Of a stretch of 64,000 nucleotides of DNA, positions 1 to 64,000 are shown in pieces (the stretch's first letter is position 1; the number at the start of each line of letters is the position of its first letter). The notes below the pieces were generated by a model. It saw only the letters and a program-made list of their open reading frames with translations. It searched no databases and was not told the origin of the DNA. The stretch is from Aquisphaera giovannonii (GTDB lineage: Bacteria; Planctomycetota; Planctomycetia; Isosphaerales; Isosphaeraceae). Made by a program: the position numbers and the translations under genes. Location of the stretch: the NCBI RefSeq assembly GCF_008087625.1, contig NZ_CP042997.1, positions 3,968,001 to 4,032,000 on the forward strand, read 5' to 3'.

Positions 1-92
1 ACGCCCGGCTCGCCCGTCAGGAGGGCCGGCCCCGGGCCCTCGGCCAGGACGTGGGCCGTCAAGGCGTCGAGCGCCCGGCGGCGGCTCGGCAA
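1..92 (-). CDS. N-terminal fragment of a P-loop ATPase (partial, cut by window edge)
   Basis: Reading leftward from a TTG at 92, the frame stays open to the window edge. It encodes a short helix (ALDALTAHVLAEGP) followed by ALLTGEPG, which is the lead-in to a Walker A loop (expected next residues GKT). Helix, then LLTGEPG, is typical of AAA/ExeA-type ATPases. A GAGCGA sequence lies about 8 bases before the TTG, which is why I chose it. No ATG in this frame lies nearby, so the true start may be different. The gene would be divergent from the kinase at 486. The call rests on about 30 residues. Confidence 0.35.
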   Translation of the reverse strand, partial: MPSRRRALDALTAHVLAEGPGPALLTGEPG

Positions 93-485
93 GGGAGATT
101 CGCTCGATGCCCCCCCTGGCGCGGCAAGACGAACCTCGAGCCGGTCGCCCCGGATTCCCTTCATCGCCTCGTCTCCCTTCCTCATCGCGTTCGACCGGCG
201 GCCCGCATGGGCCTCGCCGCGCGGGCCTCCGCCGCGTCTCCGCCGCAGGGCCGGTCTATCCCTTAGATTCGGTGCCGGACGGCCCCCGGCTTGAGCCGGC
301 CATCGCGTCGGCCCGGGCCGGACGCCCCTCGGCGGCCCGGACGCCTCTCCGGAAGTTGCCTCCGGCGATGGGTTTCTAGTACGATCGGGCGTCATAAAGG
401 GGTGCCATCGGCGTACGGGATGACGCGGGGTGTGCGGACGGCGCGTGCCGGAAGCGGCCCGCGGGGTGGCAGCCGGGGGTCAGTT
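93..485. other. Intergenic region between divergent genes
   Basis: About 390 bases between the leftward ATPase fragment and the rightward kinase. The rightward frame stays open through most of it, but the translation is Arg/Pro/Gly-rich low-complexity sequence with no recognisable domain, so I treat it as non-coding. It should hold the promoters for both genes. I see no clear repeat, RNA gene or operator. Confidence 0.4.
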
Positions 486-1379
486 GTGGCGACCGAATCC
501 AATACCCTCAGTGAAGATCGGATCGGCGGCTACCGGATCATCCGGGTCATCCATCCGGGCGCGACCTCCATCGTCATGGAGGTGGTCCAGGACGGCACCG
601 AGAAGCGATTCGCCCTCAAGCAGCTCCTCGCCTCCCGCGGCGAAGACTCGGATGAACGCAAGGCCTTCGGCCACGAGGCGATGATCGGGATGGAGCTGCG
701 GCACCCCAACCTCGTCCGCGTCCACGAGTACAACCGCGACCCCGTCCAGCCCTGGTTCACGATGGACTTCTTCGCGGGCTACCACCTCAAGCTGCCGATC
801 GCCCGCCCTTCCGTCTACCCGATGCCCAAGGCCCAGCTCCACCGGATCATCGAGCAGGCGGCGGCGGGCCTGGCGTACATGCACGACAAGGGCTGGACGC
901 ACCGCGACGTGAAGCCGGAGAACATCATCGCCAGCAAGTCCGGCGAGGTGAAGGTGATCGACTACGCCCTGGCGATGAAGCCCATCGGCGGCCTCCGCAA
1001 GCTCTTCGGCGGGAAGGTGCCGCGCCAGGGGACGCCCAGCTACATCTCGCCGGAGCAGATCCGCTGCGAGTCCCCGGCGCCGTCCGCCGATATTTACAGC
1101 TTCGGGATCACCTGCTATGAATTGGCCTGCGGGCGCCCCCCGTTCCGCGCCAATTCCCTGCAAGAGCTGCTCAACAAGCACCTGCAGGAACGGCCGCTCC
1201 CGCTGACCACGCACAACAAGCTGGTGACCCAGGAATACAACGACCTGGTCCTGAAGATGATCATGAAGAAGCCGGCGGACCGGCTCGCCAGCCTCCACGA
1301 ATTCCTGACCCGGTTCCGGAGCGTCCGCATCTTCCAGGACGACCCGGCCCCGACCGCCGTTGCCGGCGGCCCCTACTGA
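486..1379 (+). CDS. Hanks-type serine/threonine protein kinase
   Basis: Cytoplasmic protein kinase of about 297 residues, consisting of the catalytic domain only, with no membrane segment or sensor domain. The catalytic lysine is in FALKQ (about residue 45), the catalytic loop is HRDVKPEN (about 139-146), and the Mg-binding aspartate sits in IDYA in place of the usual DFG. The activation segment ends in SPEQ. The glycine-rich loop is degenerate (HPGATSIV), lacking the GxGxxG pattern. I chose the GTG at 486 because the kinase fold starts about 15 residues later. An in-frame ATG at 420 would add a low-complexity 22-residue leader. The gene lies 58 bases upstream of accA on the same strand, so co-transcription is plausible. 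The substrate is unknown. HRD and the Asp are kept, so it is probably active. Confidence 0.85.
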   Translation: MATESNTLSEDRIGGYRIIRVIHPGATSIVMEVVQDGTEKRFALKQLLASRGEDSDERKAFGHEAMIGMELRHPNLVRVHEYNRDPVQPWFTMDFFAGYHLKLPIARPSVYPMPKAQLHRIIEQAAAGLAYMHDKGWTHRDVKPENIIASKSGEVKVIDYALAMKPIGGLRKLFGGKVPRQGTPSYISPEQIRCESPAPSADIYSFGITCYELACGRPPFRANSLQELLNKHLQERPLPLTTHNKLVTQEYNDLVLKMIMKKPADRLASLHEFLTRFRSVRIFQDDPAPTAVAGGPY

Positions 1380-1437
1380 CGGATCGTCGGTGGCGCGGCC
1401 CGCCCGCCCGCCGCCCCCGCCCGAGGATGTCCCGTCC

Positions 1438-2490
1438 ATGCCCAGCCCCACCGAGTACCGGCTCCCGTTCGAAGCCTCCATCTATGACATGGAGGCCCGC
1501 CTCGGCGAGATGGAGAACCAGTACGCCAGGGACCGGGGCGCCGGCGGGGCTTCCAAGATCGGCGACCAGATCCGCCGGCTCCGCCGCGAGCTCGCCTCGC
1601 TGAAGCGGGAGATCTACTCGCAGCTCGATCCCTGGCAGGTCGTCCAGGTCTCCCGGCATCCCCAGCGGCCGCAGACCCGCGATTACCTGGAGCTGGTCTT
1701 CGAGGAGTTCCTGGAGCTCCACGGCGACCGCGCCGTCGGCGACGACAAGGCGGTGGTGACCGGCCTGGCGAACCTCGACGACATGAAGGTCATGTTCGTC
1801 GGCCACCAGAAGGGGAAGAACCTCGCCGAGCGGACCGCCTGCCACTTCGGCTGCGCCCACCCGGAGGGCTACCGCAAGGCCCTGCTGAAGATGCGGTTCG
1901 CCGCCAAGTTCGGCCTGCCCGTGGTCTCGTTCATCGACACCCCGGGCGCCTACCCGGGCATCTCCGCCGAGGAGCGCGGGCAGGCGGCGATCATCGCCGA
2001 GAGCCTGATGGAGATGTCCCAGATCCGCACCCCCATCGTCTGCGTCGTCATCGGCGAGGGGGGCTCCGGCGGGGCGCTCGGGATCGGCATCGGCGACCGC
2101 CTCGGCATGCTCGAGCACACTTATTACTCGGTGATCAGCCCCGAGGGCTGCGCGTCGATCCTCTGGAAGGGCTCGGAGTTCGCCCCCAAGGCCGCGGCCG
2201 CGCTCAAGTTCACCAGCCGGGACCTGCACCGCTTCGGGATCATCGACGAGGTCATCCCCGAGCCCCTCGGCGGAGCCCACCGCGACCACCGCGAGGCCGC
2301 CGCCAACCTCAAGGGCTTCCTCGTCCGCCAGCTCCGCGAGATCAAGGCGACCCCCCTCGACCGACTCATGGACCTGCGCTACGAGAAATATCGCAAGATC
2401 GGCGTCTTCACCGAGCAGGCCAACGAGGATCCGGCGACGCCCGCCCCGGCTTCCCTCAACGGCAAGCAAGAGGCCGCCCGCACCGCCTGA
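1438..2490 (+). CDS. accA: Acetyl-CoA carboxylase carboxyltransferase subunit alpha
   Basis: The alpha half of the carboxyltransferase, which with AccD moves the carboxyl group from carboxybiotin to acetyl-CoA to give malonyl-CoA, the first committed step of fatty acid synthesis. At 350 residues it is slightly longer than the E. coli protein (319). The N-terminal helical part (MEARLGEMENQY, RRLRRELASLKREIY) is followed by the crotonase-fold core with HGDR, GHQKGK, FGCAHPEGYRKAL, FIDTPGAYPG and the oxyanion-hole run GEGGSGGALGIGIGD, then SPEGCASILWK. The last 25 or so residues are an Ala/Pro-rich tail. The start ATG at 1438 matches the family N-terminus. accD is not in the window. Neighbour upstream is a protein kinase. 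Confidence 0.97.
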   Translation: MPSPTEYRLPFEASIYDMEARLGEMENQYARDRGAGGASKIGDQIRRLRRELASLKREIYSQLDPWQVVQVSRHPQRPQTRDYLELVFEEFLELHGDRAVGDDKAVVTGLANLDDMKVMFVGHQKGKNLAERTACHFGCAHPEGYRKALLKMRFAAKFGLPVVSFIDTPGAYPGISAEERGQAAIIAESLMEMSQIRTPIVCVVIGEGGSGGALGIGIGDRLGMLEHTYYSVISPEGCASILWKGSEFAPKAAAALKFTSRDLHRFGIIDEVIPEPLGGAHRDHREAAANLKGFLVRQLREIKATPLDRLMDLRYEKYRKIGVFTEQANEDPATPAPASLNGKQEAARTA

Positions 2491-3384
2491 AATCGGCTCT
2501 GTTCGCGCCACCCCCCAAGCGGCCCTCGTTACGCAAACCCCTTCCAGCACGCCGCTTGCGACTTTTGAACCGATCGGCACTATTGGCGCTTCATGAGTCG
2601 AAACTCCTCCGCCTCCTTCGTGGAATCGCCTCGACCTCGGCACCCTGACGGCTTCGCCGCCGCATCGTCGAGGCCGCACCTCGTGGTCGCAGAGACTGCA
2701 CCGGGGCCTGCTTTTTCCAGGTCAGCCCTTCGCGAGTCGGCCTGACCGCGCCCATTCACGTGGTCCGTTGGGCCCTCCCTGAAACGCTGGACCGCATCGT
2801 GAAAGGCTTTCACGGTGCCGGGCGTGGCCGCTCCGGAGGGGCCATCCCCCATTCGGATAGGGTCCGCCGGTTCCTGCTTCACGTTTCACGCCGAGGAGCG
2901 GATCGGCCCAGGTTTCGTCGCTGTGCGGAGCATCCCCCCTATGAGTACATAGCGCCATGTTTGCCGATTTCGAATCGCGCCCGTGGCATTTTGTCGATTT
3001 CGCCGCCGCCCCGCCGCCCAGGCTTTTCGCGTCCTACCGGCCGACACGCCGTGGGACGCGACTCTCCGGTCCATCCCCGGCAGCGCGGCGGAGTGCCAGG
3101 GAGAAGGGGCCCGCGATCATCGGGCGAGCCGACGAGCAGGCCCGGCGCGTGACGAGGCGTCCGCCGGAGGCCGCATGCGTCTGACGTTCCGACCGGCCCC
3201 CGCCTGCCCGCTTCGCTCAACCGGCCTACAACGAAGGAGCGAGTGACCCGTCATCGAAACAGCCCTCCGGCGATCGACGGGATGGCCGCGCCGACGGCGT
3301 CGGCAAGGCCAGCGGGAAGAGCTGCGAGTGAAGCCCTCTCGCGAAGGCCAGGACGCGGGGGGATTCGGTCGAGGAAGGGGACCC
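2491..3384. other. 0.9 kb stretch without a supported gene
   Basis: The region between accA and the next gene has lower GC and more A/T-rich words than its surroundings. Open frames on both strands give translations without recognisable domains, signal peptides or convincing ribosome binding sites. I see no tRNA, terminator hairpin or repeat that I can define. It could be decayed sequence or hold an unrecognised RNA. Confidence 0.4.
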
Positions 3385-3888
3385 GTGGATAGCCCGACGT
3401 TCGTGGCAACCGTGACGCTGGACATCGAATCCGCCCGGCGGCTGAACGCGCTCCGGGAGGCGTACTTCCCGCCCCACCGCAACGTCCTCGACGCCCACGC
3501 GACGCTCTTCCACAAGCTCTCCGCGGAGGCCGTCGCCACCCTGGAGCAGGCGGTGGCCGAGGCCTCGCCGCAGCCCTTCGAGGTGGCGCTGCCCGGGCCT
3601 TTCTCCCTGGGCCGCGGCGTGGCGATCCGGGTCGAATCCGGCCAACTGGTCTCGCTCCGGAACCGGCTCGCGACCCGCCTCCACGCCGAGCTGTCCGCCC
3701 AGGACCGGCAGGCCTACAGGCCGCACGTGACGATCCAGAACAAGGTCACGGCGGAGGAAGCCAGCCGGACCCTGATCGACGTGCGTCGGGAGTGGCTCCC
3801 GTGCGTCGCCCGGGTCGAAGGGATCGACCTCTGGGAGTACCTGGGCGGCCCCTGGCAGCATCACGCACGCCTGGCCTTCGGGGCCTGA
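3385..3888 (+). CDS. 2'-5' RNA ligase family / cyclic phosphodiesterase-like protein
   Basis: About 167 residues, the usual size for the 2H phosphoesterase family. The two signature motifs are present: HATLF (N-terminal half) and HVTIQ (in [11 protein letters not shown]-terminal half), each supplying one catalytic histidine and a Thr. Members hydrolyse or form 2'-5' phosphodiester bonds in RNA or open cyclic phosphates. The actual substrate here cannot be told. I chose the GTG at 3385 because GAGGAAGGGG lies just upstream and the conserved fold begins 6 residues later. A GTG at 3328 would add a 19-residue low-complexity leader. Followed closely by the small DUF2256 gene. Confidence 0.85.
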
Positions 3889-3917
3889 CGCCGGTCTCGA
3901 ATCGTGAGGGCGGAGCG

Positions 3918-4064
3918 ATGGCCCGGAAGAAGACGGACCTCCCCACGAAAGTCTGCCCGTCCTGCGGCCGCCCGTTCACCTGGCGCTCTCGGTGGCGCCG
4001 GAACTGGGAGAGCGTCGTCTACTGCAGCGAGCGGTGTCGACGGTCGAAGCCGAAGACGACCTGA
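3918..4064 (+). CDS. DUF2256 small zinc-ribbon protein
   Basis: A 48-residue basic protein with two cysteine pairs, VCPSCGRPF and VYCSERCRR, separated by a Trp/Arg-rich stretch ([11 protein letters not shown]). This spacing and the terminal RCRRSK are the hallmarks of the DUF2256 family, thought to bind zinc. Function is unknown. It starts at the ATG at 3918, 29 bases after the 2'-5' ligase-like gene, with GGGCGGAG upstream. It is probably in the same transcript as that gene. In other bacteria the family sits near cryptochrome/photolyase genes, but none is seen here. Confidence 0.85.
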
Positions 4065-4229
4065 ACCACGATGAGCCACGCGGCCCCGTCCCGGGGTGAC
4101 GCCACGGCTCCGCCCCGCGCACGCCGCGGCCGGCCGAGGTATGGGCGTCCACCAATGGCCCCGGCTCCGGCATGGCGGTTGCCTGATGGCCCGGGGCACA
4201 GAGGCTTGCCACAACCCGGAGTCCATCCC

Positions 4230-5486
4230 ATGAGCAATCGCCCGCGTCGGCTCGCGGCCTGGGCCACGGGCCTGGCCCTCATGACCTCGAGGGTGGTCCT
4301 CGGCCAGGGCGTCCCCCCGCCTCCCGCCCCGAACATCGGGCCCCAGGCGGACCTCAACGGCCTGACCCACCGGATGGCCGAGAGGGTCCGCCGCCTCGGC
4401 GAGGACATCGCCTCCGACCTGGGCCGCACCCCGCAGGGCCGCCACCTGCTGCAGGACCTGCGGGAGCTGGCCGTCAGCGTCGACGAGTTCCACGAGTCGT
4501 TGCACAACACCCGCGACCCGTATCAGCTCCGGCAAGCCTACACCGGCCTCGACCAGTCCTGGCACCACCTGCGGTGGCAGCTCATGCAGCCGGGCGTCAC
4601 CACGCCCGCCGTCGGGCGAGCCGCCGGAGGCGTCGACGAGCTCGATGCGGCGATCCATCAGGCCCTGGGCCTGAGGGCCTACGCCCCGGCCTACGGGCCG
4701 CCCCCCGCGGGGACCCCCGCCGTCCCCGCCGAGTTCGCTGAGGCCCAGCGGCTGGCCGTGGCCCTCGAGCAGCGTGCCCAGGCCCTGGCGGCGGCGGTCC
4801 GGGCGAACATGGCCGGGGTGCCGGGGGCCGATCGCCTGGCCCGCGACGCGGCCCGGCTCTCCCAGGCCTGCGACGCCTTCAGCGACTCGATCCGCGACGG
4901 GCAGCCGATGGACGTCCTCGCCACCGCGTTCGGCTCGGCGGCCACCGTCGCCGACCGGTTCGAGGCGGACCTGCGTGCGTACAGGCTGCCGCCGCCGGTC
5001 GACGCGAGCTGGCGATCGTTCGCCGCGGCCGAGGTCCTCCTGCGACAGCGGCTCGGACTGGCGACCCCGCCCCCCGCGGTCAACGTGATGCTCCAGCCGG
5101 CCGGCAACGCCCCCTCGCCGATCCTGGCGCTGGCCGACCAGCTCAACGCCCAGGCCGACGCCTTCCTCGCCGCCTTCACCCCGACGGTGCGAGTGGTCCC
5201 CGAGGGCGAGTGGATCCTCGCCGATGCCCAGCGGCTGAAGCAGGCCGCCGCGACGTTCCGGGAGGAGTGCGGCCGGGGCGTCGATCCCTATCGGCTCTCG
5301 CAACAGTTCTCGGCCGTCGACCAGCTCTGGGGGCGGCTGGCCCGCCGCATCAACCGCATCGCCAGGGGCCGGACGGGGCCGAACATCGAGACGGCGATGC
5401 AGATGGGCGAGACCTGCCGGCAGATCCACGACCTCCTCGGGATGCCCGGCTACTCCCCCACCCTCGAGGCGCCCGTGCCGCGATAA
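4230..5486 (+). CDS. Secreted alpha-helical protein of unknown function
   Basis: 418 residues. The N-terminus is a signal peptide (MSNRPRRLAAWATGLALMTSRVVLGQ) with a likely cut after residue 24-26. The mature part is rich in Ala, Leu and Arg and contains repeated helical units of about 110-120 residues with a recurring pattern of DQxWxxL (for example LDQSWHHLRWQL near 110 and VDQLWGRLARRI near the C-terminus). This suggests internal duplication of a helical bundle. No known catalytic motif is visible. ATG 4230 was chosen because it begins the signal peptide; the frame is open upstream but without coding character. It is convergent with the broken Uma2 gene. Confidence 0.75.
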   Translation: MSNRPRRLAAWATGLALMTSRVVLGQGVPPPPAPNIGPQADLNGLTHRMAERVRRLGEDIASDLGRTPQGRHLLQDLRELAVSVDEFHESLHNTRDPYQLRQAYTGLDQSWHHLRWQLMQPGVTTPAVGRAAGGVDELDAAIHQALGLRAYAPAYGPPPAGTPAVPAEFAEAQRLAVALEQRAQALAAAVRANMAGVPGADRLARDAARLSQACDAFSDSIRDGQPMDVLATAFGSAATVADRFEADLRAYRLPPPVDASWRSFAAAEVLLRQRLGLATPPPAVNVMLQPAGNAPSPILALADQLNAQADAFLAAFTPTVRVVPEGEWILADAQRLKQAAATFREECGRGVDPYRLSQQFSAVDQLWGRLARRINRIARGRTGPNIETAMQMGETCRQIHDLLGMPGYSPTLEAPVPR

Positions 5487-5637
5487 GGCGGCACCGGGCG
5501 GGATCCCCCCGGCCCTCGTGGAGGGCCGACCGCCTCACGGGGCGAGTGGCCCATGGCCTCCTCGCGGGCCCGTCCCACGAGCCGGACTCAAAGGTTGGCG
5601 ACGGGGAGCGGCGCCGACCACGAAGGTCCCGGCGCCG

Positions 5638-6227
5638 TCAGTCGCGCGGGAGCAGGTCGGCGACGGCGATTCGGTCGACGACGACCCCGTCCAGAACGAG
5701 CTCGGCCGCGTCCTCCTCGGCGAGGGTCCCGGGCGCCGCGACCGGCGGAAGACCTCCAGGCGGCGGTCCCGGACGTGGATGATCCAGTACGCCGGGTAAC
5801 CCTCGGCGAGGTAGACCGCCGCGCGCCGCCTGTCCTCGGCCAGCGAGGTGTCCGCGATTTCGACGACCAGGGCGACGTCCGCCGGCCCCGGGTCGCGGAC
5901 CTTGTAGTCGTCCACGGTGCCCCGCGTCACGGACAGGTCCGGTTCCGGCAGGCCCTCGCTCGCCGGCATGCGGACCGGCAGCTCGGCACCCAGGTGCCAG
6001 CCCGCCGGCAGAACCCGCTCGATCGCCCGGCGGGCATGGACCGATGCCCGCGAGTGCCTCCGCACCTTGGCCCTCTTCCGGACGATCCTCCCCTCGAACA
6101 GCTCGATCGGCGCCCCTTCCTCGATCGAGCCATCCTCGATCCACGCCTCGTAGTCCGCCAGGCGGATCCGCCGCGGCGAAGCCGGCGCCTGGACCGCCGC
6201 GGGCTGTCCGATGGTCGTCGTCTCCAT
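5638..6227 (-). pseudogene. Uma2 family (DUF820) restriction-like nuclease gene with a frameshift
   Basis: The leftward frame from ATG 6227 gives a typical Uma2 protein: RIRLADYEAWI, PIELFEGRIV, ELPVRMPASEGLPEPDLSV, then ALVVEIADTSL, AVYLAEGYPAYWII and DRRLEVFRR. These supply the D...ExK-like PD-(D/E)XK core. Just after LEVFRR (about 5735-5748) the frame turns into Arg/Pro/Ser-rich nonsense. In the next frame the expected C-terminus appears (APGTLAEEDAAELVLDG, then RIAVADLLPRD and a stop at 5638). The length of 590 bases is one short of a whole number of codons, so a single-base deletion explains it. It is either a true pseudogene or a sequencing error. The core catalytic part precedes the shift. 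Upstream reading in this frame is not coding-like. Confidence 0.8.
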
Positions 6228-6422
6228 CGTCGCGTCTCCGTCGCCTGTCCAAGTCCCGCGGGGACCACCCGAGCGGGGACATGGAGCCAGCATCGAGCAT
6301 CCCCGCCAGCGCGACAAGCGCCGCCCTCGCGAGGCCCCGGCTCGGCCGCAGCCACTTGGACGGCCGACGATCTCGGCTCCGACGGTTCCCCACTTCCCGA
6401 GCACGCTTGAGGAGGATGAACC

Positions 6423-7730
6423 TCAGACCTCCGCCAGCGGCTCCTTCGAGTCTCCGAAGGCGTCGACGTGGAGGCCGGCCTTGTCGAGGAGGGAGAGGAA
6501 GAGGCTGCACATCTTGCGGTTGGGGGACTTGAGGTAATCGAGCACGCGGCCGCCCTTCAGCTTGCCGCCCCCGCCGCCGAGGAGGATCACGGGGAGCTGG
6601 GTGGCGTCGTGGGTGCCGCCGGAGAGCATGCTGGAGCACATCAGGAGCATCGTGTTGTCGAGCGCGGTGCGGTCGCCCTCCTGGATCGCGGCGAGCTTGC
6701 GGGCGATGTAGGCGAGCTGGCCGGTGAAGAGCTGATTCACCTTCAGCCAGTCGGGCGTGTCGGTGTGCGAGAGCAGGTGGTGGATCATGTAGTCCACGCC
6801 GAGCTGCGGGAACCGCAGGGAGCTGTGGTCGTTGTTCAGCTTCAGGGTGCTCACCCGGGTCGCGTCGGTCTGGAAGCCGAGGACCAGGATGTCGCACATC
6901 AGCTTCATGTGCTCGGTGATGTCCTGGGGGATGCCGTCGGCCGGGCGCGGGACGTTCGGCTTCTCGAGGGTCGGCTTCCAGCCCTGGAGCTCGCCGCGGT
7001 CGCCGGCCCGGGCGATCCGCTGCTCGACCTCGCGGACGGAATCCAGGTATTCATCCAGCTTGCGGCGGTCGGAGGCGCTCACCTCGCGGCGGAAGTCCTG
7101 GGCGTCGGCCAGGACCGAGTCGAGCACGCTCTTGTCCCCCTTGGCCGACTCGTCCTTGAACAGGCGGTCGAATGCCAGGGCGGGGAAGAGCTCCAGCGGG
7201 GTCGGGCTCGTCGGCGACGACCAGGAGATGTGCGAGCTGTAGAGCATCGAGTAATTCTTGTGCACCGCCGGGTTCGGCTGCTCGCAGCCGAGGACCAGGC
7301 TGGGGACCTTGGTGGCCCCCGCGTGCTTCTGCGCCAGGAGCTGGTCGAAGCTCGTGCCCGAGCGGATCTCGCCGCCGGAGGCCAGCGGCGCGCCCGAGAG
7401 CAGGTTGCCGGTCTGCGAGCTGTGGATGTTCCCCTTGAGGGCCTCCTCGTTGTAGAGGCCGCGGATGAAGGTGAGCTTCTCGCGGAAGTCGGCCAGCGGC
7501 GCAAGCACCTGGCCGAGCTGCATGTCCTTGCCGCTCCCCTTCGCCCACCACTCCTTGCCGTGGAAGCCGTTGCCGGCGAACAGCACGCCGACGCGCACCG
7601 GCGGGGCGCTCGCGGGCGGGGCGGCCGGCGCCTCCGTGCCCCAGACGTTCCGCGACTCCAGCCAGGGCAGCGCCATCGTGACGCCCACACCTCGGAGGAA
7701 CGTGCGGCGGGAGTATTCGGCGGCGTTCAT
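6423..7730 (-). CDS. DUF1552 domain-containing Tat-exported protein
   Basis: 435 residues with a twin-arginine signal at the N-terminus (YSRRTFLRGVGVTMALPWLE), then the DUF1552 domain: RVGVLFAGNGFHGKEWW, LTFIRGLYNEE, a central helical section ending in YLDSVREVEQRI, and the C-terminal VSTLKLNNDHS, YHMIHHLLSH-like (YMIHHLLSHTD) and LLGGGGGKLKGGRVL. In planctomycetes, DUF1552 genes occur next to DUF1592/DUF1585 cytochrome-like genes; the biochemical role is not established. Here it follows such a gene on the same strand, separated by a 368-base gap that holds an inverted-repeat element. ATG 7730 is preceded by GAGGTGA. Confidence 0.93.
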   Translation of the reverse strand: MNAAEYSRRTFLRGVGVTMALPWLESRNVWGTEAPAAPPASAPPVRVGVLFAGNGFHGKEWWAKGSGKDMQLGQVLAPLADFREKLTFIRGLYNEEALKGNIHSSQTGNLLSGAPLASGGEIRSGTSFDQLLAQKHAGATKVPSLVLGCEQPNPAVHKNYSMLYSSHISWSSPTSPTPLELFPALAFDRLFKDESAKGDKSVLDSVLADAQDFRREVSASDRRKLDEYLDSVREVEQRIARAGDRGELQGWKPTLEKPNVPRPADGIPQDITEHMKLMCDILVLGFQTDATRVSTLKLNNDHSSLRFPQLGVDYMIHHLLSHTDTPDWLKVNQLFTGQLAYIARKLAAIQEGDRTALDNTMLLMCSSMLSGGTHDATQLPVILLGGGGGKLKGGRVLDYLKSPNRKMCSLFLSLLDKAGLHVDAFGDSKEPLAEV

Positions 7731-7830
7731 GGGTCACCTCGGGGGCAGGGGGGTGTGGAAGGGGGGTGGTTCCGTGCCTGTTCCAAAGATCATGGGAACC
7801 GCTCTCGCCAAGGTCAGCCGACCTTCTTAT

Positions 7831-7990
7831 CCCCTCCCCCCTGGTGGGGGAGGGTTAGGGAGAGGGGGATCGGGCAGGCCGTCGTGCGGAAGGCAGCTCG
7901 CTGGGTGAGGGACTGATGGTCCATGTGTTGATCCGTCTGTCCGAGGCGATCGCCCCCTCGCACTAATCCTCCCCCACCAGGGGGGAGAGG
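7831..7990. repeat. Inverted-repeat element (two 38-base arms)
   Basis: Left arm 7831-7868 and right arm 7953-7990 are reverse complements with about 34 of 38 positions matching. Each arm contains its own near-palindrome of the form CCTCCCCC..GGTGGGGGAGG. The 84 bases between the arms show no coding potential. The layout resembles a small non-autonomous mobile element or a REP/BIME-type intergenic repeat. It lies in the gap between the DUF1592 and DUF1552 genes, where a strong hairpin could affect transcript stability or read-through. Confidence 0.7.
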
Positions 7991-8098
7991 ACCTTAGCTC
8001 CTTAGCCGCGGGTTGTGGGTCATGCTCGTCGAGACGGAGAGGTTAGAAGCTCGAACAACGCGAACCTCTTTCCCGACAGGGTAACATTAGATCGATCC

Positions 8099-11000
8099 TC
8101 AATGCACATCGGCCATGGCCGGCGAGGCCCCGCGGACCTCGCGGAAGGCGCGGCTGCGGACGATGGCGTCGACCGCGGTGGAGATCTTGCCGCCCTCGGC
8201 GTCGAGCCGACGGCGGATGTCGTCCAGCAGGGGCTCGTCGGTCAGCATCAGGCCGCGCCCGAGGGCGTAGCCGAGGAGCTTCTTGACGAACTGGCGCTCG
8301 ACGTCGGGGCGACGCGAGCCCAGCAGGAGGTTGCGGAGGCCGTCGAGGCCGTCGAACTCCGTCCCGTCCGCGAGCCTCGCGCGGGCGTCGATCGGCAGGC
8401 CGGCGGCGTCCTTCTCGCGGCGGCGGCCTATGGCGTCGTAGGCCTCGAGCGAGAATCCGTAGGGGTCCATCTTCGCGTGGCAGCCCGAGCATTTCACGTC
8501 CCGGCTGTGCCGCTCGACGAGCTGGCGGACGGAGAGCCCCCCGCCGGACGCCTCGTCCTCGGGCAGCAGGGGGACGTTCTTCGGCGGCTTGGGCACGCGC
8601 TCGCCCAGGAGCACCTCCGTGACCCAGTTGCCGCGGAGGATGGGGCTCGTCCGCGAGGCCCCGGCCTGCTTCGCGAGCGTGGCGGAGAGGCCGAGCAGCC
8701 CGCCCCGCCCGTACTTGCGGACCCCGTCCACCCGGCGCCACCCCGGGCCGGCCACGCCCGGGATCCCGTAGTGCTCGGCCAGCGCCTGGTTCAGGAAGGT
8801 GAAGTCGGCGTCGTAGAGCGCCCGGACCGGTGCGTCGGACTGGAAGAGGTCGGCGAAGAAGAGGATGGCCTCCTCGTACATCGCCCCCTTCAGGCCCTTG
8901 AAGGCGGGGAAGTGCCGCTCGCTCTTCTCGTCGATCGCGTCGAATTTGTAGATATGCACCCACTGGCAGGCGAACTCCTCGGCGAGCCGGCGCGCCTTCG
9001 GCGACTTCAGCAGGCGGCGGGCCTGGGCGGCCAGCTCGTCGGGGTCGCGGAGCTTTCCGGCCGCGGCGGCCTCTCGGAGCTCGGCGTCGGGGGCGGACGA
9101 GGTCAGGAAGTAGCTGAGCCGGCTGGCCATCTCCCAGTCCGTCGCCGGGGCGGACTTCACGCCCGGCGGCGACGCCTCCAGCCGGTAGAGGAACGCCGGG
9201 GACGCCAGGACGCGGGCGAGGGTCAGCGCGAAGGCCTCCTCGTGGGGCAGCTCCTCCGACCGCAATCGGCCGTACAACTCCCGGAGCTCCCGGGCCTCGC
9301 GTCCCGCGAGGGGCCTCCGGTAGGCGAGCGGGGCGAACGCGACCAGGGCCTCCAGGTGCCTCGGCTCGGCCGCGAGGAGCTCCTTGCGGAAGGCCTCGGC
9401 GTGCTCGTGGATCGGCTTGCGGTAGGGCTCGAAGAGGCGGGGGTCGCCGTCCTGGGTGGCGTATTCCATCAGGTGCGTGAACGCCTCGACCTGGGTCAGG
9501 GCGTCGCGGCTGACGAAGTGGAGCTCGGTCCAGAGGCGGTCCAGCCTGGCGGCCTCGTCGGGATCGAGCATGAGGCGGCGGAGGGGCTCGTCCTCGCGGT
9601 GGAAGAGAGTCAGCGTCACGACCTCGTCCACGGGGACGATCTTCGCGTAGCAGACGGCCGCCGGGAACCACGCGCGGAACTCGTCGAAGGCCCTCTTCAG
9701 GCGTTCCCTGGCCGCCGGGCCGGATGCGAGGGCCGGCGCGTCGGGGCGGAGCCCGTCGGCGGCCGGCGGTGCACCGATGGAGGCGCGGGCCTGGGCGACC
9801 TCCGCGCCGCCCTCGACGGGGCGGAGCACGACCGAGCCCACGAGCTCGGCCCCCGCGGCCAGCTCCGCCGGGATGCGGACCGCGATCGAGTGCGGGCCGC
9901 GCACCGCCATGTCCGCCGGCGCGATCCCGTCGGCGACGGCCCCCGGGCCGAACGCCTTGGGTGGCAGGCCCCACGGCGACTCGTCGAGGACGGGCCTGCC
10001 GGAGGGCGTCGCGGGGATCATCGGGCCGCCCGGGGTCGTCAACTTCCGATAAAGCGCGGCGTCGGCCAGCGAGGCCCCGGCCGGGCCGTCGGCGAGGAGC
10101 CGCCGGAGCTTCGTGGCCAGGTACTCCTTGCCGGCCTCGCCCGGCGCGTCCAGCCATCGGGCGAGGGTCGAGCTGGCCGGGATCGAGAGGCCGGAGGGCT
10201 CGCCGTCGGGCTCGCGGAAGAACCGCCACACGCCGGGGTTCCCGGAGGCGTCCGCGTGCGGGTTCGCGGCCAGGGCGTCGCCGGAGACCTCGCGCGCCAT
10301 GTCCCACGCCCGCCCGCCGTCGCCGTCCGCCTTCACGACGAGGTCCACCGCGGTGAGGTCGCACGCGTGGTTGCCGTCGCGCGGGCCGATCGTCAGGGCG
10401 ATCAGGTCTCCGGCCCCCATCGGGAACGGCCCGAACGGCCCCGCCGGGACGACGCCCGGCCCGGCCGTCGCCCCCTCGGCCAGCGAGATCTGCACGGCCC
10501 CCCGGCGCAGCTCCAGCCGCCAGGTCGTGCCGTTGCCGCAGGCCGGATGCGCGTGCTGCACGCGGGCCTCGACCCGATAGTCGCCGGCCTTCGGGCACGT
10601 CCAGGCTGCCCCCGCCCTCAGGGTGGGCGACGGGTGGACGACCACGCCGCGGCCCTTCAGCTCGCCCGGGATGTGGAGGGTCTCGTCGGAGGAGTTGGCC
10701 ACGACGAGCGGGGTCTCGTTCGATCCCCATCCCGCGGCCGCGTCCTGGCCGCCGGCCTTCGTCAGCCTCCCGGTGAAGAGGTCCAGTCCCGGCGATCGCC
10801 CCGTGCCGATCCCGAGCGTGTCGAGCCAGGCGCCGAGGATCGCCGGATCGACCTTGTGCTTCTTCGAGAGCGCGTCGCGGTCGACGCCGCCCTTCATCGC
10901 GAGCGCCTCCGCCGCGGCGGCCAGGCAGGGGACGACGGAATCGACGACCTTCGCGTGCCGCGCCGCCATCCCCTGGGCGATGGCCCGGACGTCCCGGAGT

Positions 11001-12187
11001 GCGATCTCGGGCCGGCCCGGCCGGGCGAGCCTCAGGTTCTCCCAGACGACGAGCCCGGGGCGGCCGGGGCCCGCCCCGCCGGCGGCAAGGTGCACGACGA
11101 CCTCCCGCCCCTTCGGGGATTCGGGCAGCTTCAGCCGGATCGGCTCGCGATCGACGACCGGGTCCACGGGGACCATCCAGGGCTTCATGTGGCCCACCGT
11201 CTGGAACCGCGTCAGGGCGTTCCGCCAGCCCTCGATCTCGGCGATCAGCGGGGGCAGGTCGGCGGGCCCGGCCGACTTCCAGCGGGCCCGGATCGGGTCC
11301 AGGATCGGCGACGGCGGGCCGCCGTCCAGGATCCGCGACAGGGACTCGAGATAGCGCGGATTCAGCCCGCGACGGGCGGCGAGCTCCCGACGGGCCCCCG
11401 CGTCGCGAGTCCGGGCCTCGAAGGCCGCGGCCAGGTACTTCCCGAGGGGGACCTTGCCCTCGGCGTCGGCGTGGCGGGCGTAGATGGCCCGGATGGAACC
11501 GAGGATCTCCTCGGTCCAGTCGCGGCGGGTGTCGCCGTTCGCGAACCGGAATCCGTCGGGGAGGAGCACGGCGTGGGCGGCGACCCGCTTGGCGGCGTCC
11601 AGGTACTTGCCCAGCAGGGCGGGGGACATCACCAGCGCATCGCCCGTGTTCGTGAACCCCTCGCCCGCGGCGCTGTCGGCCGGGAGGTCGCGGGTCGGCC
11701 GGTAGTCGTGGCCCGTCAGGTCGACGAGCGTATACGCGTACTGGGCGTTGTTGAGCCGACGGAGCACGACCGGCCCCGGGTCGCCGGCGTTCGCATACGC
11801 CTCGGCCTTCAGGTAGCGGGCGACCCAGCCCTTGAGCGCGTCGCGTTCCGCGGCGGCCGGCTGGTCCTCGTCCTTCGGCGGCATCTCGCCGGACGCGAGC
11901 TGCTCGGCGACCTTCCGCCAGGTCCCGGGGGCCTTGCGGACCTCGTCCAGCTTCGCGAACGCCTCGAGGTCCAGGTCCCCGGCCTTCTCCTTCGTCGAAT
12001 GGCATCCCAGGCAGAACCGGGCCATCAGGGGCCGGACCTGGCCGCCGTACGACCGGTCCAGGGCGTCGAACGACTCGGGGCCCTCGGCGGCGACGAGAGC
12101 GGGGGCGGGGGCGAAGGCGGCGAGGAGGGCCAGGGCGAAGGCGGGCAGGGGGGATGGCGAGCGGCGGGGCGGGAGGGGGAGCGTCAT
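8099..12187 (-). CDS. DUF1587/DUF1592/DUF1588/DUF1585 multidomain cytochrome-like surface protein
   Basis: 1362 residues, signal peptide in the first 33 residues. A c-type heme motif CLGCH lies at residues 59-63 (planctomycete cytochrome C type). The DUF1587 segment (RRLNNAQYAYTLVDL) follows near residue 140. A long middle region contains a carbohydrate-binding-like beta section (TCPKAGDYRVEARVQHA). Then come DUF1595/DUF1592 (LARVLASPAFLYRLE, EMASRLSYFLTSSAPD), DUF1588 (GLSATLAKQAGASRTSPI, second heme-like motif CSGCHAKMDPYGFSLE) and DUF1585 at the C-terminus (KKLLGYALGRGLMLTD). It is predicted to be exported, perhaps a redox protein that works with the DUF1552 partner. Its start overlaps the stop of the GntR gene by ATGA, so the two are translationally coupled. 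Confidence 0.93.
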   Translation of the reverse strand: MTLPLPPRRSPSPLPAFALALLAAFAPAPALVAAEGPESFDALDRSYGGQVRPLMARFCLGCHSTKEKAGDLDLEAFAKLDEVRKAPGTWRKVAEQLASGEMPPKDEDQPAAAERDALKGWVARYLKAEAYANAGDPGPVVLRRLNNAQYAYTLVDLTGHDYRPTRDLPADSAAGEGFTNTGDALVMSPALLGKYLDAAKRVAAHAVLLPDGFRFANGDTRRDWTEEILGSIRAIYARHADAEGKVPLGKYLAAAFEARTRDAGARRELAARRGLNPRYLESLSRILDGGPPSPILDPIRARWKSAGPADLPPLIAEIEGWRNALTRFQTVGHMKPWMVPVDPVVDREPIRLKLPESPKGREVVVHLAAGGAGPGRPGLVVWENLRLARPGRPEIALRDVRAIAQGMAARHAKVVDSVVPCLAAAAEALAMKGGVDRDALSKKHKVDPAILGAWLDTLGIGTGRSPGLDLFTGRLTKAGGQDAAAGWGSNETPLVVANSSDETLHIPGELKGRGVVVHPSPTLRAGAAWTCPKAGDYRVEARVQHAHPACGNGTTWRLELRRGAVQISLAEGATAGPGVVPAGPFGPFPMGAGDLIALTIGPRDGNHACDLTAVDLVVKADGDGGRAWDMAREVSGDALAANPHADASGNPGVWRFFREPDGEPSGLSIPASSTLARWLDAPGEAGKEYLATKLRRLLADGPAGASLADAALYRKLTTPGGPMIPATPSGRPVLDESPWGLPPKAFGPGAVADGIAPADMAVRGPHSIAVRIPAELAAGAELVGSVVLRPVEGGAEVAQARASIGAPPAADGLRPDAPALASGPAARERLKRAFDEFRAWFPAAVCYAKIVPVDEVVTLTLFHREDEPLRRLMLDPDEAARLDRLWTELHFVSRDALTQVEAFTHLMEYATQDGDPRLFEPYRKPIHEHAEAFRKELLAAEPRHLEALVAFAPLAYRRPLAGREARELRELYGRLRSEELPHEEAFALTLARVLASPAFLYRLEASPPGVKSAPATDWEMASRLSYFLTSSAPDAELREAAAAGKLRDPDELAAQARRLLKSPKARRLAEEFACQWVHIYKFDAIDEKSERHFPAFKGLKGAMYEEAILFFADLFQSDAPVRALYDADFTFLNQALAEHYGIPGVAGPGWRRVDGVRKYGRGGLLGLSATLAKQAGASRTSPILRGNWVTEVLLGERVPKPPKNVPLLPEDEASGGGLSVRQLVERHSRDVKCSGCHAKMDPYGFSLEAYDAIGRRREKDAAGLPIDARARLADGTEFDGLDGLRNLLLGSRRPDVERQFVKKLLGYALGRGLMLTDEPLLDDIRRRLDAEGGKISTAVDAIVRSRAFREVRGASPAMADVH

Positions 12188-12861
12188 TCCGGCGCCTCCG
12201 GGAGGGTGAGGTAGAACTCGATGTGGGTGCGGATCTCGCGATCGGCCGCGGCGACGTCACCGGCCTTGAGGGCGTCGATGATCACGCGGTGGCCGCGCAC
12301 GGCCGCGGACGCGTCCAGGTGCCTGCCGTACCGGCGGAAGAAGGTCGCGAGCAGGTCGCCGAAGGCCTGGAAGGGCGTCAGCCCGCTGGCGGCGATCAAC
12401 TGGTGGTGGAACTCGCGGTCGAGCTCGATCCCCTCCGCGAGGCCGCGAGACCGGCCGAGGCGCGCGTTGATCGCGTCGAGCCTCTCGTGGAGGGCCGGAT
12501 CCGCCGCCATGCGGCGGGCGACGTGGGGCAGCACCCCCGCCTCCACGACGATGCGCGTGTCGATCAGGACGCGGGGCGAGAGTTCCTGCAGGGCCGGGTG
12601 GAATCCCAGGTATTCCGTGACGCGGTCCATGTCCACGCGGCCGACGCTCAGCCCCCGGCCCGGCCGCGATTCGAGGATGCCCAGGAACTCCAGCGACTTG
12701 GTCGCCTCCCGCAGGCTCAGCCGGCTCACGCCGAACTGCTTCGCGAGGTCCGCCTCGGTCGGCAGGCGGTCGCCGGGCTTCAGGTTCGCATCCACGATGT
12801 ACGACTTCAGCCGCCCGGCCACGACGTCCCGCAGCTTCGGCCGTTCCACGGTGTCCAGCAT
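12184..12861 (-). CDS. GntR/FadR-family (FCD domain) transcription regulator
   Basis: About 225 residues. Residues 8-75 form the GntR winged helix (LKPGDRLPTEADLAKQFGVSRLSLREATKSLEFLGILES). The rest is an all-helical FCD ligand-binding domain with the metal/ligand histidines seen in LDREFHHQL, and late HRVIIDALKAGD. FCD regulators usually respond to sugar acids or other organic acids and often repress their own operon. Two adjacent ATG codons (12864 and 12861) are possible; 12861 has better spacing to GGGAGG. It is the first gene of a unit with DUF1592 and DUF1552, overlapping the next gene by 4 bases. A perfect palindrome about 40 bases upstream is the likely operator. Confidence 0.93.
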   Translation of the reverse strand: MLDTVERPKLRDVVAGRLKSYIVDANLKPGDRLPTEADLAKQFGVSRLSLREATKSLEFLGILESRPGRGLSVGRVDMDRVTEYLGFHPALQELSPRVLIDTRIVVEAGVLPHVARRMAADPALHERLDAINARLGRSRGLAEGIELDREFHHQLIAASGLTPFQAFGDLLATFFRRYGRHLDASAAVRGHRVIIDALKAGDVAAADREIRTHIEFYLTLPEAPE

Positions 12862-12903
12862 CATGCCTCCCGGTCGGTCAACTTGGACTCGGGAAGAAGT
12901 TTA

Positions 12904-12916
12904 TCAGATGATCTGA
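12904..12916. promoter_or_regulatory. Palindromic operator candidate upstream of the GntR gene
   Basis: TCAGATGATCTGA is a perfect inverted repeat of two 6-base arms around a single central base, in an A/T-rich patch (TTATCAGATGATCTGACTCAA). It lies 40 bases before the GntR start. Odd-centred short palindromes are typical GntR-family sites. I infer autoregulation of the gntR-DUF1592-DUF1552 unit. I did not find a second copy in the window. Confidence 0.55.
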
Positions 12917-13114
12917 CTCAAGGCGAGCGCCCTGTCGGGTCCGGAGGGGGCCGATGGGGAGTGAACCATCACCATTGCGGAGTCGCGAGAGCCCCGCATG
13001 TGCGCGTGGCCACGGGCATATGGTCACCTGTCCCTGATCCTGGCAATAAAGAATCCCATCGTGGGTCGCCAAGCCCCCATTTTGACACGCCCGACGAAGT
13101 CACCGAAGTGCCCG

Positions 13115-14521
13115 TCACGCGAGCAATTCGCGGACGACGCGGGCGCCGGTGACGTCCACGTCGGTGAGGCTGTCGGGGCGGCCGTCGTGGGGATACGTCA
13201 GGCGGCGGTGGTCGAGGCCGAGGACGTGGAGGAGGGTGGCCTGGAGGTCGTGGACGCTGACGACGTCCTCGACGGACTTGTAGCCGAAGTCGTCCGTCTT
13301 CCCGTGGGCGTATCCGGCCCGGAAGCCGCCGCCGGCGAGCCAGAGGGAGAAGCCGTGGCGATTATGGTCGCGGCCGTCGGTGCCCTGGGAGATCGGCAGG
13401 CGGCCGAACTCGCCGGTCCAGAGGACGATCGTGGAGTCGAGCAGGCCCCGCTGCTTCAGGTCCTGCACGAGCGCGGCGCTCGGGCCGTCGGTGCGGCGGC
13501 AGAGGCCCTTCAGGGTCTCGGCGTTCTTGCTGTGCGTGTCCCACGGCTGGCCGCTCATGAAGACCTGGACGAAGCGGACGCCCCGCTCGACGAGTCGCCG
13601 CGAGAGGAGGCATCGCGACCCGTATTCCCGGGTGGCCGGGTCGTCGAGGCCGTACAGCCGGCGCGTCGAGGGGCCTTCGGCCGCGAAGCTCAGCGCCTCG
13701 GGCACGGCCGTCTGCATCCTCGCGGCGGTCTCGTAGTTGGCGATCCTCGCCTCGAGCTCGGACTGGCCGGGGTGGTCCCTGAGGTGGGCCCGGTTCAGCT
13801 CGCCGAGGAACCGGAGCTGCCCTTCGCGCGCGGCCGGCGGGATTCTCGAGGGCGTCTCCAGGTTGAGGACCGGCGAGCCGCCGGGGCGGAACGGCGTGCC
13901 CTGGTACACGGCGGGGAGCCAGCCCGACGACCAGTTGCGCACGCCGTCCACGGGCAGCCCGCCCGGGTCGGACAGCACGACGTAGGCGGGCAAGTTCCGG
14001 TTCTCCGTCCCCAGGCCGTAGATGACCCAGGAGCCGAGCGTCGGCCGCCCCGCCTGGAACTTGCCGGTGTGGATCAGGCGCAGGGCGGACTCGTGATCGA
14101 CGGACTCGGTCGTCATCGATCGGACCAGCGTGATCTGGTCGGCGATCTCCGAGGTCCGCGGCAGCAGCTCCGAGAGCTCGATCCCCGATCCGCCCCGCGG
14201 GGCGAACGCGAAGGGCGAGCCCAGGACGTTCCCCGCCTGCTTGTCGAAATGGACCTCGAGCTGCCCGGGATGCGGCTTGCCGTGCCACTTCGTCAGGGCG
14301 GGCTTGGGGTCGAAGAGGTCCATCTGGCTCGGGCCGCCGTGCTGGAAGAGGCAGATGACCGCCTTCGCCTTCCCCGCCGGGAGGCCCGAGGGGCGAGCCG
14401 GGACGGAAGCGACCGCCGGGCGATCCTGGTCCAGGAGGTGGGCGAGCGCCAGCGGCCCGAGGACGCCGGCCGTCCGGCCGAGGAACGCACGACGATGGAG
14501 CCGGAAGAGGTCGTCGCGCAT
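13115..14521 (-). CDS. DUF1501 domain-containing Tat-exported protein
   Basis: About 468 residues. The N-terminus holds a twin-arginine signal (FRLHRRAFLGRTAGVLGPLALAHLL). The DUF1501 domain has the sulfatase/alkaline-phosphatase-superfamily-like signatures LFQHGGPSQMDLFDPKP, DQITLVRSMTTESVDHESA, LPAYVVLSDPGG and, near the end, LDSTIVLWTGEFGRLP and GRDHNRHGFSLWLAGGG. DUF1501 proteins are widespread in planctomycetes alongside DUF1549/DUF1553 genes; enzymatic activity has not been established for most. I chose ATG 14521, 4 bases after the stop of the upstream gene, because the Tat signal follows it; an in-frame start at 14548 lies inside the neighbour. It is translated from the same transcript as that neighbour. 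Confidence 0.93.
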   Translation of the reverse strand: MRDDLFRLHRRAFLGRTAGVLGPLALAHLLDQDRPAVASVPARPSGLPAGKAKAVICLFQHGGPSQMDLFDPKPALTKWHGKPHPGQLEVHFDKQAGNVLGSPFAFAPRGGSGIELSELLPRTSEIADQITLVRSMTTESVDHESALRLIHTGKFQAGRPTLGSWVIYGLGTENRNLPAYVVLSDPGGLPVDGVRNWSSGWLPAVYQGTPFRPGGSPVLNLETPSRIPPAAREGQLRFLGELNRAHLRDHPGQSELEARIANYETAARMQTAVPEALSFAAEGPSTRRLYGLDDPATREYGSRCLLSRRLVERGVRFVQVFMSGQPWDTHSKNAETLKGLCRRTDGPSAALVQDLKQRGLLDSTIVLWTGEFGRLPISQGTDGRDHNRHGFSLWLAGGGFRAGYAHGKTDDFGYKSVEDVVSVHDLQATLLHVLGLDHRRLTYPHDGRPDSLTDVDVTGARVVRELLA

Positions 14522-14525
14522 CCGA

Positions 14526-16931
14526 TCAGTCCTCGTACAGGAACGCATTGGACCCCAGGAGCATCTGGGCGAAGTCGGCCCAGGCGGATTCGGCCGCGTC
14601 GGGCCGCCCCGCGTACCTGGCCGGCTGATCGGCCAGGAAGCGGGACGCGGCGGCCCGCTCCTCGCCGGTCGGCGGCCGCCCGGCGACGAGGAGGAAGGCG
14701 AGCTGCACCCGCGCCTCCGGCCCCTCTCCCGCCTCGCGGCGGAGCCGTCCGGCGAAGGCGCGGGCCCTCGCCGCGACGAAGTCGGAGTTCAGGAGGCTGA
14801 GCGACTGGAGCGGCATGGTCGTGCTGCTACGCCGGGTGCAGTTCGTCACGATCGACGGCGCGTCGAAGACGTCCAGGAAGCTGAGGACCTGGGTGCGCCG
14901 CTGCTGGAGGAAGACCGAGCGGCGATGGGCCCCCTCGGCCTTCTCATCGACGAGCACCTCGCCCTGATCGTTCGGGGAGGTCGGCACGTACGGGCCGCCG
15001 GCCGGCTCGTCCAGCTCGCCCGACACGGCGAGCATCGCGTCGCGGATCGTCTCGGCGTCGAGCCGGCGGAGCGGGAAGCGGCCGAGGAGGCGGTTGTCCG
15101 GGTCGACCTCGGCCGTCCGCTCGTCGGGCCGGCTCGACTGCCGGTACGCGGCCGAGTTCAGGATCAGGCGGTGCAGCGCCTTGGCGCTCCAGCCGCTCCG
15201 GGCGAGCTCCGACGCCAGGAACTCGAGCAGCTCGGGATGGCTGGGGGCCGATCCCGAATAACCGAGGTTCTCCGGCGTGGCGACGAGCCCGGCCCCGAAG
15301 TGCCCCTGCCAGATCCGGTTCGCGATCACGCGGGCGAGCAGGGCCGCCGGCCTGGAGCCGGGCCTCGTCAGCCACCGGGCGAACGCCAGCCTGCGCCCGG
15401 AGGTCCCGCCCGGCGTCCTTGCGGGATCGTACGGGTTGTCGGGATCGGCCAGGACCGAGGGCGGGGCCGGGGCGACCTCCGGGCCGTGGTCGCCATATTG
15501 CCCCCGCTTCAGCACGTGGACCGCGGGGGCCGTGCCCGCCGGCTCCATGATGAACGAGATGCGGCCGGGGCGCGGGAGGCGTCGGCCCTCGGCGTCCTTT
15601 ACGGCCTCATCGAGGGCCTTCTTCCGCCGGGCATCCGGGGTGACGAAGGGATCCCGGAACGCGGCACGCGTCTTGAGGTCGATGATCTCGGCGTCGATCG
15701 CGCGGGTGCTCTCCTCCCACGCCGCCAGCTCGTGCGGCTCGGGCTCGCCGGCGATGGACCGGTCGGCCGGCTTCACCCAGTCCCTCACGTTGTAAGCCGG
15801 GGCGAGGATGGCATAGAGCGCGTAATAGTCGCGCTGGGAGACCGGCTCGAACTTGTGGTCGTGGCAACGCGCGCACTGGAGACTCAGCCCGAGCATCGAG
15901 GAGCCGATGACCTGCGTCGCCCCTTCCAGGACGGCGTAGCGGTCGGCGGTCAGCTCGTCGGGGTTGCCGTCGCTCTCGCCCGTGCCGTCGGGGGCGTTGC
16001 GGAGGAAGTGGGTCGCTATGAGCGACTCGACCATCGGCCGGGTCGCGGGCCCTCCCGGATGGTAGCCGACCAGCTCGTCGCCGGCGATCTGCTCGCGGAT
16101 GAACCGGTCGAGCGGCCGGTCCTCGGCCCAGCACCGGATCACGTAGTCGCGGTACCGATACGCCAGGGGCCGGTCGGTGTCCGCGTTGAAGTAGCCGTTG
16201 GAGTCGGCGTACCCGGCGGCGTCCAGCCAGAGCTTCCCCCAGCGAGCCGCATAGCGAGGAGAGGCGAGGTAGCGTCCCACCATCCGCTCGTAGGCATCCG
16301 GGGCCGGATCGCGGATGTACGCGGAAATCTCCCCCGGCGACGGCGGAAGCCCCGTCAGGTCGAGCGCGACCCTGCGGACCAGCGTGGCGCGGTCGGCCTC
16401 CGGCGCGAGCGCCAGGCCCCGGGCCTCGAGCGCGGCCTCGAGGAAGCGATCCACCGGGTTCCGGACGCGGCGGGCGTCGCGCACCGCGGGCGGTTCGGGC
16501 CGCGAGGCGGGCGCGAAGGCCCAGTGGTCCGACCCCGGCGCGTCGCCGGGCGAGACCTTCGGCAGCCCCGGCGCCCCCGCCTCGATCCATCGCCGGAGGA
16601 CGGCCTTCTCGTCCGGGCTCAGCGGCTCCTTCGGCGGCATCGCGTCGGTCGAGACGGCCTCCCAGAGGGGGCTCTCGTCGGGCCGGCCGGCGACGACCGG
16701 GCTGCCGTCCTTGCCGCCGCGGGCGAGCCCCCGGGGCGTCGCCAGGTTCAGGCCGTTCTTCTGAACCGCCGGGCCGTGGCACTTGACGCAACGGGACGTG
16801 AGGAGGGGCATAACCTGACGGCCGAGGCTCGGCACCTCCTCGGCGCGCGCGGCGGCGAGCATCAGGCCGAGCACCGAGCAGGTCGCGGCGACTCGACCGA
16901 CCGGGCCTTTGCGGGAGAGCGATCGCTTCAT
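14526..16931 (-). CDS. DUF1549/DUF1553 protein with planctomycete cytochrome C domain
   Basis: 801 residues. Signal peptide (residues 1-30), then a heme-binding type motif CVKCH at 48-52 in the PSCyt1 domain (KNGLNLATPRGLARGG, ESPLWEAV, DAMPPKEPLSPDEKAVLRRWIEAGAPG). DUF1549 starts near 150 (RNPVDRFLEAALEARGL, RRVALDLTGLPPSP, KLWLDAAGYADSNGY) and includes LSLQCARCHDHKFEP, a second CxxCH. DUF1553 covers the last 300 residues (LARWLTRPG-like FARWLTRPGSRPAALLARVIANRIWQ split here as two motifs, and RRLDAETIRDAMLAVSGEL, TMPLQSLSLLNSDFV). It is followed by DUF1501 as usual in planctomycetes. It is probably an exported redox partner; the substrate is unknown. Confidence 0.93.
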   Translation of the reverse strand: MKRSLSRKGPVGRVAATCSVLGLMLAAARAEEVPSLGRQVMPLLTSRCVKCHGPAVQKNGLNLATPRGLARGGKDGSPVVAGRPDESPLWEAVSTDAMPPKEPLSPDEKAVLRRWIEAGAPGLPKVSPGDAPGSDHWAFAPASRPEPPAVRDARRVRNPVDRFLEAALEARGLALAPEADRATLVRRVALDLTGLPPSPGEISAYIRDPAPDAYERMVGRYLASPRYAARWGKLWLDAAGYADSNGYFNADTDRPLAYRYRDYVIRCWAEDRPLDRFIREQIAGDELVGYHPGGPATRPMVESLIATHFLRNAPDGTGESDGNPDELTADRYAVLEGATQVIGSSMLGLSLQCARCHDHKFEPVSQRDYYALYAILAPAYNVRDWVKPADRSIAGEPEPHELAAWEESTRAIDAEIIDLKTRAAFRDPFVTPDARRKKALDEAVKDAEGRRLPRPGRISFIMEPAGTAPAVHVLKRGQYGDHGPEVAPAPPSVLADPDNPYDPARTPGGTSGRRLAFARWLTRPGSRPAALLARVIANRIWQGHFGAGLVATPENLGYSGSAPSHPELLEFLASELARSGWSAKALHRLILNSAAYRQSSRPDERTAEVDPDNRLLGRFPLRRLDAETIRDAMLAVSGELDEPAGGPYVPTSPNDQGEVLVDEKAEGAHRRSVFLQQRRTQVLSFLDVFDAPSIVTNCTRRSSTTMPLQSLSLLNSDFVAARARAFAGRLRREAGEGPEARVQLAFLLVAGRPPTGEERAAASRFLADQPARYAGRPDAAESAWADFAQMLLGSNAFLYED

Positions 16932-17104
16932 AAGAGGCCCCGGGGGGACGGGGTTGCGACTGCGTTCGTGGAGCTCGCCGGGCCGCCCGGGCCGGCGCCG
17001 TCCTTACCTCGGCTGGTGATTGGATTGTCCGACAGTCGCGATGCGGGGGCAAGGCGAAAGGGCCGAATGGGCGACGGAGCCGGCGGGCGCCGGGCGGGAG
17101 AGGG

Positions 17105-18385
17105 TCAATCCTGGCCGCCGGTCGATCCCTGCGCGTCCACCCCGAGCCAGCAGCCGGCCCCCAGCAGGCAGATGACGCCCCCGAGGCCGATCGCCCAGGG
17201 CCAGCCGAGGGCCTCTCCCACCCAGGGAGTGACGATCGGCGCGAGCATCCCGCCGATGTTGCCCCCCGTGTTGAAGAGAGCCGCCGACGTGCCGCCGCGG
17301 TGCCCGCCGAGCTCCGTGGCCGTCACCCAGAACGGCCCCTCCCCGGCGCCCACCGAGCCCAGGGCCAGGGCGAACCAGAGCACGACCCACGTCGGCTCGA
17401 CCGACGCGATGCCGAGGGCGAGGAACACCGCGCCGAGGGCCAAGCCGGCGACGGGCACGACGGCCCGTCGAGACGCCCCGCGCCCGGACCGCTCCAGCCC
17501 GTCGGAGATCCACCCCCCCAGCGGCATGGTGAAGGCCATGGTCATGGGCGGGATGGAGGCATAGAGCCGGCTGGTCGGGGCGTCCAGGCCTCGGACTTCG
17601 AGGAAATAGTAGTCCATCCAGTAGAAGAACAGGTACTGGAAGTAGCCGACGGCCGCGTAGCTGAGCGTGAGCGCGAGGAGGCTGCGGGCCCGGATCGAGC
17701 GTAGGCTCCCCTCGCCAGGGGCCTCAGGAGCGGGGCGGTTCGGGCCGGCCCCCGAGGGGGTGCCCCTCGTGCATGCGACCCAGAGGGCCGCGAGCGCGGC
17801 CGTCGCTGCACCGGACGCGAGGAAGGCCATCGGCCAGTCCAGGCGATCCACCATCGCCCCGAAGGCGGGATGCGTCACGGCGATCCCCGTCAGGGCCGCG
17901 CCGGTGATCAGGCCGTTGGCCCTGGATCGCGAGCCGGCCGCGACCGTGTCCGAGACCATCCGGGCACAGGCCGGGTGGAGCGGGGCGGAGACGGCCCCCA
18001 TCAGCGCGCGGACGACCCAGAACGCGAGCAGCGGCGAGGCGCCCCCCGCGGCGAGGCCGATCGCGCCGGTCATCGCGCCGAACGCGGCCGAGCCGAACCC
18101 CACGACGGCCAGGGCCGCGGCCGCGCCGAAGCGGTCGATGAACCATCCCGCCGGGATCATGCACAGGGTGTACGCGAGCAGGAACGCGGAGTAGACCGAT
18201 CCCATCTGCCTCGGGTCGATCCGGTATTGCTCCATGATCCGCGCGTCCGCCGCGGTGGCCATGCTGACGCGATTGAAATGGCCGGCGAACGCGAAGGCCA
18301 TGAGCAGGGCCAGCAGGATGGAGGGACTGCGTCGCGCCCGCCCCTCGGACGGGCCGGGCATGGCGGGGTGAGACTCGATCGCCAT
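17105..18385 (-). CDS. MFS transporter (ACS-like organic anion/sugar acid carrier)
   Basis: 426 residues with about 12 hydrophobic segments. The N-terminal helix contains FAGHFNRVSMATAADARIM, and the loop between helices 2 and 3 has WFIDRFGAAAALAV, the standard MFS motif A position. A central hydrophilic loop (about 205-225) precedes helix 7. The pattern is closest to the anion:cation symporter group that carries hexuronates, galactonate and similar acids, but no residue fixes the substrate. It lies downstream of the DUF1549/DUF1501 pair's region on the same strand and upstream in transcription order (173 bases), so it could supply the product of that system. Confidence 0.85.
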   Translation of the reverse strand: MAIESHPAMPGPSEGRARRSPSILLALLMAFAFAGHFNRVSMATAADARIMEQYRIDPRQMGSVYSAFLLAYTLCMIPAGWFIDRFGAAAALAVVGFGSAAFGAMTGAIGLAAGGASPLLAFWVVRALMGAVSAPLHPACARMVSDTVAAGSRSRANGLITGAALTGIAVTHPAFGAMVDRLDWPMAFLASGAATAALAALWVACTRGTPSGAGPNRPAPEAPGEGSLRSIRARSLLALTLSYAAVGYFQYLFFYWMDYYFLEVRGLDAPTSRLYASIPPMTMAFTMPLGGWISDGLERSGRGASRRAVVPVAGLALGAVFLALGIASVEPTWVVLWFALALGSVGAGEGPFWVTATELGGHRGGTSAALFNTGGNIGGMLAPIVTPWVGEALGWPWAIGLGGVICLLGAGCWLGVDAQGSTGGQD

Positions 18386-18777
18386 GGTCGCGCCCTCCTC
18401 GCTCTCGACGGTTCGATCTCCGCCATCCGAGACGCATTCTCCCGGGGCGGGGGCGTCACGCCATGCGGAACGACTCCAAGCGGGATGCGTCGATCTCCGG
18501 GCCCCCGAAGAACTCGACGCCGCCGAGGTACATTCCGGGGCGCTTGCGGGCGGCCTCGGTCGGGTCCTGAATTTGCTTCGGCGCCGGACGGCGATCGCCC
18601 GTCTCGAGTCTCCACCGCCCCCGTCCCCTGCCGCCGGGGGTACGAACTCCGCCCGAGCGCCGGTCTCAATTCGCGAGCGGCCTGGGACCGATCATCTTAA
18701 TCCAAGGATCGTCCCCGGGTGCACGCTCCGCGGCAGAAGTTGAAGAGTCGACGTGTCGGAGCGACGAGGGGAACGCC
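18386..18777. other. Intergenic region with a coding-like remnant
   Basis: 392 bases between two leftward genes. On the minus strand a frame ending in a stop at 18456-18458 reads a protein-like stretch (QIQDPTEAARKRPGMYLGG, then VEFFGGPEIDASRLESF) with no start codon in good context and a stop upstream at 18666-18668. It may be the leftover C-terminus of a lost gene. I see no terminator or RNA. Confidence 0.35.
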
Positions 18778-19704
18778 TCAACGTCGAGGGAACTGATCCG
18801 GGTTGTCCGTGAACACGGCATCCACCTTCAGGTCGCCGAGGAAGCGTGCCATCTCCTCGCGGACCTGCTGCGACGAGCCGGCCGCTCCGGCGCGGAAGGT
18901 CCAGACGGTGACGCTCAGGCCGAGGCGGTGGGCGTCATCCACCAGCCCGGGCCGCTTCAGGACGAGGTTCTTGCTGGGCGCGATCCCATCCACGAGGCCC
19001 TTCAGGCCGGCGATGGCCTCGCCTGTCACCTGGCCGGGCTCATCCAGCAGCGCCAGGATGGGCAGCTTGCAGCCGTGCCTCTCGCGGAGGGCCTTGATGC
19101 TGCCGATGCTGAACGACTGGACGACGACGGGCGTCTTCGGGTCGGCGCCCGGGACGTCGAGGCCATTCTTCCTCAGGGCGTCCATGAGGAGCCCGGCCAT
19201 GTCCAGGCCCAGGCCCTCGTAGGCCTCGGGTGCCTTCGTCTCCGGGATGATGCCGGCGTGTCCCCGGACGAGGTCGATCATCTCCTGGAACGTCGGCACG
19301 CGGAGGCCCTTGAACTGCGGCCCCTTCCAGGACCCGGCGTCGAGGCGGCGGATCTCCTCGAGGGTGAAGTCCGCCACCGGCCAGGCCTCCCGGCCCTTGA
19401 TGGTCCGCGAACGACCCGGGAAGACGGATTCGACATCGGTCGTCCGCTCGAGCGTCGTGTCGTGCAGGCAGACGAGCACCCCGTCCTTGGTGATCTGCAG
19501 GTCGGGCTCGACGAAGTCCGCCCCGGCCTCCAGCGCGAGCCGGTAGGCCGGGATCGTGTGCTCCGGCGCGCGGCCGGAGTCGCCGCGGTGGGCGATCAGC
19601 GTCGGCCTGGCGTAGGGCGGGAACACGCGGGGCGAGTCCTCCGCGGAGGCCGGGACGCAGGCGGCGATGGCGGACGTCAGGAGCAGGGCGAGCGTCGGAC
19701 GCAT
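18778..19704 (-). CDS. Glycerophosphodiester phosphodiesterase, exported
   Basis: 308 residues with a signal peptide (MRPTLALLLTSAIAACVPASA). GDPD TIM-barrel signatures: LIAHRGDSGRAPEHT with catalytic His39-Arg40 and Glu48, FVEPDLQITKDG with the metal ligands Glu66 and Asp68, and VCLHDTTLERTTD with the second catalytic His81. The C-terminal strand has LSVTVWTFRAG and VDAVFTDNPDQF. It hydrolyses glycerophosphodiesters to glycerol 3-phosphate and an alcohol, outside the cytoplasm. ATG 19704 begins the signal peptide. It is transcribed alone or with the gene at 19866-20705. Confidence 0.93.
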   Translation of the reverse strand: MRPTLALLLTSAIAACVPASAEDSPRVFPPYARPTLIAHRGDSGRAPEHTIPAYRLALEAGADFVEPDLQITKDGVLVCLHDTTLERTTDVESVFPGRSRTIKGREAWPVADFTLEEIRRLDAGSWKGPQFKGLRVPTFQEMIDLVRGHAGIIPETKAPEAYEGLGLDMAGLLMDALRKNGLDVPGADPKTPVVVQSFSIGSIKALRERHGCKLPILALLDEPGQVTGEAIAGLKGLVDGIAPSKNLVLKRPGLVDDAHRLGLSVTVWTFRAGAAGSSQQVREEMARFLGDLKVDAVFTDNPDQFPRR

Positions 19705-19865
19705 GGCGTATCTTCCCCGGGCGGACGGCGTGGGATCGAGGGCCCGAGGATATCAGGGCCGAGCGTGATTGGGATGAGCGAGGCGCATCGATCGCGTGAA
19801 GGACCGACGGCGGCCCGGGCCCTTCCGTGGGCTCGCGACGACCCGCGCCGCGTCGGCCGGTCACG

Positions 19866-20705
19866 TCAACCGCGCGTCCGGGCCCGCTTCCGGGAGGAGG
19901 TCGTCGCGGCCCTGCCCAGGATGACCCGCTCGGCCTTCTCCAGGGACTTGACCATGCTCTTGAACTCGGTCGAGGGGCCGAGCTTCATGCCGGCCATCTT
20001 CTCCTTCTCCATGGCGCGGAAGGCGGCCCGCACGGACTGGTCGGCGCCGAGGTCCGCGTAACGCTTCTGCGCGGCATCGACGGCGGACCGGACGTCGGCC
20101 AGGGCCTTCCTCGCCTCCTGCTGGGCCTTCTCGGCCTGCGTCTCGGTCGCCTTCTTCGCCGAGGCCGCGTCCGACGTCCCGGACGTCCGTTGCATCGACG
20201 TGACCCTGGCGAGCTGGGCGCGGAGCATGTTCCGCTGGGCGGCGAGCGGCGACATCCCCATCGCCTGATTGAAGCCGCCACGGCCCGGTCCGCCCGGGGC
20301 CATGCCCGGGCCATTCCCCATGCCCATGCCCATGCCCATCCCGCCGGCCATGCCCATGGCCTGGTTGCCGCCCTGCATGGCCCCCTGGGCGTTGATCTGC
20401 TCGTCCAGCTGGGACAGGATCTCCTCGAGCTCGGCGCGGCGGCCGGCCAGGAGGGCGGCGTCGGTCGCGGCCCGGTCGGCGCGGTCCTTCTTCGCGACGG
20501 CCGCCTCGTAGTCGGAGAGGGCAGGGCGGGCGGCCTTCCACTTCGCGATGGCGGGCTTCTCGTCCTCGATGACGAAGTAGAGGCCCGACTTCGCCAGGCC
20601 CTTCCCCTTGAGCATCGTGACCGTCGGCGAGTCGGCCGCGAGGCCTGGCTGGGTCATCAGCAGGGCGAGAAAGCAGGACGGCGCGAATCGGATGGTCCGA
20701 AGCAT
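19866..20705 (-). CDS. Exported coiled-coil protein with a Gly/Met-rich repeat
   Basis: About 279 residues. Signal peptide MLRTIRFAPSCFLALLMTQPGLAA, then a short globular part (TMLKGKGLAKSGLYFVIEDE) and long charged helices (residues 40-100 and 165-270) with coiled-coil character. Between them is a low-complexity insert of Gly and Met (GGMGMGMGMGNGPGMAPGG, about residues 110-140). The C-terminus is strongly basic (SSRKRARTRG). The opening of the mature part resembles other planctomycete secreted proteins of unknown function. I chose ATG 20705 because it starts the signal peptide. No function can be assigned. Confidence 0.75.
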   Translation of the reverse strand: MLRTIRFAPSCFLALLMTQPGLAADSPTVTMLKGKGLAKSGLYFVIEDEKPAIAKWKAARPALSDYEAAVAKKDRADRAATDAALLAGRRAELEEILSQLDEQINAQGAMQGGNQAMGMAGGMGMGMGMGNGPGMAPGGPGRGGFNQAMGMSPLAAQRNMLRAQLARVTSMQRTSGTSDAASAKKATETQAEKAQQEARKALADVRSAVDAAQKRYADLGADQSVRAAFRAMEKEKMAGMKLGPSTEFKSMVKSLEKAERVILGRAATTSSRKRARTRG

Positions 20706-20953
20706 GGCGGCCTCCCTGATGGAAGCGAGGTGAGTCGGAGACGTGTTCCTCTGCAAGGAACAACGCGAACGGGCCGAGACTCCGCGCATCTCCGTCCCGA
20801 ATTCGTTCGTCGACGCGAGCAGGCCGCCACGCCCGCCGCGGGCCGGTCGCGACGATCGACTTCCTCGCCCCGGCCGGGTACCCTGGACCGTCCTGGAGAA
20901 TCGGGAGGGGACCGACGCGGATCGCTCCCGCGGCGCGACGGAGAAGCACGACC

Positions 20954-22909
20954 ATGAGGCAGCGGATCGTCGGGGCTCGACTGGGGACCATCGCGTTCGG
21001 GGCCGCGCTCCTGTGCGGGGCCGCGATCGCCCAGGAGGCGTCGAAGCCCCCGGCCACCTACAAGGAGCTCCCCAGCGAGGTCCCCGCGGACTTCAAGCCC
21101 ACGCACCACGGCTTCGACCACGACCGCCGCGACGTCATGATCCCCATGCGAGACGGCGTGCAGCTTCACGCCGTGATCCTCGTGCCGAAGGGCGCTAGGA
21201 ACGCGCCCATCTTGCTCACGCGCACGCCCTACGACGCCAACCGGCTCACGGGGCACGCCGAGAGCGCGCACCTGGGCCCGGTCCTGAACGGGTACGACAA
21301 CGCCACCGACGTGATCGTCGAGGGGGGCTACATCCGGGTCGTGGAGGACGTCCGCGGCAAGTACGGCTCCGAGGGGGACTACGTCGTCAACCGCCCGCTG
21401 CGGGGGCCGCGCAACCCGACCCCGGTGGACCACGCGACCGACACGTACGACACGATCGACTGGCTCGTGAAGAACATCCCGGAGACCAACGGCAAGGTCG
21501 GGATCCTCGGCATCTCGTACGACGGGTTCCTCCCGCTGATGGCCCTCGTGGACCCCCACCCGGCGCTCAAGGTCTCGGTGCCGATGAACCCGATGGTGGA
21601 CGGCTGGATGGGCGACGACTGGTTCCACCATGGCGCCTTCCGCCAGCTCAACGTCGGCTGGATCTACGACCAGGTCGCGACCCACAAGGGGACGGAGAAG
21701 TGGTGGATCAGCCATCACGACAACTATGACATGTACATGCAGGCCGGCTCGGCCGGGGGCCTCGCCCGGCTGAGGGGCCTCGACCGGATCGGCTTCTGGC
21801 GCAAGCTGGAGGAGCACCCCAGCTACGACGCCTTCTGGCAACAGCAGGCCGTGGACAAGCTGCTCGCGGAGCGGCCCCTCAAGGTGCCCGTGATGCTCGT
21901 CCACAGCCTCTGGGACCAGGAGGACATCTACGGCGCGCCGGCCGTCTACAAGGCCATCGAGCCGAAGGACACCGGCAACGACAAGGTCTTCCTCGCGATC
22001 GGCCCGTGGTACCACGGCCAGGTGATCCTGGACGGCAGCGCCCTGGGCGCCGTCAAGTTCCACGCCGACACGGCCTGGCAGTTCCGCCGCGAGGTCCTGG
22101 CCCCGTTCCTGGCCCAGTACCTGAAGGACGGGGCCCCGAAGGCGGACGTCGCCCCGGTGACGGCCTTCGAGACCGGGACGAACACATGGAGGCGATTCCA
22201 GGCCTGGCCTCCAAGGCCCGGCGAGGCGAGCAAGCCCCTTTACCTGCGAGCCGGCCTCAAGCTGAGCTTCGACGCCCCGGCCTCCGGCGACGCGGAGTCC
22301 GACGAGTACGCCTCCGACCCGTCCAAGCCGGTCCCGTTCCGCCGCCGGCCGATCCAGCCGATGGGCTACGGCAGCGGCAACACCTGGGCGGAGTGGCTCG
22401 TGGACGACCAGCGCGAGGCCTCCGGCCGCCCGGATGTGCTGGCCTACGTCTCCGACGTGCTCACGAGCCCGGTGAAGGTCGCCGGCGAGCCGATCGCCAA
22501 CCTCGTCGCCTCCACGACCGGCACCGACTCCGACTGGGTCGTCAAGCTGATCGACGTCTACCCCGACGAGGTCGCCGGCGACGAGGACATGGGCGGCTAC
22601 CAGCTCGCCGTCGCGATGGACATCTTCCGCGGCCGCTATCGCGAGAGCCTGGAGACGGCGAGGCCGATCCCGTCGGGCCGGCCGCTCCCGTACCGCTTCG
22701 CCCTGCCGAACGTGAACCACGTCTTCCTGCCGGGCCACCGGATCATGGTGCAGGTCCAGTCGAGCTGGTTCCCGCTCTACGACCGTAACCCGCAGGCCTT
22801 CGTCCCCAACATCTTCCAAGCCAGGCCCGGGGACTACGTCAAGGCGACCCAGCGCGTCTACCACGCGCCGGGGCACGCGAGCCTCGTGGAGCTGCCGATC
22901 GTCCCGTGA
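20954..22909 (+). CDS. CocE/NonD family hydrolase (X-Pro dipeptidyl-peptidase S15-like), exported
   Basis: 651 residues. Signal peptide to about residue 26 (GAAIAQ). The alpha/beta hydrolase domain starts with VMIPMRDGVQLHAVILVPKG, and the nucleophile is Ser188 in GILGISYDG. Later, FLAIGPWYHGQ supplies the usual catalytic His region. The C-terminal jelly-roll domain of the S15/CocE group starts near 400 and includes SDVLTSPVKVAGEPIANL. Family members cleave acyl esters or X-Pro peptides. The substrate is unknown. It overlaps the next gene's possible GTG start (GTGA), so it probably forms a unit with the GH43 gene. Confidence 0.92.
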   Translation: MRQRIVGARLGTIAFGAALLCGAAIAQEASKPPATYKELPSEVPADFKPTHHGFDHDRRDVMIPMRDGVQLHAVILVPKGARNAPILLTRTPYDANRLTGHAESAHLGPVLNGYDNATDVIVEGGYIRVVEDVRGKYGSEGDYVVNRPLRGPRNPTPVDHATDTYDTIDWLVKNIPETNGKVGILGISYDGFLPLMALVDPHPALKVSVPMNPMVDGWMGDDWFHHGAFRQLNVGWIYDQVATHKGTEKWWISHHDNYDMYMQAGSAGGLARLRGLDRIGFWRKLEEHPSYDAFWQQQAVDKLLAERPLKVPVMLVHSLWDQEDIYGAPAVYKAIEPKDTGNDKVFLAIGPWYHGQVILDGSALGAVKFHADTAWQFRREVLAPFLAQYLKDGAPKADVAPVTAFETGTNTWRRFQAWPPRPGEASKPLYLRAGLKLSFDAPASGDAESDEYASDPSKPVPFRRRPIQPMGYGSGNTWAEWLVDDQREASGRPDVLAYVSDVLTSPVKVAGEPIANLVASTTGTDSDWVVKLIDVYPDEVAGDEDMGGYQLAVAMDIFRGRYRESLETARPIPSGRPLPYRFALPNVNHVFLPGHRIMVQVQSSWFPLYDRNPQAFVPNIFQARPGDYVKATQRVYHAPGHASLVELPIVP

Positions 22910-22959
22910 TCCGCGGAGCTGCGACGATGTCCCCTCCGCGTCGAACGCAGGGCCGGCCG

Positions 22960-23958
22960 ATGCGACGGCTCCTGACGAGGTCCATCGTGCTGTTGATCAC
23001 GTCCGTCGGCGGCCCCGTCACGCAGGCCCAGGTCGGCGACGCGACGCGGGTCCACGACCCGTGCATCATCAAGGAAGGCGAATGGTACTATGTCTTCAGC
23101 ACGGGTCCGGGGATCCCGATCCGGCGATCGAGGGACCTGAAGACATGGGCCCGGGACGGCCGGGCGCTGGACGGGCCCCCGGGCTGGGCGAAGGCCGCCG
23201 TGCCCGCGGGCCGCGATCTCTGGGCGCCGGATATCAGCCTCTTCGGGGGGAAGTTCCACCTCTACTACTCGATCTCGACCTTCGGGAAGAACCGGTCGTG
23301 CATCGGCCTGGCGACGAACCGCACGCTGGATCGGTCCTCGCCGGATTACCGGTGGGTCGACGAGGGGCTCGTGATCGCCTCGGAGCCGGGGCGGGACGAC
23401 TTCAACGCGATCGACCCGGACGTCGTGCTCGACGAGGAGGGGACACGCTGGCTCTCGTTCGGGTCGTTCTGGGGCGGGGTCCAACTCGTCCGGCTGGACC
23501 GAGCCTCGGGCAAGCCGGCGGGCGCGGTGTCGCGGATCGCCGCGAGGCCGGAGCACGCGATCGAGGCCCCGTACCTCTATCGACGGGGGGGCTTCTACTA
23601 TCTCTTCGCCTCGTTCGACAGGTGTTGCCAGGGCGTGCAGAGCACTTACAAGATCATGGTCGGCAGGTCCCGGAAGGTCGACGGTCCCTACGTCGATGAC
23701 GTCGGCAAGCCGATGCTGGAGGGCGGCGGGACGCTCGTCCTCGAAGAGGAGGGCCGGTATCGCGGACCCGGACACAACGCCATCCTCCGCGACGGGGCAC
23801 GCGAATACCTCGTCCATCATGCCTACGACGCGGAGGCCTTCGGCCGCCCCACCCTGCAGATCCGCCCCCTGACCTGGACCGACGCCGGCTGGCCGAAGCC
23901 CGGCGCCCCGATCGCCGAGCCGGAGAATCCCCGGCATCCGGCGTCGCCGGCGAGATAG
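22960..23958 (+). CDS. Glycoside hydrolase family 43, arabinanase-like, exported
   Basis: 332 residues. Signal peptide MRRLLTRSIVLLITSVGGP(V). Five-bladed propeller motifs: RVHDPCIIKEGEWYYVFST with the catalytic base Asp33, LWAPDISLFGGKFHLYYS, FNAIDPDVV with Asp152 as pKa modulator, and IEAPYLYRRGGFYYLF with the proton donor Glu202. The order and CCQG segment match endo-1,5-alpha-arabinanases of GH43. It cuts arabinan side chains of plant pectin. Starts at 22906 (GTG) and 22927 (ATG) are possible, but 22960 gives a clean signal peptide. It follows the CocE-like gene directly. Confidence 0.9.
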   Translation: MRRLLTRSIVLLITSVGGPVTQAQVGDATRVHDPCIIKEGEWYYVFSTGPGIPIRRSRDLKTWARDGRALDGPPGWAKAAVPAGRDLWAPDISLFGGKFHLYYSISTFGKNRSCIGLATNRTLDRSSPDYRWVDEGLVIASEPGRDDFNAIDPDVVLDEEGTRWLSFGSFWGGVQLVRLDRASGKPAGAVSRIAARPEHAIEAPYLYRRGGFYYLFASFDRCCQGVQSTYKIMVGRSRKVDGPYVDDVGKPMLEGGGTLVLEEEGRYRGPGHNAILRDGAREYLVHHAYDAEAFGRPTLQIRPLTWTDAGWPKPGAPIAEPENPRHPASPAR

Positions 23959-24062
23959 CGGCCACGATAGCGACGGCGGCGATGACCCGGCCATCCCCCT
24001 TGCGGCCGACGTCGCGCCTGTGTCTCCTGGAAGCCCTTGTCGACGTCCGGACAACATCGAGG

Positions 24063-24965
24063 ATGAGCATGAATCTCCGCCTCTGCATCGCGGCTTCTCT
24101 CTGGGCCTGCCTTCATCCGGGCGCGGCGAACGCCCAGCACCTGTGGTGGGACCGGGGCGGGCAGGAGGACGCGACGTGCCTCTACGGCGAGGTCACCGTC
24201 CTGGCCACGAGCCCCCACATCTACTATTGCGGGGCCAACTGGCACCCCGGCGAGCCCGCGGGCGGATACTGCGGCATCCAGCACAACAGCCGGCGAGAGC
24301 GGCGGACGATCTTCTCGATCTGGGACACCTCGCCGACGCTCCATCCGAGGGTCACCGAGGCCGACCCCGCGACGGTCCACAACCGCTTCGGCGGCGAGGG
24401 CGAGGGGGGCCACACGCACATGATCTGGCCCTGGAAGGAGGGGGAGACCTTCCGCTTCTTCGTCCGCAAGGAGGCCGGCCCGGAGCCGGGCACGATCGCC
24501 GCGCGCTATTACGTCTTCGATCCTAATCGCGACGGCTGGCGGCATTCCGCCACGATCGTCTCGCCGACGGGCGGGAAGGCGAGCGTGGGGACGATCGGCG
24601 GCGGCCTCAACTCGTTCCTGGAGAACTTCGCCGGGCGGGACAAGGAGATCCCCAAGCTGGCGATCTATCGCCTGTGGCTCGGCCCGGATCCGGCGCACCT
24701 GAAGTGCCTCACGAAGGCCCGCGGCGACGGCACCTGGGGCAGGCTCCGCGACGGGTTCTTCCTCGCCGAGGGCGCCCCCGCCCGGCTCGACGAGCTCTAC
24801 CGATCGCTCGAGCCGAGGTACGGCAAGGCGGTCGTCGCGGCGAAGGGGAAGGGGAAAGACGTCGGGCCGATCTCGGACCGGCCGCTCCCGGCCGGGCTCG
24901 TCCGCGAGCTGGATCACCTTCCCCGCGCGGCGGCCGTCGGGGGCCAGCCCGCGCCCGCGCGTTGA
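24063..24965 (+). CDS. DUF3472 domain-containing exported protein
   Basis: About 300 residues. Signal peptide NLRLCIAASLWACLHPGAANA, then a beta-rich domain: VTVLATSPHIYYCGANWHPG, GGYCGIQHNS, IFSIWDTSP, HTHMIWPWKEGETFRFFV and FLENFAGRDKEIPKLAIYR. This is the DUF3472 pattern, found in secreted proteins of plant-polymer degraders, sometimes with DUF5077. Biochemical activity is unknown; a carbohydrate-related role fits the GH43 gene upstream (104 bases). Two ATGs at 24063 and 24069 precede the signal peptide. The C-terminus is an Ala/Pro-rich tail. Confidence 0.85.
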   Translation: MSMNLRLCIAASLWACLHPGAANAQHLWWDRGGQEDATCLYGEVTVLATSPHIYYCGANWHPGEPAGGYCGIQHNSRRERRTIFSIWDTSPTLHPRVTEADPATVHNRFGGEGEGGHTHMIWPWKEGETFRFFVRKEAGPEPGTIAARYYVFDPNRDGWRHSATIVSPTGGKASVGTIGGGLNSFLENFAGRDKEIPKLAIYRLWLGPDPAHLKCLTKARGDGTWGRLRDGFFLAEGAPARLDELYRSLEPRYGKAVVAAKGKGKDVGPISDRPLPAGLVRELDHLPRAAAVGGQPAPAR

Positions 24966-25080
24966 TCCAATTTCCGACGGCGCGGCACGAATGACACCGT
25001 GAGGCAGACGGCGCCGGGGAACGCGACGGACCGAGTCGCATCCGGCGGGCCCTCCGCGAGCGTGATGAAAGGCGGCGGCG

Positions 25081-26217
25081 ATGTTGATGACCGGGTTGTC
25101 GGGGAACGAGATCTACTGCCTGGCCCAGCTCGGCTACGGGCCGGGGAACATCGTGGTGGGCAACAGCGTCCACTCGCTGGGATTGATCCGGGGCATCACG
25201 AGCGGCCTGAAGACGCTGGCCGGCGGCGAGATCGCGAGCGTCACCCAGCTCATCGTTGACGGCCGCCACGCCGCCATCAACCGCCTGGAGCAGGAGGCGC
25301 AGGAGGACAAGGCGCGGGGGCTCACGGGGGTGACCTCCGACCTGCGGCAGATCGGCAACCTCATGGAGTTCATCGCGCTCGGCTCGTCGGTGGACGGCGG
25401 GTCGCCGGGCGGGCCCTTCTTCTCGACGGCCTGCACCGGCCAGGACCTCTTCTGCCAGATCGACGCGGGCTACGAGCCCCGCCACTTCGTGATGGGCAAC
25501 GTCGCGTACGCGCTGGGGATCGGCCGGGGGATCTCCGGCGGCCTGAAGATGATCGCGCGGCGCGGCGAGATCAAGGAATTCTCCAATATGTACAACCACA
25601 CCCGCCACCTCGCCCTCGAGCGGCTGGAGGCCGAGGCCGCCGAGCGCGGGTGCAACGCGGTGGTGGACATCATCACGAAGATCCTCCCGTTCGGCGTCGG
25701 CGTTCGCGAGATGCTCATGGTGGGAACCGGGTCGTACAACCCCGCGCTCGGGCAGCCGAAGATCCCGGTCACCTCCGAGCTGACCGGCGAGGAGCTGTGG
25801 AACCTCACGCAGCTCGGCTACGCCCCGCTCCGCCTGGTGCTGGGGACGAGCGTCTACGCGCTGGGGCTGGCCGGCGGCATCGGCGCCTTCTTCCGGTCGT
25901 TCGCCCGCGGCGAGATCAACTCGGTGACGCGGCTCGTCTACGACGCCCGCGAGAACTGCCTGGACCACATCCGCCTGGAGGCGGAGGAGCTGAGGGCCGA
26001 CGGGGTCATCGGCGTGAAGCTCTTCATCTACGAGCTCGGCGGCGGGCTCGTCGAGGTCATGGCCATCGGCACGGCCATCCGCAAGCACGCCTCGGTCCGC
26101 ACGCGGAGCGACCAGCTCATCCCCCAGGCCATCATCCGCGACCGCGACACCTTCTTCGACGAGCCCCCGGCCGTCCCCGGCGCCCCCAAGGCGCGCTCGA
26201 TGAACCGCACGACCTGA
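25081..26217 (+). CDS. Protein with three tandem YbjQ (heavy-metal-binding, UPF0145) domains
   Basis: 378 residues made of three copies of a domain that is normally about 105 residues and stands alone. Each copy starts with a G/N-E-(I/L)-x-x-L/I-x-Q/D-x-GY-x-P-x-x-(I/F/L)-V-x-G-x-x-V-x-(S/A)-LG signature: LAQLGYGPGNIVVGNSVHSL (about 14-33), IDAGYEPRHFVMGNVAYALG (about 130-150) and LTQLGYAPLRLVLGTSVYAL (about 245-264). Each has the RG(I/E)xSG helix and a terminal strand with FIALGSS, MLMVGTG or VMAIGTA. Single YbjQ proteins form pentamers and were proposed to bind metals, without firm proof. It is cytoplasmic with no signal peptide. ATG 25081 follows GAAAGGCGGCGG. Confidence 0.85.
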   Translation: MLMTGLSGNEIYCLAQLGYGPGNIVVGNSVHSLGLIRGITSGLKTLAGGEIASVTQLIVDGRHAAINRLEQEAQEDKARGLTGVTSDLRQIGNLMEFIALGSSVDGGSPGGPFFSTACTGQDLFCQIDAGYEPRHFVMGNVAYALGIGRGISGGLKMIARRGEIKEFSNMYNHTRHLALERLEAEAAERGCNAVVDIITKILPFGVGVREMLMVGTGSYNPALGQPKIPVTSELTGEELWNLTQLGYAPLRLVLGTSVYALGLAGGIGAFFRSFARGEINSVTRLVYDARENCLDHIRLEAEELRADGVIGVKLFIYELGGGLVEVMAIGTAIRKHASVRTRSDQLIPQAIIRDRDTFFDEPPAVPGAPKARSMNRTT

Positions 26218-26633
26218 GCCGGACGGTGTTCGCCCCAAATGCTGGGGCCTCAATTTGACACCTCGCCCGGGAATCCATGAACACGTGACCACCCGCGTGA
26301 GCGGGTGGTTCGGACGGGCGAAGCCCCCAGCCTCCGGTGTGAGCCGGACGGGCATGCGGCGACGCCGGCGAGCCGGGAGGCGACGCCCGGCCTCGGATCG
26401 CACCGACGTGCGAGGCTGGAGGCTTCGCCCGTCCGAACCACGATCTGACGATCGTGGTCACCCGTGCATTCAGTGCAATACCGGCTGTCAAACTCTCCAT
26501 TATGGCTCCCCAACCATTGGGGACGATCGCGCCGGCCGTTGACCGCGGGCCCCTCCTTTCGATACCGTCGCCGCCGGGAGGGGAGCCCCAGTCTGTCCAG
26601 GGCTGAGCGGCCGCGAGCCGGCCGGGGTGGAGA
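26218..26633. other. Intergenic region carrying an inverted-repeat element
   Basis: 416 bases with no gene. It contains the structured repeat at 26285-26463. Outside that repeat are two short perfect hairpins of similar form, one at about 26235-26251 (GCCCCAAATGCTGGGGC) and one at about 26509-26523 (CCCCAACCATTGGGG), and the word TTTGACA appears in opposite orientation on the two sides (about 26257 and 26492). A larger element of about 290 bases is therefore possible. Confidence 0.55.
26285..26463. repeat. Structured inverted-repeat element (MITE-like), about 180 bases
   Basis: Long arms 26305-26334 and 26412-26441 are reverse complements over 30 bases with one mismatch (core GGTTCGGACGGGCGAAGC). 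Each end also has its own perfect 9-bp hairpin with a 4-base loop: ACCACCCGC-gtga-GCGGGTGGT at 26288-26309 and ACCACGATC-tgac-GATCGTGGT at 26437-26458. The outermost bases read GTGACCAC on the left and GTGGTCAC on the right. The symmetry at two levels is not explained by coding sequence. I infer a non-autonomous mobile or REP-type element. Confidence 0.75.
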
Positions 26634-27488
26634 ATGGGCGGGAAGCAATCCGTGACGCGGAGAGCGATGATCGCGGTCGCGATCTCCATCGCCGCGGCGC
26701 TGACGGCTCTCCTCGCGGTCACCATCCGGGACGCACGCGAGGAGGGAGTCCGGCGGGCCTGCGAGATGAATCTGAAGCAGATCGGCCTCGCCATCGGCGA
26801 ATACCACGTCGTCCACGATCGATTCCCCCTCGCCGCGGCGCCGAGCACGGCCCTGGCCCCGGGCGAGCGGCTGAGCTGGCAATTCGCCATCACGCCGTCC
26901 CTCTTCTGCTACCATTGCTACGGCATGGAAGACTACCGGCACGATCGCCTCTCCGCGTCGTGGCGGGATGCGCCGCAGCGGGACTTGGCCGCGGCCGCGA
27001 TCGCGACCCTGCTGTGCCCGGACGCGCCGTATCGCCCGAGCCGTGGGGCCCTCCTGGCGTTGTCTCGCCCCGATCCGTCGAGGACGTCTCCCGTGCCGGC
27101 CACTTACATCGGGATCGCGGGGCTCGGCAAGGACGCCCCGTCCCTGAAAAAGGGCGATCCGCGCTGCGGCATCTTCGGGTATGATCGCGTCACGACATCC
27201 GGCGACATCGCGGACGGCGCGTCCGCGACGATGATGGTGGCCGAGACGTCGACGCTCGCGGCCCCGTGGACGTCCGGTGGCGAGGCCACCGTCCGGGGGC
27301 TGGACCCGTCCCGCGTCCCCTACCTCGGGGCGGGGCGACAGTTCGGCGGCAACCACCCGGGGAAGACGCAGGTCCTCTTCGCGGATGGATCGGTCCGCAC
27401 GATCCGGGACGCGATCGACCCGAAGGTCTTCGAGGCCCTCTCGACGATCGCCGGCGGGGAGGTCCTGCCCGGGGGCTGGGAGCGGTAG
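26634..27488 (+). CDS. DUF1559 (H-X9-DG) family protein without a prepilin signal
   Basis: 284 residues. One N-terminal membrane helix (MIAVAISIAAALTALLAVTI) is followed by the DUF1559 pattern: RRACEMNLKQIGLAIGEYH, a long variable middle, and the C-terminal GNHPGKTQVLFADGSVRTI, which matches the H-x9-DG motif. Most planctomycete DUF1559 proteins start with a type IV prepilin sequence (GFTLIELLV). That sequence is missing here, so the protein is more likely anchored by its helix than processed by a prepilin peptidase. A start at ATG 26667, just before the helix, is also possible. It lies upstream of the large membrane protein gene. Confidence 0.88.
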   Translation: MGGKQSVTRRAMIAVAISIAAALTALLAVTIRDAREEGVRRACEMNLKQIGLAIGEYHVVHDRFPLAAAPSTALAPGERLSWQFAITPSLFCYHCYGMEDYRHDRLSASWRDAPQRDLAAAAIATLLCPDAPYRPSRGALLALSRPDPSRTSPVPATYIGIAGLGKDAPSLKKGDPRCGIFGYDRVTTSGDIADGASATMMVAETSTLAAPWTSGGEATVRGLDPSRVPYLGAGRQFGGNHPGKTQVLFADGSVRTIRDAIDPKVFEALSTIAGGEVLPGGWER

Positions 27489-27562
27489 TCCGCCGGCGAC
27501 GAGGGAGGGCCCTGGCCATCGATTCCGAGCAGCGCGACGCCTCAGCCAGGCTCGGCGACCGC

Positions 27563-29563
27563 GTGCGTCGCGGGGCCCGGGACGGCCTGCTTCGCGTCGG
27601 GCGGCGGGCGGCCCGGGTCGTGCGCCGCTGGCCGAAGACCGGCCTGATCGCCGGGGCGATGCTCGTCTTCCTGGCGCCGCTGGGGTGGGACCTCCTCCGG
27701 GCCATCCCCTGGGAGATCCAGAAAGGCTTCGGCTGGGTCGTCTTCGGCTGCGGGATGATGATTGCCCTGGCGAGGCTGCTCGAGGTCCGCGACGCGGATG
27801 ACCTCCCCCCGATCGACGGCCCGCCGGCGGCCGAGGGGTTCGCCCGGTGCCTCCCGTACCTGCTCGCGGCGACGGCCCTGGCGATGGCCTGGCCGATGCT
27901 GGGTCACCCAGAGAACCTGGGCTTCGGGGACTGGGACTACTACCTGGGCAAGCACGAGGCGATCCGCCGGACGATCCTCGAATACGGCGAATTCCCCTGG
28001 TGGGACCCCTGGACGCGGGGCGGGTTCCCCCTGGCGGCGAGCCCGCAGTGCGGCCTGGTCAGCGTGCACATGCCCTTCGTCCTCCTCCTGGGCACGACGG
28101 CCGGCATGGGGATCGGCACCGCGATCTGCATGGCGTTGGCGTGCGAGGGTGCCCGCCGGCTGGCGCGGCTCTGGATCGTCGACCCCTGGGCCTCGGCGGC
28201 GGCGGGCCTGATCTACGGCCTGAACGGGGCGATCCTCGTCTCCGCGGTCGCGGGCTACCACGTCGTGATGGCCTACCCGGCCCTGCCGTGGATGCTCTAC
28301 CACCTGGCCCGGCTGGGGCGGCGGCCGATCGATGCGGTCGGCCTGGGCTTCTGGACGGCGTTCGGGATCCTCAACGGCATCCAGTACTTCGAGACCTACT
28401 CGGTCCTCATCGCGGGCGTGGTCTGGCTGCGGGCCCTCAGGGCGCGCGACGGCCGCTCGCGATTCCTCGGCCAGACGGTGCTGGCCCTGGGCGTCTTCCT
28501 GCTGTTGACCGGCTGGCGGCTGGGCACCGCGGGGCTCGTCTACCGCGACTTCCCGCGCGTGCTCCGTTCGTCGTTCCTCTCCCCGCTGGACTCGGTGCCT
28601 GACCGCCTGCTCGCCCGGTTCCCGGCGGAAGTCCTCCGGGTCATGGAGAACCCGCACGCCTGGGAGTTCGCGCGCTACGTCGGGCCGGTCGTCCCCCTGC
28701 TCGCCCTGGCGAGCCTGCTGCGGGGCTGGAGATGGTGGCACACCCTGACCCTCCTCACCGGCTGGCTCTCCCTCGGCTCCTGGGAGTGGTACCACCCGAG
28801 CTACTGGCTCGGCCACTGGCCCGTCTTCTCGACGATGCACGTCGTCACGCGGTGGCAGTACATGACCGCGCTGGGGGTCGCGATGGCGGCCGCGGCGACG
28901 ATCGCCCGGATCCGGACGAGCCCGAATCGGGTCGTCCGCGGGCTGGCCATCGCGGCGATCGCGGCCATCGCCGCGGACTACGTGGGCTACGGCTTCGAGG
29001 TCCTGCCCGTGGCGTTCGGCGTGCGGCCGGACGAATCGGCGTACCCGGGGCCGGCCCTCCCGCGGGGCGAGATCATCCAGGTCGCCGAGATCGGCGGCTA
29101 TCCGGCGGCCTCCCGGGGCTACGGGGTCGTCTTCGGATATGAGCCGCTCCTGGGCTACGACCGCAGGTCGCCGACGGCCCGCCTCTGGCGGGGGCACCCC
29201 GGCTACGCCGGCGAGTTCTCGACGGCCGCAGGCCCGGTCCGCCCCGAGTCGTGGTCCCCCAACCGGATCGAGCTCCGCGTGCGGCCCGGCGAGGCGGTCA
29301 CGATCAACCAGAACCCGGGCTCGTGGTGGCTGATCAACGGCCGGCGCGCCTTCCCCGACGACCGCTGCGTCGAGAAGGAGCGGCCGTTCGTCGCCCTCGC
29401 CGACGGGGACGGCCGGATCGACCTGCGGATCAGCCCGCGGGGCCTCGCCGCCGGCCTCTGGCTGCACGCGGCGGGCGCCGCGATCGTCGCGAGCTTCCTG
29501 GCCGCCTCGCTCGCCCGCCGACGCCTACCGACGCCCGTGGCGGCCACATCGGAGCCCGGATGA
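27563..29563 (+). CDS. Large polytopic membrane protein, YfhO/GT-C-like
   Basis: About 666 residues with around 11-13 hydrophobic segments. After the first helix (LIAGAMLVFLAPLGWDLL), the luminal loop DWDYYLGKHEAIRRTILEYG and WWDPWTRGGFPLAASPQ resembles the first external loop of YfhO and other GT-C glycosyltransferases, which carry an acidic pair there. The C-terminal 170 residues form a soluble domain (RVRPGEAVTINQNPGSWWLI) ending in a last helix. YfhO proteins glycosylate lipoteichoic acid in Bacillus; the role in planctomycetes is unknown. The start is uncertain: no ATG precedes the first helix; I chose the GTG at 27563, though a CTG near 27512 lies behind GAGGGAGG. Confidence 0.75.
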   Translation: MRRGARDGLLRVGRRAARVVRRWPKTGLIAGAMLVFLAPLGWDLLRAIPWEIQKGFGWVVFGCGMMIALARLLEVRDADDLPPIDGPPAAEGFARCLPYLLAATALAMAWPMLGHPENLGFGDWDYYLGKHEAIRRTILEYGEFPWWDPWTRGGFPLAASPQCGLVSVHMPFVLLLGTTAGMGIGTAICMALACEGARRLARLWIVDPWASAAAGLIYGLNGAILVSAVAGYHVVMAYPALPWMLYHLARLGRRPIDAVGLGFWTAFGILNGIQYFETYSVLIAGVVWLRALRARDGRSRFLGQTVLALGVFLLLTGWRLGTAGLVYRDFPRVLRSSFLSPLDSVPDRLLARFPAEVLRVMENPHAWEFARYVGPVVPLLALASLLRGWRWWHTLTLLTGWLSLGSWEWYHPSYWLGHWPVFSTMHVVTRWQYMTALGVAMAAAATIARIRTSPNRVVRGLAIAAIAAIAADYVGYGFEVLPVAFGVRPDESAYPGPALPRGEIIQVAEIGGYPAASRGYGVVFGYEPLLGYDRRSPTARLWRGHPGYAGEFSTAAGPVRPESWSPNRIELRVRPGEAVTINQNPGSWWLINGRRAFPDDRCVEKERPFVALADGDGRIDLRISPRGLAAGLWLHAAGAAIVASFLAASLARRRLPTPVAATSEPG

Positions 29564-29620
29564 GGGCCGGGGGGTCCTCGGCGATCGATCCGGCCGCCAC
29601 GACGTCGCGGGCACGCCGGG

Positions 29621-31555
29621 TCAGGTCTCATCGAGCCAGGCCAGGACCAGCGTGGCCTCGCCCGAGCCGGCCCGGACGGTCCTGCGGTCGGGCGTGGTGT
29701 CCCCGGGCCGATGCGCGGCCATGAAGTCGGGGATCGCCCGCAGGCAGGCCTCCATCAGCTCCAGCTCCCAGGGGAGCGGGGGCCGCATGGTCATGCCCTT
29801 CTCCTTCTTGAAGATGGAAGGATACGCATCCGGGCCGGCCACCTCCCAGCCGTGCTCGCGGCCGGCCAGGAGGTCCGCCGGCGGTATGTGGGGCGGCGGG
29901 TCGAAGTGGACGGTCAGGGCGACCGTGAGCCGGGCGGACCGCTCGTCCGCCAGCCTCCCGGACCACATCCGCCGCAGCAGGTCCAGGTCGGTGTACAGGG
30001 TGAGCCCCAGGGTCATGCCCGACCGGCCCATCACCACGGCGTACCACGGGCCACCCCGGAAGCGGTCGCATTCGACCCGGATGGCCTCCTCGTAGCCGAG
30101 GGACTTCCAGGGCGCCCGGCGGTAGAAGCCGGCGGCCGCCTCGTAGAACCCGGCGACGAGCTCGGGCGTCACCCCGGGGGTCTCCAGGAGGCCGGGAGGC
30201 GCATCGCCCATCAGGTGGCCGATCAGGTCCTTGAAGACGAAATCGATCGCGCCGAGCTCCTCGCCCTGAAGGCACTCTACGCCGAGCTCCTCCAGGTGCG
30301 GAGCGAGCTCCTCCCAGGCCGGGCCGGCGAGGACTTGCAGCTCGCCGGGGCGGTGCGGCTTCCCGAGCTTGGGGCGGCTCATGGCCTGGGCCAGCACGTC
30401 CCAGATCCTCGCGGGGGAGGGCGGCTGGAGGTCCATCTCCAGGGCCATGATGCCCTTATGCTGGCGGCTGACGGCGAGGATGAGCCACGGCTGGACGAGC
30501 TCCCCGCCGCTCTCCACGAGGTTGGGCATCGGGCGGGCGTCCACCTGCCACTCATCGGGCTCCCGCCGCAGCGCCTTGAGGCGAGCCAATCCGGCCGCCG
30601 TGGGCCCGGCCGCGGCGGTCTTCTTGACTGCCTTCTTCCCGCGGCCCTTGCCCCCGAAGACGTCCTTCATCCAGGCCAGCGCCCCCGGGGTGGACCGCCA
30701 GGCGGACAGCCCCTGCTGGGCGTACAGCATCGCCTCGTCCTCGCCCCCGCGGCTGTAGTACGGAGGGCCCTCCGCCGGCAAGGGCTCGTCCTGGAGCAGG
30801 TAGGTCGCCACGTGCCGATTGGACTTCTGCGCCGCCTTGAGCTGCTTGCGAGATTCGGGGGTGTCCCCCTGGCGGCGGAAGGCGAGCAGCGCCCGGTTGT
30901 AGGCCCAGGCCGCCGACCCGTCCCCGTCGTACCGGTCGAGGAGTCGCTCCAGCTCGTCGTCGCGGTCCAGTAGCAGCAGCCAGGCCGCGAGGTTGTAGCG
31001 GACGCCCTGGTTGTCGCCGGGGTTCAGGCGGAGCATGTCCCGGAGGTGCGAGACCGCCTCGTCCTGGCGGCCCAGCGCCCACAGGACCATGGCCAGGCCC
31101 TCGCGGGCCCGCATGTAGGGCCGGGTCTCCAGGATGCCCCAGAAGTGGCCCGCGTGGTCGCGGAAGGCCTCCGGGCCGAGGGCCCGCTCCCCGGCGGCGA
31201 CGGCCTGCTCGTAGAGTGCCAGGGCCTCCTTGCGGGTGGGCGCCTGCTCGGCCAGCAGGACGTAGGCGTCGGCGACGTCCGGGGAGACGGCGAGCGCCTC
31301 GCGGGCCAGCCCGGCCCGCTTCGTCGGGTCGGGCTCCTCCAGGGCGTCGTAGACGAGCTCCCGGGCGCGGTCGAAGGCCGTCTCCGCGGCGGCCCCGAAC
31401 TGGCCGGTCAGGATGTCACGCATCCCGCGCTCGATCAGCCGGCGATCGGGCAGGACGAGGGGCGCCTCCGGACCCGAGCCCGCCCGCGGGGTCGGCTTCT
31501 TCCTCGGTGGGCGCTTCGGACCGGGCTGGGACTCGTCCGGCTTCTTCCTGGCCAT
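29621..31555 (-). CDS. TPR/ST7-like repeat protein with an uncharacterised C-terminal domain
   Basis: 644 residues, cytoplasmic. The first 30 residues are Lys/Pro-rich. Residues 40-290 form helical repeats: LAREALAVSPDVADAYVLLA, RPYMRAREGLAMVLWALGRQ, HLRDMLRLNPGDNQGVRYNL and AWAYNRALLAFRR, a pattern shared with ST7-type TPR proteins. After a Lys-rich linker (GKGRGKKAVKK), a second domain of about 320 residues carries QPWLILAVSRQHKGIMALEM and PWYAVVMGRSGMTLGLTLYT and looks like a nucleotide- or peptide-independent beta/alpha fold I cannot name. The start at ATG 31555 was chosen because sequence upstream has no coding character. Divergent from the ThuA gene. Confidence 0.75.
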   Translation of the reverse strand: MARKKPDESQPGPKRPPRKKPTPRAGSGPEAPLVLPDRRLIERGMRDILTGQFGAAAETAFDRARELVYDALEEPDPTKRAGLAREALAVSPDVADAYVLLAEQAPTRKEALALYEQAVAAGERALGPEAFRDHAGHFWGILETRPYMRAREGLAMVLWALGRQDEAVSHLRDMLRLNPGDNQGVRYNLAAWLLLLDRDDELERLLDRYDGDGSAAWAYNRALLAFRRQGDTPESRKQLKAAQKSNRHVATYLLQDEPLPAEGPPYYSRGGEDEAMLYAQQGLSAWRSTPGALAWMKDVFGGKGRGKKAVKKTAAAGPTAAGLARLKALRREPDEWQVDARPMPNLVESGGELVQPWLILAVSRQHKGIMALEMDLQPPSPARIWDVLAQAMSRPKLGKPHRPGELQVLAGPAWEELAPHLEELGVECLQGEELGAIDFVFKDLIGHLMGDAPPGLLETPGVTPELVAGFYEAAAGFYRRAPWKSLGYEEAIRVECDRFRGGPWYAVVMGRSGMTLGLTLYTDLDLLRRMWSGRLADERSARLTVALTVHFDPPPHIPPADLLAGREHGWEVAGPDAYPSIFKKEKGMTMRPPLPWELELMEACLRAIPDFMAAHRPGDTTPDRRTVRAGSGEATLVLAWLDET

Positions 31556-31921
31556 GGGCTTGGACTCCCGCGGGGGGGCCGGGGCATCGACCGCGAAGGG
31601 TTTATGGTACGGCCCGGCGACGGCGTCGGGAATGCATCCCCGGGCGCGGAGCCCGCTCACGCAACCATGACGCCCGCGGTGCGGGGCGGGCGAGGATGCG
31701 GGATGGTCCGCGGGCATCACCGCGGCCCATCGGTTCGGCCCCTGCCCGGTTCCTTTCGCGCGGGGGGTGCGGTACAAGAGACGTTGAAGGCGACCCGCGG
31801 CCGCGGCCGGGCGCCGCGTCGGCGAGCCCCCGCCGGGGCCGTCGCGAGGCCCTCGCTCGCCAGCCCCAATGATGAGATCCACCCTCGACCCGGGATCCCC
31901 ATTCCAAGGAGAACCGCACAG
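31556..31921. other. Divergent intergenic region
   Basis: 366 bases between the leftward TPR gene and the rightward ThuA gene. It ends in a strong Shine-Dalgarno sequence AAGGAGAA (about 31906-31913) for the ThuA start. I see no clear inverted repeat or RNA gene in the rest. Confidence 0.45.
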
Positions 31922-32821
31922 ATGTCGCGAACGCTGAACCGCCGCGATCTGCTCATGGCCGGCGGCGCCCTGTTCCTCGGCGCCGGCGCGCTCAATCGGG
32001 CCTTCGCCGGCTCGCAGGGGAGCACGAAGAAGGTCCTCTTCTTCACCAAGAGCTCCGGCTTCCAGCACGGGCCGATCGCGCGGAAGGGGGACAAGCTGGG
32101 GCTGGCCGAGCGGATCCTCACCGAGGCCGGCAAGGAGCACGGCTTCGACGTCGTCTGCTCCAAGGACGGCCGGCTCTTCGAGCCCGACAAGATCGGCGAG
32201 TGGGACGCCTTCGCCTTCTACACGACCGGCGACCTGACCTCGCCGGGCCAGGACAAGAACCCGCCGATCTCCGCCGACGGCGAGAAGGCCCTGTACGACG
32301 CCCTCCGCGGCGGCAAGGGCTTCATCAGCATGCACTCCGCGACCGACACCTTCGGCCACCACGCCCCCCGCAACAAGGGCGGCGAGGACCCGTACATCCA
32401 GATGATCGGCGGCGAGTTCATCATCCACGGCGCCCAGCAGCCGTCGCAGATCGACGTCGTCGACCCGCACTTCCCCGGGCTCGAGAAGGGGTTCGGCGAG
32501 TCGGGCCAGTTCACCCTGACGGACGAGTGGTACGCCCTGAAGAACTTCCCGGACGACCTCCACGTCATCCTGGTCCAGAACACCAAGGGCATGAAGGGCC
32601 ACATGTACGAGCGGCCCAATTTCCCCTGCACCTGGGCGCGCTCCTACGGCAAGGGGCGGGTCTTCTACACCTCCATGGGCCACCGCGAGGACGTCTGGGA
32701 GAACCCCAAGTACCAGGGCCTCCTCATCGGCGCCCTCTCCTGGGCCACCGGCAAGGTGGACGCCAACATCGAGCCCAACATCAAGCAGGTGACCCCCGAG
32801 GCCAACGTCCTGCCGAGCTGA
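31922..32821 (+). CDS. ThuA domain-containing Tat-exported protein
   Basis: 299 residues. Twin-arginine signal (LNRRDLLMAGGALFLGAGAL) followed by the ThuA fold, a glutamine-amidotransferase-like alpha/beta domain: KKVLFFTKSSGFQHG, WDAFAFYTTGDLT, GGKGFISMHSATDTF, GGEFIIHGAQQP and PCTWARSYGKGRVFYTSMGH. ThuA proteins were linked to trehalose utilisation in Rhizobium, and in planctomycetes they are common among secreted sugar-related enzymes; the reaction is unknown. ATG 31922 follows AAGGAGAA by about 9 bases. It ends just before a terminator-like hairpin and is convergent with the AraC gene. Confidence 0.93.
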   Translation: MSRTLNRRDLLMAGGALFLGAGALNRAFAGSQGSTKKVLFFTKSSGFQHGPIARKGDKLGLAERILTEAGKEHGFDVVCSKDGRLFEPDKIGEWDAFAFYTTGDLTSPGQDKNPPISADGEKALYDALRGGKGFISMHSATDTFGHHAPRNKGGEDPYIQMIGGEFIIHGAQQPSQIDVVDPHFPGLEKGFGESGQFTLTDEWYALKNFPDDLHVILVQNTKGMKGHMYERPNFPCTWARSYGKGRVFYTSMGHREDVWENPKYQGLLIGALSWATGKVDANIEPNIKQVTPEANVLPS

Positions 32822-32848
32822 CGGCCGCACACGCCCCGGATCGAGATT

Positions 32849-32886
32849 GCGGGCCCCGGCCATCCAGGCGCGGGGCCCGCCTCGTT
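32849..32886 (+). terminator. Hairpin terminator after the ThuA gene
   Basis: GCGGGCCCCG (32849-32858) pairs perfectly with CGGGGCCCGC (32871-32880) across a 12-base loop, followed by CTCGTTTC. The stem is strong, while the T run is short. It lies 28 bases after the ThuA stop, between convergent genes. Confidence 0.6.
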
Positions 32887-32937
32887 TCCCGCCCGGCTCG
32901 CCGCGGAACGTCACCTCCGCGAGGCACGACCGACCCC

Positions 32938-33795
32938 CTAAATGGGTTGATGGAACTTGCGATATTCCCGCGGCGTACAGCCGAAGGACCGGCGGAACGC
33001 CTCGTTGAAACGGCTGAGCGAGCCGAAGCCCGAGCCGAACGCGATGCTCGCGATGGAGTCCTTCGTGGTCACGAGCAGCCGCTGGGCGTGCGAGAGCCGT
33101 TGCTGCGTGATGTGGGCGGTCAGCGTGGTGCCGAAAGTCCGCTGGAAGAGGGCCATCGCGTAGTTGGGGTGGAGGCCTGCGTGCTCGCCGATGGCCTCGG
33201 CATCCAGCGGCTCCGTGTAGTTCTGGGCGATGAATGCGGCCATCCGTTCCGCCCGGCTCAGGTGCCGAGCCTCCAGGACGGCCGGTGAGCCCCGCCGCGG
33301 ACGCCGCGTCCCGTCGGCCGCCACGCTCATCGCGAGGCGCCGGAGGCGGGCCTCGACCTCCAGCAGGCAGACTCGGCGACGCTCCTCCGTGCCGATCCGC
33401 AGGTCCTCGCCCCATCGCTCGAACGACGCCCGGTCCGTCGCCAGGCGGCCCTCGTCCGGCTCGACGACGGTCCCGCCTTGCAGGACCGCGTTCGTGAAGC
33501 GGTCCGGCAGCCGCCACTGGAGGAGCCAGGCCAGCGGGATCGTCATCACGAAATACTCGGAGACCAGGTCGAAGTCGACGACCTGATGCGAGATGCCGGC
33601 CCAGAAGGCGGCCAACCGCCCCGCGGGGATGGCGACCTTCCTCCCGCCCATGAGGTAGACCAGCCTGCCTTCCTCCAGGAGGTTGAGCTCGACCTCATTG
33701 TGGCGGTCGCCGCGCGGCATCGCCGTCGGCGTCCAGCGGACGCAACTGAACCCGTACGGCGAGAAATCGGGGCGTGCCGGGTCGAAGCGGGCCAT
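32938..33795 (-). CDS. AraC-family transcription regulator
   Basis: About 285 residues. The N-terminal half is a cupin-type sensor (EVELNLLEEGRLVYLMGGRK, IPAGRLAAFWAGISHQVVDF). The C-terminal 100 residues are the two-helix-turn-helix DNA-binding domain (AIGEHAGLHPNYAMALFQRT, TLTAHITQQRLSHAQRLL, SIASIAFGSGFGSLSRF, GCTPREYRKFH). I chose ATG 33795 (AAGG upstream); a TTG at 33813 would add six residues. Divergent from the glycosidase/DUF1593 fusion gene, so it is likely its regulator, probably activating on a sugar ligand. Confidence 0.93.
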   Translation of the reverse strand: MARFDPARPDFSPYGFSCVRWTPTAMPRGDRHNEVELNLLEEGRLVYLMGGRKVAIPAGRLAAFWAGISHQVVDFDLVSEYFVMTIPLAWLLQWRLPDRFTNAVLQGGTVVEPDEGRLATDRASFERWGEDLRIGTEERRRVCLLEVEARLRRLAMSVAADGTRRPRRGSPAVLEARHLSRAERMAAFIAQNYTEPLDAEAIGEHAGLHPNYAMALFQRTFGTTLTAHITQQRLSHAQRLLVTTKDSIASIAFGSGFGSLSRFNEAFRRSFGCTPREYRKFHQPI

Positions 33796-33814
33796 GACCT
33801 TAGAATTCCGCAAG

Positions 33815-33847
33815 AAATCCCGCGAATCAAGGGAGAAACGCGGGTTT
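33815..33847. promoter_or_regulatory. Inverted repeat in the AraC/glycosidase divergent region
   Basis: AAATCCCGCG (33815-33824) faces CGCGGGTTT (33839-33847), giving a CCCGCG/CGCGGG stem across 14 bases, 20 bases upstream of the AraC start. It may be an operator shared by the divergent genes or a leader hairpin. No second copy was found. Confidence 0.35.
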
Positions 33848-34004
33848 CCTCATGCGAGACTCGGCGAGGGAGGCGGGGGACCCGGCCGGGACCGACGTCC
33901 GCGTCTCTCGTGGGGAGGCCGCCGATCGCCTCGCGGCTGCGCCCCGTGGAGCTCGGCCGCGAGCGGGATCCGGCCGTCCCGGAGGCGATTCGAGGGTCGC
34001 ATCG

Positions 34005-36638
34005 ATGAACTCCCGGAGAATCTGGGCCTCCTGCCGGCCGGTGGTGTGGTGCCTGGCCATGCTCGTCATCCTCGCAGGCCACGGGCGGTCCGCCGACGTC
34101 GAGCGGTGGGGCACGTGGGAGGCGTCGCTCAACGGGCCTCGTGAGGGGAATCCGTACGTCGACGTGGAACTCTCATGCGCTTTCCGCCATGAGGGCGAGA
34201 GCGTGACGGTGCGCGGGTTCTACGACGGCGACGGCGTCTACAAGGTGCGCTTCTCGCCCCCGACGGCGGGGACGTGGAGCTACGAGACCCGCAGCAATCG
34301 GCCCGAGTTGGATGGCAAGTCGGGCTCATTCACGGCCGGTCCGCCCTCGGCGAACAATCACGGGCCGATCCAGGTCTTCCGGACGTTCTACCTCCGATAC
34401 GCCGACGGCTCGCCCTATCACCAGTTCGGCACGACATGCTACGCCTGGGTGCACCAGCCCCGCGAACTCCAGGAGCAGACGCTCCGGACGCTCGCCGCCT
34501 CGCCGTTCAACAAGCTCCGATTCTGCGTCTTCCCCAAGAGCTACTACGTCGCCAACAGGAACGAGCCCGAGCTCTTCGCCTTCCGGAAGCGGGCCGACGG
34601 CAGATTCGACTTCGACCGGCCGGACCCCGAGTTCTGGCGAATGTTCGAGCGTCGCATCCTCAGTCTCCAGGAGCTGGGCATCGAGGCGGACATCATCCTG
34701 TGGCACCCCTACGACCGGTGGGGTTTCTCGGAGATGAGCGACGCCGAGGACGACCGCTACCTGCGGTACTGCATCGCGCGGTTCTCGTCGTATCGCAACG
34801 TCTGGTGGTCGCTCGCGAATGAATACGACTTCATGACGGACCGGCGGCCGGGCGGCCACGGCGGCAACAAGCAGTGGGAAGACTGGGACCGGTTCTTCTC
34901 GATCCTCCAGCAGGAAGACCCGCACGGGCGGCTCCGCAGCATCCACAATGGAACCAAGGTTTACGACCACACGAAGCCCTGGGTGACGCACGCGAGCCTC
35001 CAGACGTCGGACATGAATGGGGGTCGGGCGTTCCGCGAGCGATACCGGAAGCCGGTCATCTACGACGAATGCCGGTACGAGGGCGACCTCAAAGATTCCT
35101 GGGGAAACCTCACGGCGCGCGAGATGGTCCAGCGGTTCTGGCTCGGCACGCTGAGCGGCTGCTACGTCGGCCACGGCGAGACTTACAAGCACCCGAAGGA
35201 CATCCTCTGGTGGTCCAAGGGGGGCGAGCTGCACGGCCAGAGCCCGGAGCGAATCCGATGGCTCAAGGAATTCATGGCCAAGGCCCCGGCCTTCCACGAG
35301 CTCCGGCCCATGGGCGACGGCAAGGGCCGCTTCCTGCTCACCAAGCCCGGCGAGTATTACCTGCTCTCCAGCACGGACTCCGGGGAGCAGACGCTGACGC
35401 TCGCGGGGGACCGGCCGTACAGGGTCGACGCGATCGACCCCTGGGAGATGACCGTCACGCCGGCGGGCACGGCGAAGGCCGGCGAGTTCGCCGTCTCGTC
35501 GCCCAGGCCCGGCCTCGTGTACCGGTTCACGCCCGACGGGCCGGGCGAGGAGGCGCGGCCCGGTGCGAATGACGCCGGGCTCGGGTCGTCGCCTTCGGCC
35601 GCGGCCGATCCGAAGCCGCGGGCGGCCGTCGCGAGGCCCCGCGTGGTCGTCCTGACGGACTTCCCGCCGCTCGACGTCATCCCCGTAGGCGCGGGGCAGG
35701 GCCCCCCCGAGAAGCGGAGCGACCCGGACGACGTGCAATCGATGGTCCGGTTCCTGCTCTACGGGAACGACCTCGAGATCGAGGGCCTGGTGGCCTCGTC
35801 GGCGACCCTGGCCAACGTGGCGAGGAAGCGGAACGTGCTGGACATCCTCGACCTCTACGACCAGGTCGATGAGGGTTTGCGGCGGCGTGACCCCCGATAT
35901 CCCACCGCCGAGGCCCTTCGGTCGGTCACCTGGGAGGGCCGCTCGGGCACCTACGGCAAGCCGGCCGGGGAGCTCGTGGGGGAGGGCAGGGACAGCGAAG
36001 CGTCGGAGGCCATCATCAAGCTCGTGGACCGGCCCGACCCGCGGCCGTTGTGGTTCTGCGTCTGGGGCGGCCCGAGCGACCTGGCCCAGGCCATCTGGAA
36101 GGTGCGGGCGACCCGCAGCCCCGCCGAGCTCGACCGCTTCCTCGGGAAGCTGCGGGTCTACGCGATCGGGAAGCAGGACGGCTCCACGCAGTGGCTGCTC
36201 GACTCGTTCCCGAACCTCTTCGTCATCGTCTCGGAGCGGAACTACATGGGCATGTTCTGGGACATGCACGGTTCCGACCGGAAGCTCGCGGACCTGGCGT
36301 GGGTGGACGAACACATCCGCAACGGGCACGGGCCGCTCGGGGCCATCTATCCGAGGAGCGGCGCCAACCCGCGGACGCCGGGGGTCATCGAGGGGGATTC
36401 GCCGTCGTTCCTGCACCTGGCCGGTGCGGTGCACGGGCGGAACGACCCCGAACGGCCCGACCAGGCGGGCTGGGGCGGACGCTTCATCCGCCCGGACCCC
36501 TCCCGGAATCATTGGTTCGATGACCCGGCCGGGGCGGAGACCGTCTCTCGTTGGCGCGCCGAGGCCCAGCAGGATTTCGCCCGCCGGGCGGACTGGATGC
36601 GGCCCCCCGACGCCGACGGCCTCGACGAGAGGCGCTGA
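34005..36638 (+). CDS. Fusion of DUF5060/DUF4038-type glycosidase with DUF1593 nucleoside-hydrolase-like domain, exported
   Basis: 877 residues. Signal peptide to about residue 30. Residues 32-110 are a DUF5060 beta-sandwich (WGTWEASLNGPREGNPYVDV, GTWSYETRSN). Residues 120-500 are a TIM-barrel of the DUF4038/apiosidase-like kind (FGTTCYAWVHQP, FNKLRFCVFPKSYY, EADIILWHPYDRWGF, NVWWSLANEYDFM with a likely catalytic Glu, KPVIYDECRYEGD with a second Glu). After a Ser/Ala/Pro-rich linker, residues 545-850 form DUF1593 (RVVVLTDFPPLDVIP, SDPDDVQSMVRFLLYGNDLE, PLWFCVWGGPSDLAQAIW, GSDRKLADLAWV). DUF1593 has the calcium-site aspartates of nucleoside hydrolases. The two parts usually occur as separate proteins. 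Start ATG 34005 gives a clean signal peptide. Confidence 0.88.
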   Translation: MNSRRIWASCRPVVWCLAMLVILAGHGRSADVERWGTWEASLNGPREGNPYVDVELSCAFRHEGESVTVRGFYDGDGVYKVRFSPPTAGTWSYETRSNRPELDGKSGSFTAGPPSANNHGPIQVFRTFYLRYADGSPYHQFGTTCYAWVHQPRELQEQTLRTLAASPFNKLRFCVFPKSYYVANRNEPELFAFRKRADGRFDFDRPDPEFWRMFERRILSLQELGIEADIILWHPYDRWGFSEMSDAEDDRYLRYCIARFSSYRNVWWSLANEYDFMTDRRPGGHGGNKQWEDWDRFFSILQQEDPHGRLRSIHNGTKVYDHTKPWVTHASLQTSDMNGGRAFRERYRKPVIYDECRYEGDLKDSWGNLTAREMVQRFWLGTLSGCYVGHGETYKHPKDILWWSKGGELHGQSPERIRWLKEFMAKAPAFHELRPMGDGKGRFLLTKPGEYYLLSSTDSGEQTLTLAGDRPYRVDAIDPWEMTVTPAGTAKAGEFAVSSPRPGLVYRFTPDGPGEEARPGANDAGLGSSPSAAADPKPRAAVARPRVVVLTDFPPLDVIPVGAGQGPPEKRSDPDDVQSMVRFLLYGNDLEIEGLVASSATLANVARKRNVLDILDLYDQVDEGLRRRDPRYPTAEALRSVTWEGRSGTYGKPAGELVGEGRDSEASEAIIKLVDRPDPRPLWFCVWGGPSDLAQAIWKVRATRSPAELDRFLGKLRVYAIGKQDGSTQWLLDSFPNLFVIVSERNYMGMFWDMHGSDRKLADLAWVDEHIRNGHGPLGAIYPRSGANPRTPGVIEGDSPSFLHLAGAVHGRNDPERPDQAGWGGRFIRPDPSRNHWFDDPAGAETVSRWRAEAQQDFARRADWMRPPDADGLDERR

Positions 36639-36683
36639 CCGGGACGAGGAGGTGGGCCGCTGGAGTCGCCTCGCCGACACCGC

Positions 36684-37238
36684 TCACCCCGCCCGGAACA
36701 GCCACCGGACCACGGTGATGAACCCGATGAGCAGGAGCAGCAGGACGCCGAGCAGGACCACGGCAACCGCGATGATCCATCCCCAGGGTATCCGGATGGG
36801 CGCCAGGCCGATCGGGATCGGAACCGCCGTCCCCGGTGGCAGGCCCTCGGCGCCGTGCCGGTGGAGGTAGGGCTCCAGGAGCCGCAGGTTGCGGGTGTTC
36901 GCCTTGAACGCCACGTCGAACAGGTCGCCGAGGAGGGGGATCGCCCCGACGGCCGTGTCGAGCAGCACGTTGCCGACCATCCTCGCCGCCACGGCCGGGG
37001 GCACCCGGTAGCGGCCGAGGGCGACCAGCACCAGCCCGGCCTGGACCAGCCCGGTCATGACGTCGCCGCCCAGCGGCAGCAGGCCGAGCAGGGCGTCGAG
37101 CCCGAAGCGGACCCTCGTGCCGGGGATCCCCACGGCCCGGTCCATCAGCCAGGCCAGCCGGCCCAGCAGCTGGGCGACGGGATCGAGATAAGGCTCCCGG
37201 GATAACTCCGATGCCGGCTTGTTGGCGAGCTTGCTCAT
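36684..37238 (-). CDS. DUF4112 membrane protein
   Basis: 184 residues. The N-terminal DUF4112 domain includes RLAWLMDRAVGIPGTRVRFG, LDALLGLLPLGGDVMTGLVQ and VGNVLLDTAVGAIPLLGDLF, with the repeated P-L-x-G-D signature that probably sits at membrane re-entrant hairpins. The last 40 residues contain one long hydrophobic helix (WIIAVAVVLLGVLLLLLIGF). Function is unknown. ATG 37238 starts the conserved part; the frame is open upstream with no coding character. Convergent with the fusion glycosidase gene. Confidence 0.9.
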   Translation of the reverse strand: MSKLANKPASELSREPYLDPVAQLLGRLAWLMDRAVGIPGTRVRFGLDALLGLLPLGGDVMTGLVQAGLVLVALGRYRVPPAVAARMVGNVLLDTAVGAIPLLGDLFDVAFKANTRNLRLLEPYLHRHGAEGLPPGTAVPIPIGLAPIRIPWGWIIAVAVVLLGVLLLLLIGFITVVRWLFRAG

Positions 37239-37377
37239 GCGGTCCTCGGTCGCTCCCTGTCCGAGAGGGCCGGGGCGAGTGTTCGGAAGGCACGGATCGG
37301 GTACAGGTTCTCCCATCCGTCCCAGGCGAGATGCAACTTCGAAGCCGCCGAGCAGGCCACAGGCGGGCTGGCCCGCA

Positions 37378-40300
37378 TCATTTCCCTCCCGGCCCGCCCC
37401 CGAACGCCACCTTGCCGCCGACGATGGTCATCACGACCTTCGAGGCGAGCAACTCCTCCGGGCTGACGCGGAAGAGGTCCCGGTCCACGACCGTCAGGTC
37501 CGCCTGCATCCCCGGCCGGAGGATCCCCGCGCGGCCCTCCGCGAACCCGGCGAAGGCGGCCCCCGCCGTGAAGGCCCTCAGCGTCTCCTCGAGCGAGAGC
37601 GTCTGTTCGGGGTGCCAGCCGCCTTCGGGCCTGCCCTCCGCATCCCGGCGGGTGATCGCGGCGTAGATGCCCCAGAACGGGTTCACGACCTCCACCGGGA
37701 AGTCGCTGCCGAAGGCGAGCGGCACCCTCTCGTCCAGGAACCAGCGCCAGGCGTAGGCGCCCTTGGAACGCTCGGTGCCGAGCCGCGCGTCGGCCCAGCG
37801 CAGGTCGTCGCTGGCGTGCGAGGGCTGCATCGAGGCGATCACTCCGAGTGCCGCGAACCGCTTCACGTCCCCGCGGCGGACGACCTGGGCGTGCTCGATC
37901 CGCGGCCGCGGGTCCTTCGCCTGCGGCACGGCCTTCCGCGCGGCGGCGTAGGCGTCCAGCACGAGCGCATTGCCCCGGTCGCCGATCGCGTGGGTCGCGA
38001 CCTGCCAGCCGTTGGCGAGGGCGAGGGTCGCGACCTGCTCGATGGACTTCGGGTCGAGCAGCATCAGCCCGCGGTTCTTCGGGTCGTCCGCGTAGGGCTC
38101 GAAGAGGAGGGCGCCGCGGGAGCCCATCGCGCCGTCCACGAACAGCTTCACGCCCCGCATCTCGAACCGCGAGCCCGGGGTGGGCGTGATCGGCCGGTGC
38201 GCGAGCTTCTCCAGGATGCCGCGATCGGGCGCCGACGCCATGGCGTAGACCCGCAATACCAGCTCGCCCGAGCGGTCGAGCTCGCGGTAGACCTTCTCCT
38301 CCGTCGTCGAGATCCCGGCGTCGTGCACGCCCGTCAGGCCGGCGGCGAGGATGAGCCTCTGGGCCGCGAGGATCCGCCGCCGGATGTCCGCCTCAGACGC
38401 CGGAGGGACCACCTTATCGATGAGGCTCATGCCCTCGTCGATGAAGACGCCCGTCGGCCGGCCCTCGGCATCACGATGGACCTTGCCCCCCGCGGGATCC
38501 TTCGTATCCTTGCCGACGCCCGCCCGGCGCATCGCCTCGGAGTTGGCCCAGCCGGCGTGGCCGTCCACCCGGCGGAGCCAGACGGGCCGGACGGGGACGG
38601 CGGCGTCGAGCGCGGCCGCGGCCGGGAAGGCCCCGCCCGGCCACAGGCTCTGGTCCCAGTTCCGGCCGCCGATCCAGCCGTTGCCCGTCGCGACCGACGC
38701 CCGGGCCTTGACCCGGCGGGCGACCTCCTCGGGCGAGCGGACGTCGCGCAGGTCCACCTCCTCCAGGGTCCTGCCCAGCGACTCGACGTGGCCGTGGGCA
38801 TCGACGAGGCCGGGCATGGCGAAGGCCGAGGGGTTCTCCACCACGACGGTCTTCGGCCCGCGGAATCGGTCGACCTCCGCGCGGGTCCCGATGGCGGCGA
38901 CGAGCCCCGCGCGGAGGGCGATCGCCTCGGCCCGGGGATTGGCGTCGTCGCCGGTCCAGATCCGCCCGGCGACCAGGATCAGGTCCGCCGGCCCGTCCGA
39001 TTGCCGCCGCAGGGCGCGCCCGGGGAGCTTCGCCGAGGACAGCGGCTTGACCGTCGGCCGTCCGTCGGCGATCAGGGCCACGCCGTTGACGAGCAGGAAC
39101 CGGACGCCCGGCGCGTAGACCGTCGGGTCGTCGAAGGTCGCTGCGTCGCGGAAGGTGGCGGGGTCGAACGCGACGATGTCCGCGTAGTTGCCGACCCGCA
39201 GGGTCCCCCGCTCCGGCAGGCCGAGGATCTCCGCGGGGAGCCCGCTGCACGAGCGGACGGCCTGCTCCAGGCTCATCATGCGGTCGTCGAGGGCGTAGCG
39301 GATCTTGCGGGGGAACGTCCCGTAGGCACGGGGGTGCGGCCGGTCCCCCTTGCCGGGGACGTGCGTCGAGGCGTCCGAGGCCGTCGCCACGAAGTCGTGC
39401 CGCATGATCTCTCGGACGTCCTCCTCGGACATCCCGAAGCCGATCGCCTGCGCGCCGCCGTGGCGCTGGATCTCCATCACGACGTCGAGCGGGGTGACGC
39501 CCTCGGCCCGGGCGATCTGCACGAGGTCCTTGCCGTTCCAGGCCGGGCGGGGCTGGTAACGGGCGATCCGGACGGCGGCGCCGCCGTCGCGGCGGTCGAG
39601 CTCCTTCTGGATCTCGGCCCGGAGCAGGGGCCCTCGCGAGGGGTCGGCCGCCATCGCGGCGAAGTCGTCGCCGGAGCCGCGGATCGCCCAGTGCGGGACG
39701 ACCATCGCGCCGAGCTTCGTGGACGAGGCGATGTACGGGTACTGGTCCGCCGTGACCTTCTGCCCGGCCTTCCTCGCCGCCTCGACGCGCGCCACCAGGT
39801 CGGCCGCCCTCCCCCAGTTGGCCCGGCCGTTGGCCTTCAGGTGCGAGATGTGGACCGGCAGCCCGGCCTGCTTGCCGATGAGGATGGCCTCGTCCACGGC
39901 GTCGAACAGGCCCTCCTCCTCGCTGCGGATGTGCGAGGCATACAGGCCGCCGGCCGCGCCGACGACCCGGGCGACATCCACGAGCTCCGCGGTCCTCGCG
40001 TAGCGGCTAGGGACGTAGATCAGGCCCGAGGCCATGCCCCAGGCCCCGGCGTCCATGCCCCTGGCGGCGAGGTGCCTCATCCGGTCCAGCTCGCCGCGAT
40101 TCGACGGCCGGTCGGCCGTCTGCATGACGGCGTACCGCAGGCTCCCCTGAGGGATCAGGTGGGCCACGTTCGTCCCGGCGCCGCGGGCGTCGACGGCGGC
40201 CAGGTACTTCGCCACGTCGATCGGCCCGGAGCCGCAGTTGCCCGTGACGACGGTGGTGACGCCCTGGGTCAGGAAGTTCAGGTTGAGCCGGGTCTCCTTC

Positions 40301-40617
40301 GCGGTGATGCCGTCGTCGGAGTGCGTGTGCAGGTCGATGAACCCCGGCGCCACGACCAGCGAGGACACGTCGACGACCTTCGTCCCCGCCGCGACGGGGA
40401 ACGTGCCCAGGGCGACGATCCGGTCCCCGCGCACGGCCACGTCGCCGCGCCTCGCGGGCGCCCCGGTGCCGTCGATCAGCGTGCCGCCGCGGAGGACGTA
40501 GTCGGCCCGGATCGGCGTGGGCTCGCTCGCGACGGCGGTTGTCGCGGCCGTCCACGACGCGAGGAGGGCCAGCAGTGTCGCGGTCCGGGCCGGGGCCGTC
40601 ATCACCGAGCACGCCAT
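37378..40617 (-). CDS. Fusion of D-aminoacylase-type and YtcJ-type amidohydrolases, exported
   Basis: 1079 residues. Signal peptide to about residue 30. First half (33-540): N-acyl-D-amino-acid deacylase type, with LRGGTLIDGTGAPARRGDVA, APGFIDLHTHSDD (metal HxH), TVVTGNCGSGP (the family Cys), LYASHIRSEEEGLFDA, LPVHISHLKANGRANWGR, TADQYPYIASSTKL and ASDASTHVPG. Second half (about 555-1079): YtcJ/NfdA-like amidohydrolase with GRIWTGDDANPRAEAIAL, PGLVDAHGHVESLG (second HxH), GWIGGRNWDQSLWPGG, VHDAGISTTEEK, RGVKLFVDGAMGSRGALLFE-like segment, TLALANGWQVATHAIGDRGN and LAFGSDFPVEVVNPFWGIY. Each half has its own complete metal site. The two families are normally separate proteins. The start is ATG 40617; 40602 is possible. 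Confidence 0.92.
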   Translation of the reverse strand: MACSVMTAPARTATLLALLASWTAATTAVASEPTPIRADYVLRGGTLIDGTGAPARRGDVAVRGDRIVALGTFPVAAGTKVVDVSSLVVAPGFIDLHTHSDDGITAKETRLNLNFLTQGVTTVVTGNCGSGPIDVAKYLAAVDARGAGTNVAHLIPQGSLRYAVMQTADRPSNRGELDRMRHLAARGMDAGAWGMASGLIYVPSRYARTAELVDVARVVGAAGGLYASHIRSEEEGLFDAVDEAILIGKQAGLPVHISHLKANGRANWGRAADLVARVEAARKAGQKVTADQYPYIASSTKLGAMVVPHWAIRGSGDDFAAMAADPSRGPLLRAEIQKELDRRDGGAAVRIARYQPRPAWNGKDLVQIARAEGVTPLDVVMEIQRHGGAQAIGFGMSEEDVREIMRHDFVATASDASTHVPGKGDRPHPRAYGTFPRKIRYALDDRMMSLEQAVRSCSGLPAEILGLPERGTLRVGNYADIVAFDPATFRDAATFDDPTVYAPGVRFLLVNGVALIADGRPTVKPLSSAKLPGRALRRQSDGPADLILVAGRIWTGDDANPRAEAIALRAGLVAAIGTRAEVDRFRGPKTVVVENPSAFAMPGLVDAHGHVESLGRTLEEVDLRDVRSPEEVARRVKARASVATGNGWIGGRNWDQSLWPGGAFPAAAALDAAVPVRPVWLRRVDGHAGWANSEAMRRAGVGKDTKDPAGGKVHRDAEGRPTGVFIDEGMSLIDKVVPPASEADIRRRILAAQRLILAAGLTGVHDAGISTTEEKVYRELDRSGELVLRVYAMASAPDRGILEKLAHRPITPTPGSRFEMRGVKLFVDGAMGSRGALLFEPYADDPKNRGLMLLDPKSIEQVATLALANGWQVATHAIGDRGNALVLDAYAAARKAVPQAKDPRPRIEHAQVVRRGDVKRFAALGVIASMQPSHASDDLRWADARLGTERSKGAYAWRWFLDERVPLAFGSDFPVEVVNPFWGIYAAITRRDAEGRPEGGWHPEQTLSLEETLRAFTAGAAFAGFAEGRAGILRPGMQADLTVVDRDLFRVSPEELLASKVVMTIVGGKVAFGGGPGGK

Positions 40618-40671
40618 CTCGCAGACCCCATGTGGTGGGACGTGGTCGTCATCGACGCGGGGGGAATCGGG

Positions 40672-41100
40672 CTATTTCTTGGCTCGCTTGTAGGTCACGA
40701 CCAGCACGGCCGGGCCCGTCTTCGTCGTGAAGGCGGTGGGGCGTTCCTGGCCCGGCTTGGCGAAGGCGAGCTTGAGCGTGTCGCCCTGGATCTCGTAGAT
40801 GCCCGGGGAGGTCTGGTCCTCGTACGGCCCGTCGCGGTCCCAGGTGTTGATCGACCTCGGCGTCCGGGAAGGGTCGAGCGTGACGATCCCGCGCCGGTGG
40901 ACGCGATCGCCGTCCATGAGGGTGACCTTGTTCCCTTCGTAGCGGGCGGTCCAGCCCTTGAAGTCCTCGGCCGGGACCGTCTCCTTCTCGCGCTCCATGG
41001 CCACGACCTCCCAGGTCCCCTGGAGGGCCTTCAGGTCGTCGGCGGGCGGGTCGCCGCCCAGGGCCGCGAGCGAAATCGCCAGCATCACGGTCGTGCTCAT
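40672..41100 (-). CDS. TIGR03067 domain-containing exported protein
   Basis: 142 residues. A short hydrophobic N-terminus (STTVMLAISLAALGGD) is followed by the TIGR03067 beta-barrel: LKALQGTWEVVAMEREKE, KVTLMDGDRV, GIVTLDPSRTPRSINTWD, SPGIYEIQGDTLKLAFA and ERPTAFTTKTGPAVLVVTYK. The family is found almost only in planctomycetes and relatives; function is unknown, though the fold resembles lipocalin-like barrels. ATG 41100 follows CAGGAG. It lies 54 bases upstream of the amidohydrolase fusion gene on the same strand, so it may be co-transcribed. Confidence 0.92.
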   Translation of the reverse strand: MSTTVMLAISLAALGGDPPADDLKALQGTWEVVAMEREKETVPAEDFKGWTARYEGNKVTLMDGDRVHRRGIVTLDPSRTPRSINTWDRDGPYEDQTSPGIYEIQGDTLKLAFAKPGQERPTAFTTKTGPAVLVVTYKRAKK

Positions 41101-41266
41101 CGTCAGCTCCTGCCGTCCATTCGGGGGTCTCTGGCCGGGCGAGCCCACATGATACACGAACCGCACGCGAGTGCGAGTCGCGGGCGGGCCGCCCCGTCGG
41201 CGTCGATGGGCCCCCGCGAAGGGAGGGGCTGGCGCGACGAGGGTGGCGAGGGGACCGGGATCGGGA

Positions 41267-44200
41267 TCACGAGATGGTGCCGGATGCTCGATGCCACCGG
41301 CGGAAGGGCCCGCGGGCGAGCAGCCGGTGAAGTGCCGAGGAAGACGAGACGACCTCGACCTTCGGCCAGTCGCAGTCGATCGCCCGGGCGGCCTCGGGGC
41401 TCGCGGCGATTGCCATCGGCCATGCCATGAGGCCGCAACGTTGCATCATCATGTGGATCGGGCCGCAGATCCCCGGGGTGAGCGCGTCGATGAGGACGTT
41501 CAGGGCGTCGAACTCCGGCCCTCCGTCGAGATACCTCGTCGAGAACGCCGCACGCCCGCCGTCGCCCGTCGCGACGCCCGCCCAGCCGCCCGCGTCCTCG
41601 ACGGCCCCGGCTTCCCTCAGGACCCGGCGGATGCCTTCGCGCTGGGCCGGGATGAAGGGGACGAGGTCGATCCTATGACCGGCGGTGTCGCGGAATCGCC
41701 ACCGAGCGACCGTGGGCGTGACGAGCTGCACGAAGCGGGCCGCGGGGTCTGCGGGCTCGCGAGCCAGGTCCAGCGGGAACCCGTCGAGGTCGGTATCCGC
41801 CGGCGCGCCGAGCCACCACAGGGCCTCGCGGATCAGGCGAATGGCCGGCTCGGGCTCCCCCCGGATCCCGATCGCGAACGAGTCCTCCGTCTCGACGTCC
41901 CCGCAAGACATCGACCCGGTGACGTCGAAGGAGCCCATCCCGCACGCGTTCAGGAGCCTACCCAGGGTGTCGGAGAGCACCTTGCCGACCTGGCCCGGCA
42001 GCGGCCGCTGCTCGTCGACGAGCGAGAGCGAAAGGTCGAGCGAGATGTCGGGCGGTGGCGTCGCGTCGCGGAATTCGATGCCCTCGACGATGTCCTCTTC
42101 GTCCTCGTCCGGCTCCGGCAGGGTCGGAAGGATCGCAGGGGGCTCCTCTTCGTCGACCCTCATCGCCGCAGAGGTGGGCAAGCGGACCTGCTGCATCCCG
42201 CGTCGTCCCGGCTCGGCCTCCCGCTCGTTGAGCTCGTAGGGGCCCTGCCGGAAGTCATGGTCGTTGAGCGGGGTCGCTTCGTCGAATCCGGGAGACTCGA
42301 TGTAGTCGCTGATCCCGGAGAAATCGCCGCACGACGCGCGGAACGCGGGCCGCATGCCCTCCGCCCCCCGCAACGCGTCGATCCCCTGCTTGCTGAAGCC
42401 CGGCGAGTACGCGGCCCCGTGGTACTCGTCCACGCAGCCGCTGAACAGGGCGTCGAGGCGTGCGAGCGATGGCGAGGAGGCGAGCGCCCGCGCGGCCTCG
42501 TCGTTGAAAGTGAACGCGCGGCTGTTCCAGCAGTCCTGTTCCAGGTCGAGCTCCACCAGCCGGCCGAGGTGCGGCGAGCCGGCCAGCGCGATCAGGCCGC
42601 GATCGCCGATCGCGTTGTCGCGCAGGCCGAGCTCCCACACCCTCGCCAGGACGGGCCAGCCCGCAAGCGCCGCCGCGCCACGAGGGCCGATGCTGTTGTA
42701 ACCCAGTTGAAGCGATCGCAGGGCCGGCGCCCGGTCGACGCGGGCCAGCGATTCGATCGCCGCGTCGTCGAGCCGGCAATGGGAGAGGCCGAGCTGCCTG
42801 AGCGTGCGCCAGAGCGGCGAACCGACGGACCCTCGCGCGATGGCGGCGGCGGTGAACGCGTTGTCGGACAGGTCCAGCTCCTCCAGGGTTCGCAGCTGGG
42901 GCGACCCGAAGATGGCGATCAGCGCGTCGTCCGTCAGGTGGCCGTTCCGCAGCCGGAGCCGCGTGAGCTGCCGGGCATTCCTGCTCTCGGCCCAGGCGGC
43001 GGCCCCCTCGTCCCGGATCGGCTGCTGCCCGATGTTCCAGTAGTAGGGGTTGATCTCGGGACCGCTCAGGTCGAGGGTCCGCAGGTGGGGCATGTCCACG
43101 CCCGCCAACCGCGCGGCGCCCTGCCCGTCGATCCGATTGGCCGACAGGTCCAGGTGCCGCAGCGAGGCCATGCAGGGCGAATCGCAGAGGGCGGCCGCAC
43201 CGTCCCCCTTGCAATAGACGTCCACGAGCTCGAGGGTTTCCAGCCGGTCCCCGAGCGCCGGCGCGAGGGCGGCGATGCCGGCGTCGCCCAGGGGTAGCCG
43301 CTTCAGGCAGAGCCGCTTGAGACGCCGCAGGAGCTTCGACGCGATCAGGGTTTCCAGCCCGAGCCGGCCCAGCCCCTCCCGACCCCAGTAGCCCATCGTA
43401 TAGCCGAGGATGGTGAGCTCCTCCAGTTGCTCGAGCCCGGCATGGCGGAAGAAGGCCTCGGCGGCGGCCTCGTCCGCCTCGATGACGTTGCCCAGGAAGG
43501 GCTCGAACGGCGAACTGCCGCTGAATCCGCAGCGGAACGCGAGCGACAGGGACGTGAGGCCCGCCAGCTCGGGGCGCCTCGCCAGCGTCCGCGACTCGTC
43601 GATCGAGCGGACGATCACGGCCGCCGACCGCAGGTGCGGCAGGTCGGTCCTCTCCCACACCGCGATGAGGTCCGGGGAGCGGAGGGTCAAGTGCCGGAGG
43701 GGGCCCGGATCGTCGAGCTTCGGCACGATCCGGCTGGCATCCGCGCGATGCACGAGGGAGTCGTCCAGGTCGCGGACCTCGAAGGATTCCAGCGTCCGCC
43801 ACAGCGGCGACCCGGCCAGCGCGCGCACCTCGCCGTCGCCGCGACGGTCCGTCGCCCGCAGCACCTTGAGGGCGGGGAAGGTTTGCGGGCGATGATGGAG
43901 CAAGGAGAGGTCCGGGGACTCGGAATACCGCGGGATCTCCAGCTCGGTGATGTGGTCGAGATCCGCACGCCGGGCGAGTCGCGCCAGGTCGATCGTGCCC
44001 TTGATGAGGTGGCCGCTCTCCAGTTGCAGCGCGCGGGCCAGCCGCCACGTCGGCGGCACGGCGCCTTTCGTGGCCGCCTTGCACCAGGACCACGGTGCCA
44101 GGCGGACCGCATCGGGCCACCGGCTCAGGAGCCTCCCGGCGTACTCGATCGCCCCTGCCCGATCGCCGCCCGTCCAGGTGTCGAGCAGGGCCACGATGGC

Positions 44201-44275
44201 GCGAAATGCCAGGGGACTCGGCTCGCAGAGATCGAATTCCCTCAGTTCAGACCAGGGGTCGGCTTCCGCGGGCAT
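41267..44275 (-). CDS. Leucine-rich-repeat protein (RNase-inhibitor-like) with a C-terminal extra domain
   Basis: 1002 residues, no signal peptide. The first 90 residues are helical (TWTGGDRAGAIEYAGRLLS). From about 110 to 650 run leucine-rich repeats of the RNase-inhibitor type, for example LRHLDLSANRIDGQGAARLA, LEELDLSDNAFTAAAIARG and LRSLQLGYNSIGPRGAAALA. An acidic linker (LPTLPEPDEDEEDIVEG) leads to a last domain of about 300 residues (ISLDLSLSLVDEQRPLP, IRLIREALWWLGAPADTD, HRIDLVPFIPAQREGIRR) that I do not recognise. Likely a protein-protein interaction scaffold. Start 44275 was preferred over 44308 on ribosome-site spacing. It lies 90 bases after the MMPL gene on the same strand. Confidence 0.85.
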   Translation of the reverse strand: MPAEADPWSELREFDLCEPSPLAFRAIVALLDTWTGGDRAGAIEYAGRLLSRWPDAVRLAPWSWCKAATKGAVPPTWRLARALQLESGHLIKGTIDLARLARRADLDHITELEIPRYSESPDLSLLHHRPQTFPALKVLRATDRRGDGEVRALAGSPLWRTLESFEVRDLDDSLVHRADASRIVPKLDDPGPLRHLTLRSPDLIAVWERTDLPHLRSAAVIVRSIDESRTLARRPELAGLTSLSLAFRCGFSGSSPFEPFLGNVIEADEAAAEAFFRHAGLEQLEELTILGYTMGYWGREGLGRLGLETLIASKLLRRLKRLCLKRLPLGDAGIAALAPALGDRLETLELVDVYCKGDGAAALCDSPCMASLRHLDLSANRIDGQGAARLAGVDMPHLRTLDLSGPEINPYYWNIGQQPIRDEGAAAWAESRNARQLTRLRLRNGHLTDDALIAIFGSPQLRTLEELDLSDNAFTAAAIARGSVGSPLWRTLRQLGLSHCRLDDAAIESLARVDRAPALRSLQLGYNSIGPRGAAALAGWPVLARVWELGLRDNAIGDRGLIALAGSPHLGRLVELDLEQDCWNSRAFTFNDEAARALASSPSLARLDALFSGCVDEYHGAAYSPGFSKQGIDALRGAEGMRPAFRASCGDFSGISDYIESPGFDEATPLNDHDFRQGPYELNEREAEPGRRGMQQVRLPTSAAMRVDEEEPPAILPTLPEPDEDEEDIVEGIEFRDATPPPDISLDLSLSLVDEQRPLPGQVGKVLSDTLGRLLNACGMGSFDVTGSMSCGDVETEDSFAIGIRGEPEPAIRLIREALWWLGAPADTDLDGFPLDLAREPADPAARFVQLVTPTVARWRFRDTAGHRIDLVPFIPAQREGIRRVLREAGAVEDAGGWAGVATGDGGRAAFSTRYLDGGPEFDALNVLIDALTPGICGPIHMMMQRCGLMAWPMAIAASPEAARAIDCDWPKVEVVSSSSALHRLLARGPFRRWHRASGTIS

Positions 44276-44365
44276 GGTTCTCGCGCCTGCTTCGAGATTG
44301 ACGGCCATCCGCGGGGCGATCGTAACAGGCCCGGCGGGCGGCCCGCCACGTCGCAACCGCCGCGA

Positions 44366-46786
44366 TCATGCCTCTCGCGCGTCCCTTTCATGTAAGGTGA
44401 CGCCCGTTGCGTTGCCGGCCGTCGCGGGCACGGGGCGGACGCGGCTTTTGCTCCATCGTTCGCCGAGCGTCAGGCAGGCGGGGAGGAGGACGAGGTTGCC
44501 GAGCGTGCTCCCCGCGGTGGCGACGGCGACCATCGTGCCGAAGTTCACGAACGGGGCGAACTCGCTGGTCCGCAGGGCGGTGAAGCCGACCGCGACGGCC
44601 AGGCTGGAGAGCAGGACGCCCGGCCCGGAGACTCGGTAGCTGTCGAAGAGGCTCTTGCGGAATCCCCTCGTCTTCCGCTCGCGGTGGAACTGGATCAGGC
44701 AGTGGAACGTGTCGTCCACCGAGAGGCCCAGCGCCACGCTCGCCACCAGGGCCGTGGCCATGTCGAGCTTGATCGACAGCCAGCCCATCAGGCCGAGCAC
44801 CAGGGCCACCGAGAGGAGCGTCGGCAGGATCGCCAGCACGGCCAGGGCCGGACTGCGGAAGGCCAGCGTCAGCATGAGCAGGATACCGAGCGCGGACCAG
44901 AAGAACGTGGTCCACTGGGTCGAGATCACCCCCTCGGTCGTGCGCGTCATGAGGTAGGAGAGCCCCGTCAGATACGAGGACGGGCCGAAGGCCTCGCGCG
45001 CGGCGGCCACGGCCTCCCGGAAGATCCGGGCCTTGGTCGGCGCGGGCTGCTGCTCGAGCAGGCGGACCAGCACCCGGGCCCGGCCGGCCTCCGCGTTCCA
45101 GAAGCTGCGGAGGAGGCCGGCCTGGGGGGAGAGGCCGATCAGCTCCAGCTTGCTCGCCAGGACGCGGGCCTCGGCCTCCTCCGGCAACGCCTTCAGCCGG
45201 CCGTCGGGGTCGAGCACCGTGGCCAGCGAGAGGACCTGCGCGATCGCGCGCGGGTCGGCCACCGGCGTCGCGGCGATCTTCCGGTCGAGCTCGGTGAGCC
45301 TGCCGAGCGCCGCCGGCGTGACCGGCGACTCCAGCGGCACGACCACCTCGACGAGGCCGATCCCGCCGAGCTTGGACTCGACGACGCGGTAGTCGTTCAC
45401 GACGCGGGTGTCGCGGCGGAACAGGTTGATGTAATTCGTCTCGTAGCGGAGGTTGAACATCCCCAGCGAGAGCGGCACGACGACCGCGGCCACGGTCGCG
45501 ACCACGGCCATCGGGTGGCGGGAGACCCAGAACGAGAGCCGGTTCATGCCGCCGGCCACGCTCGAGCGCGAGCCCTCGCGGACGGGGACCTCCAGCGGGA
45601 AGGGGGGGAGCATCGCGATCGGCGAGAGGGCCATCACCAGGATCGCGGAGCAGAGCGTGCACGCCCCGAGGATCGCGCCGAACTGCTGGATCGGCATCAC
45701 GTCGCTGGTGACCAGCGCGCCGTAGCCGATGGCCCCCGTGATCGCCGTCCAGAGGATCGGCACGGCCACGGCGCGGAGCGTCGCGCGGCCGGCCGCGGCG
45801 GGGTCGTTGCGCTGCCGCAGGTTCTCCCGGAAATGGATCGCCAGGTGGCTGGCGGCGGGCATCGTCAGGACGATGATCTGCGCCACGAGGGGCCCGCCGG
45901 AGAGCGACAGGCGGATGTGGAAGAGGTTCAGCAGCGTCTCGGTCGCCAGCCAGATCGTCCAGCCGGCGGCCATCGGCACGATCGCCCACCAGACGCTGTG
46001 CACCGCGACGAGCGTCACGAGCGCGATGAGGACCATGCCCACCGCGGCCAGCCGGCGGCCGTCCACCTCGATCGCGGCGAAGCCGTCGGCCAGGAGCACC
46101 GGCGGGCCGACGACCGCCGGCCGGCCCAGACCGTGCCGGGCGGCGAAGGCGTCGGCCTCGGCCCGGAGCGCCGCGACGGTCTGGATGACGTTGTGCTCGT
46201 GCGTCTTCCTGAGCCGGGCGACGACCGCCGTCGAGTTGCCATCCTCGCTGATCAGCGTCCCGCGGAACATCGGATGATGCCGCAGACGCTCCTTGAGCGC
46301 CGCCAGCCCGGCGGCGTCGGCCGAGCGGACTGCGCCGGCCACGGCCATCGCGTTGGTCTTCAGGTCCACGTTCTTCACGGTCCGCCGGGCCGCGTTCATC
46401 GCCGCGTTGCGGGCGAAGGCAGGCAGCTTCTCGAGAGCGAGGAGGGCGTCGTCGATGGCCCAGACGAGCGGCATGGCGTCCAGCGACTCCACGCGGCTCA
46501 CGCCCGGGACCTTCCCCGGCGAGACCGCCGCGGCCAGCTCCGCCACGCGGTCCAGCCCGGCGGGCGTGACCAGGTCCGGGTCGTCGTAGACCAGGAACAC
46601 GAAGTTGTCGTCCCCGAAGACCCCGGCGGCCTCCTGGTAGACGCTCATGTACGGGTCGTCCTCGGCGAAGAACGAGCCGATGGACTGCTCGTAGCTCACC
46701 TTCTTGCCGAAGAGGACCAGCAGCACCAGCAGCACGGCCGTCGCGGCGGCCGCGAGGTAGCGAACGCGGAGCAGGAATCCGATCAC
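44366..46786 (-). CDS. MMPL/RND-superfamily exporter
   Basis: 806 residues. Two repeated halves, each with a large extracytoplasmic loop followed by five to six membrane helices. Helix 1 is LAAAATAVLLVLLVLFG, loop 1 starts SIGSFFAEDDPYMSVYQEAA, and the half-repeats contain MAAGWTIWLATETLLN and LMGWLSIKLDMATALVASVA with LGLSVDDTFHCLIQFHRE, the conserved GxxxD motif region of proton-driven RND proteins. MMPL-type members move lipids, hopanoids or other hydrophobic compounds to the outer membrane. No periplasmic adaptor or outer-membrane gene is next to it. I chose the GTG at 46786, just before helix 1. Confidence 0.92.
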   Translation of the reverse strand: MIGFLLRVRYLAAAATAVLLVLLVLFGKKVSYEQSIGSFFAEDDPYMSVYQEAAGVFGDDNFVFLVYDDPDLVTPAGLDRVAELAAAVSPGKVPGVSRVESLDAMPLVWAIDDALLALEKLPAFARNAAMNAARRTVKNVDLKTNAMAVAGAVRSADAAGLAALKERLRHHPMFRGTLISEDGNSTAVVARLRKTHEHNVIQTVAALRAEADAFAARHGLGRPAVVGPPVLLADGFAAIEVDGRRLAAVGMVLIALVTLVAVHSVWWAIVPMAAGWTIWLATETLLNLFHIRLSLSGGPLVAQIIVLTMPAASHLAIHFRENLRQRNDPAAAGRATLRAVAVPILWTAITGAIGYGALVTSDVMPIQQFGAILGACTLCSAILVMALSPIAMLPPFPLEVPVREGSRSSVAGGMNRLSFWVSRHPMAVVATVAAVVVPLSLGMFNLRYETNYINLFRRDTRVVNDYRVVESKLGGIGLVEVVVPLESPVTPAALGRLTELDRKIAATPVADPRAIAQVLSLATVLDPDGRLKALPEEAEARVLASKLELIGLSPQAGLLRSFWNAEAGRARVLVRLLEQQPAPTKARIFREAVAAAREAFGPSSYLTGLSYLMTRTTEGVISTQWTTFFWSALGILLMLTLAFRSPALAVLAILPTLLSVALVLGLMGWLSIKLDMATALVASVALGLSVDDTFHCLIQFHRERKTRGFRKSLFDSYRVSGPGVLLSSLAVAVGFTALRTSEFAPFVNFGTMVAVATAGSTLGNLVLLPACLTLGERWSKSRVRPVPATAGNATGVTLHERDAREA

Positions 46787-46972
46787 GGTCGGCGGGGCCT
46801 CAACGTGCCGGCGCCCCGCGGCCGGCTCCCTCCGTCTGGCCCCCGCGACGCCACGAACCACCGCTACAGCCTACCGAGACCGCGCCGGTTTCGCTGCGCG
46901 AGCCGGGCCCGGAGGCGCGATGGACCGGCTCCGGCGACGGCCCGCCGACAGGCTCGGGGGGCGTGCGCGACT

Positions 46973-48457
46973 TCACGACCCCGATCGCCACGCCCACAGC
47001 TCGCCCAGCAGCCCATACAGGCTGTACATCGCGACGGCCGTGATCGCGACGGTCGCGGCCCACGTGCAGAGGTCGCTGAGCCGGCCCGGGCCCACGCGGC
47101 GGTCGTTGTCGCGGGCCCGCAGGTAGAGGGCGGCGCCCGCGATCAGCGGGAGCATGAGCGCCTGGGCGATGCCCCCCGCCTTGATCAGCGCCTGGGGCTC
47201 GCGGAAGGCGTAGTAGAGGCCGAGGGCCAGCGCGGGGTAGATCACGCAGAAGACCTTCACCATGCGGTCCCGCTGAGCGGGGCCGGCCGGCCGGTAGAAC
47301 CCGGCCAGGGAGAGGAAGTCCACCGTCAGCCGGCTGTTCGCCGCCGTGGCGACGTAGAGCGTCTTGAAGAGGACGGCCCAGGCGCCCAGGAGGAAGCCCA
47401 CGCGGGTCAGCGGGCGGAGCACCTCCAGCGGGGTGCCCTCCAGGGGCTGGAGGTACATCCGCGAGAGCGTCGGGATCATGTCCGCGCCCTTCGGGTCGAG
47501 GCCCTGCGGGTTCAGCACCGCCGCGCCCAGCAGGTAGAACGCGACGGTCGCCACCGTGAACACGAGCATGCTGAACCAGGCGTCGAGCTGCATCACGCGG
47601 ATCCAGCCGCGGGCGCGGGCGGCCCAGGCGTCGCCGGCGTCGCGGGGGCCGGTGCTCCGCGCGTAGCCCTTCTCGATGCACCAGTAGGGGTAGGCGACCA
47701 GCTCCGACGCCCCGACCCCCGTGATCCCGAACGCGGAGAACGCCAGCCCGATCGCCGCGGCCGGGAACGAGAACGTGAACCCCCGGCCCAGGTCCGCGGC
47801 CGTGATCCGGAAGCTCGTCCACTGGAGGATCGCCACGCTGGCGACCGTGAAGAGCGTCACGGCCGCGACGAGGATCGTCGTGATCAGCTCCAGCCGGCGG
47901 TAGCCGCCCGACAGCAGCAGGACGATCGCCGCGACGGTGGTCAGCCCCGCCCAGATGTATTCCTGCCGCGTCGCCAGGAACGCCCCCCAGCCCGGGACGA
48001 GCGACCCGGCCGCGCCCGCCATCGCCTCGGAGGCGCGGGGGAAGGCCATGTGGGCGGCCTGGCCGACGGTCCCCTCCATCGCGGCGATCTGGGCCTGGGT
48101 GGTCAGCATCATGATCAGCCAGCACCAGCAGATCCACGACGCGCCGGCGCGCGGGCCGGGGAGCGTGTCGAAGGCCGCCAGCGTCGTCTTGCCGTGGGCG
48201 ATCGCGTACCGGCCGAGCTCCACCTGCACGAAGACCTTGATGACGCAGCTCAGGAGGATCAGCCAGAGCAGCGTGAATCCCGCCTTCGCCCCCAGGCCGG
48301 TCGTGTTGATCAGCTCGCCGGTGCCGACGATCGACGCGGCGAGGATCAGCCCGGGCCCGACCTGGCGGATCGCGGACGCGAGCGAGTGCGGCGGCTCCCG
48401 GATGGCATCGGCGGGGAGCGCATAGAGGTCCTGCGGTTGAGGGGTCGCGTCGGTCAT
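46973..48457 (-). CDS. Nramp-like transporter lacking canonical metal-binding motifs
   Basis: About 494 residues with around 11 membrane helices. The fold-level match to Nramp is good in GPGLILAASIVGTGELI (helix 1) and FSAFGITGVGASELVAYPYW (helix 6). In Nramp metal carriers helix 1 has DPGN and helix 6 has MPH, which coordinate the ion. Here the equivalents read VGTGEL and VGASEL, so the metal-coordinating Asp, Asn and Met are absent and two Glu residues appear instead. It may move Mg2+ or another substrate rather than Mn/Fe. ATG 48457 was chosen since the upstream frame is not coding. It lies 186 bases upstream of the MMPL gene. Confidence 0.85.
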   Translation of the reverse strand: MTDATPQPQDLYALPADAIREPPHSLASAIRQVGPGLILAASIVGTGELINTTGLGAKAGFTLLWLILLSCVIKVFVQVELGRYAIAHGKTTLAAFDTLPGPRAGASWICWCWLIMMLTTQAQIAAMEGTVGQAAHMAFPRASEAMAGAAGSLVPGWGAFLATRQEYIWAGLTTVAAIVLLLSGGYRRLELITTILVAAVTLFTVASVAILQWTSFRITAADLGRGFTFSFPAAAIGLAFSAFGITGVGASELVAYPYWCIEKGYARSTGPRDAGDAWAARARGWIRVMQLDAWFSMLVFTVATVAFYLLGAAVLNPQGLDPKGADMIPTLSRMYLQPLEGTPLEVLRPLTRVGFLLGAWAVLFKTLYVATAANSRLTVDFLSLAGFYRPAGPAQRDRMVKVFCVIYPALALGLYYAFREPQALIKAGGIAQALMLPLIAGAALYLRARDNDRRVGPGRLSDLCTWAATVAITAVAMYSLYGLLGELWAWRSGS

Positions 48458-48712
48458 GGGGCCTCGCCGATGCTCGGGGAAACGGAGGCAGGAGGGCCGG
48501 GTCGCCGGCCCGGCTATCGTACGGGCGCGGGGATGCCGGATCAAAGGGCCTGTCTCCCCGGCCCGGCCCATCGGCCCCGGGGCGCAGGGTCGCCCGCGTG
48601 GCTTTCTCTCAACATCCAGCCGCGGGCAGGCGGCCTGCCGGGCGGTGGCCTAGCGTTGAGTGAGCAACCCGATGCCGCCCCACGCGGGCCGCCGCCCGAT
48701 GAGGTCCGAAGC

Positions 48713-49903
48713 ATGCCGAGTCCAACGCCAGCCGCGCCCTGGGCCGACGCCCGCCGTGCGGCGCCCCCGCTCCGGGTCGCCATCATCGAGTCCGACGGCG
48801 GCCCGCGCTCGTCGGGCGAGGTGCTCTGGCCGAGCGACCTCACCCGCCTCACGGGCTTCTCCGCGGGGACCAGGGTCCTGGGCTCGGACCAGGAGCCCGA
48901 GGGGCCCGATCCGATCGAGCTCTTCCGCACGGGCTGCCCGTCGCATCCCCGCGCGGGGATGCGCCTTGGTCGATACCGCCTCCTGCGGCACCTGGGCAGG
49001 GGCGCGCAGGGGGACGTCTGGAAGGCATTGTCCCTGGAGGGGGATGCCTCGACGCCGGTCGCCCTGAAGGTCCTGAACCCGGCGGCCGCCAGGCTGGCGA
49101 GCCGCCGGTCTCAGTTCCGACACGAGGCCGAGCGCGGGGCGAGGCTCGCGGGGCCGGACCTCCTGCGGGTCCTCGAGTTCGGGGAGGCCCAGGGGGTGCC
49201 GTTCCTGGTCATGCCTTATGTGGGAGGGAGTTCCCTGGCCGCCCTGATCCGGGCGCGGAAGGCGCGAAGCGATGAGGAGTCCGCCGGCCACGAGCGTCCG
49301 CTCGTCGCGGCCGAGGGTGCGGACTACCTGGCGGGCGCGCTGCGGGTCGTGGCGGCGGCCTCGCGGGCCCTCGGCCGGATCCACGCGCAGCGGGTCGTCC
49401 ATCGCGACGTCAAGCCCGCGAACATCCTGATCGAGGACCGGGGACTGGGGGTCTACCTCTGCGACCTCGGCCTGGGCCGGGACCTGGACGTCGCCACGCC
49501 AGAGCAGATGCGGGACGGGGCGGGCACCCCGATGTACATGGCGCCCGAACGGCTCCTTCGAGCCCCGGCCGATGAGCGGCTCTGCGACATTTACGGCATG
49601 GGCGTGACACTGTACGAGGCCGTCACCATGGAGCGTCCCTTCTCCCCGCCGGCGGGGCTCACCCACTCGCTGCTCAGCCGGTTCTTCCTGGATAACGAGC
49701 CGATCCCGCCCCGCCGGGCGCTCCCGGAGCTGCCCCCCGCGGTGGAGGCCGTGATCCTCAGGGCGATGGCACGCCGGCCCGGCGATCGCTACGGATCCGC
49801 GGACGAGCTCGCGGCCGAGGTCGAAGGGCTCATCGGCCATGTCGGCCAGGGCCTACCGGCCCCGCACATTCGCGTCGGCGGGGGCCGGCCCCCCGCGCGA
49901 TGA
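48713..49903 (+). CDS. Hanks-type serine/threonine protein kinase
   Basis: 396 residues, cytoplasmic. Residues 1-85 have no recognised domain (LRVAIIESDGGPRSSGEVLW). The kinase domain runs from about 88: glycine loop LLRHLGRGAQGDVWKA, catalytic lysine in PVALKVLN, catalytic loop VVHRDVKPANILI, Mg-site DLG (CDLGLGRDLD), and TPMYMAPERLL, followed by DIYGMGVTLYEAVTMERPF. All key residues of an active kinase are present. There is no C-terminal sensor or membrane helix. Its end overlaps the convergent membrane protein gene by 51 bases. The start was chosen at ATG 48713; the open frame extends over 4 kb upstream, but only as antisense to neighbours. Confidence 0.88.
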   Translation: MPSPTPAAPWADARRAAPPLRVAIIESDGGPRSSGEVLWPSDLTRLTGFSAGTRVLGSDQEPEGPDPIELFRTGCPSHPRAGMRLGRYRLLRHLGRGAQGDVWKALSLEGDASTPVALKVLNPAAARLASRRSQFRHEAERGARLAGPDLLRVLEFGEAQGVPFLVMPYVGGSSLAALIRARKARSDEESAGHERPLVAAEGADYLAGALRVVAAASRALGRIHAQRVVHRDVKPANILIEDRGLGVYLCDLGLGRDLDVATPEQMRDGAGTPMYMAPERLLRAPADERLCDIYGMGVTLYEAVTMERPFSPPAGLTHSLLSRFFLDNEPIPPRRALPELPPAVEAVILRAMARRPGDRYGSADELAAEVEGLIGHVGQGLPAPHIRVGGGRPPAR

Positions 49904-51436
49904 GCCGGTGGTCGCGCCCGGCCCGAACCGGATATGCAGGTTCGCATGGCCGGCGAACCGGTCGCCGTAGATCCCGCGGACGATCGCCCAGTCGGCCAAG
50001 ACGGAGACCGCCGCCGCCGCCAGCCCCGCCGCGACCAGCCGGCCCCACCGCCGCGGCGGGCCCGACTCGCCGAGGGCGGGGGACACGTCGGGGCGGGAAT
50101 CCGAGACCAGGAGCCACACGGCGCAGAGGACCGCATTGACGTGGATCACCCCCTCGGTGATCAGACGCTGGTCGGCGAATCCGACGAGGGCCCGCTCGAA
50201 GTTGCCGACCACCATGATGGCCAGGAGGAGCAGGAAGAGGGCCTGGCCGGCGCCCAGGGGCGTGGATGGGACCACCGCCAGCGGCCGCCGCGCGTGCCTC
50301 ACCAGGAGCACGGCCAGCCCGGCCGCCACCGCCGCGAAGGCCGCGTCGAACCAGGCCCAGGCGGGGATCCCGTACATGACCTCGGGGACCGACCTCCGCG
50401 TCCAGTCGGCCACGTTCTTCCGCAGGTTCAGGTAAGGGATCATCAGCAGGACGAAGGCGACCGCGAGCATGCGGCAACGGCGGACGGGCGGCATCTCGGC
50501 CGCCTCCGGCAGGGGCCCGACGCGACGGGCCAGGCCCCGCATCGCCAGGGCGACGGCGATGCCGTTGAACAGCCCCGTCGTCTGCTCCAGGACGCTGTGC
50601 CAGTTGGTCTCGTAGCCGCTGGTCACCTCCACGAGCTTGAGCATGGAGGCCGCGGCGAAGCCGATCCCGCCGAGGAAGCCCGTGACGAGCGTCGCGCGGG
50701 CCACCTCGGGCAAGCCATGGCGCAGGCAGTAGGCCAGGATGCCCATGACCATCCCCAGGCAGCCCGCCCAGTTGTCCCCCCGCGGCGGCGTCATCCGCAG
50801 GCCCAGGACGAGCACGAGGAGGGCGAAGCCCGCCCACCAGCCGGCGGCCATGTGGATGACCAGCGACGTCGACCGGTCCACACGCCGGCGGGCGGCCGCG
50901 ACCAGCCCCGCCGCCGCCAGAGCCAGCGTCGCGGCGACCCAGTCGGTGTCGTACCAGTTGAGGTCGACGCCGAGGCCCCGCAGCGCCGGCTCGATCGCCA
51001 CGCCTTGCAGCCACCATGCGAGGAAGACGGCTCCCATAGGGGTGAACAGCTCCGCGACGCGGCGCGGGCTGGCCTCGGCCGTGAACGCCGTGCCCGCACC
51101 CCCCGGGGCGGCCCAGAGGAAGCCGATGACGAACAGATTCGCGAAGCCGTAGAGGACCGAAAGTGAATGTCCGGAATGGGTATAGCCGATGACTTGCATG
51201 TAGGAGATGCTGCCCCCGAACGACCAGCCGAGGGCCCCGAACATCGCGAAGAACGGGACGGCCGGCAGCCAGTCGCGGCGTCCCGACGTCAGCACGGCGG
51301 CCATCGCCGCGAGCGCGCCGGGCAGCATCGCGCCGTACTCATGGCCGAAGTTGCCCCGGATGCCCCAGCCGATCGACAGCGCCAGTGCCGTCAACCCGAT
51401 CGACACCCCCCTCACCCTCCCGAGTGCATGCGACAT
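49853..51436 (-). CDS. Polytopic membrane protein of unknown function
   Basis: 527 residues with about 13-14 hydrophobic segments. The first segment has a conserved-looking polar run (GWGIRGNFGHEYGAMLPGAL) inside an otherwise hydrophobic stretch; Arg, His, Glu in a membrane segment suggest a transport or catalytic path. A later pattern (FLGGIGFAAASMLKLVEVTS, YETNWHSVLEQTTGLFNGIA) is also polar and unusual for a plain anchor. The C-terminus (GGPAPADANVRGR) is soluble and overlaps the convergent kinase gene. I do not recognise the family. ATG 51436 was chosen over 51457 because the membrane region follows it directly. Confidence 0.7.
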   Translation of the reverse strand: MSHALGRVRGVSIGLTALALSIGWGIRGNFGHEYGAMLPGALAAMAAVLTSGRRDWLPAVPFFAMFGALGWSFGGSISYMQVIGYTHSGHSLSVLYGFANLFVIGFLWAAPGGAGTAFTAEASPRRVAELFTPMGAVFLAWWLQGVAIEPALRGLGVDLNWYDTDWVAATLALAAAGLVAAARRRVDRSTSLVIHMAAGWWAGFALLVLVLGLRMTPPRGDNWAGCLGMVMGILAYCLRHGLPEVARATLVTGFLGGIGFAAASMLKLVEVTSGYETNWHSVLEQTTGLFNGIAVALAMRGLARRVGPLPEAAEMPPVRRCRMLAVAFVLLMIPYLNLRKNVADWTRRSVPEVMYGIPAWAWFDAAFAAVAAGLAVLLVRHARRPLAVVPSTPLGAGQALFLLLLAIMVVGNFERALVGFADQRLITEGVIHVNAVLCAVWLLVSDSRPDVSPALGESGPPRRWGRLVAAGLAAAAVSVLADWAIVRGIYGDRFAGHANLHIRFGPGATTGSSRGGPAPADANVRGR

Positions 51437-51979
51437 GCTCGTCTCGCTCCATCGCACGGCGCCACGCGCGGCACCATCATTCGAGGGCCCATTCTCGGCA
51501 TGCGGGCCTGACTTCGTCCAGCGAGAACAGGTTCGAGGGTTCCGATGGAATTCGGCGCGCCATCTGCGAATGATTCAGTTGTCAGCACGGAATGCGTGAC
51601 CTAGCTTTCTCCAGGAGGCCGCGGGGGTCGGGAGGTCGTGCCAGCCCCGCGGGGATTCGCTCTCCGACAAGAAAGGTGCCGACATGTGGGTCCTCTTCGT
51701 GAAGCTGCTGTCCCCGGCGCCCTGGTTCCTCGAGCCCGCCCCGGGTGAAGAGCCCCGGTCCGTGGCCCTGGCGAACCGTCGGCCCCGACAGCCCTCGCTC
51801 CGCGGCCCGGCACCCGCGCGGGCCGTGTCGATCCGATCCAAGGACCGCTGAGAGCCGCGGCCGAGGGGCCGGGCCCGGCCGACGGCCCCCTCACCCCGTA
51901 GAATGGCAAGGATGCTGGCGAGGGCGCCCGCCGCGACATCGCGCGGGGCCCTCGGCGACCCCCCCAGGCGGGATCGGCC
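51437..51979. other. Intergenic region with a possible small gene
   Basis: 543 bases between divergent genes. The only candidate gene is the short frame at 51684-51851. A longer leftward open frame here is Arg/Gly/Ser-rich and looks like a shadow. No tRNA or repeat is seen. Confidence 0.35.
51684..51851 (+). CDS. Possible 55-residue hypothetical protein
   Basis: ATG at 51684 preceded by AGAAAGG eight bases upstream, a good ribosome site. The peptide starts MWVLFVKLLSPAPWFLEPAP and then becomes basic and Pro/Arg-rich. The short hydrophobic start could be a membrane anchor. No homology is recognised and composition does not prove coding. Confidence 0.25.
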   Translation: MWVLFVKLLSPAPWFLEPAPGEEPRSVALANRRPRQPSLRGPAPARAVSIRSKDR

Positions 51980-52570
51980 GTGAACGTCTACATGCTGCTG
52001 AGGGACGAGAAGGCCCCCCTCTTCTACCACAACGGATCGTCCCCCGATGAGCCCCCCCAGCCGGATGCCGCCCCGGCGCCGGGATTCTGCGGACGCCTCC
52101 TGCTCCGCTGGCGACGATTCCAGGAGGACTTCCGCCGGGCCGATTCCGGCACGCTCGGGTGGTGCCGCCACGCCTGGGATTGGCTCCATTCGAGGACCCA
52201 ACCGGACGAGCCGATGCTCTTCCGGTTCCGTTCCGCGGGCCGCATCGACCTCCACCACCCGCGATCACGCGACCGCGAGGATGTTGCGGCGGCGTGGCAC
52301 GCCTACCTGGCCGATCGGCGGCGTCGCCACGCGATCCGGCTCGCGGGGAACCTGCTCGTCGCCCCGGTCGCCGGCCTCCTGCTCTTCCCGCTGCCCGGCC
52401 CGAACCTGATCGGCTACTGGTTCGCCTACCGGACGATCCACCACGCGTTGGTCCTGGGGGGGCTCCGCCGGGCCATCCGGGGCCGCATCCCGACCTCATA
52501 CCACGCCGAAGCCTGGCTGGACCTGCCCGTCGAGGGCAACCCATGGCGACACGGCCGCCCCGCGGCCTGA
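51980..52570 (+). CDS. Mitochondrial K+/H+-exchange-related (Mit_KHE1-like) protein
   Basis: 196 residues, GTG start at 51980. After an N-terminal half rich in Arg and Trp, a basic helix (HAYLADRRRRHAIRLAGN) leads into one hydrophobic hairpin (LLVAPVAGLLLFPLPGPNLI) and GYWFAYRTIHHALVLGGL. The L-P-x-P-N hairpin followed by an aromatic Y-x-x-(Y/F) helix and Arg/Gly is the core pattern of the Mit_KHE1 family, named from yeast mitochondrial potassium/proton exchange work. The assignment rests on this motif; transport by the bacterial form is unproven. Confidence 0.55.
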   Translation: MNVYMLLRDEKAPLFYHNGSSPDEPPQPDAAPAPGFCGRLLLRWRRFQEDFRRADSGTLGWCRHAWDWLHSRTQPDEPMLFRFRSAGRIDLHHPRSRDREDVAAAWHAYLADRRRRHAIRLAGNLLVAPVAGLLLFPLPGPNLIGYWFAYRTIHHALVLGGLRRAIRGRIPTSYHAEAWLDLPVEGNPWRHGRPAA

Positions 52571-52755
52571 ACCCCGGGCCGCCGGCCCAGGACGGGGATC
52601 CGGCTTGAGCATCCGGCCACGCCCGTCGTACCATCGCGTGGGCGGGGCAGGACGGCGCCCCTCGTGCCGACCGGCGGATCGGGGCGTCCGGTCCGTTCGG
52701 GTCGCCGCTCGAAGGGGAGCCGAATCCCTCGGGGAAGGTCCGACGACGGGCGACC

Positions 52756-53547
52756 ATGCGACTCGTTTCCTACAACATCCACAAGGGCATCGGCGGCCGC
52801 GATCGCCGCTACCGGCTCGAGCGCGTGATCGGCGTGCTCGAAGCCCTCAACCCGGACCTGATCTGCCTCCAGGAGGTCGATCGCGACGTCCGCCGCACCC
52901 GGCACGACGACCAGCCCCGCCGGTTCGTGGAGGCCTTCCGCTCCGCCGCGCACCTGTACCAGCTCAACGTCCGCCTCAAGGCCGGCGGCTACGGCAACCT
53001 GCTCCTGTCCCGGTGGCCGCTGAACGCCCACCACCAGGTCTCGCTCCGGCTGGCCGACCGGAAGCCCCGGGGCGCCCAGATCGCCGTGGTGGACAGCCCC
53101 GAGGGGCCGTTCCACCTGGTCCACTGGCACCTCGGCCTCGCCGAGAAGGAGCGGCACTGGCAGGCTCGCCACCTGCTGGATCACCACCTCTTCCGCGAGT
53201 CGGCCCACCTCCCGACGCTCATCGTCGGCGACTTCAACGACTGGCGGAACACCCTCGCCACCGGCCCGTTCGCCTCCCACGGCTTCCGGCAGTTGACCCA
53301 CCCGCGGTCCCGATTCCGGTCCTTCCCGGCCTACCTGCCCCTCACCGCCCTGGACAAGGCCTTCGCGCGCGGCCCCCTGACCTTCCGCCAGGTCCGCATC
53401 GCCCACTCACGGCTCGCGCGGGACGCCTCCGACCACCTGCCCCTGGTCATCGACTTCCACGTCGACCATCGCGCGCAACCGCCGGCCCAGGCCCGCCCCC
53501 ACCACGCGAGGCACGGGACCCCGCCGCACAAGGGCCTCAATCCATGA
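52756..53547 (+). CDS. Endonuclease/exonuclease/phosphatase (EEP) family protein
   Basis: 263 residues. EEP-fold motifs in order: LVSYNIHKGIGGRD (metal-site Asn near residue 7), LICLQEVDRD (catalytic Glu near 40), YGNLLLSRWPL, FHLVHWHLGL, TLIVGDFNDWRN (Asp and Asn near 160) and ARDASDHLPLVIDF (final Asp-His). These belong to magnesium-dependent phosphodiesterases that cut nucleic acids or phosphoester lipids; the close match to SYNIHKG-type members suggests a small hydrolase of unknown substrate. The last 20 residues are a His/Pro-rich tail. No signal peptide. The gene follows the Mit_KHE1-like gene by 185 bases. Confidence 0.92.
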   Translation: MRLVSYNIHKGIGGRDRRYRLERVIGVLEALNPDLICLQEVDRDVRRTRHDDQPRRFVEAFRSAAHLYQLNVRLKAGGYGNLLLSRWPLNAHHQVSLRLADRKPRGAQIAVVDSPEGPFHLVHWHLGLAEKERHWQARHLLDHHLFRESAHLPTLIVGDFNDWRNTLATGPFASHGFRQLTHPRSRFRSFPAYLPLTALDKAFARGPLTFRQVRIAHSRLARDASDHLPLVIDFHVDHRAQPPAQARPHHARHGTPPHKGLNP

Positions 53548-53666
53548 CCCCCCGGGCCGGGTCACCGGCCCTCGACCGGCGCCCCATCCGCCCGCGGCCC
53601 CGCCGCCGGCGGCATCGACTCCCCCTCCGACACGTCGCGCGGTGACACCGCGCAGGCGCCCCCCAT

Positions 53667-53756
53667 TCAGGTCGGCACGCCCAGCCGGGGCAGCAGCCAG
53701 CGATTGAGGATGATCCACCCGGCCAGGATGCCGACCAGGACCAGCGTCTCCGACAT
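53667..53756 (-). CDS. 29-residue single-pass membrane peptide
   Basis: ATG at 53756 to TGA at 53667-53669. The sequence begins MSETLVLVGILAGWIILNRW and ends with LPRLGVPT. One membrane helix is clear, and the tail L-P-(R/K)-LGVPT looks conserved in small proteins I have seen described as hypothetical in other bacteria. A short T run (TCTTTTTCC, at 53758-53766 on the plus strand) precedes it. It is divergent from the ArsR gene, with the A/T-rich promoter region between them, so it may be controlled by that regulator. The coding call is based on amphipathic composition and context; no homology search was possible. Confidence 0.5.
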   Translation of the reverse strand: MSETLVLVGILAGWIILNRWLLPRLGVPT

Positions 53757-53821
53757 GGTCTTTTTCCGCTCCGCCACTTGCCCCTCACCTCGCGTGAGTT
53801 ATCATTCTACCGTACCCATTT

Positions 53822-53851
53822 ATTGACTATACAATCCGATTGGAATAAAGT
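53822..53851 (+). promoter_or_regulatory. Promoter and operator candidate for the ArsR gene
   Basis: A strikingly A/T-rich island in this GC-rich DNA. TTGACT (53823-53828) would be a -35 box; AATAAA/TAAAGT (about 53845-53851) at 17 bases spacing would be a -10 box. Overlapping the -35 box is an inverted repeat ATTG-N6-CAAT (53822-53835), a plausible ArsR-type operator. It could control both the ArsR gene and the divergent small membrane peptide. Confidence 0.5.
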
Positions 53852-53858
53852 CAACGCC

Positions 53859-54218
53859 ATGGCCATGATCGCGGCGATGCCCGACGAGTTGCTCGATCTG
53901 GTTGCCGGCAAGTTCCAGATGCTGGCGGACACGACCCGGCTGGCGATCCTCCGGTCGCTCATGGGGGGGGAGAAGAGCGTGGGGCAGGTGGTGACGGAGA
54001 CCGGCCGGGGCCAGGCCAACGTGTCCAAGCACCTGAAGCTGCTGGCGGAGTCCGGGCTGGTCGGCCGCCGCAAGGAAGGGCTCCAGGTCTTCTACCGGCT
54101 CCAGGACCCGCTCGTGGAGAAGCTGTGCGAGCTCGTCTGCTCGACCATCCGCGAGGACATGGAGCGGTCGATCTCGCGACGGAGTGAGCTGCTCCGCAAG
54201 CTCGGCCCCTCGCGCTGA
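53859..54218 (+). CDS. ArsR/SmtB-family transcription regulator
   Basis: About 119 residues. Winged helix with KFQMLADTTRLAILRSLMGG, then SVGQVVTETGRGQANVSKHL (recognition helix QANVSKHLKLL) and GLVGRRKEGLQVFYRL. The classical metal motif ELCVCDL in helix 3 is absent; two cysteines (LCELVCS) lie in the C-terminal helix instead, which could sense thiols, sulfide or a metal. Such proteins are dimers that usually repress until the signal binds. ATG 53859 was chosen because the promoter boxes lie just before it; ATG 53865 or 53877 is also possible. Divergent from the 29-residue membrane peptide. Confidence 0.9.
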   Translation: MAMIAAMPDELLDLVAGKFQMLADTTRLAILRSLMGGEKSVGQVVTETGRGQANVSKHLKLLAESGLVGRRKEGLQVFYRLQDPLVEKLCELVCSTIREDMERSISRRSELLRKLGPSR

Positions 54219-54273
54219 TCGATCTCCGGGGCGAGCCGCATCCGACGACCGGCGCGTGCGAGGGGGCCCGATC

Positions 54274-55605
54274 CTACGGGAGCTTCGACGCCCGGGCGCC
54301 TCGGTCGTCCCCGCGGTTCCAGAGGAGCACCAGGGCCAGCAGGCCCGCGATGGGCGCCAGGCCCAGGCAGATCGTCGCGGCGTCGTACGACCCGGTCCGG
54401 TCGATCCACCGGCCCGTCGCCCACTGGGCGATGGCGGTGGCGATCCACGTCGCGAAGCTGAGGATGCCCGTGACCTTGCCCATCCTCCGGACCGAGAGGT
54501 CCTGGGTGAAGGCGTAGTACGGGGGGAACTGGCCCAGCGAGCCGAACCCGACGGCCAGGAAGCACCCGAGCAGCAGGGTAGACGCCGGCAGGAACGCCGC
54601 CGAGACGCTCAGCGAGGTCAGCGCGACGCCGCACGCGAAGGCCGCCATCCGGGCGTCATGGACGGCGAAGCCCCGGGCCGCCAGGCTCTTGACCACGTAC
54701 CCCGACGCGATGCAGCCGACCCCCGCGACCAGGTAGTACCACGAGGAGAAGTGCTGGACCTCCACGCGGCCGTAGCCGTAGTGCTTCTCCAGCATCATCG
54801 GCATCCAGGCCCGGAAGTATTGCCAGCAGAGGTTGATCACGACGACGACCACCAGCAGGGCGGAGAGCCTCGCGGCGAAGACGCCCGGGGGCGCCTCGCC
54901 CGGATCCGGGCCCCGGTCGGGAGGGCCGGACGCCCCCGACCCGGGCGAGGCGGGCAGCTCGAGCTCGCCCGGCCGGATCATCAGGAACCAGGCCACGATC
55001 CAGAGGAGCCCGGACGCGCCGACGACCTGGAAGGGGAGGCGCCATCCGCCCGGCCCGCCGGAGTTGAGCAGCAGGATCACCTGGGGCGTGACGATCGCCC
55101 CGAGCGACGCGCCGCTCTGGAGGATGCTGTTGCCCATCGCCCGCTGGCGGGGCGTCAGCAGGCGCTGCGACGCGGCCAGGGCGCAGGGCCACTGGCCGGC
55201 CTCGAAGGCCCCTAGCGCGATCCGGCAGAGGAAGAGCCCCGCATAGCTCGTCACCCGGCCGGTCAGGAACCCGACGGCCGACCAGCCCAGCAGGACGGCC
55301 GGGAAGAGCCATCGCAGGCTGACGCGGTCCACGAGCAGGCCGATCGCCACCGACCCGAGGGCGAAGGCGATGCCGAATCCCAGCTCCAGGAGGCCGTAAT
55401 CCCCGTTCGACAGCGAGAGCGCCTCGCGGATCTCCGAGGCCTGCTGCGCCAGGGTCTGGCGGTCCATGTAGTTCAGGACCGTCGCGAAGAACATCAGCCC
55501 GCAGATGCCCCAGGCGCGGAGCGGCGTCGCCTTCTCGGGCCCCGGCTCGAGCGGGCCCGTGGCGATCTCGTCGCCTGCGGCGGCAGGCCGCGTCGAGTCA
55601 GCCAT
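54274..55605 (-). CDS. MFS transporter (ACS family, hexuronate-type)
   Basis: 443 residues with 12 membrane helices. The first helix has GLMFFATVLNYMDRQTLAQQ, a signature of the ACS/ExuT/GudP group that carries hexuronates and related acids; the motif between helices 2 and 3 includes GLLVDRVSLRWLFPAVLLG, and helix 4-5 has LGAFEAGQWPCALAASQRLL. The long loop (about 205-230) sits between helices 6 and 7. The substrate cannot be fixed. It starts inside the end of the creatininase gene (8-base overlap), so the two are one unit. Confidence 0.92.
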   Translation of the reverse strand: MADSTRPAAAGDEIATGPLEPGPEKATPLRAWGICGLMFFATVLNYMDRQTLAQQASEIREALSLSNGDYGLLELGFGIAFALGSVAIGLLVDRVSLRWLFPAVLLGWSAVGFLTGRVTSYAGLFLCRIALGAFEAGQWPCALAASQRLLTPRQRAMGNSILQSGASLGAIVTPQVILLLNSGGPGGWRLPFQVVGASGLLWIVAWFLMIRPGELELPASPGSGASGPPDRGPDPGEAPPGVFAARLSALLVVVVVINLCWQYFRAWMPMMLEKHYGYGRVEVQHFSSWYYLVAGVGCIASGYVVKSLAARGFAVHDARMAAFACGVALTSLSVSAAFLPASTLLLGCFLAVGFGSLGQFPPYYAFTQDLSVRRMGKVTGILSFATWIATAIAQWATGRWIDRTGSYDAATICLGLAPIAGLLALVLLWNRGDDRGARASKLP

Positions 55606-56356
55606 CCCAGGACCGCCCGTCCCAGGCCACGACCCGGTTCAGGAACGCCGCGAGGTCCGTCGCGAAGAGGCGGAAGAGCGTCTCCCCCTTCTCGGCGGTC
55701 GCCGCGCGGGGGTCGCCGATGTGGCCGGGCTCGCTCCGCTCCCGGGTGATCCAGCCGCGGGAAGCAGGGGCGAAGGCCTTGCCGGGGGCGACGGGCTCGA
55801 TCGCCCCGATCTCGCCGACCAGCCGCGGGGAGAGTCGGAGCATCATCGAGGTCTCCCACTCGCACGCGTGCTCCATGCGATCCTGCACGAACGAGGGGTC
55901 CGCCTCCGCGGGCTTCGAGCCGAGCAGCCAGTACGTCGCGGAGAGGAGGAGCAGGTCGCGGCGGTCGCGGTGCCGCTGGCGGACCTCGAAGACGGCCTGG
56001 CTGGACGGCACGATGTTCCCGCCGTGGCCGTTGAGGAGGACGACCCGGCGGAAGCCGTGGGAGAGGAGGTTCTCGCAGAGCCCGCAGAGCACGTCGAGAT
56101 ACGTCCGGGGCTCCGCGGAGAGCGTGCCCGGGAAGTCCATGTGGTGGTGCGAGTTGCCCAGCCAGAGCAGGGGGGTCCAGGCCACGGCGTCGCCCAGCTC
56201 GGCGGCCGCCCGGCGGACGACCTCGCCGAGGAGGTAGCTGTCGGTGAAGACCGGCAGGTGATGGCCGTGCTGCTCGACGGCCGCAATCGGCACCACGATC
56301 GGCATGTCCCTCGACGCCGCCCCCAGGGCGGGCCAGCTCTGCTCGTGCCACTGCAA
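55598..56356 (-). CDS. Creatininase-family amidohydrolase
   Basis: 252 residues. Creatininase fold motifs: VPIAAVEQHGHHLPVFTDSY (metal Glu and His), WLGNSHHHMDFPGTLSAEP, GFRRVVLLNGHGGNIVPSS and HACEWETSMML (metal Glu). The family hydrolyses cyclic amides such as creatinine or removes formyl groups. I chose the TTG at 56356 because GGGAGG lies just upstream and the protein then starts LQWHEQSWPAL, matching the family N-terminus; no ATG precedes the conserved part. The MFS gene downstream overlaps by 8 bases, suggesting uptake and hydrolysis of one substrate. Confidence 0.92.
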   Translation of the reverse strand: MQWHEQSWPALGAASRDMPIVVPIAAVEQHGHHLPVFTDSYLLGEVVRRAAAELGDAVAWTPLLWLGNSHHHMDFPGTLSAEPRTYLDVLCGLCENLLSHGFRRVVLLNGHGGNIVPSSQAVFEVRQRHRDRRDLLLLSATYWLLGSKPAEADPSFVQDRMEHACEWETSMMLRLSPRLVGEIGAIEPVAPGKAFAPASRGWITRERSEPGHIGDPRAATAEKGETLFRLFATDLAAFLNRVVAWDGRSWDG

Positions 56357-56550
56357 CGGATGGCCCTCCCGGCAACCGGACGCCGAGCCCGGGGGCGGTT
56401 CGCCCCGCGCCCGCGGCCGCCCCAGTCTAGGCCGAAGGGGCGCCCCCTGCAACCGCCCCGGGGGTCCGCGTCGCCCCGAACCCATGACGGCCCCGATTAT
56501 GAAGCTTTTTTAACCCCCGCCATTCCGTGACCGGCGCGGGTCGTGCGAGT

Positions 56551-56563
56551 ATTGTGGGACAAT
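56551..56563. promoter_or_regulatory. Palindrome upstream of the response regulator gene
   Basis: ATTGTGGGACAAT is a perfect inverted repeat of five bases around GGG, 66 bases before the regulator start, in a small A/T-rich patch. It may be a regulator binding site. The ribosome site GGGGAGGAG is at about 56614. Confidence 0.35.
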
Positions 56564-56628
56564 CCAGACAACCAGCCGGATCGTTGCATCTCGCCTGGGA
56601 CGGATGATTTGCGGGGAGGAGCTTCGCG

Positions 56629-57306
56629 ATGTCTCGGCTGCTCGTGATCGAGGACCAAAAGAAGCTCCTGCAGAGCCTGGAGCGTGGCCTCTCCGAGGAA
56701 GGCTACCAGGTGATCCCGGCGATGACCGGCGAGGAGGGATACCAGCAGGCCCGGAGCGTGCCGGTGGACGCCGTCGTCCTGGACCTGATGCTCCCGGAGC
56801 GGGACGGGCTCGACGTGCTCCGCACGCTCCGCAGCGACGGGTTCAACAAGCCGATCCTGATCCTGACCGCCCGCGACACCATCGAGGACCGGGTGCAGGG
56901 GCTGGATTCCGGCGCCGACGACTACCTCGCCAAGCCGTTCGCCTTCGCCGAGCTGCTGGCGAGGATCCGCGCCCTACTCCGCCGGGACGTCGTCAACCGC
57001 GAGCTCACCCTCAAGGCGGACGACCTGGAGATGAACCTCGTCGGCCGCTCCGTCACCCGCGGCGGCGTCGAGATCGATCTGACCCGGCGCGAATTCGAGC
57101 TGCTGGAGTTCCTGCTGCGGAACAAGAACTCGGCGGTCACGCGGGACATGATCGCCCGCGAGGTCTGGAAGGAGGGGAGCGGGACGCTGACCAACACGAT
57201 CGACGTCTACATCACGCTCCTCCGGAAGAAGATCGAGCGGCCCGAGAAGCGGACCCTCATCCACACCGTGCGCGGCGTCGGCTATGCCCTGAGGGACGCC
57301 CCATGA
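56629..57306 (+). CDS. OmpR-family response regulator
   Basis: 225 residues. Receiver domain: LVIEDQ with the acidic pocket, phospho-acceptor Asp52 in VVLDLMLPERDG, ILILTARD and the Lys in DDYLAKPFAF. Linker, then a winged-helix DNA-binding domain (IDLTRREFELLEFLLRNKNS, EVWKEGSGTLTNTIDVYITL, IHTVRGVGYALRD). It activates or represses target promoters when phosphorylated by its partner kinase. The start has the strong site GGGGAGGAG. Its stop overlaps the kinase start by 4 bases (ATGA). Confidence 0.97.
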   Translation: MSRLLVIEDQKKLLQSLERGLSEEGYQVIPAMTGEEGYQQARSVPVDAVVLDLMLPERDGLDVLRTLRSDGFNKPILILTARDTIEDRVQGLDSGADDYLAKPFAFAELLARIRALLRRDVVNRELTLKADDLEMNLVGRSVTRGGVEIDLTRREFELLEFLLRNKNSAVTRDMIAREVWKEGSGTLTNTIDVYITLLRKKIERPEKRTLIHTVRGVGYALRDAP

Positions 57307-58733
57307 CGCGGCTGAGCCTCCGATGGCGGCTGACCCTCTGGTACGGCACCGTGCTCGCCTCCATGGTCGCGGCCCTGGGCGGCGTCGTCTACCTGCTCAT
57401 GAAGAGGGAGCTGCTGAACCGGACCGACTGGACGCTCGCGGCCCACGCGGGGATGGTTCAGGAGCAGCTCGCCGGCGTCCGCTCGCGGGACGAGCTGGCC
57501 GGGCGCCTCTCCCCCCAGCTCCTGCGACATCCGGCCTTCGACCTCCGGGTCATCGACGCGGCGGGCGCGGAGCTCGGCCGCAGCGATCCCTTCCAGGATC
57601 GAGGCCTGCCCACGCCGTCGCCGTGGCCCGAGCCGGGCCAGGACGTCTACGAGAGCGTCCGCACGCCCGGCCGCAGGCGGGCGAGGGTGCTCAGCCGGGT
57701 CCTCGACTCGGGCGCCGGGCCGGCGCTGCTCCAGGTCGCGGTGCCGCTGGACCGGAGCGACCGCCAGCTCGCGGAGCTGATGCTCCTGCTGCTGCTCGGG
57801 GGTCCGCTGGCCGTCGGCTCCGCGCTCGGCTGCGGCTACCTGCTGGCCCGCCAGGCCCTCGCCCCGGTCGACCGGATGGTCGCGACGGCCGACGAGATCA
57901 CGGCCACCCGCCTCGACCGCCGCATCGAGGTCGCCAACCCCGACGACGAGCTCGGCCGCCTGGCGAGGACGCTCAACGGGATGATCGGGCGGCTGGAGCG
58001 ATCCTTCGAGGAGGTCCGCCGGTTCACCGCCGACGCCGCCCATGAGCTGCGGACGCCGCTGGCCATCCTCCGCAACGAGGCCGAGGTCGCCCTCCGGGTG
58101 CCCCGCGACTCGGAGCAGTACCGCGACTGCCTCGAGAACATGCTCGAGGAGATCGACCACCTCGCCCGCCTGAGCGAGGCCCTCCTGCTCCTCTTCCGGG
58201 GCGACGCCGGCCTGGGGGCGAACCGCCGCGAGCCCCTGGAGATCCACTCGGTCGTCGAGGAGATCGCGGAGCACATCCGCGTCGTGGCCACCGACCACCA
58301 GCAGGACCTCGCGGTGGAGGCGTGCTCGCCCTGCCGCGTCACGGGCAACCCGGAGCAGCTCCGCCGCCTCGTGTTCAACCTGCTGGACAACGCCGTCAAG
58401 TTCACGCCGGCCGGCGGCAGGATCGAGGTCCGGGTCGGGGGCGCCGGCGGCCGGGTCCAGATCGTCGTCTCGGACACGGGGATCGGCATCGCGCCGGAGC
58501 ACCTGCCGCGGGTCTTCGACCGCTTCTATCGCGTCGATTCCGCCCGCAGCCGCCGCACCGGCGGGAACGGGCTGGGCCTCTCCATCTGCCGGTCCATCGT
58601 CGAGGCCCACCAGGGTACGATCGAGCTGGCGAGCGAGCCGGGGCGGGGGACCGTCGTGACCGTGAACCTGCCCTGCTCCCCGGGGGCCCATTCGCAGGCC
58701 CCCCGCCACGAGCCGGCCGGCGCGACGGCCTAG
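57303..58733 (+). CDS. Two-component sensor histidine kinase
   Basis: 476 residues. Two membrane helices (about 15-38 and 160-185) enclose a periplasmic loop of about 120 residues. Then HAMP (RQALAPVDRMVATADEITAT), the HisKA phospho-site AHELRTPLAIL, and HATPase with NLLDNAVKFT, VSDTGIGIAPEHLPRVF and TGGNGLGLSICRSIVEAHQG. A CusS/QseC-type kinase. The sensed signal is unknown; the loop has no recognised sensor fold. ATGA overlap with the response regulator shows translational coupling. The Pro/Ala-rich last 25 residues are unlike the family. Confidence 0.96.
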   Translation: MTRLSLRWRLTLWYGTVLASMVAALGGVVYLLMKRELLNRTDWTLAAHAGMVQEQLAGVRSRDELAGRLSPQLLRHPAFDLRVIDAAGAELGRSDPFQDRGLPTPSPWPEPGQDVYESVRTPGRRRARVLSRVLDSGAGPALLQVAVPLDRSDRQLAELMLLLLLGGPLAVGSALGCGYLLARQALAPVDRMVATADEITATRLDRRIEVANPDDELGRLARTLNGMIGRLERSFEEVRRFTADAAHELRTPLAILRNEAEVALRVPRDSEQYRDCLENMLEEIDHLARLSEALLLLFRGDAGLGANRREPLEIHSVVEEIAEHIRVVATDHQQDLAVEACSPCRVTGNPEQLRRLVFNLLDNAVKFTPAGGRIEVRVGGAGGRVQIVVSDTGIGIAPEHLPRVFDRFYRVDSARSRRTGGNGLGLSICRSIVEAHQGTIELASEPGRGTVVTVNLPCSPGAHSQAPRHEPAGATA

Positions 58734-58764
58734 CCGGGCCCGTCGCACGGCGATGCGGCCGGGT

Positions 58765-59421
58765 TCACGGGCGTCCGGCGGGCGACGGCACGAGGTGGCG
58801 GTGGAACCAGTCCTCGGCCAGCGAAGCGACCCTCTCGAGGGCGCCGGGCTCGGAGAACAGGTGCGTGGCATCCGGGACGATCTCGAGCCGCTTCGGGCAG
58901 GCGAGATGGTTGTACGCCTCGCGGTTCAACTCCAGGACCTCGCGGTCCTCCCCGCCGACGATCAGGAGCGTGGGGGCCCTGACCGCGGCCAGGGCCGCGT
59001 GGGCGAGGTCCGGCCGGCCGCCGCGCGAGACGACGGCGTCGATCCCCTCCGGCGACCGGGCGGCGGCGACCAGGGCGGCGGCCGCCCCGGTGCTGGCGCC
59101 GAAGTAGCCGAGCCGGAGCGGGCGGAGGCCGGCCCGGTCCCTCATCCAATCGGCGGCCGCCATGAGCCGCTCTGCCAGCAGCCGGATGTCGAAGACCCGC
59201 GACCGGTCGTCGGCCTCGTCCTCCTCCAGCAGGTCGATCAGCAGCGTGCCCAGGCCGGCCCGCTGGAGGCCGGCGGCCACCTTCTGGTTCCTCGGGCTGA
59301 ATCGCCCGCTGCCGCTGCCGTGGGCGAAGAGGACGGCGGCCCCCGCCCCCTCCGGGACCGTCAGGCCCCCGCGCACCGCCCGCCGGCCGCCCTCGACCGC
59401 GATGGTCACCTCTCGCTCCAT
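58765..59421 (-). CDS. Alpha/beta hydrolase (dienelactone hydrolase-type)
   Basis: 218 residues. AVLFAHGSGSGRFSPRNQKV supplies the oxyanion region, LGYFGASTGAAAAL holds the nucleophile in GASTG, APTLLIVGGEDREVLELNRE carries the acid, and PDATHLFSEPGALE the His. It is the compact form of the dienelactone-hydrolase-like domain that in other bacteria is fused behind a phosphoribosyltransferase. ATG 59421 follows AGGCAGGG. The phosphoribosyltransferase gene lies 61 bases upstream on the same strand, so they are likely partners. Confidence 0.9.
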   Translation of the reverse strand: MEREVTIAVEGGRRAVRGGLTVPEGAGAAVLFAHGSGSGRFSPRNQKVAAGLQRAGLGTLLIDLLEEDEADDRSRVFDIRLLAERLMAAADWMRDRAGLRPLRLGYFGASTGAAAALVAAARSPEGIDAVVSRGGRPDLAHAALAAVRAPTLLIVGGEDREVLELNREAYNHLACPKRLEIVPDATHLFSEPGALERVASLAEDWFHRHLVPSPAGRP

Positions 59422-59482
59422 GTCCCTGCCTCCCGTGTGGGGGACGGCCTCGCCGGCTCGCCGGGATCCGAACGGCCCGCCT

Positions 59483-60145
59483 TCACCCCGCCGCCGGCGG
59501 CCCGTCGGCCGACGTCGCCAGGAGCCGGCAGACCTCCTCATCGCTCGTCTGGCCGAAGTCGTCATACCAGATGCCGACGGCGCGGAAGGGCTCCGGCGTG
59601 ATCGAGCAGACGCAATCGTCGGCGAGGGCGCGGAACTCCCCGCAGGTGGACGGCGACGCGGTCGGGACCGCCACGACGATCCGCGCCGGCTCCAGCCGCC
59701 GCAGGGCCTCCACCGCCGCCCGCATGGTCGAGCCGGTGGCCAGGCCGTCGTCCACCAGGATCACGGTCTTCCCCTCGACCTCAGGCGGGCGCCGGCCGGC
59801 CCGGTAGACCCGCTCCCGCCGGGCCATCTCCCGTCGCTCGCGCCCGATCGCCTCCTCGACCGCGTCCCGCGGGATCCGGAGCGACCGGACGACGTCGTCG
59901 TTGATGACGACCACGTCCCCGGAGGCGACCGCCCCCATGGCCAGCTCCTCGTGCCCCGGCACCCCCAGCTTGCGCACGAGGAAGACGTCGAGCGGCGCCC
60001 CGAGGGCCCGCGCCACCTCGTACGCCACGGGCACCCCGCCGCGCGGCAGGGCGAGGACCACGACGCCCGCGAGGCCCGCATACGCCCCCAGCTCCCCCGC
60101 GAGGATGCGGCCCGCCTCATATCGATCCGCGAATGGCCTGGTCAT
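59483..60145 (-). CDS. Phosphoribosyltransferase-family protein
   Basis: 220 residues. Type I fold with [40 protein letters not shown] and the PRPP-binding loop [20 protein letters not shown]. This close set of motifs is shared with proteins such as the N-terminal part of the mycobacterial Rv0571c type, where it is joined to a dienelactone-hydrolase domain. The natural acceptor is unknown. ATG 60145 was chosen since upstream sequence is not coding-like. Followed by the hydrolase gene. Confidence 0.9.
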
Positions 60146-60318
60146 GGCGAAGCCCCGTTCCGCCCCGTAGGGACGACTCGAGGCGCGGACGGCCGAGGGC
60201 CGGCCCGCCCCCAACCTCCCAGACTAGGCCCCGCGGAGACGCGTCGTCAAGCGAGTTGCCGATATTCCCGAAACACACGTGCACATGCGGGATTACGCAA
60301 CCACCAATGCGAGGCCCC

Positions 60319-62022
60319 TCAGCGGGGCAGCGTGTACAGGTCCAGGTGCTCGAGCAGGTCGAGCGCCCAGGGGTGGGTCCACGGGTTGCGGACGGCGTAG
60401 CCGACGGACAGGACCGACACCAGGAGCGCCAGCAGCGAGAGCCCCCGCACCCACCGACGCCCCTGGCCGCCGGCCACGCCGGCCGGCAGCACGATCAGCC
60501 AGAAGGGGATGATCCAGAAGAGCCAGCGCAGGCCCTGCGTCGACCCGCCGTAGTTGCGCGCCTGCGGGGCCTGGGTGTAGAAGGCCAGGATCACGAGGGT
60601 GAGCACGGCCGTGATCCACGCCCCGACGGCCATCGGCTCGCCCCCCCGGCGCAGGAGCACCCACCAGCTCGCGAGGGCGAGGATGGCGAGCAGGCCCGGG
60701 ATGGCGAGCAGGCCGGGGACGTACTCGTGCAGCCTCCCCCCGGCCTTCCAGGCCGACGGGTCGTAGGCCACCCAGATCCCGACCCCCGCCGAGAGGAGGA
60801 AGATGAGCGAGGCCGTCACCGCCAGGCCCCGCCCGCCCCCCCTCAGGAGCCGCACCAGCCCGGCCAGCGAGAAGAAGAAGATGGGCGTGAGCGACCAGAA
60901 GCCGTGGTGACCGAGGGTCATGTGGAACAGGTACTTCGCATACGACTCCGCGACGAGCCCCCGCCTCGCGGCCTGCTCCGGGTTGAACCACGGGTCGTTC
61001 AGGGCGTCCAGTTCCAGCGGCGTCTTCCAGAGGCTCCCCTCGTACAGATACGCCTCGGTGCCGAACTCGGTGTAGACCGGGCTGAGCTGTCCGATCGCCG
61101 CATACTGGGCCGCCGCCCCGGCCGCCAGCGGCACGACGGCCGCGGGGAGGAAATACAGGAGCGTCCGCTTCGGAAACCGGAGCAGCAGCAGGCCCCCCGC
61201 CAGGGCCAGGAACGCGAGCGCGGGGATCTCGTTGACCGCCGCGAACGCCGCGAAGAACCCGACGCCGGCGAACCGCCAGCCGGAGAGCATCGCCTCGTCC
61301 CAGATCCTCAGGAGATGGTAGATCGCGAAGAAGGCGCTGAACGCCGCGATCGTGTGGTTGTTCAGCGTCTGCGTGAATGGCAGCAGATACGTCCCGAAGG
61401 CCGCGGCGACCAGGCTGAAGAACCACGCCCAGTCCCCCGGCGCGTAGCGGTCCAGGAACCTCGCGTAGAGGACCAGGAAGAAGGCGAACGGGACGATGTT
61501 CAGGAGGATCATCACCGGCTTGAAGTAGAAGACGTACGCCGGCCACTTCGCCGGCTCCGCCGGCTTCTCCAGCACCCCCTTCACGCCCCCCGGCGCGGCC
61601 GGGTCGGGCTTCTGGACCCAACGCTCCTCCCGCTCCTGGAGCACCACCCGGTCCAGCGGCACCCCGGAAAGCTTCCGGGCCGGGTAGAGCATCCCGGCGA
61701 TGAGCGTGGACAGCAGGGCCGGCTTGCTCGAGTAATAGTGCTTCGCCGCCTCGTCATCCTTCGCCGCACCCGCGGGCGCCCGCCTCACCTTGTCCTGCGT
61801 CTCCGACAGCCACGGGCAATCGTCGATGACGTACGTCCCCCGCTCCAGAAGGCTCCAGACGGTGCACCAGCGGGAGATGTCGTTCGCCCCCATCATCGAC
61901 GGCTGGCGGAGGAGCACCCCCAGCGCCAGGGCCACGCTCGCCGCGATGACGATCGACGCCACGGAGGCGCGAGGCTCCGCCCGTCGCGGCTCGAACTCGG
62001 GGTCGAGGTTCTCTTCCTGCAT
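60319..62022 (-). CDS. Polytopic membrane protein, GT-C-like
   Basis: 567 residues with about 12 hydrophobic segments. The first loop has DISRWCTVWSLLERGTYVID followed by HYYSSKPALLSTLIAGMLYP, the pattern seen in GT-C-type glycosyltransferases and related planctomycete proteins, but without a clear DD/DE pair. The centre has FKPVMILLNIVPFAFFLVLY, LPFTQTLNNHTIAAFSAFFA and FHMTLGHHGFWSLTPIFFF, and the end GSTQGLRWLFWIIPFWLIV. It may transfer a sugar from a lipid carrier. ATG 62022 precedes a charged 20-residue N-terminus. It follows nadR by 98 bases on the same strand. Confidence 0.75.
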   Translation of the reverse strand: MQEENLDPEFEPRRAEPRASVASIVIAASVALALGVLLRQPSMMGANDISRWCTVWSLLERGTYVIDDCPWLSETQDKVRRAPAGAAKDDEAAKHYYSSKPALLSTLIAGMLYPARKLSGVPLDRVVLQEREERWVQKPDPAAPGGVKGVLEKPAEPAKWPAYVFYFKPVMILLNIVPFAFFLVLYARFLDRYAPGDWAWFFSLVAAAFGTYLLPFTQTLNNHTIAAFSAFFAIYHLLRIWDEAMLSGWRFAGVGFFAAFAAVNEIPALAFLALAGGLLLLRFPKRTLLYFLPAAVVPLAAGAAAQYAAIGQLSPVYTEFGTEAYLYEGSLWKTPLELDALNDPWFNPEQAARRGLVAESYAKYLFHMTLGHHGFWSLTPIFFFSLAGLVRLLRGGGRGLAVTASLIFLLSAGVGIWVAYDPSAWKAGGRLHEYVPGLLAIPGLLAILALASWWVLLRRGGEPMAVGAWITAVLTLVILAFYTQAPQARNYGGSTQGLRWLFWIIPFWLIVLPAGVAGGQGRRWVRGLSLLALLVSVLSVGYAVRNPWTHPWALDLLEHLDLYTLPR

Positions 62023-62119
62023 CGTCTTGCTCGCGGGGGGTGGATGGGGCGAGTCTCCGCGGCGGGGCCTGCGGGAAGCCGCCGACGCCCCTCTAGCATC
62101 GGGGCCGCGCCCGCCCCTG

Positions 62120-63130
62120 TCAACGCCGGCCCCCGGGCGTACCCCCGACCGGCCGGGGCTCGCGTAGGAGGCCATCGATCGCGGCGATCGCCCCCGCCTC
62201 GCGGCCCTCGAACGGGCCCTCCAACACGCGGCAGGGGACGCCGCCGGCCATGAGCTGCTCCAGAAACCGGTCGTGCATCCAGCCTCGGATCCGCTCCCCG
62301 TCCCGGAAGCCGTCCTGCACGAAGGGGACGTCCGGGGCGGCCAGCAGGTACAGGTCCGCCCGATCCCGCGCGCCGATGGCGTCCACCTCGGGGTCGCGAT
62401 GGTGCTCGTAGCGCTCGAACCACGTCCCGGTGGCGAAGGCGTTCGTGTCGCAGATCAGCACCCGGTCTGCGACGCGCGCCAGGGCCTCCTCGCGCGCCCG
62501 CTGCTCGGTCGCGATGTGGACGAACTCCTCCCGGGTCCAGGCCGGCGTCGGCCCGTCCATGGGGAGCCCCGCGACCTTCTTCTCCCAGTGTTCCCGGCCG
62601 TACTCCGGCACCCAGGCGGTATGGTAATGCACGGCCAACCGCTGCGCCAGGGTCGTCTTGCCCGTGGACTCGGCACCGACCAGCACGACCCGGCGGACGA
62701 AGTGGGCGCGGACGCAGGGTTCCAGCCATTCCAGGTGATCGAGCGGCGACTCCCGGACCTTCGTCCCGGAGATCGGGACCGCGGCCCTCGGCCGATCGAC
62801 GAGGACGTGTCGCGTCCCCATCAGCCGGGCGTACTCCCAGCCGTAATCCTCGCTCGTGAAGACGACGTCCGGGGCCCGGCCCAGGTACCGCACCGTGAAC
62901 TGGGCCCACTGGCGGCTGTCGTCCTCGAGCTCGTCGGGCACGAGGCGGACGTCGCAGTCGGGGTGGATCTCCTCCAGCCAGGCCTTCCGCAGCTCCCCCG
63001 GGATCGCCTGCGAGGGATGATGGGCGACCATGACGACCAGGTGGTCGACCTGCCGCCTCGCGGTGTCGATCAAGTGCTTGTGGCCGCGGTGGGGCGGGTA
63101 GAACTTGCCGACGATGAAGCCGAGCGTCAT
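62120..63130 (-). CDS. nadR: NadR-type bifunctional NMN adenylyltransferase / nicotinamide riboside kinase
   Basis: 336 residues. N-terminal nucleotidyltransferase: FIVGKFYPPHRGHKHLIDTA (HxGH), and PISGTKVRESPLDHLEW with the ISGTKVR motif of NadR. C-terminal kinase: RVVLVGAESTGKTTLAQRLA (P-loop) and VLICDTNAFATGTWFERY, then the late LLAAPDVPFVQDGFRDGE. It lacks the N-terminal helix-turn-helix of the E. coli repressor form, so it is a plain enzyme. It turns nicotinamide riboside into NMN and then NAD. The start overlaps the stop of pnuC by ATGA. Confidence 0.93.
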   Translation of the reverse strand: MTLGFIVGKFYPPHRGHKHLIDTARRQVDHLVVMVAHHPSQAIPGELRKAWLEEIHPDCDVRLVPDELEDDSRQWAQFTVRYLGRAPDVVFTSEDYGWEYARLMGTRHVLVDRPRAAVPISGTKVRESPLDHLEWLEPCVRAHFVRRVVLVGAESTGKTTLAQRLAVHYHTAWVPEYGREHWEKKVAGLPMDGPTPAWTREEFVHIATEQRAREEALARVADRVLICDTNAFATGTWFERYEHHRDPEVDAIGARDRADLYLLAAPDVPFVQDGFRDGERIRGWMHDRFLEQLMAGGVPCRVLEGPFEGREAGAIAAIDGLLREPRPVGGTPGGRR

Positions 63131-63807
63131 CCCGCGACCTCCCCCTCGGGCTGCCCCTTGGCGGTCGCCTCCCGCCCTCGCCATTCGAGCAGCCCCATGA
63201 CCGCCATCCCCAGGAAGATCGCGTAGAGCACCGCGGTCAGGTGGAGCGACTTCGACGCATAGAGCGGCACGTAGATCGCATCGACGAGGATCCAGGCCAG
63301 CCAGCTCTCCGGCCGCTTTCGGTTCAGCAGCCATTGTGCCCCGAGGCTGATGGACGTCGTCAAGGCGTCCCAGAATGGCGCGGAGCCGCCCGAACGCGCG
63401 AGGACCGGCCAGAGGGCCGCCGTCATCGCGACGACCGCGAGGGCCACGCCGAGCCGCTCCGCGACGCCGGCGCCGGCGACCCTCAGCCCCGCGTGATCCT
63501 CGCCGCCGCGGACCCAGAGGTACCATCCCCGGCACCCGAGGACGAAGTACACCGCCTGCAGGCCCGCGTCCGCGAGCAGCCCCGCGCGGGCGAAGACGAC
63601 CAGGAACGTCGCGACGTTGACCAGGCCGATCGGGAAGTTCCAGGGATTCTCCTTCACCGTCAGCCAGACGCAGGCCGCGCCCGTGACGAAGGACGCGGCC
63701 TCGAGAGGGCTCGCGGCGCCCTTGGCGGCCATCCCCAGGGCCACGGACGCGACCAGGCCGATGAGGGCCGCCCCCCGCATCGCGACGAGACGTCGGCCGC
63801 CGCTCAT
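63127..63807 (-). CDS. pnuC: PnuC nicotinamide riboside transporter
   Basis: 226 residues with about seven membrane helices. Signature segments: NPWNFPIGLVNVATFLVVFA, ADAGLQAVYFVLGCRGWYLW, and the C-terminal RPESWLAWILVDAIYVPLYA and KSLHLTAVLYAIFLGMAVMG, with the Trp/Asn residues that bind the ribonucleoside. PnuC lets nicotinamide riboside enter by facilitated diffusion; it is trapped by phosphorylation. The kinase is encoded right behind it. GAGGAGG precedes ATG 63807, and the start overlaps the stop of the upstream glycosyltransferase by ATGA. Confidence 0.95.
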   Translation of the reverse strand: MSGGRRLVAMRGAALIGLVASVALGMAAKGAASPLEAASFVTGAACVWLTVKENPWNFPIGLVNVATFLVVFARAGLLADAGLQAVYFVLGCRGWYLWVRGGEDHAGLRVAGAGVAERLGVALAVVAMTAALWPVLARSGGSAPFWDALTTSISLGAQWLLNRKRPESWLAWILVDAIYVPLYASKSLHLTAVLYAIFLGMAVMGLLEWRGREATAKGQPEGEVAG

Positions 63808-64000
63808 CCGGCCGCGTCCTCCTCGCCCGGCGGGTCCAGCCGCTCGGCGACGCTGTACGTGTCGCCCGGGCGGATGTTGTAGGAGGTTACCATCTCGGCG
63901 ACGATGCCCACGCCCAGTAGCTGCACGCCCACGATCAGGAAGCCCAGGGCGTAGAAGAGCAGGGGGCGGTTGCCGATCGGCCGCTCGCCCGCGGCCCAGA
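63804..64000 (-). CDS. C-terminal part of a GT2-family glycosyltransferase (partial, cut by window edge)
   Basis: The reading frame enters from the right edge and stops at 63804-63806. It encodes NRPLLFYALGFLIVGVQLLG, VGIVAEMV and YNIRPGDTYSVAERLD, then an acidic tail. This helix plus (A/L)E(L/M) and Y-x-V-x-E ending is typical of the C-terminal membrane part of dolichyl/undecaprenyl-phosphate GT2 transferases. The catalytic part lies outside the window. Its stop overlaps the pnuC start by 4 bases. Confidence 0.75.
   Translation of the reverse strand, partial: WAAGERPIGNRPLLFYALGFLIVGVQLLGVGIVAEMVTSYNIRPGDTYSVAERLDPPGEEDAAG

Follow-up and report, generated by a model that had tools for sequence, protein, structure and literature searches.

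The closest described relatives of the protein reported here are the YbjQ proteins (UPF0145/DUF74, Pfam family YbjQ_1, PF01906; structures 1vr4, 2gtc, 1y2i and 3qkb). They are about 105 residues long and form homopentamers (PMC2954204, PMC4092069). Two such pentamers have been reviewed, and the subunits of one, 1vr4, differ in conformation (PMC2954204). The YbjQ fold is reported to be shared by DUF1471 (PMC4092069), and a thiamin phosphate synthase activity has been assigned to 'YbjQ' (PMC7084401). In the part of the literature covered, no explanation of YbjQ function was found, and the titles and abstracts on YbjQ, UPF0145 or PF01906 mentioned no multi-domain YbjQ. The synthase function was set aside; the protein concerned is presumably the unrelated YjbQ (UPF0047).

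The window, that is, the whole stretch of 64,000 nucleotides of Aquisphaera giovannonii DNA that was analysed (NZ_CP042997.1), contains a gene whose product has the domain family, the fold and the core residues of canonical YbjQ. However, it carries three non-identical copies of the domain in one chain, together with extra N-terminal helices and a conserved C-terminal segment (Table 1). The one-domain architecture that is typical of YbjQ_1, though not strictly defining, is thus replaced by three domains, and these are kept in the relatives. This triple-YbjQ protein represents a variant of a common family that is old and maintained and, it appears, has not been described before.

Three YbjQ domains in one chain

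The whole protein matched the YbjQ_1 profile in three separate stretches (132.6 bits, E 9.6e-39). When the repeats (R1, R2 and R3) were cut out and scored on their own, all of them passed the gathering cut-off of 23 bits, so the chain has three genuine YbjQ_1 domains (43.8-52.2 bits). The initial annotation, which was made from the sequence letters, had described three recognisable but diverged copies in tandem, and pairwise alignment bore this out. R1 and R2 were identical at 35 of 111 positions (z 25.5), R1 and R3 at 40 of 100 (z 30.4), and R2 and R3 at 31 of 98 (z 19.8), with 1000 shuffles for each pair. At 32-40% identity, 20-30 standard deviations over shuffled sequences, all three pairs are homologous. 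The opposite case, one true YbjQ domain with two chance similarities or an artefact, retains practically no probability, because each domain passes the Pfam cut-off alone and orthologues across phyla keep all three.

Table 1. Features of the triple-YbjQ gene (window positions) and of related loci (L numbers)
Feature	Position	Strand	Details
Three-YbjQ protein gene	25081..26217	+	378 aa ORF; YbjQ_1 profile matches
Repeat 1	25081..25398	+	Residues 1-106; YbjQ_1 match 23-104; 48.3 bits alone
Extra helix, repeat 1	25102..25128	+	Residues 8-16, GNEIYCLAQ, ahead of the Pfam-matching part; AlphaFold
Repeat 2	25417..25740	+	Residues 113-220; YbjQ_1 match 136-217; 43.8 bits alone
Extra helix, repeat 2	25438..25464	+	Residues 120-128; AlphaFold, alignment
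Repeat 3	25765..26088	+	Residues 229-336; YbjQ_1 match 250-334; 52.2 bits alone
Extra helix, repeat 3	25786..25812	+	Residues 236-244; AlphaFold, alignment
Conserved C-terminal segment behind repeat 3	26101..26151	+	Residues 341-357; alignment, pLDDT
Two-domain YbjQ operons, Myxococcota	L119:8548-12040, L120:6887-10612, L121:9097-12094	-	Three to four adjacent genes, some with one-base overlap
Small gene beside two-domain YbjQ genes, Streptomyces	L139:5740-6150, L140:5764-6156		
Small gene beside two-domain YbjQ genes, Myxococcota	L119:8122-8517, L121:11686-11991	-	

In the AlphaFold model, every repeat follows the same plan of a short strand, the extra helix, a long strand, a long helix and two strands. 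The first 17 or 18 positions of the YbjQ_1 model find no match in the repeats, and the N-terminal part is therefore a variation on ordinary YbjQ. This part has the motif [ST]G-x-[ED]-h-[YFW]..GY-x-P (h, hydrophobic), and the start of the protein, MLMTGLSGNE, is kept in the relatives.

The alignment of the relatives revealed two kinds of conserved residues. Common to all repeats are G34/G146/G262, the GE pair at 49-50/162-163/277-278, T55/S168/T283, R62/R175/R290, E96/E210/E325 and G101/G215/G330; the GE pair, T/S55, R62, E96 and G101 with their equivalents look structural. Other invariant residues are peculiar to single repeats, such as C13 in R1, N172 and H176 in R2, and W240 and N241 in R3. 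In the helix region of R1, S7, G8, N9, E10, C13 and L14 are invariant, and in the C-terminal segment Q349 and D354 are invariant while Q345, P348 and A350 are almost so. Compared with three close relatives, synonymous changes were far in excess in every repeat (dN/dS 0.03-0.21). This means that no repeat is decaying and that purifying selection acts on all three. The idea that each copy has a separate role, raised in the initial annotation, would fit the repeat-specific invariant residues. Three distinct and strongly conserved copies in one chain also show which residues matter at each position.

Distribution and age of the multi-domain forms

We counted as triple-YbjQ proteins those with a full-length co-linear match over about 360 residues, three YbjQ domains and the helix motifs SGNE, GQDL and TGEELW; all of this holds for the window protein. 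Forty-one full-length triple relatives were aligned, from Isosphaeraceae, other Planctomycetota, Myxococcota, Acidobacteriota and one small-genome gammaproteobacterial order, and the triple proteins are thus scattered over members of four bacterial phyla. A contig scan yielded 24 loci with relatives (a 25-member set), 51-95% identical to the window protein, and the nearest named relative was found in Aquisphaera insulae (95%). When whole genomes were searched, 12 of 45 Isosphaeraceae proved to have a triple of full length, as did one further genome (G258) from a sample of 392 Planctomycetota, 12 of 282 Myxococcota, 2 of 247 Acidobacteriota and 5 of 36 species of the gammaproteobacterial order, where one more copy is cut by a contig end.

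The triple seems to take the place of the ordinary protein. Eleven Isosphaeraceae genomes have only the triple, six only an ordinary single YbjQ and one has both, so that the triple is the sole YbjQ in 11 of the 12 that have it. Its domains were also the sole YbjQ in all 13 genomes checked individually, and a profile search of the A. giovannonii genome (10.5 Mb, three contigs) found no YbjQ beyond the domains of the triple. Of the 14 well-known control genomes searched, 10 or 11 have YbjQ.

Two Acidobacteriota copies are 69% identical to the window protein, as close as the copies of other Planctomycetota, which suggests horizontal transfer, although many of the records come from metagenome assemblies and could be mislabelled. 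As for mobile carriers, one viral contig had a match of only 24 residues, and no triple gene was found on plasmids, two Streptomyces plasmids having two-domain relatives instead.

The initial annotation had called the triplication old from the divergence of the copies. In a tree of 105 domains (113 columns), the R1, R2 and R3 domains of all sampled triples, from several phyla, formed one clade per position (SH-aLRT support 99, 100 and 96). The old age is thereby confirmed, and it follows that there was a single triplication, which came before the planctomycete, myxobacterial and gammaproteobacterial forms diverged. Judged by this tree, the fusion of the three domains is shown to have happened a single time, in an ancestor, after which the unit was inherited as a whole and spread across phyla, each position remaining distinct. 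The triples, the myxobacterial two-domain proteins and one single-domain planctomycete protein (L058) stood apart from ordinary YbjQ (support 94); the deeper branching order among these three was not resolved by the 113 columns. L058 has a helix motif of the same kind (TSDLSTRDLW..GYEP) and groups with the multi-domain forms, but has one domain, unlike the triple, and it is possibly a picture of the state before triplication.

That YbjQ proteins are single-domain holds as the common case, but fails as a rule, because two-domain proteins occur in Myxococcota and on the Streptomyces plasmids, in addition to the triples of the four phyla. The two-domain proteins belong to the same YbjQ subfamily as the triple (helix motif FTSDLSGQDFW..GYRP), and the myxobacterial ones group with it in the tree above. 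In contrast to the triple, a lone gene, they are encoded by sets of two to four adjacent genes, in many cases accompanied by a small candidate partner gene; each of the two Streptomyces plasmids has two two-domain genes. The first and second domains of the myxobacterial proteins separate on the tree, and the two-domain unit has therefore probably been duplicated as a gene. YbjQ domains have accordingly been joined in more than one form. The small gene, of about 130 codons, accompanies both Streptomyces pairs and two myxobacterial clusters (about 30% identity; E 1e-9 and 4e-7), and the Streptomyces copy had no Pfam match. We regard it as a candidate functional partner of the two-domain YbjQ.

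At five Planctomycetota loci (L061, L075, L077, L083 and L085), two single-domain YbjQ genes adjoin each other; such pairs might provide the starting material for fusions or for mixed rings.

A YbjQ-like domain is also known in C2CD5 (PF23025, YbjQ_2). Weak matches to this profile occurred in 15 of the 25 triple-family members (best E 0.0016). For the window protein there was no match at E<=10, and the best-scoring relative reached 26.2 bits, compared to a cut-off of 29.1 bits. A gammaproteobacterial triple gave E 1e-5, but ordinary single YbjQs matched about equally well (2e-4), and a special link between the triple, which lacks a C2 domain, and C2CD5 was therefore dropped.

Predicted fold and assembly

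The whole chain was predicted by AlphaFold as a single chain from an alignment of only 25 sequences, with a mean pLDDT of 82.6 and a pTM of 0.83. The domain cores mostly had block pLDDT values of 82-97, and residues 341-350 of the C-terminal segment were confidently ordered (pLDDT 94). The best match of the model in Foldseek was 1y2i (E 2.8e-4, prob 1.00), and all of the top 8 were YbjQ/DUF74 chains. A VIA comparison (Z 5.0, 99 residues, rmsd 3.8) confirmed the YbjQ fold, and the best PDB matches, 1y2i, 1vr4 and 3qkb, are subunits of YbjQ pentamers. The predicted monomer is thus one compact particle. Because freely tumbling domains would score a much lower pTM, we infer a fixed mutual arrangement of the three domains. 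The linkers from the last strand of one repeat to the next repeat are about 6-12 residues long. From the pTM and these short linkers in the single-chain model, the repeats may occupy three neighbouring seats of a ring.

The initial annotation had proposed that a fused trimer would change the assembly and might make a new type of ring. This is reasonable, since canonical YbjQ is homopentameric and three does not divide five, and by this analogy an altered ring assembly is plausible. We suggest, with a probability of roughly one half, that the protein is a trimer of YbjQ domains within one chain, of ancient origin, whose non-identical seats follow a fixed order, and that it works as a scaffold or sensor. 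The three domains, each with its extra N-terminal helix, would lie next to one another, held by the same YbjQ-YbjQ contacts as build the pentamer of ordinary YbjQ. The product would be a rigid, pseudo-symmetric arc or a closed particle, and two triple chains might complete a ring of six seats.

Two other arrangements have to be weighed against this single-chain trimer. Each repeat could form an ordinary homopentamer together with the corresponding repeats of four further chains, so that three linked rings would make a stack of 15 domains. The pentameric state of canonical YbjQ (PMC2954204, PMC4092069) and the evolution of each repeat as its own clade with the family core retained would agree with such a stack, but the high pTM of the whole chain suggests packing within the molecule and the linkers are short, and we consider the stack unlikely. 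The protein could instead be a compact monomer that has lost ring building. The confident single-chain model speaks for this, and so does the fact that triple domains are already known from a related class of folds (PMC4092069): YdgH/SssB, like the triple, repeats a small domain, DUF1471, three times in tandem. DUF1471 is another sequence family, with no profile match at E<=10 in the 25 triple-family members, window protein included. Against the compact monomer, the outer repeats R1 and R3 retain the core residues of R2, which would be needless with free outer faces, provided that these residues lie at interfaces. The loss of ring building is thus also an improbable outcome.

More tentatively, and with doubt prevailing, the multi-YbjQ proteins as a whole, the two-domain operons with the small partner gene included, might be a separate class of YbjQ assembly. 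Its members would form rings or arcs in which non-identical seats have a fixed order (two triples could, for instance, make a pseudo-hexamer in place of a pentamer), and would act as an asymmetric scaffold located at the inner membrane or close to it. As a natural obligate trimer, the triple offers a convenient means of studying the task of the YbjQ ring and the question of whether all subunits have to be equal.

Location, neighbours and the metal question

A C-terminal hydrophobic segment of the transmembrane type was found in all Myxococcota and gammaproteobacterial triples and in the G258 copy (borderline in L136), and was absent from the remaining triples; about half of the aligned members have no membrane anchor. 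In the anchored myxobacterial and gammaproteobacterial relatives, the conserved C-terminal segment is followed by a linker and then the transmembrane helix. One triple from the Acidobacteriota search (L125:9751-11121, minus strand) lacks this tail and has an N-terminal GYF_2-like domain, which scored 23.3 bits, slightly under the cut-off of 25.8. A hydropathy search of the window protein showed neither a signal peptide nor a transmembrane segment. Together, the tails, the GYF_2-like fusion and the absence of a visible signal peptide point to a cytoplasmic or inner-membrane-facing adaptor. The single-chain trimer that we favour would act in the cytoplasm; in Myxococcota and gammaproteobacteria, its tail would anchor it at the inner membrane. 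It would be a non-enzymatic scaffold or a ligand-sensing adaptor with a different target for each face, and would substitute for the ordinary single-domain YbjQ that is absent from nearly all genomes with the triple. The many members with no anchor, the small alignment behind the model and the lack of a conserved gene neighbour that would name a pathway weigh against this proposal.

A function in binding or storing metal might be read from the Pfam label 'putative heavy-metal-binding', and the invariant C13 and H176 and the nearly invariant C125 could be cited in its favour. However, R3 has N241 at the position of C13/C125 and E291 at that of H176, there is no CxxC and no His cluster, and the repeat alignment revealed no Cys/His site common to the three repeats. 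Metal binding by the triple therefore finds little support, and we think it very improbable as its function.

An all-against-all comparison of the ORFs around the relatives found no family-wide conserved gene neighbour. Arginine decarboxylase and dihydroorotate dehydrogenase were rejected as partners; they occur near three or four close Planctomycetota relatives only, which we take as shared synteny. In one gammaproteobacterial genome (L127:7980-9553), the triple lies 9 bp downstream of a short gene, probably for a secreted protein, and a Sel1-repeat protein gene, an arrangement not kept in other members of the order.

Just 3' of the triple gene in the window, a long hairpin was observed at 26288-26458 (folding z -9.4). 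Its 19-bp arm, GGTTCGGACGGGCGAAGCC, has 82 copies in the genome with 0-1 mismatch (control 0), mostly in inverted pairs about 114-131 bp apart, and the element resembles a palindromic repeat or MITE that is dispersed through the A. giovannonii genome.
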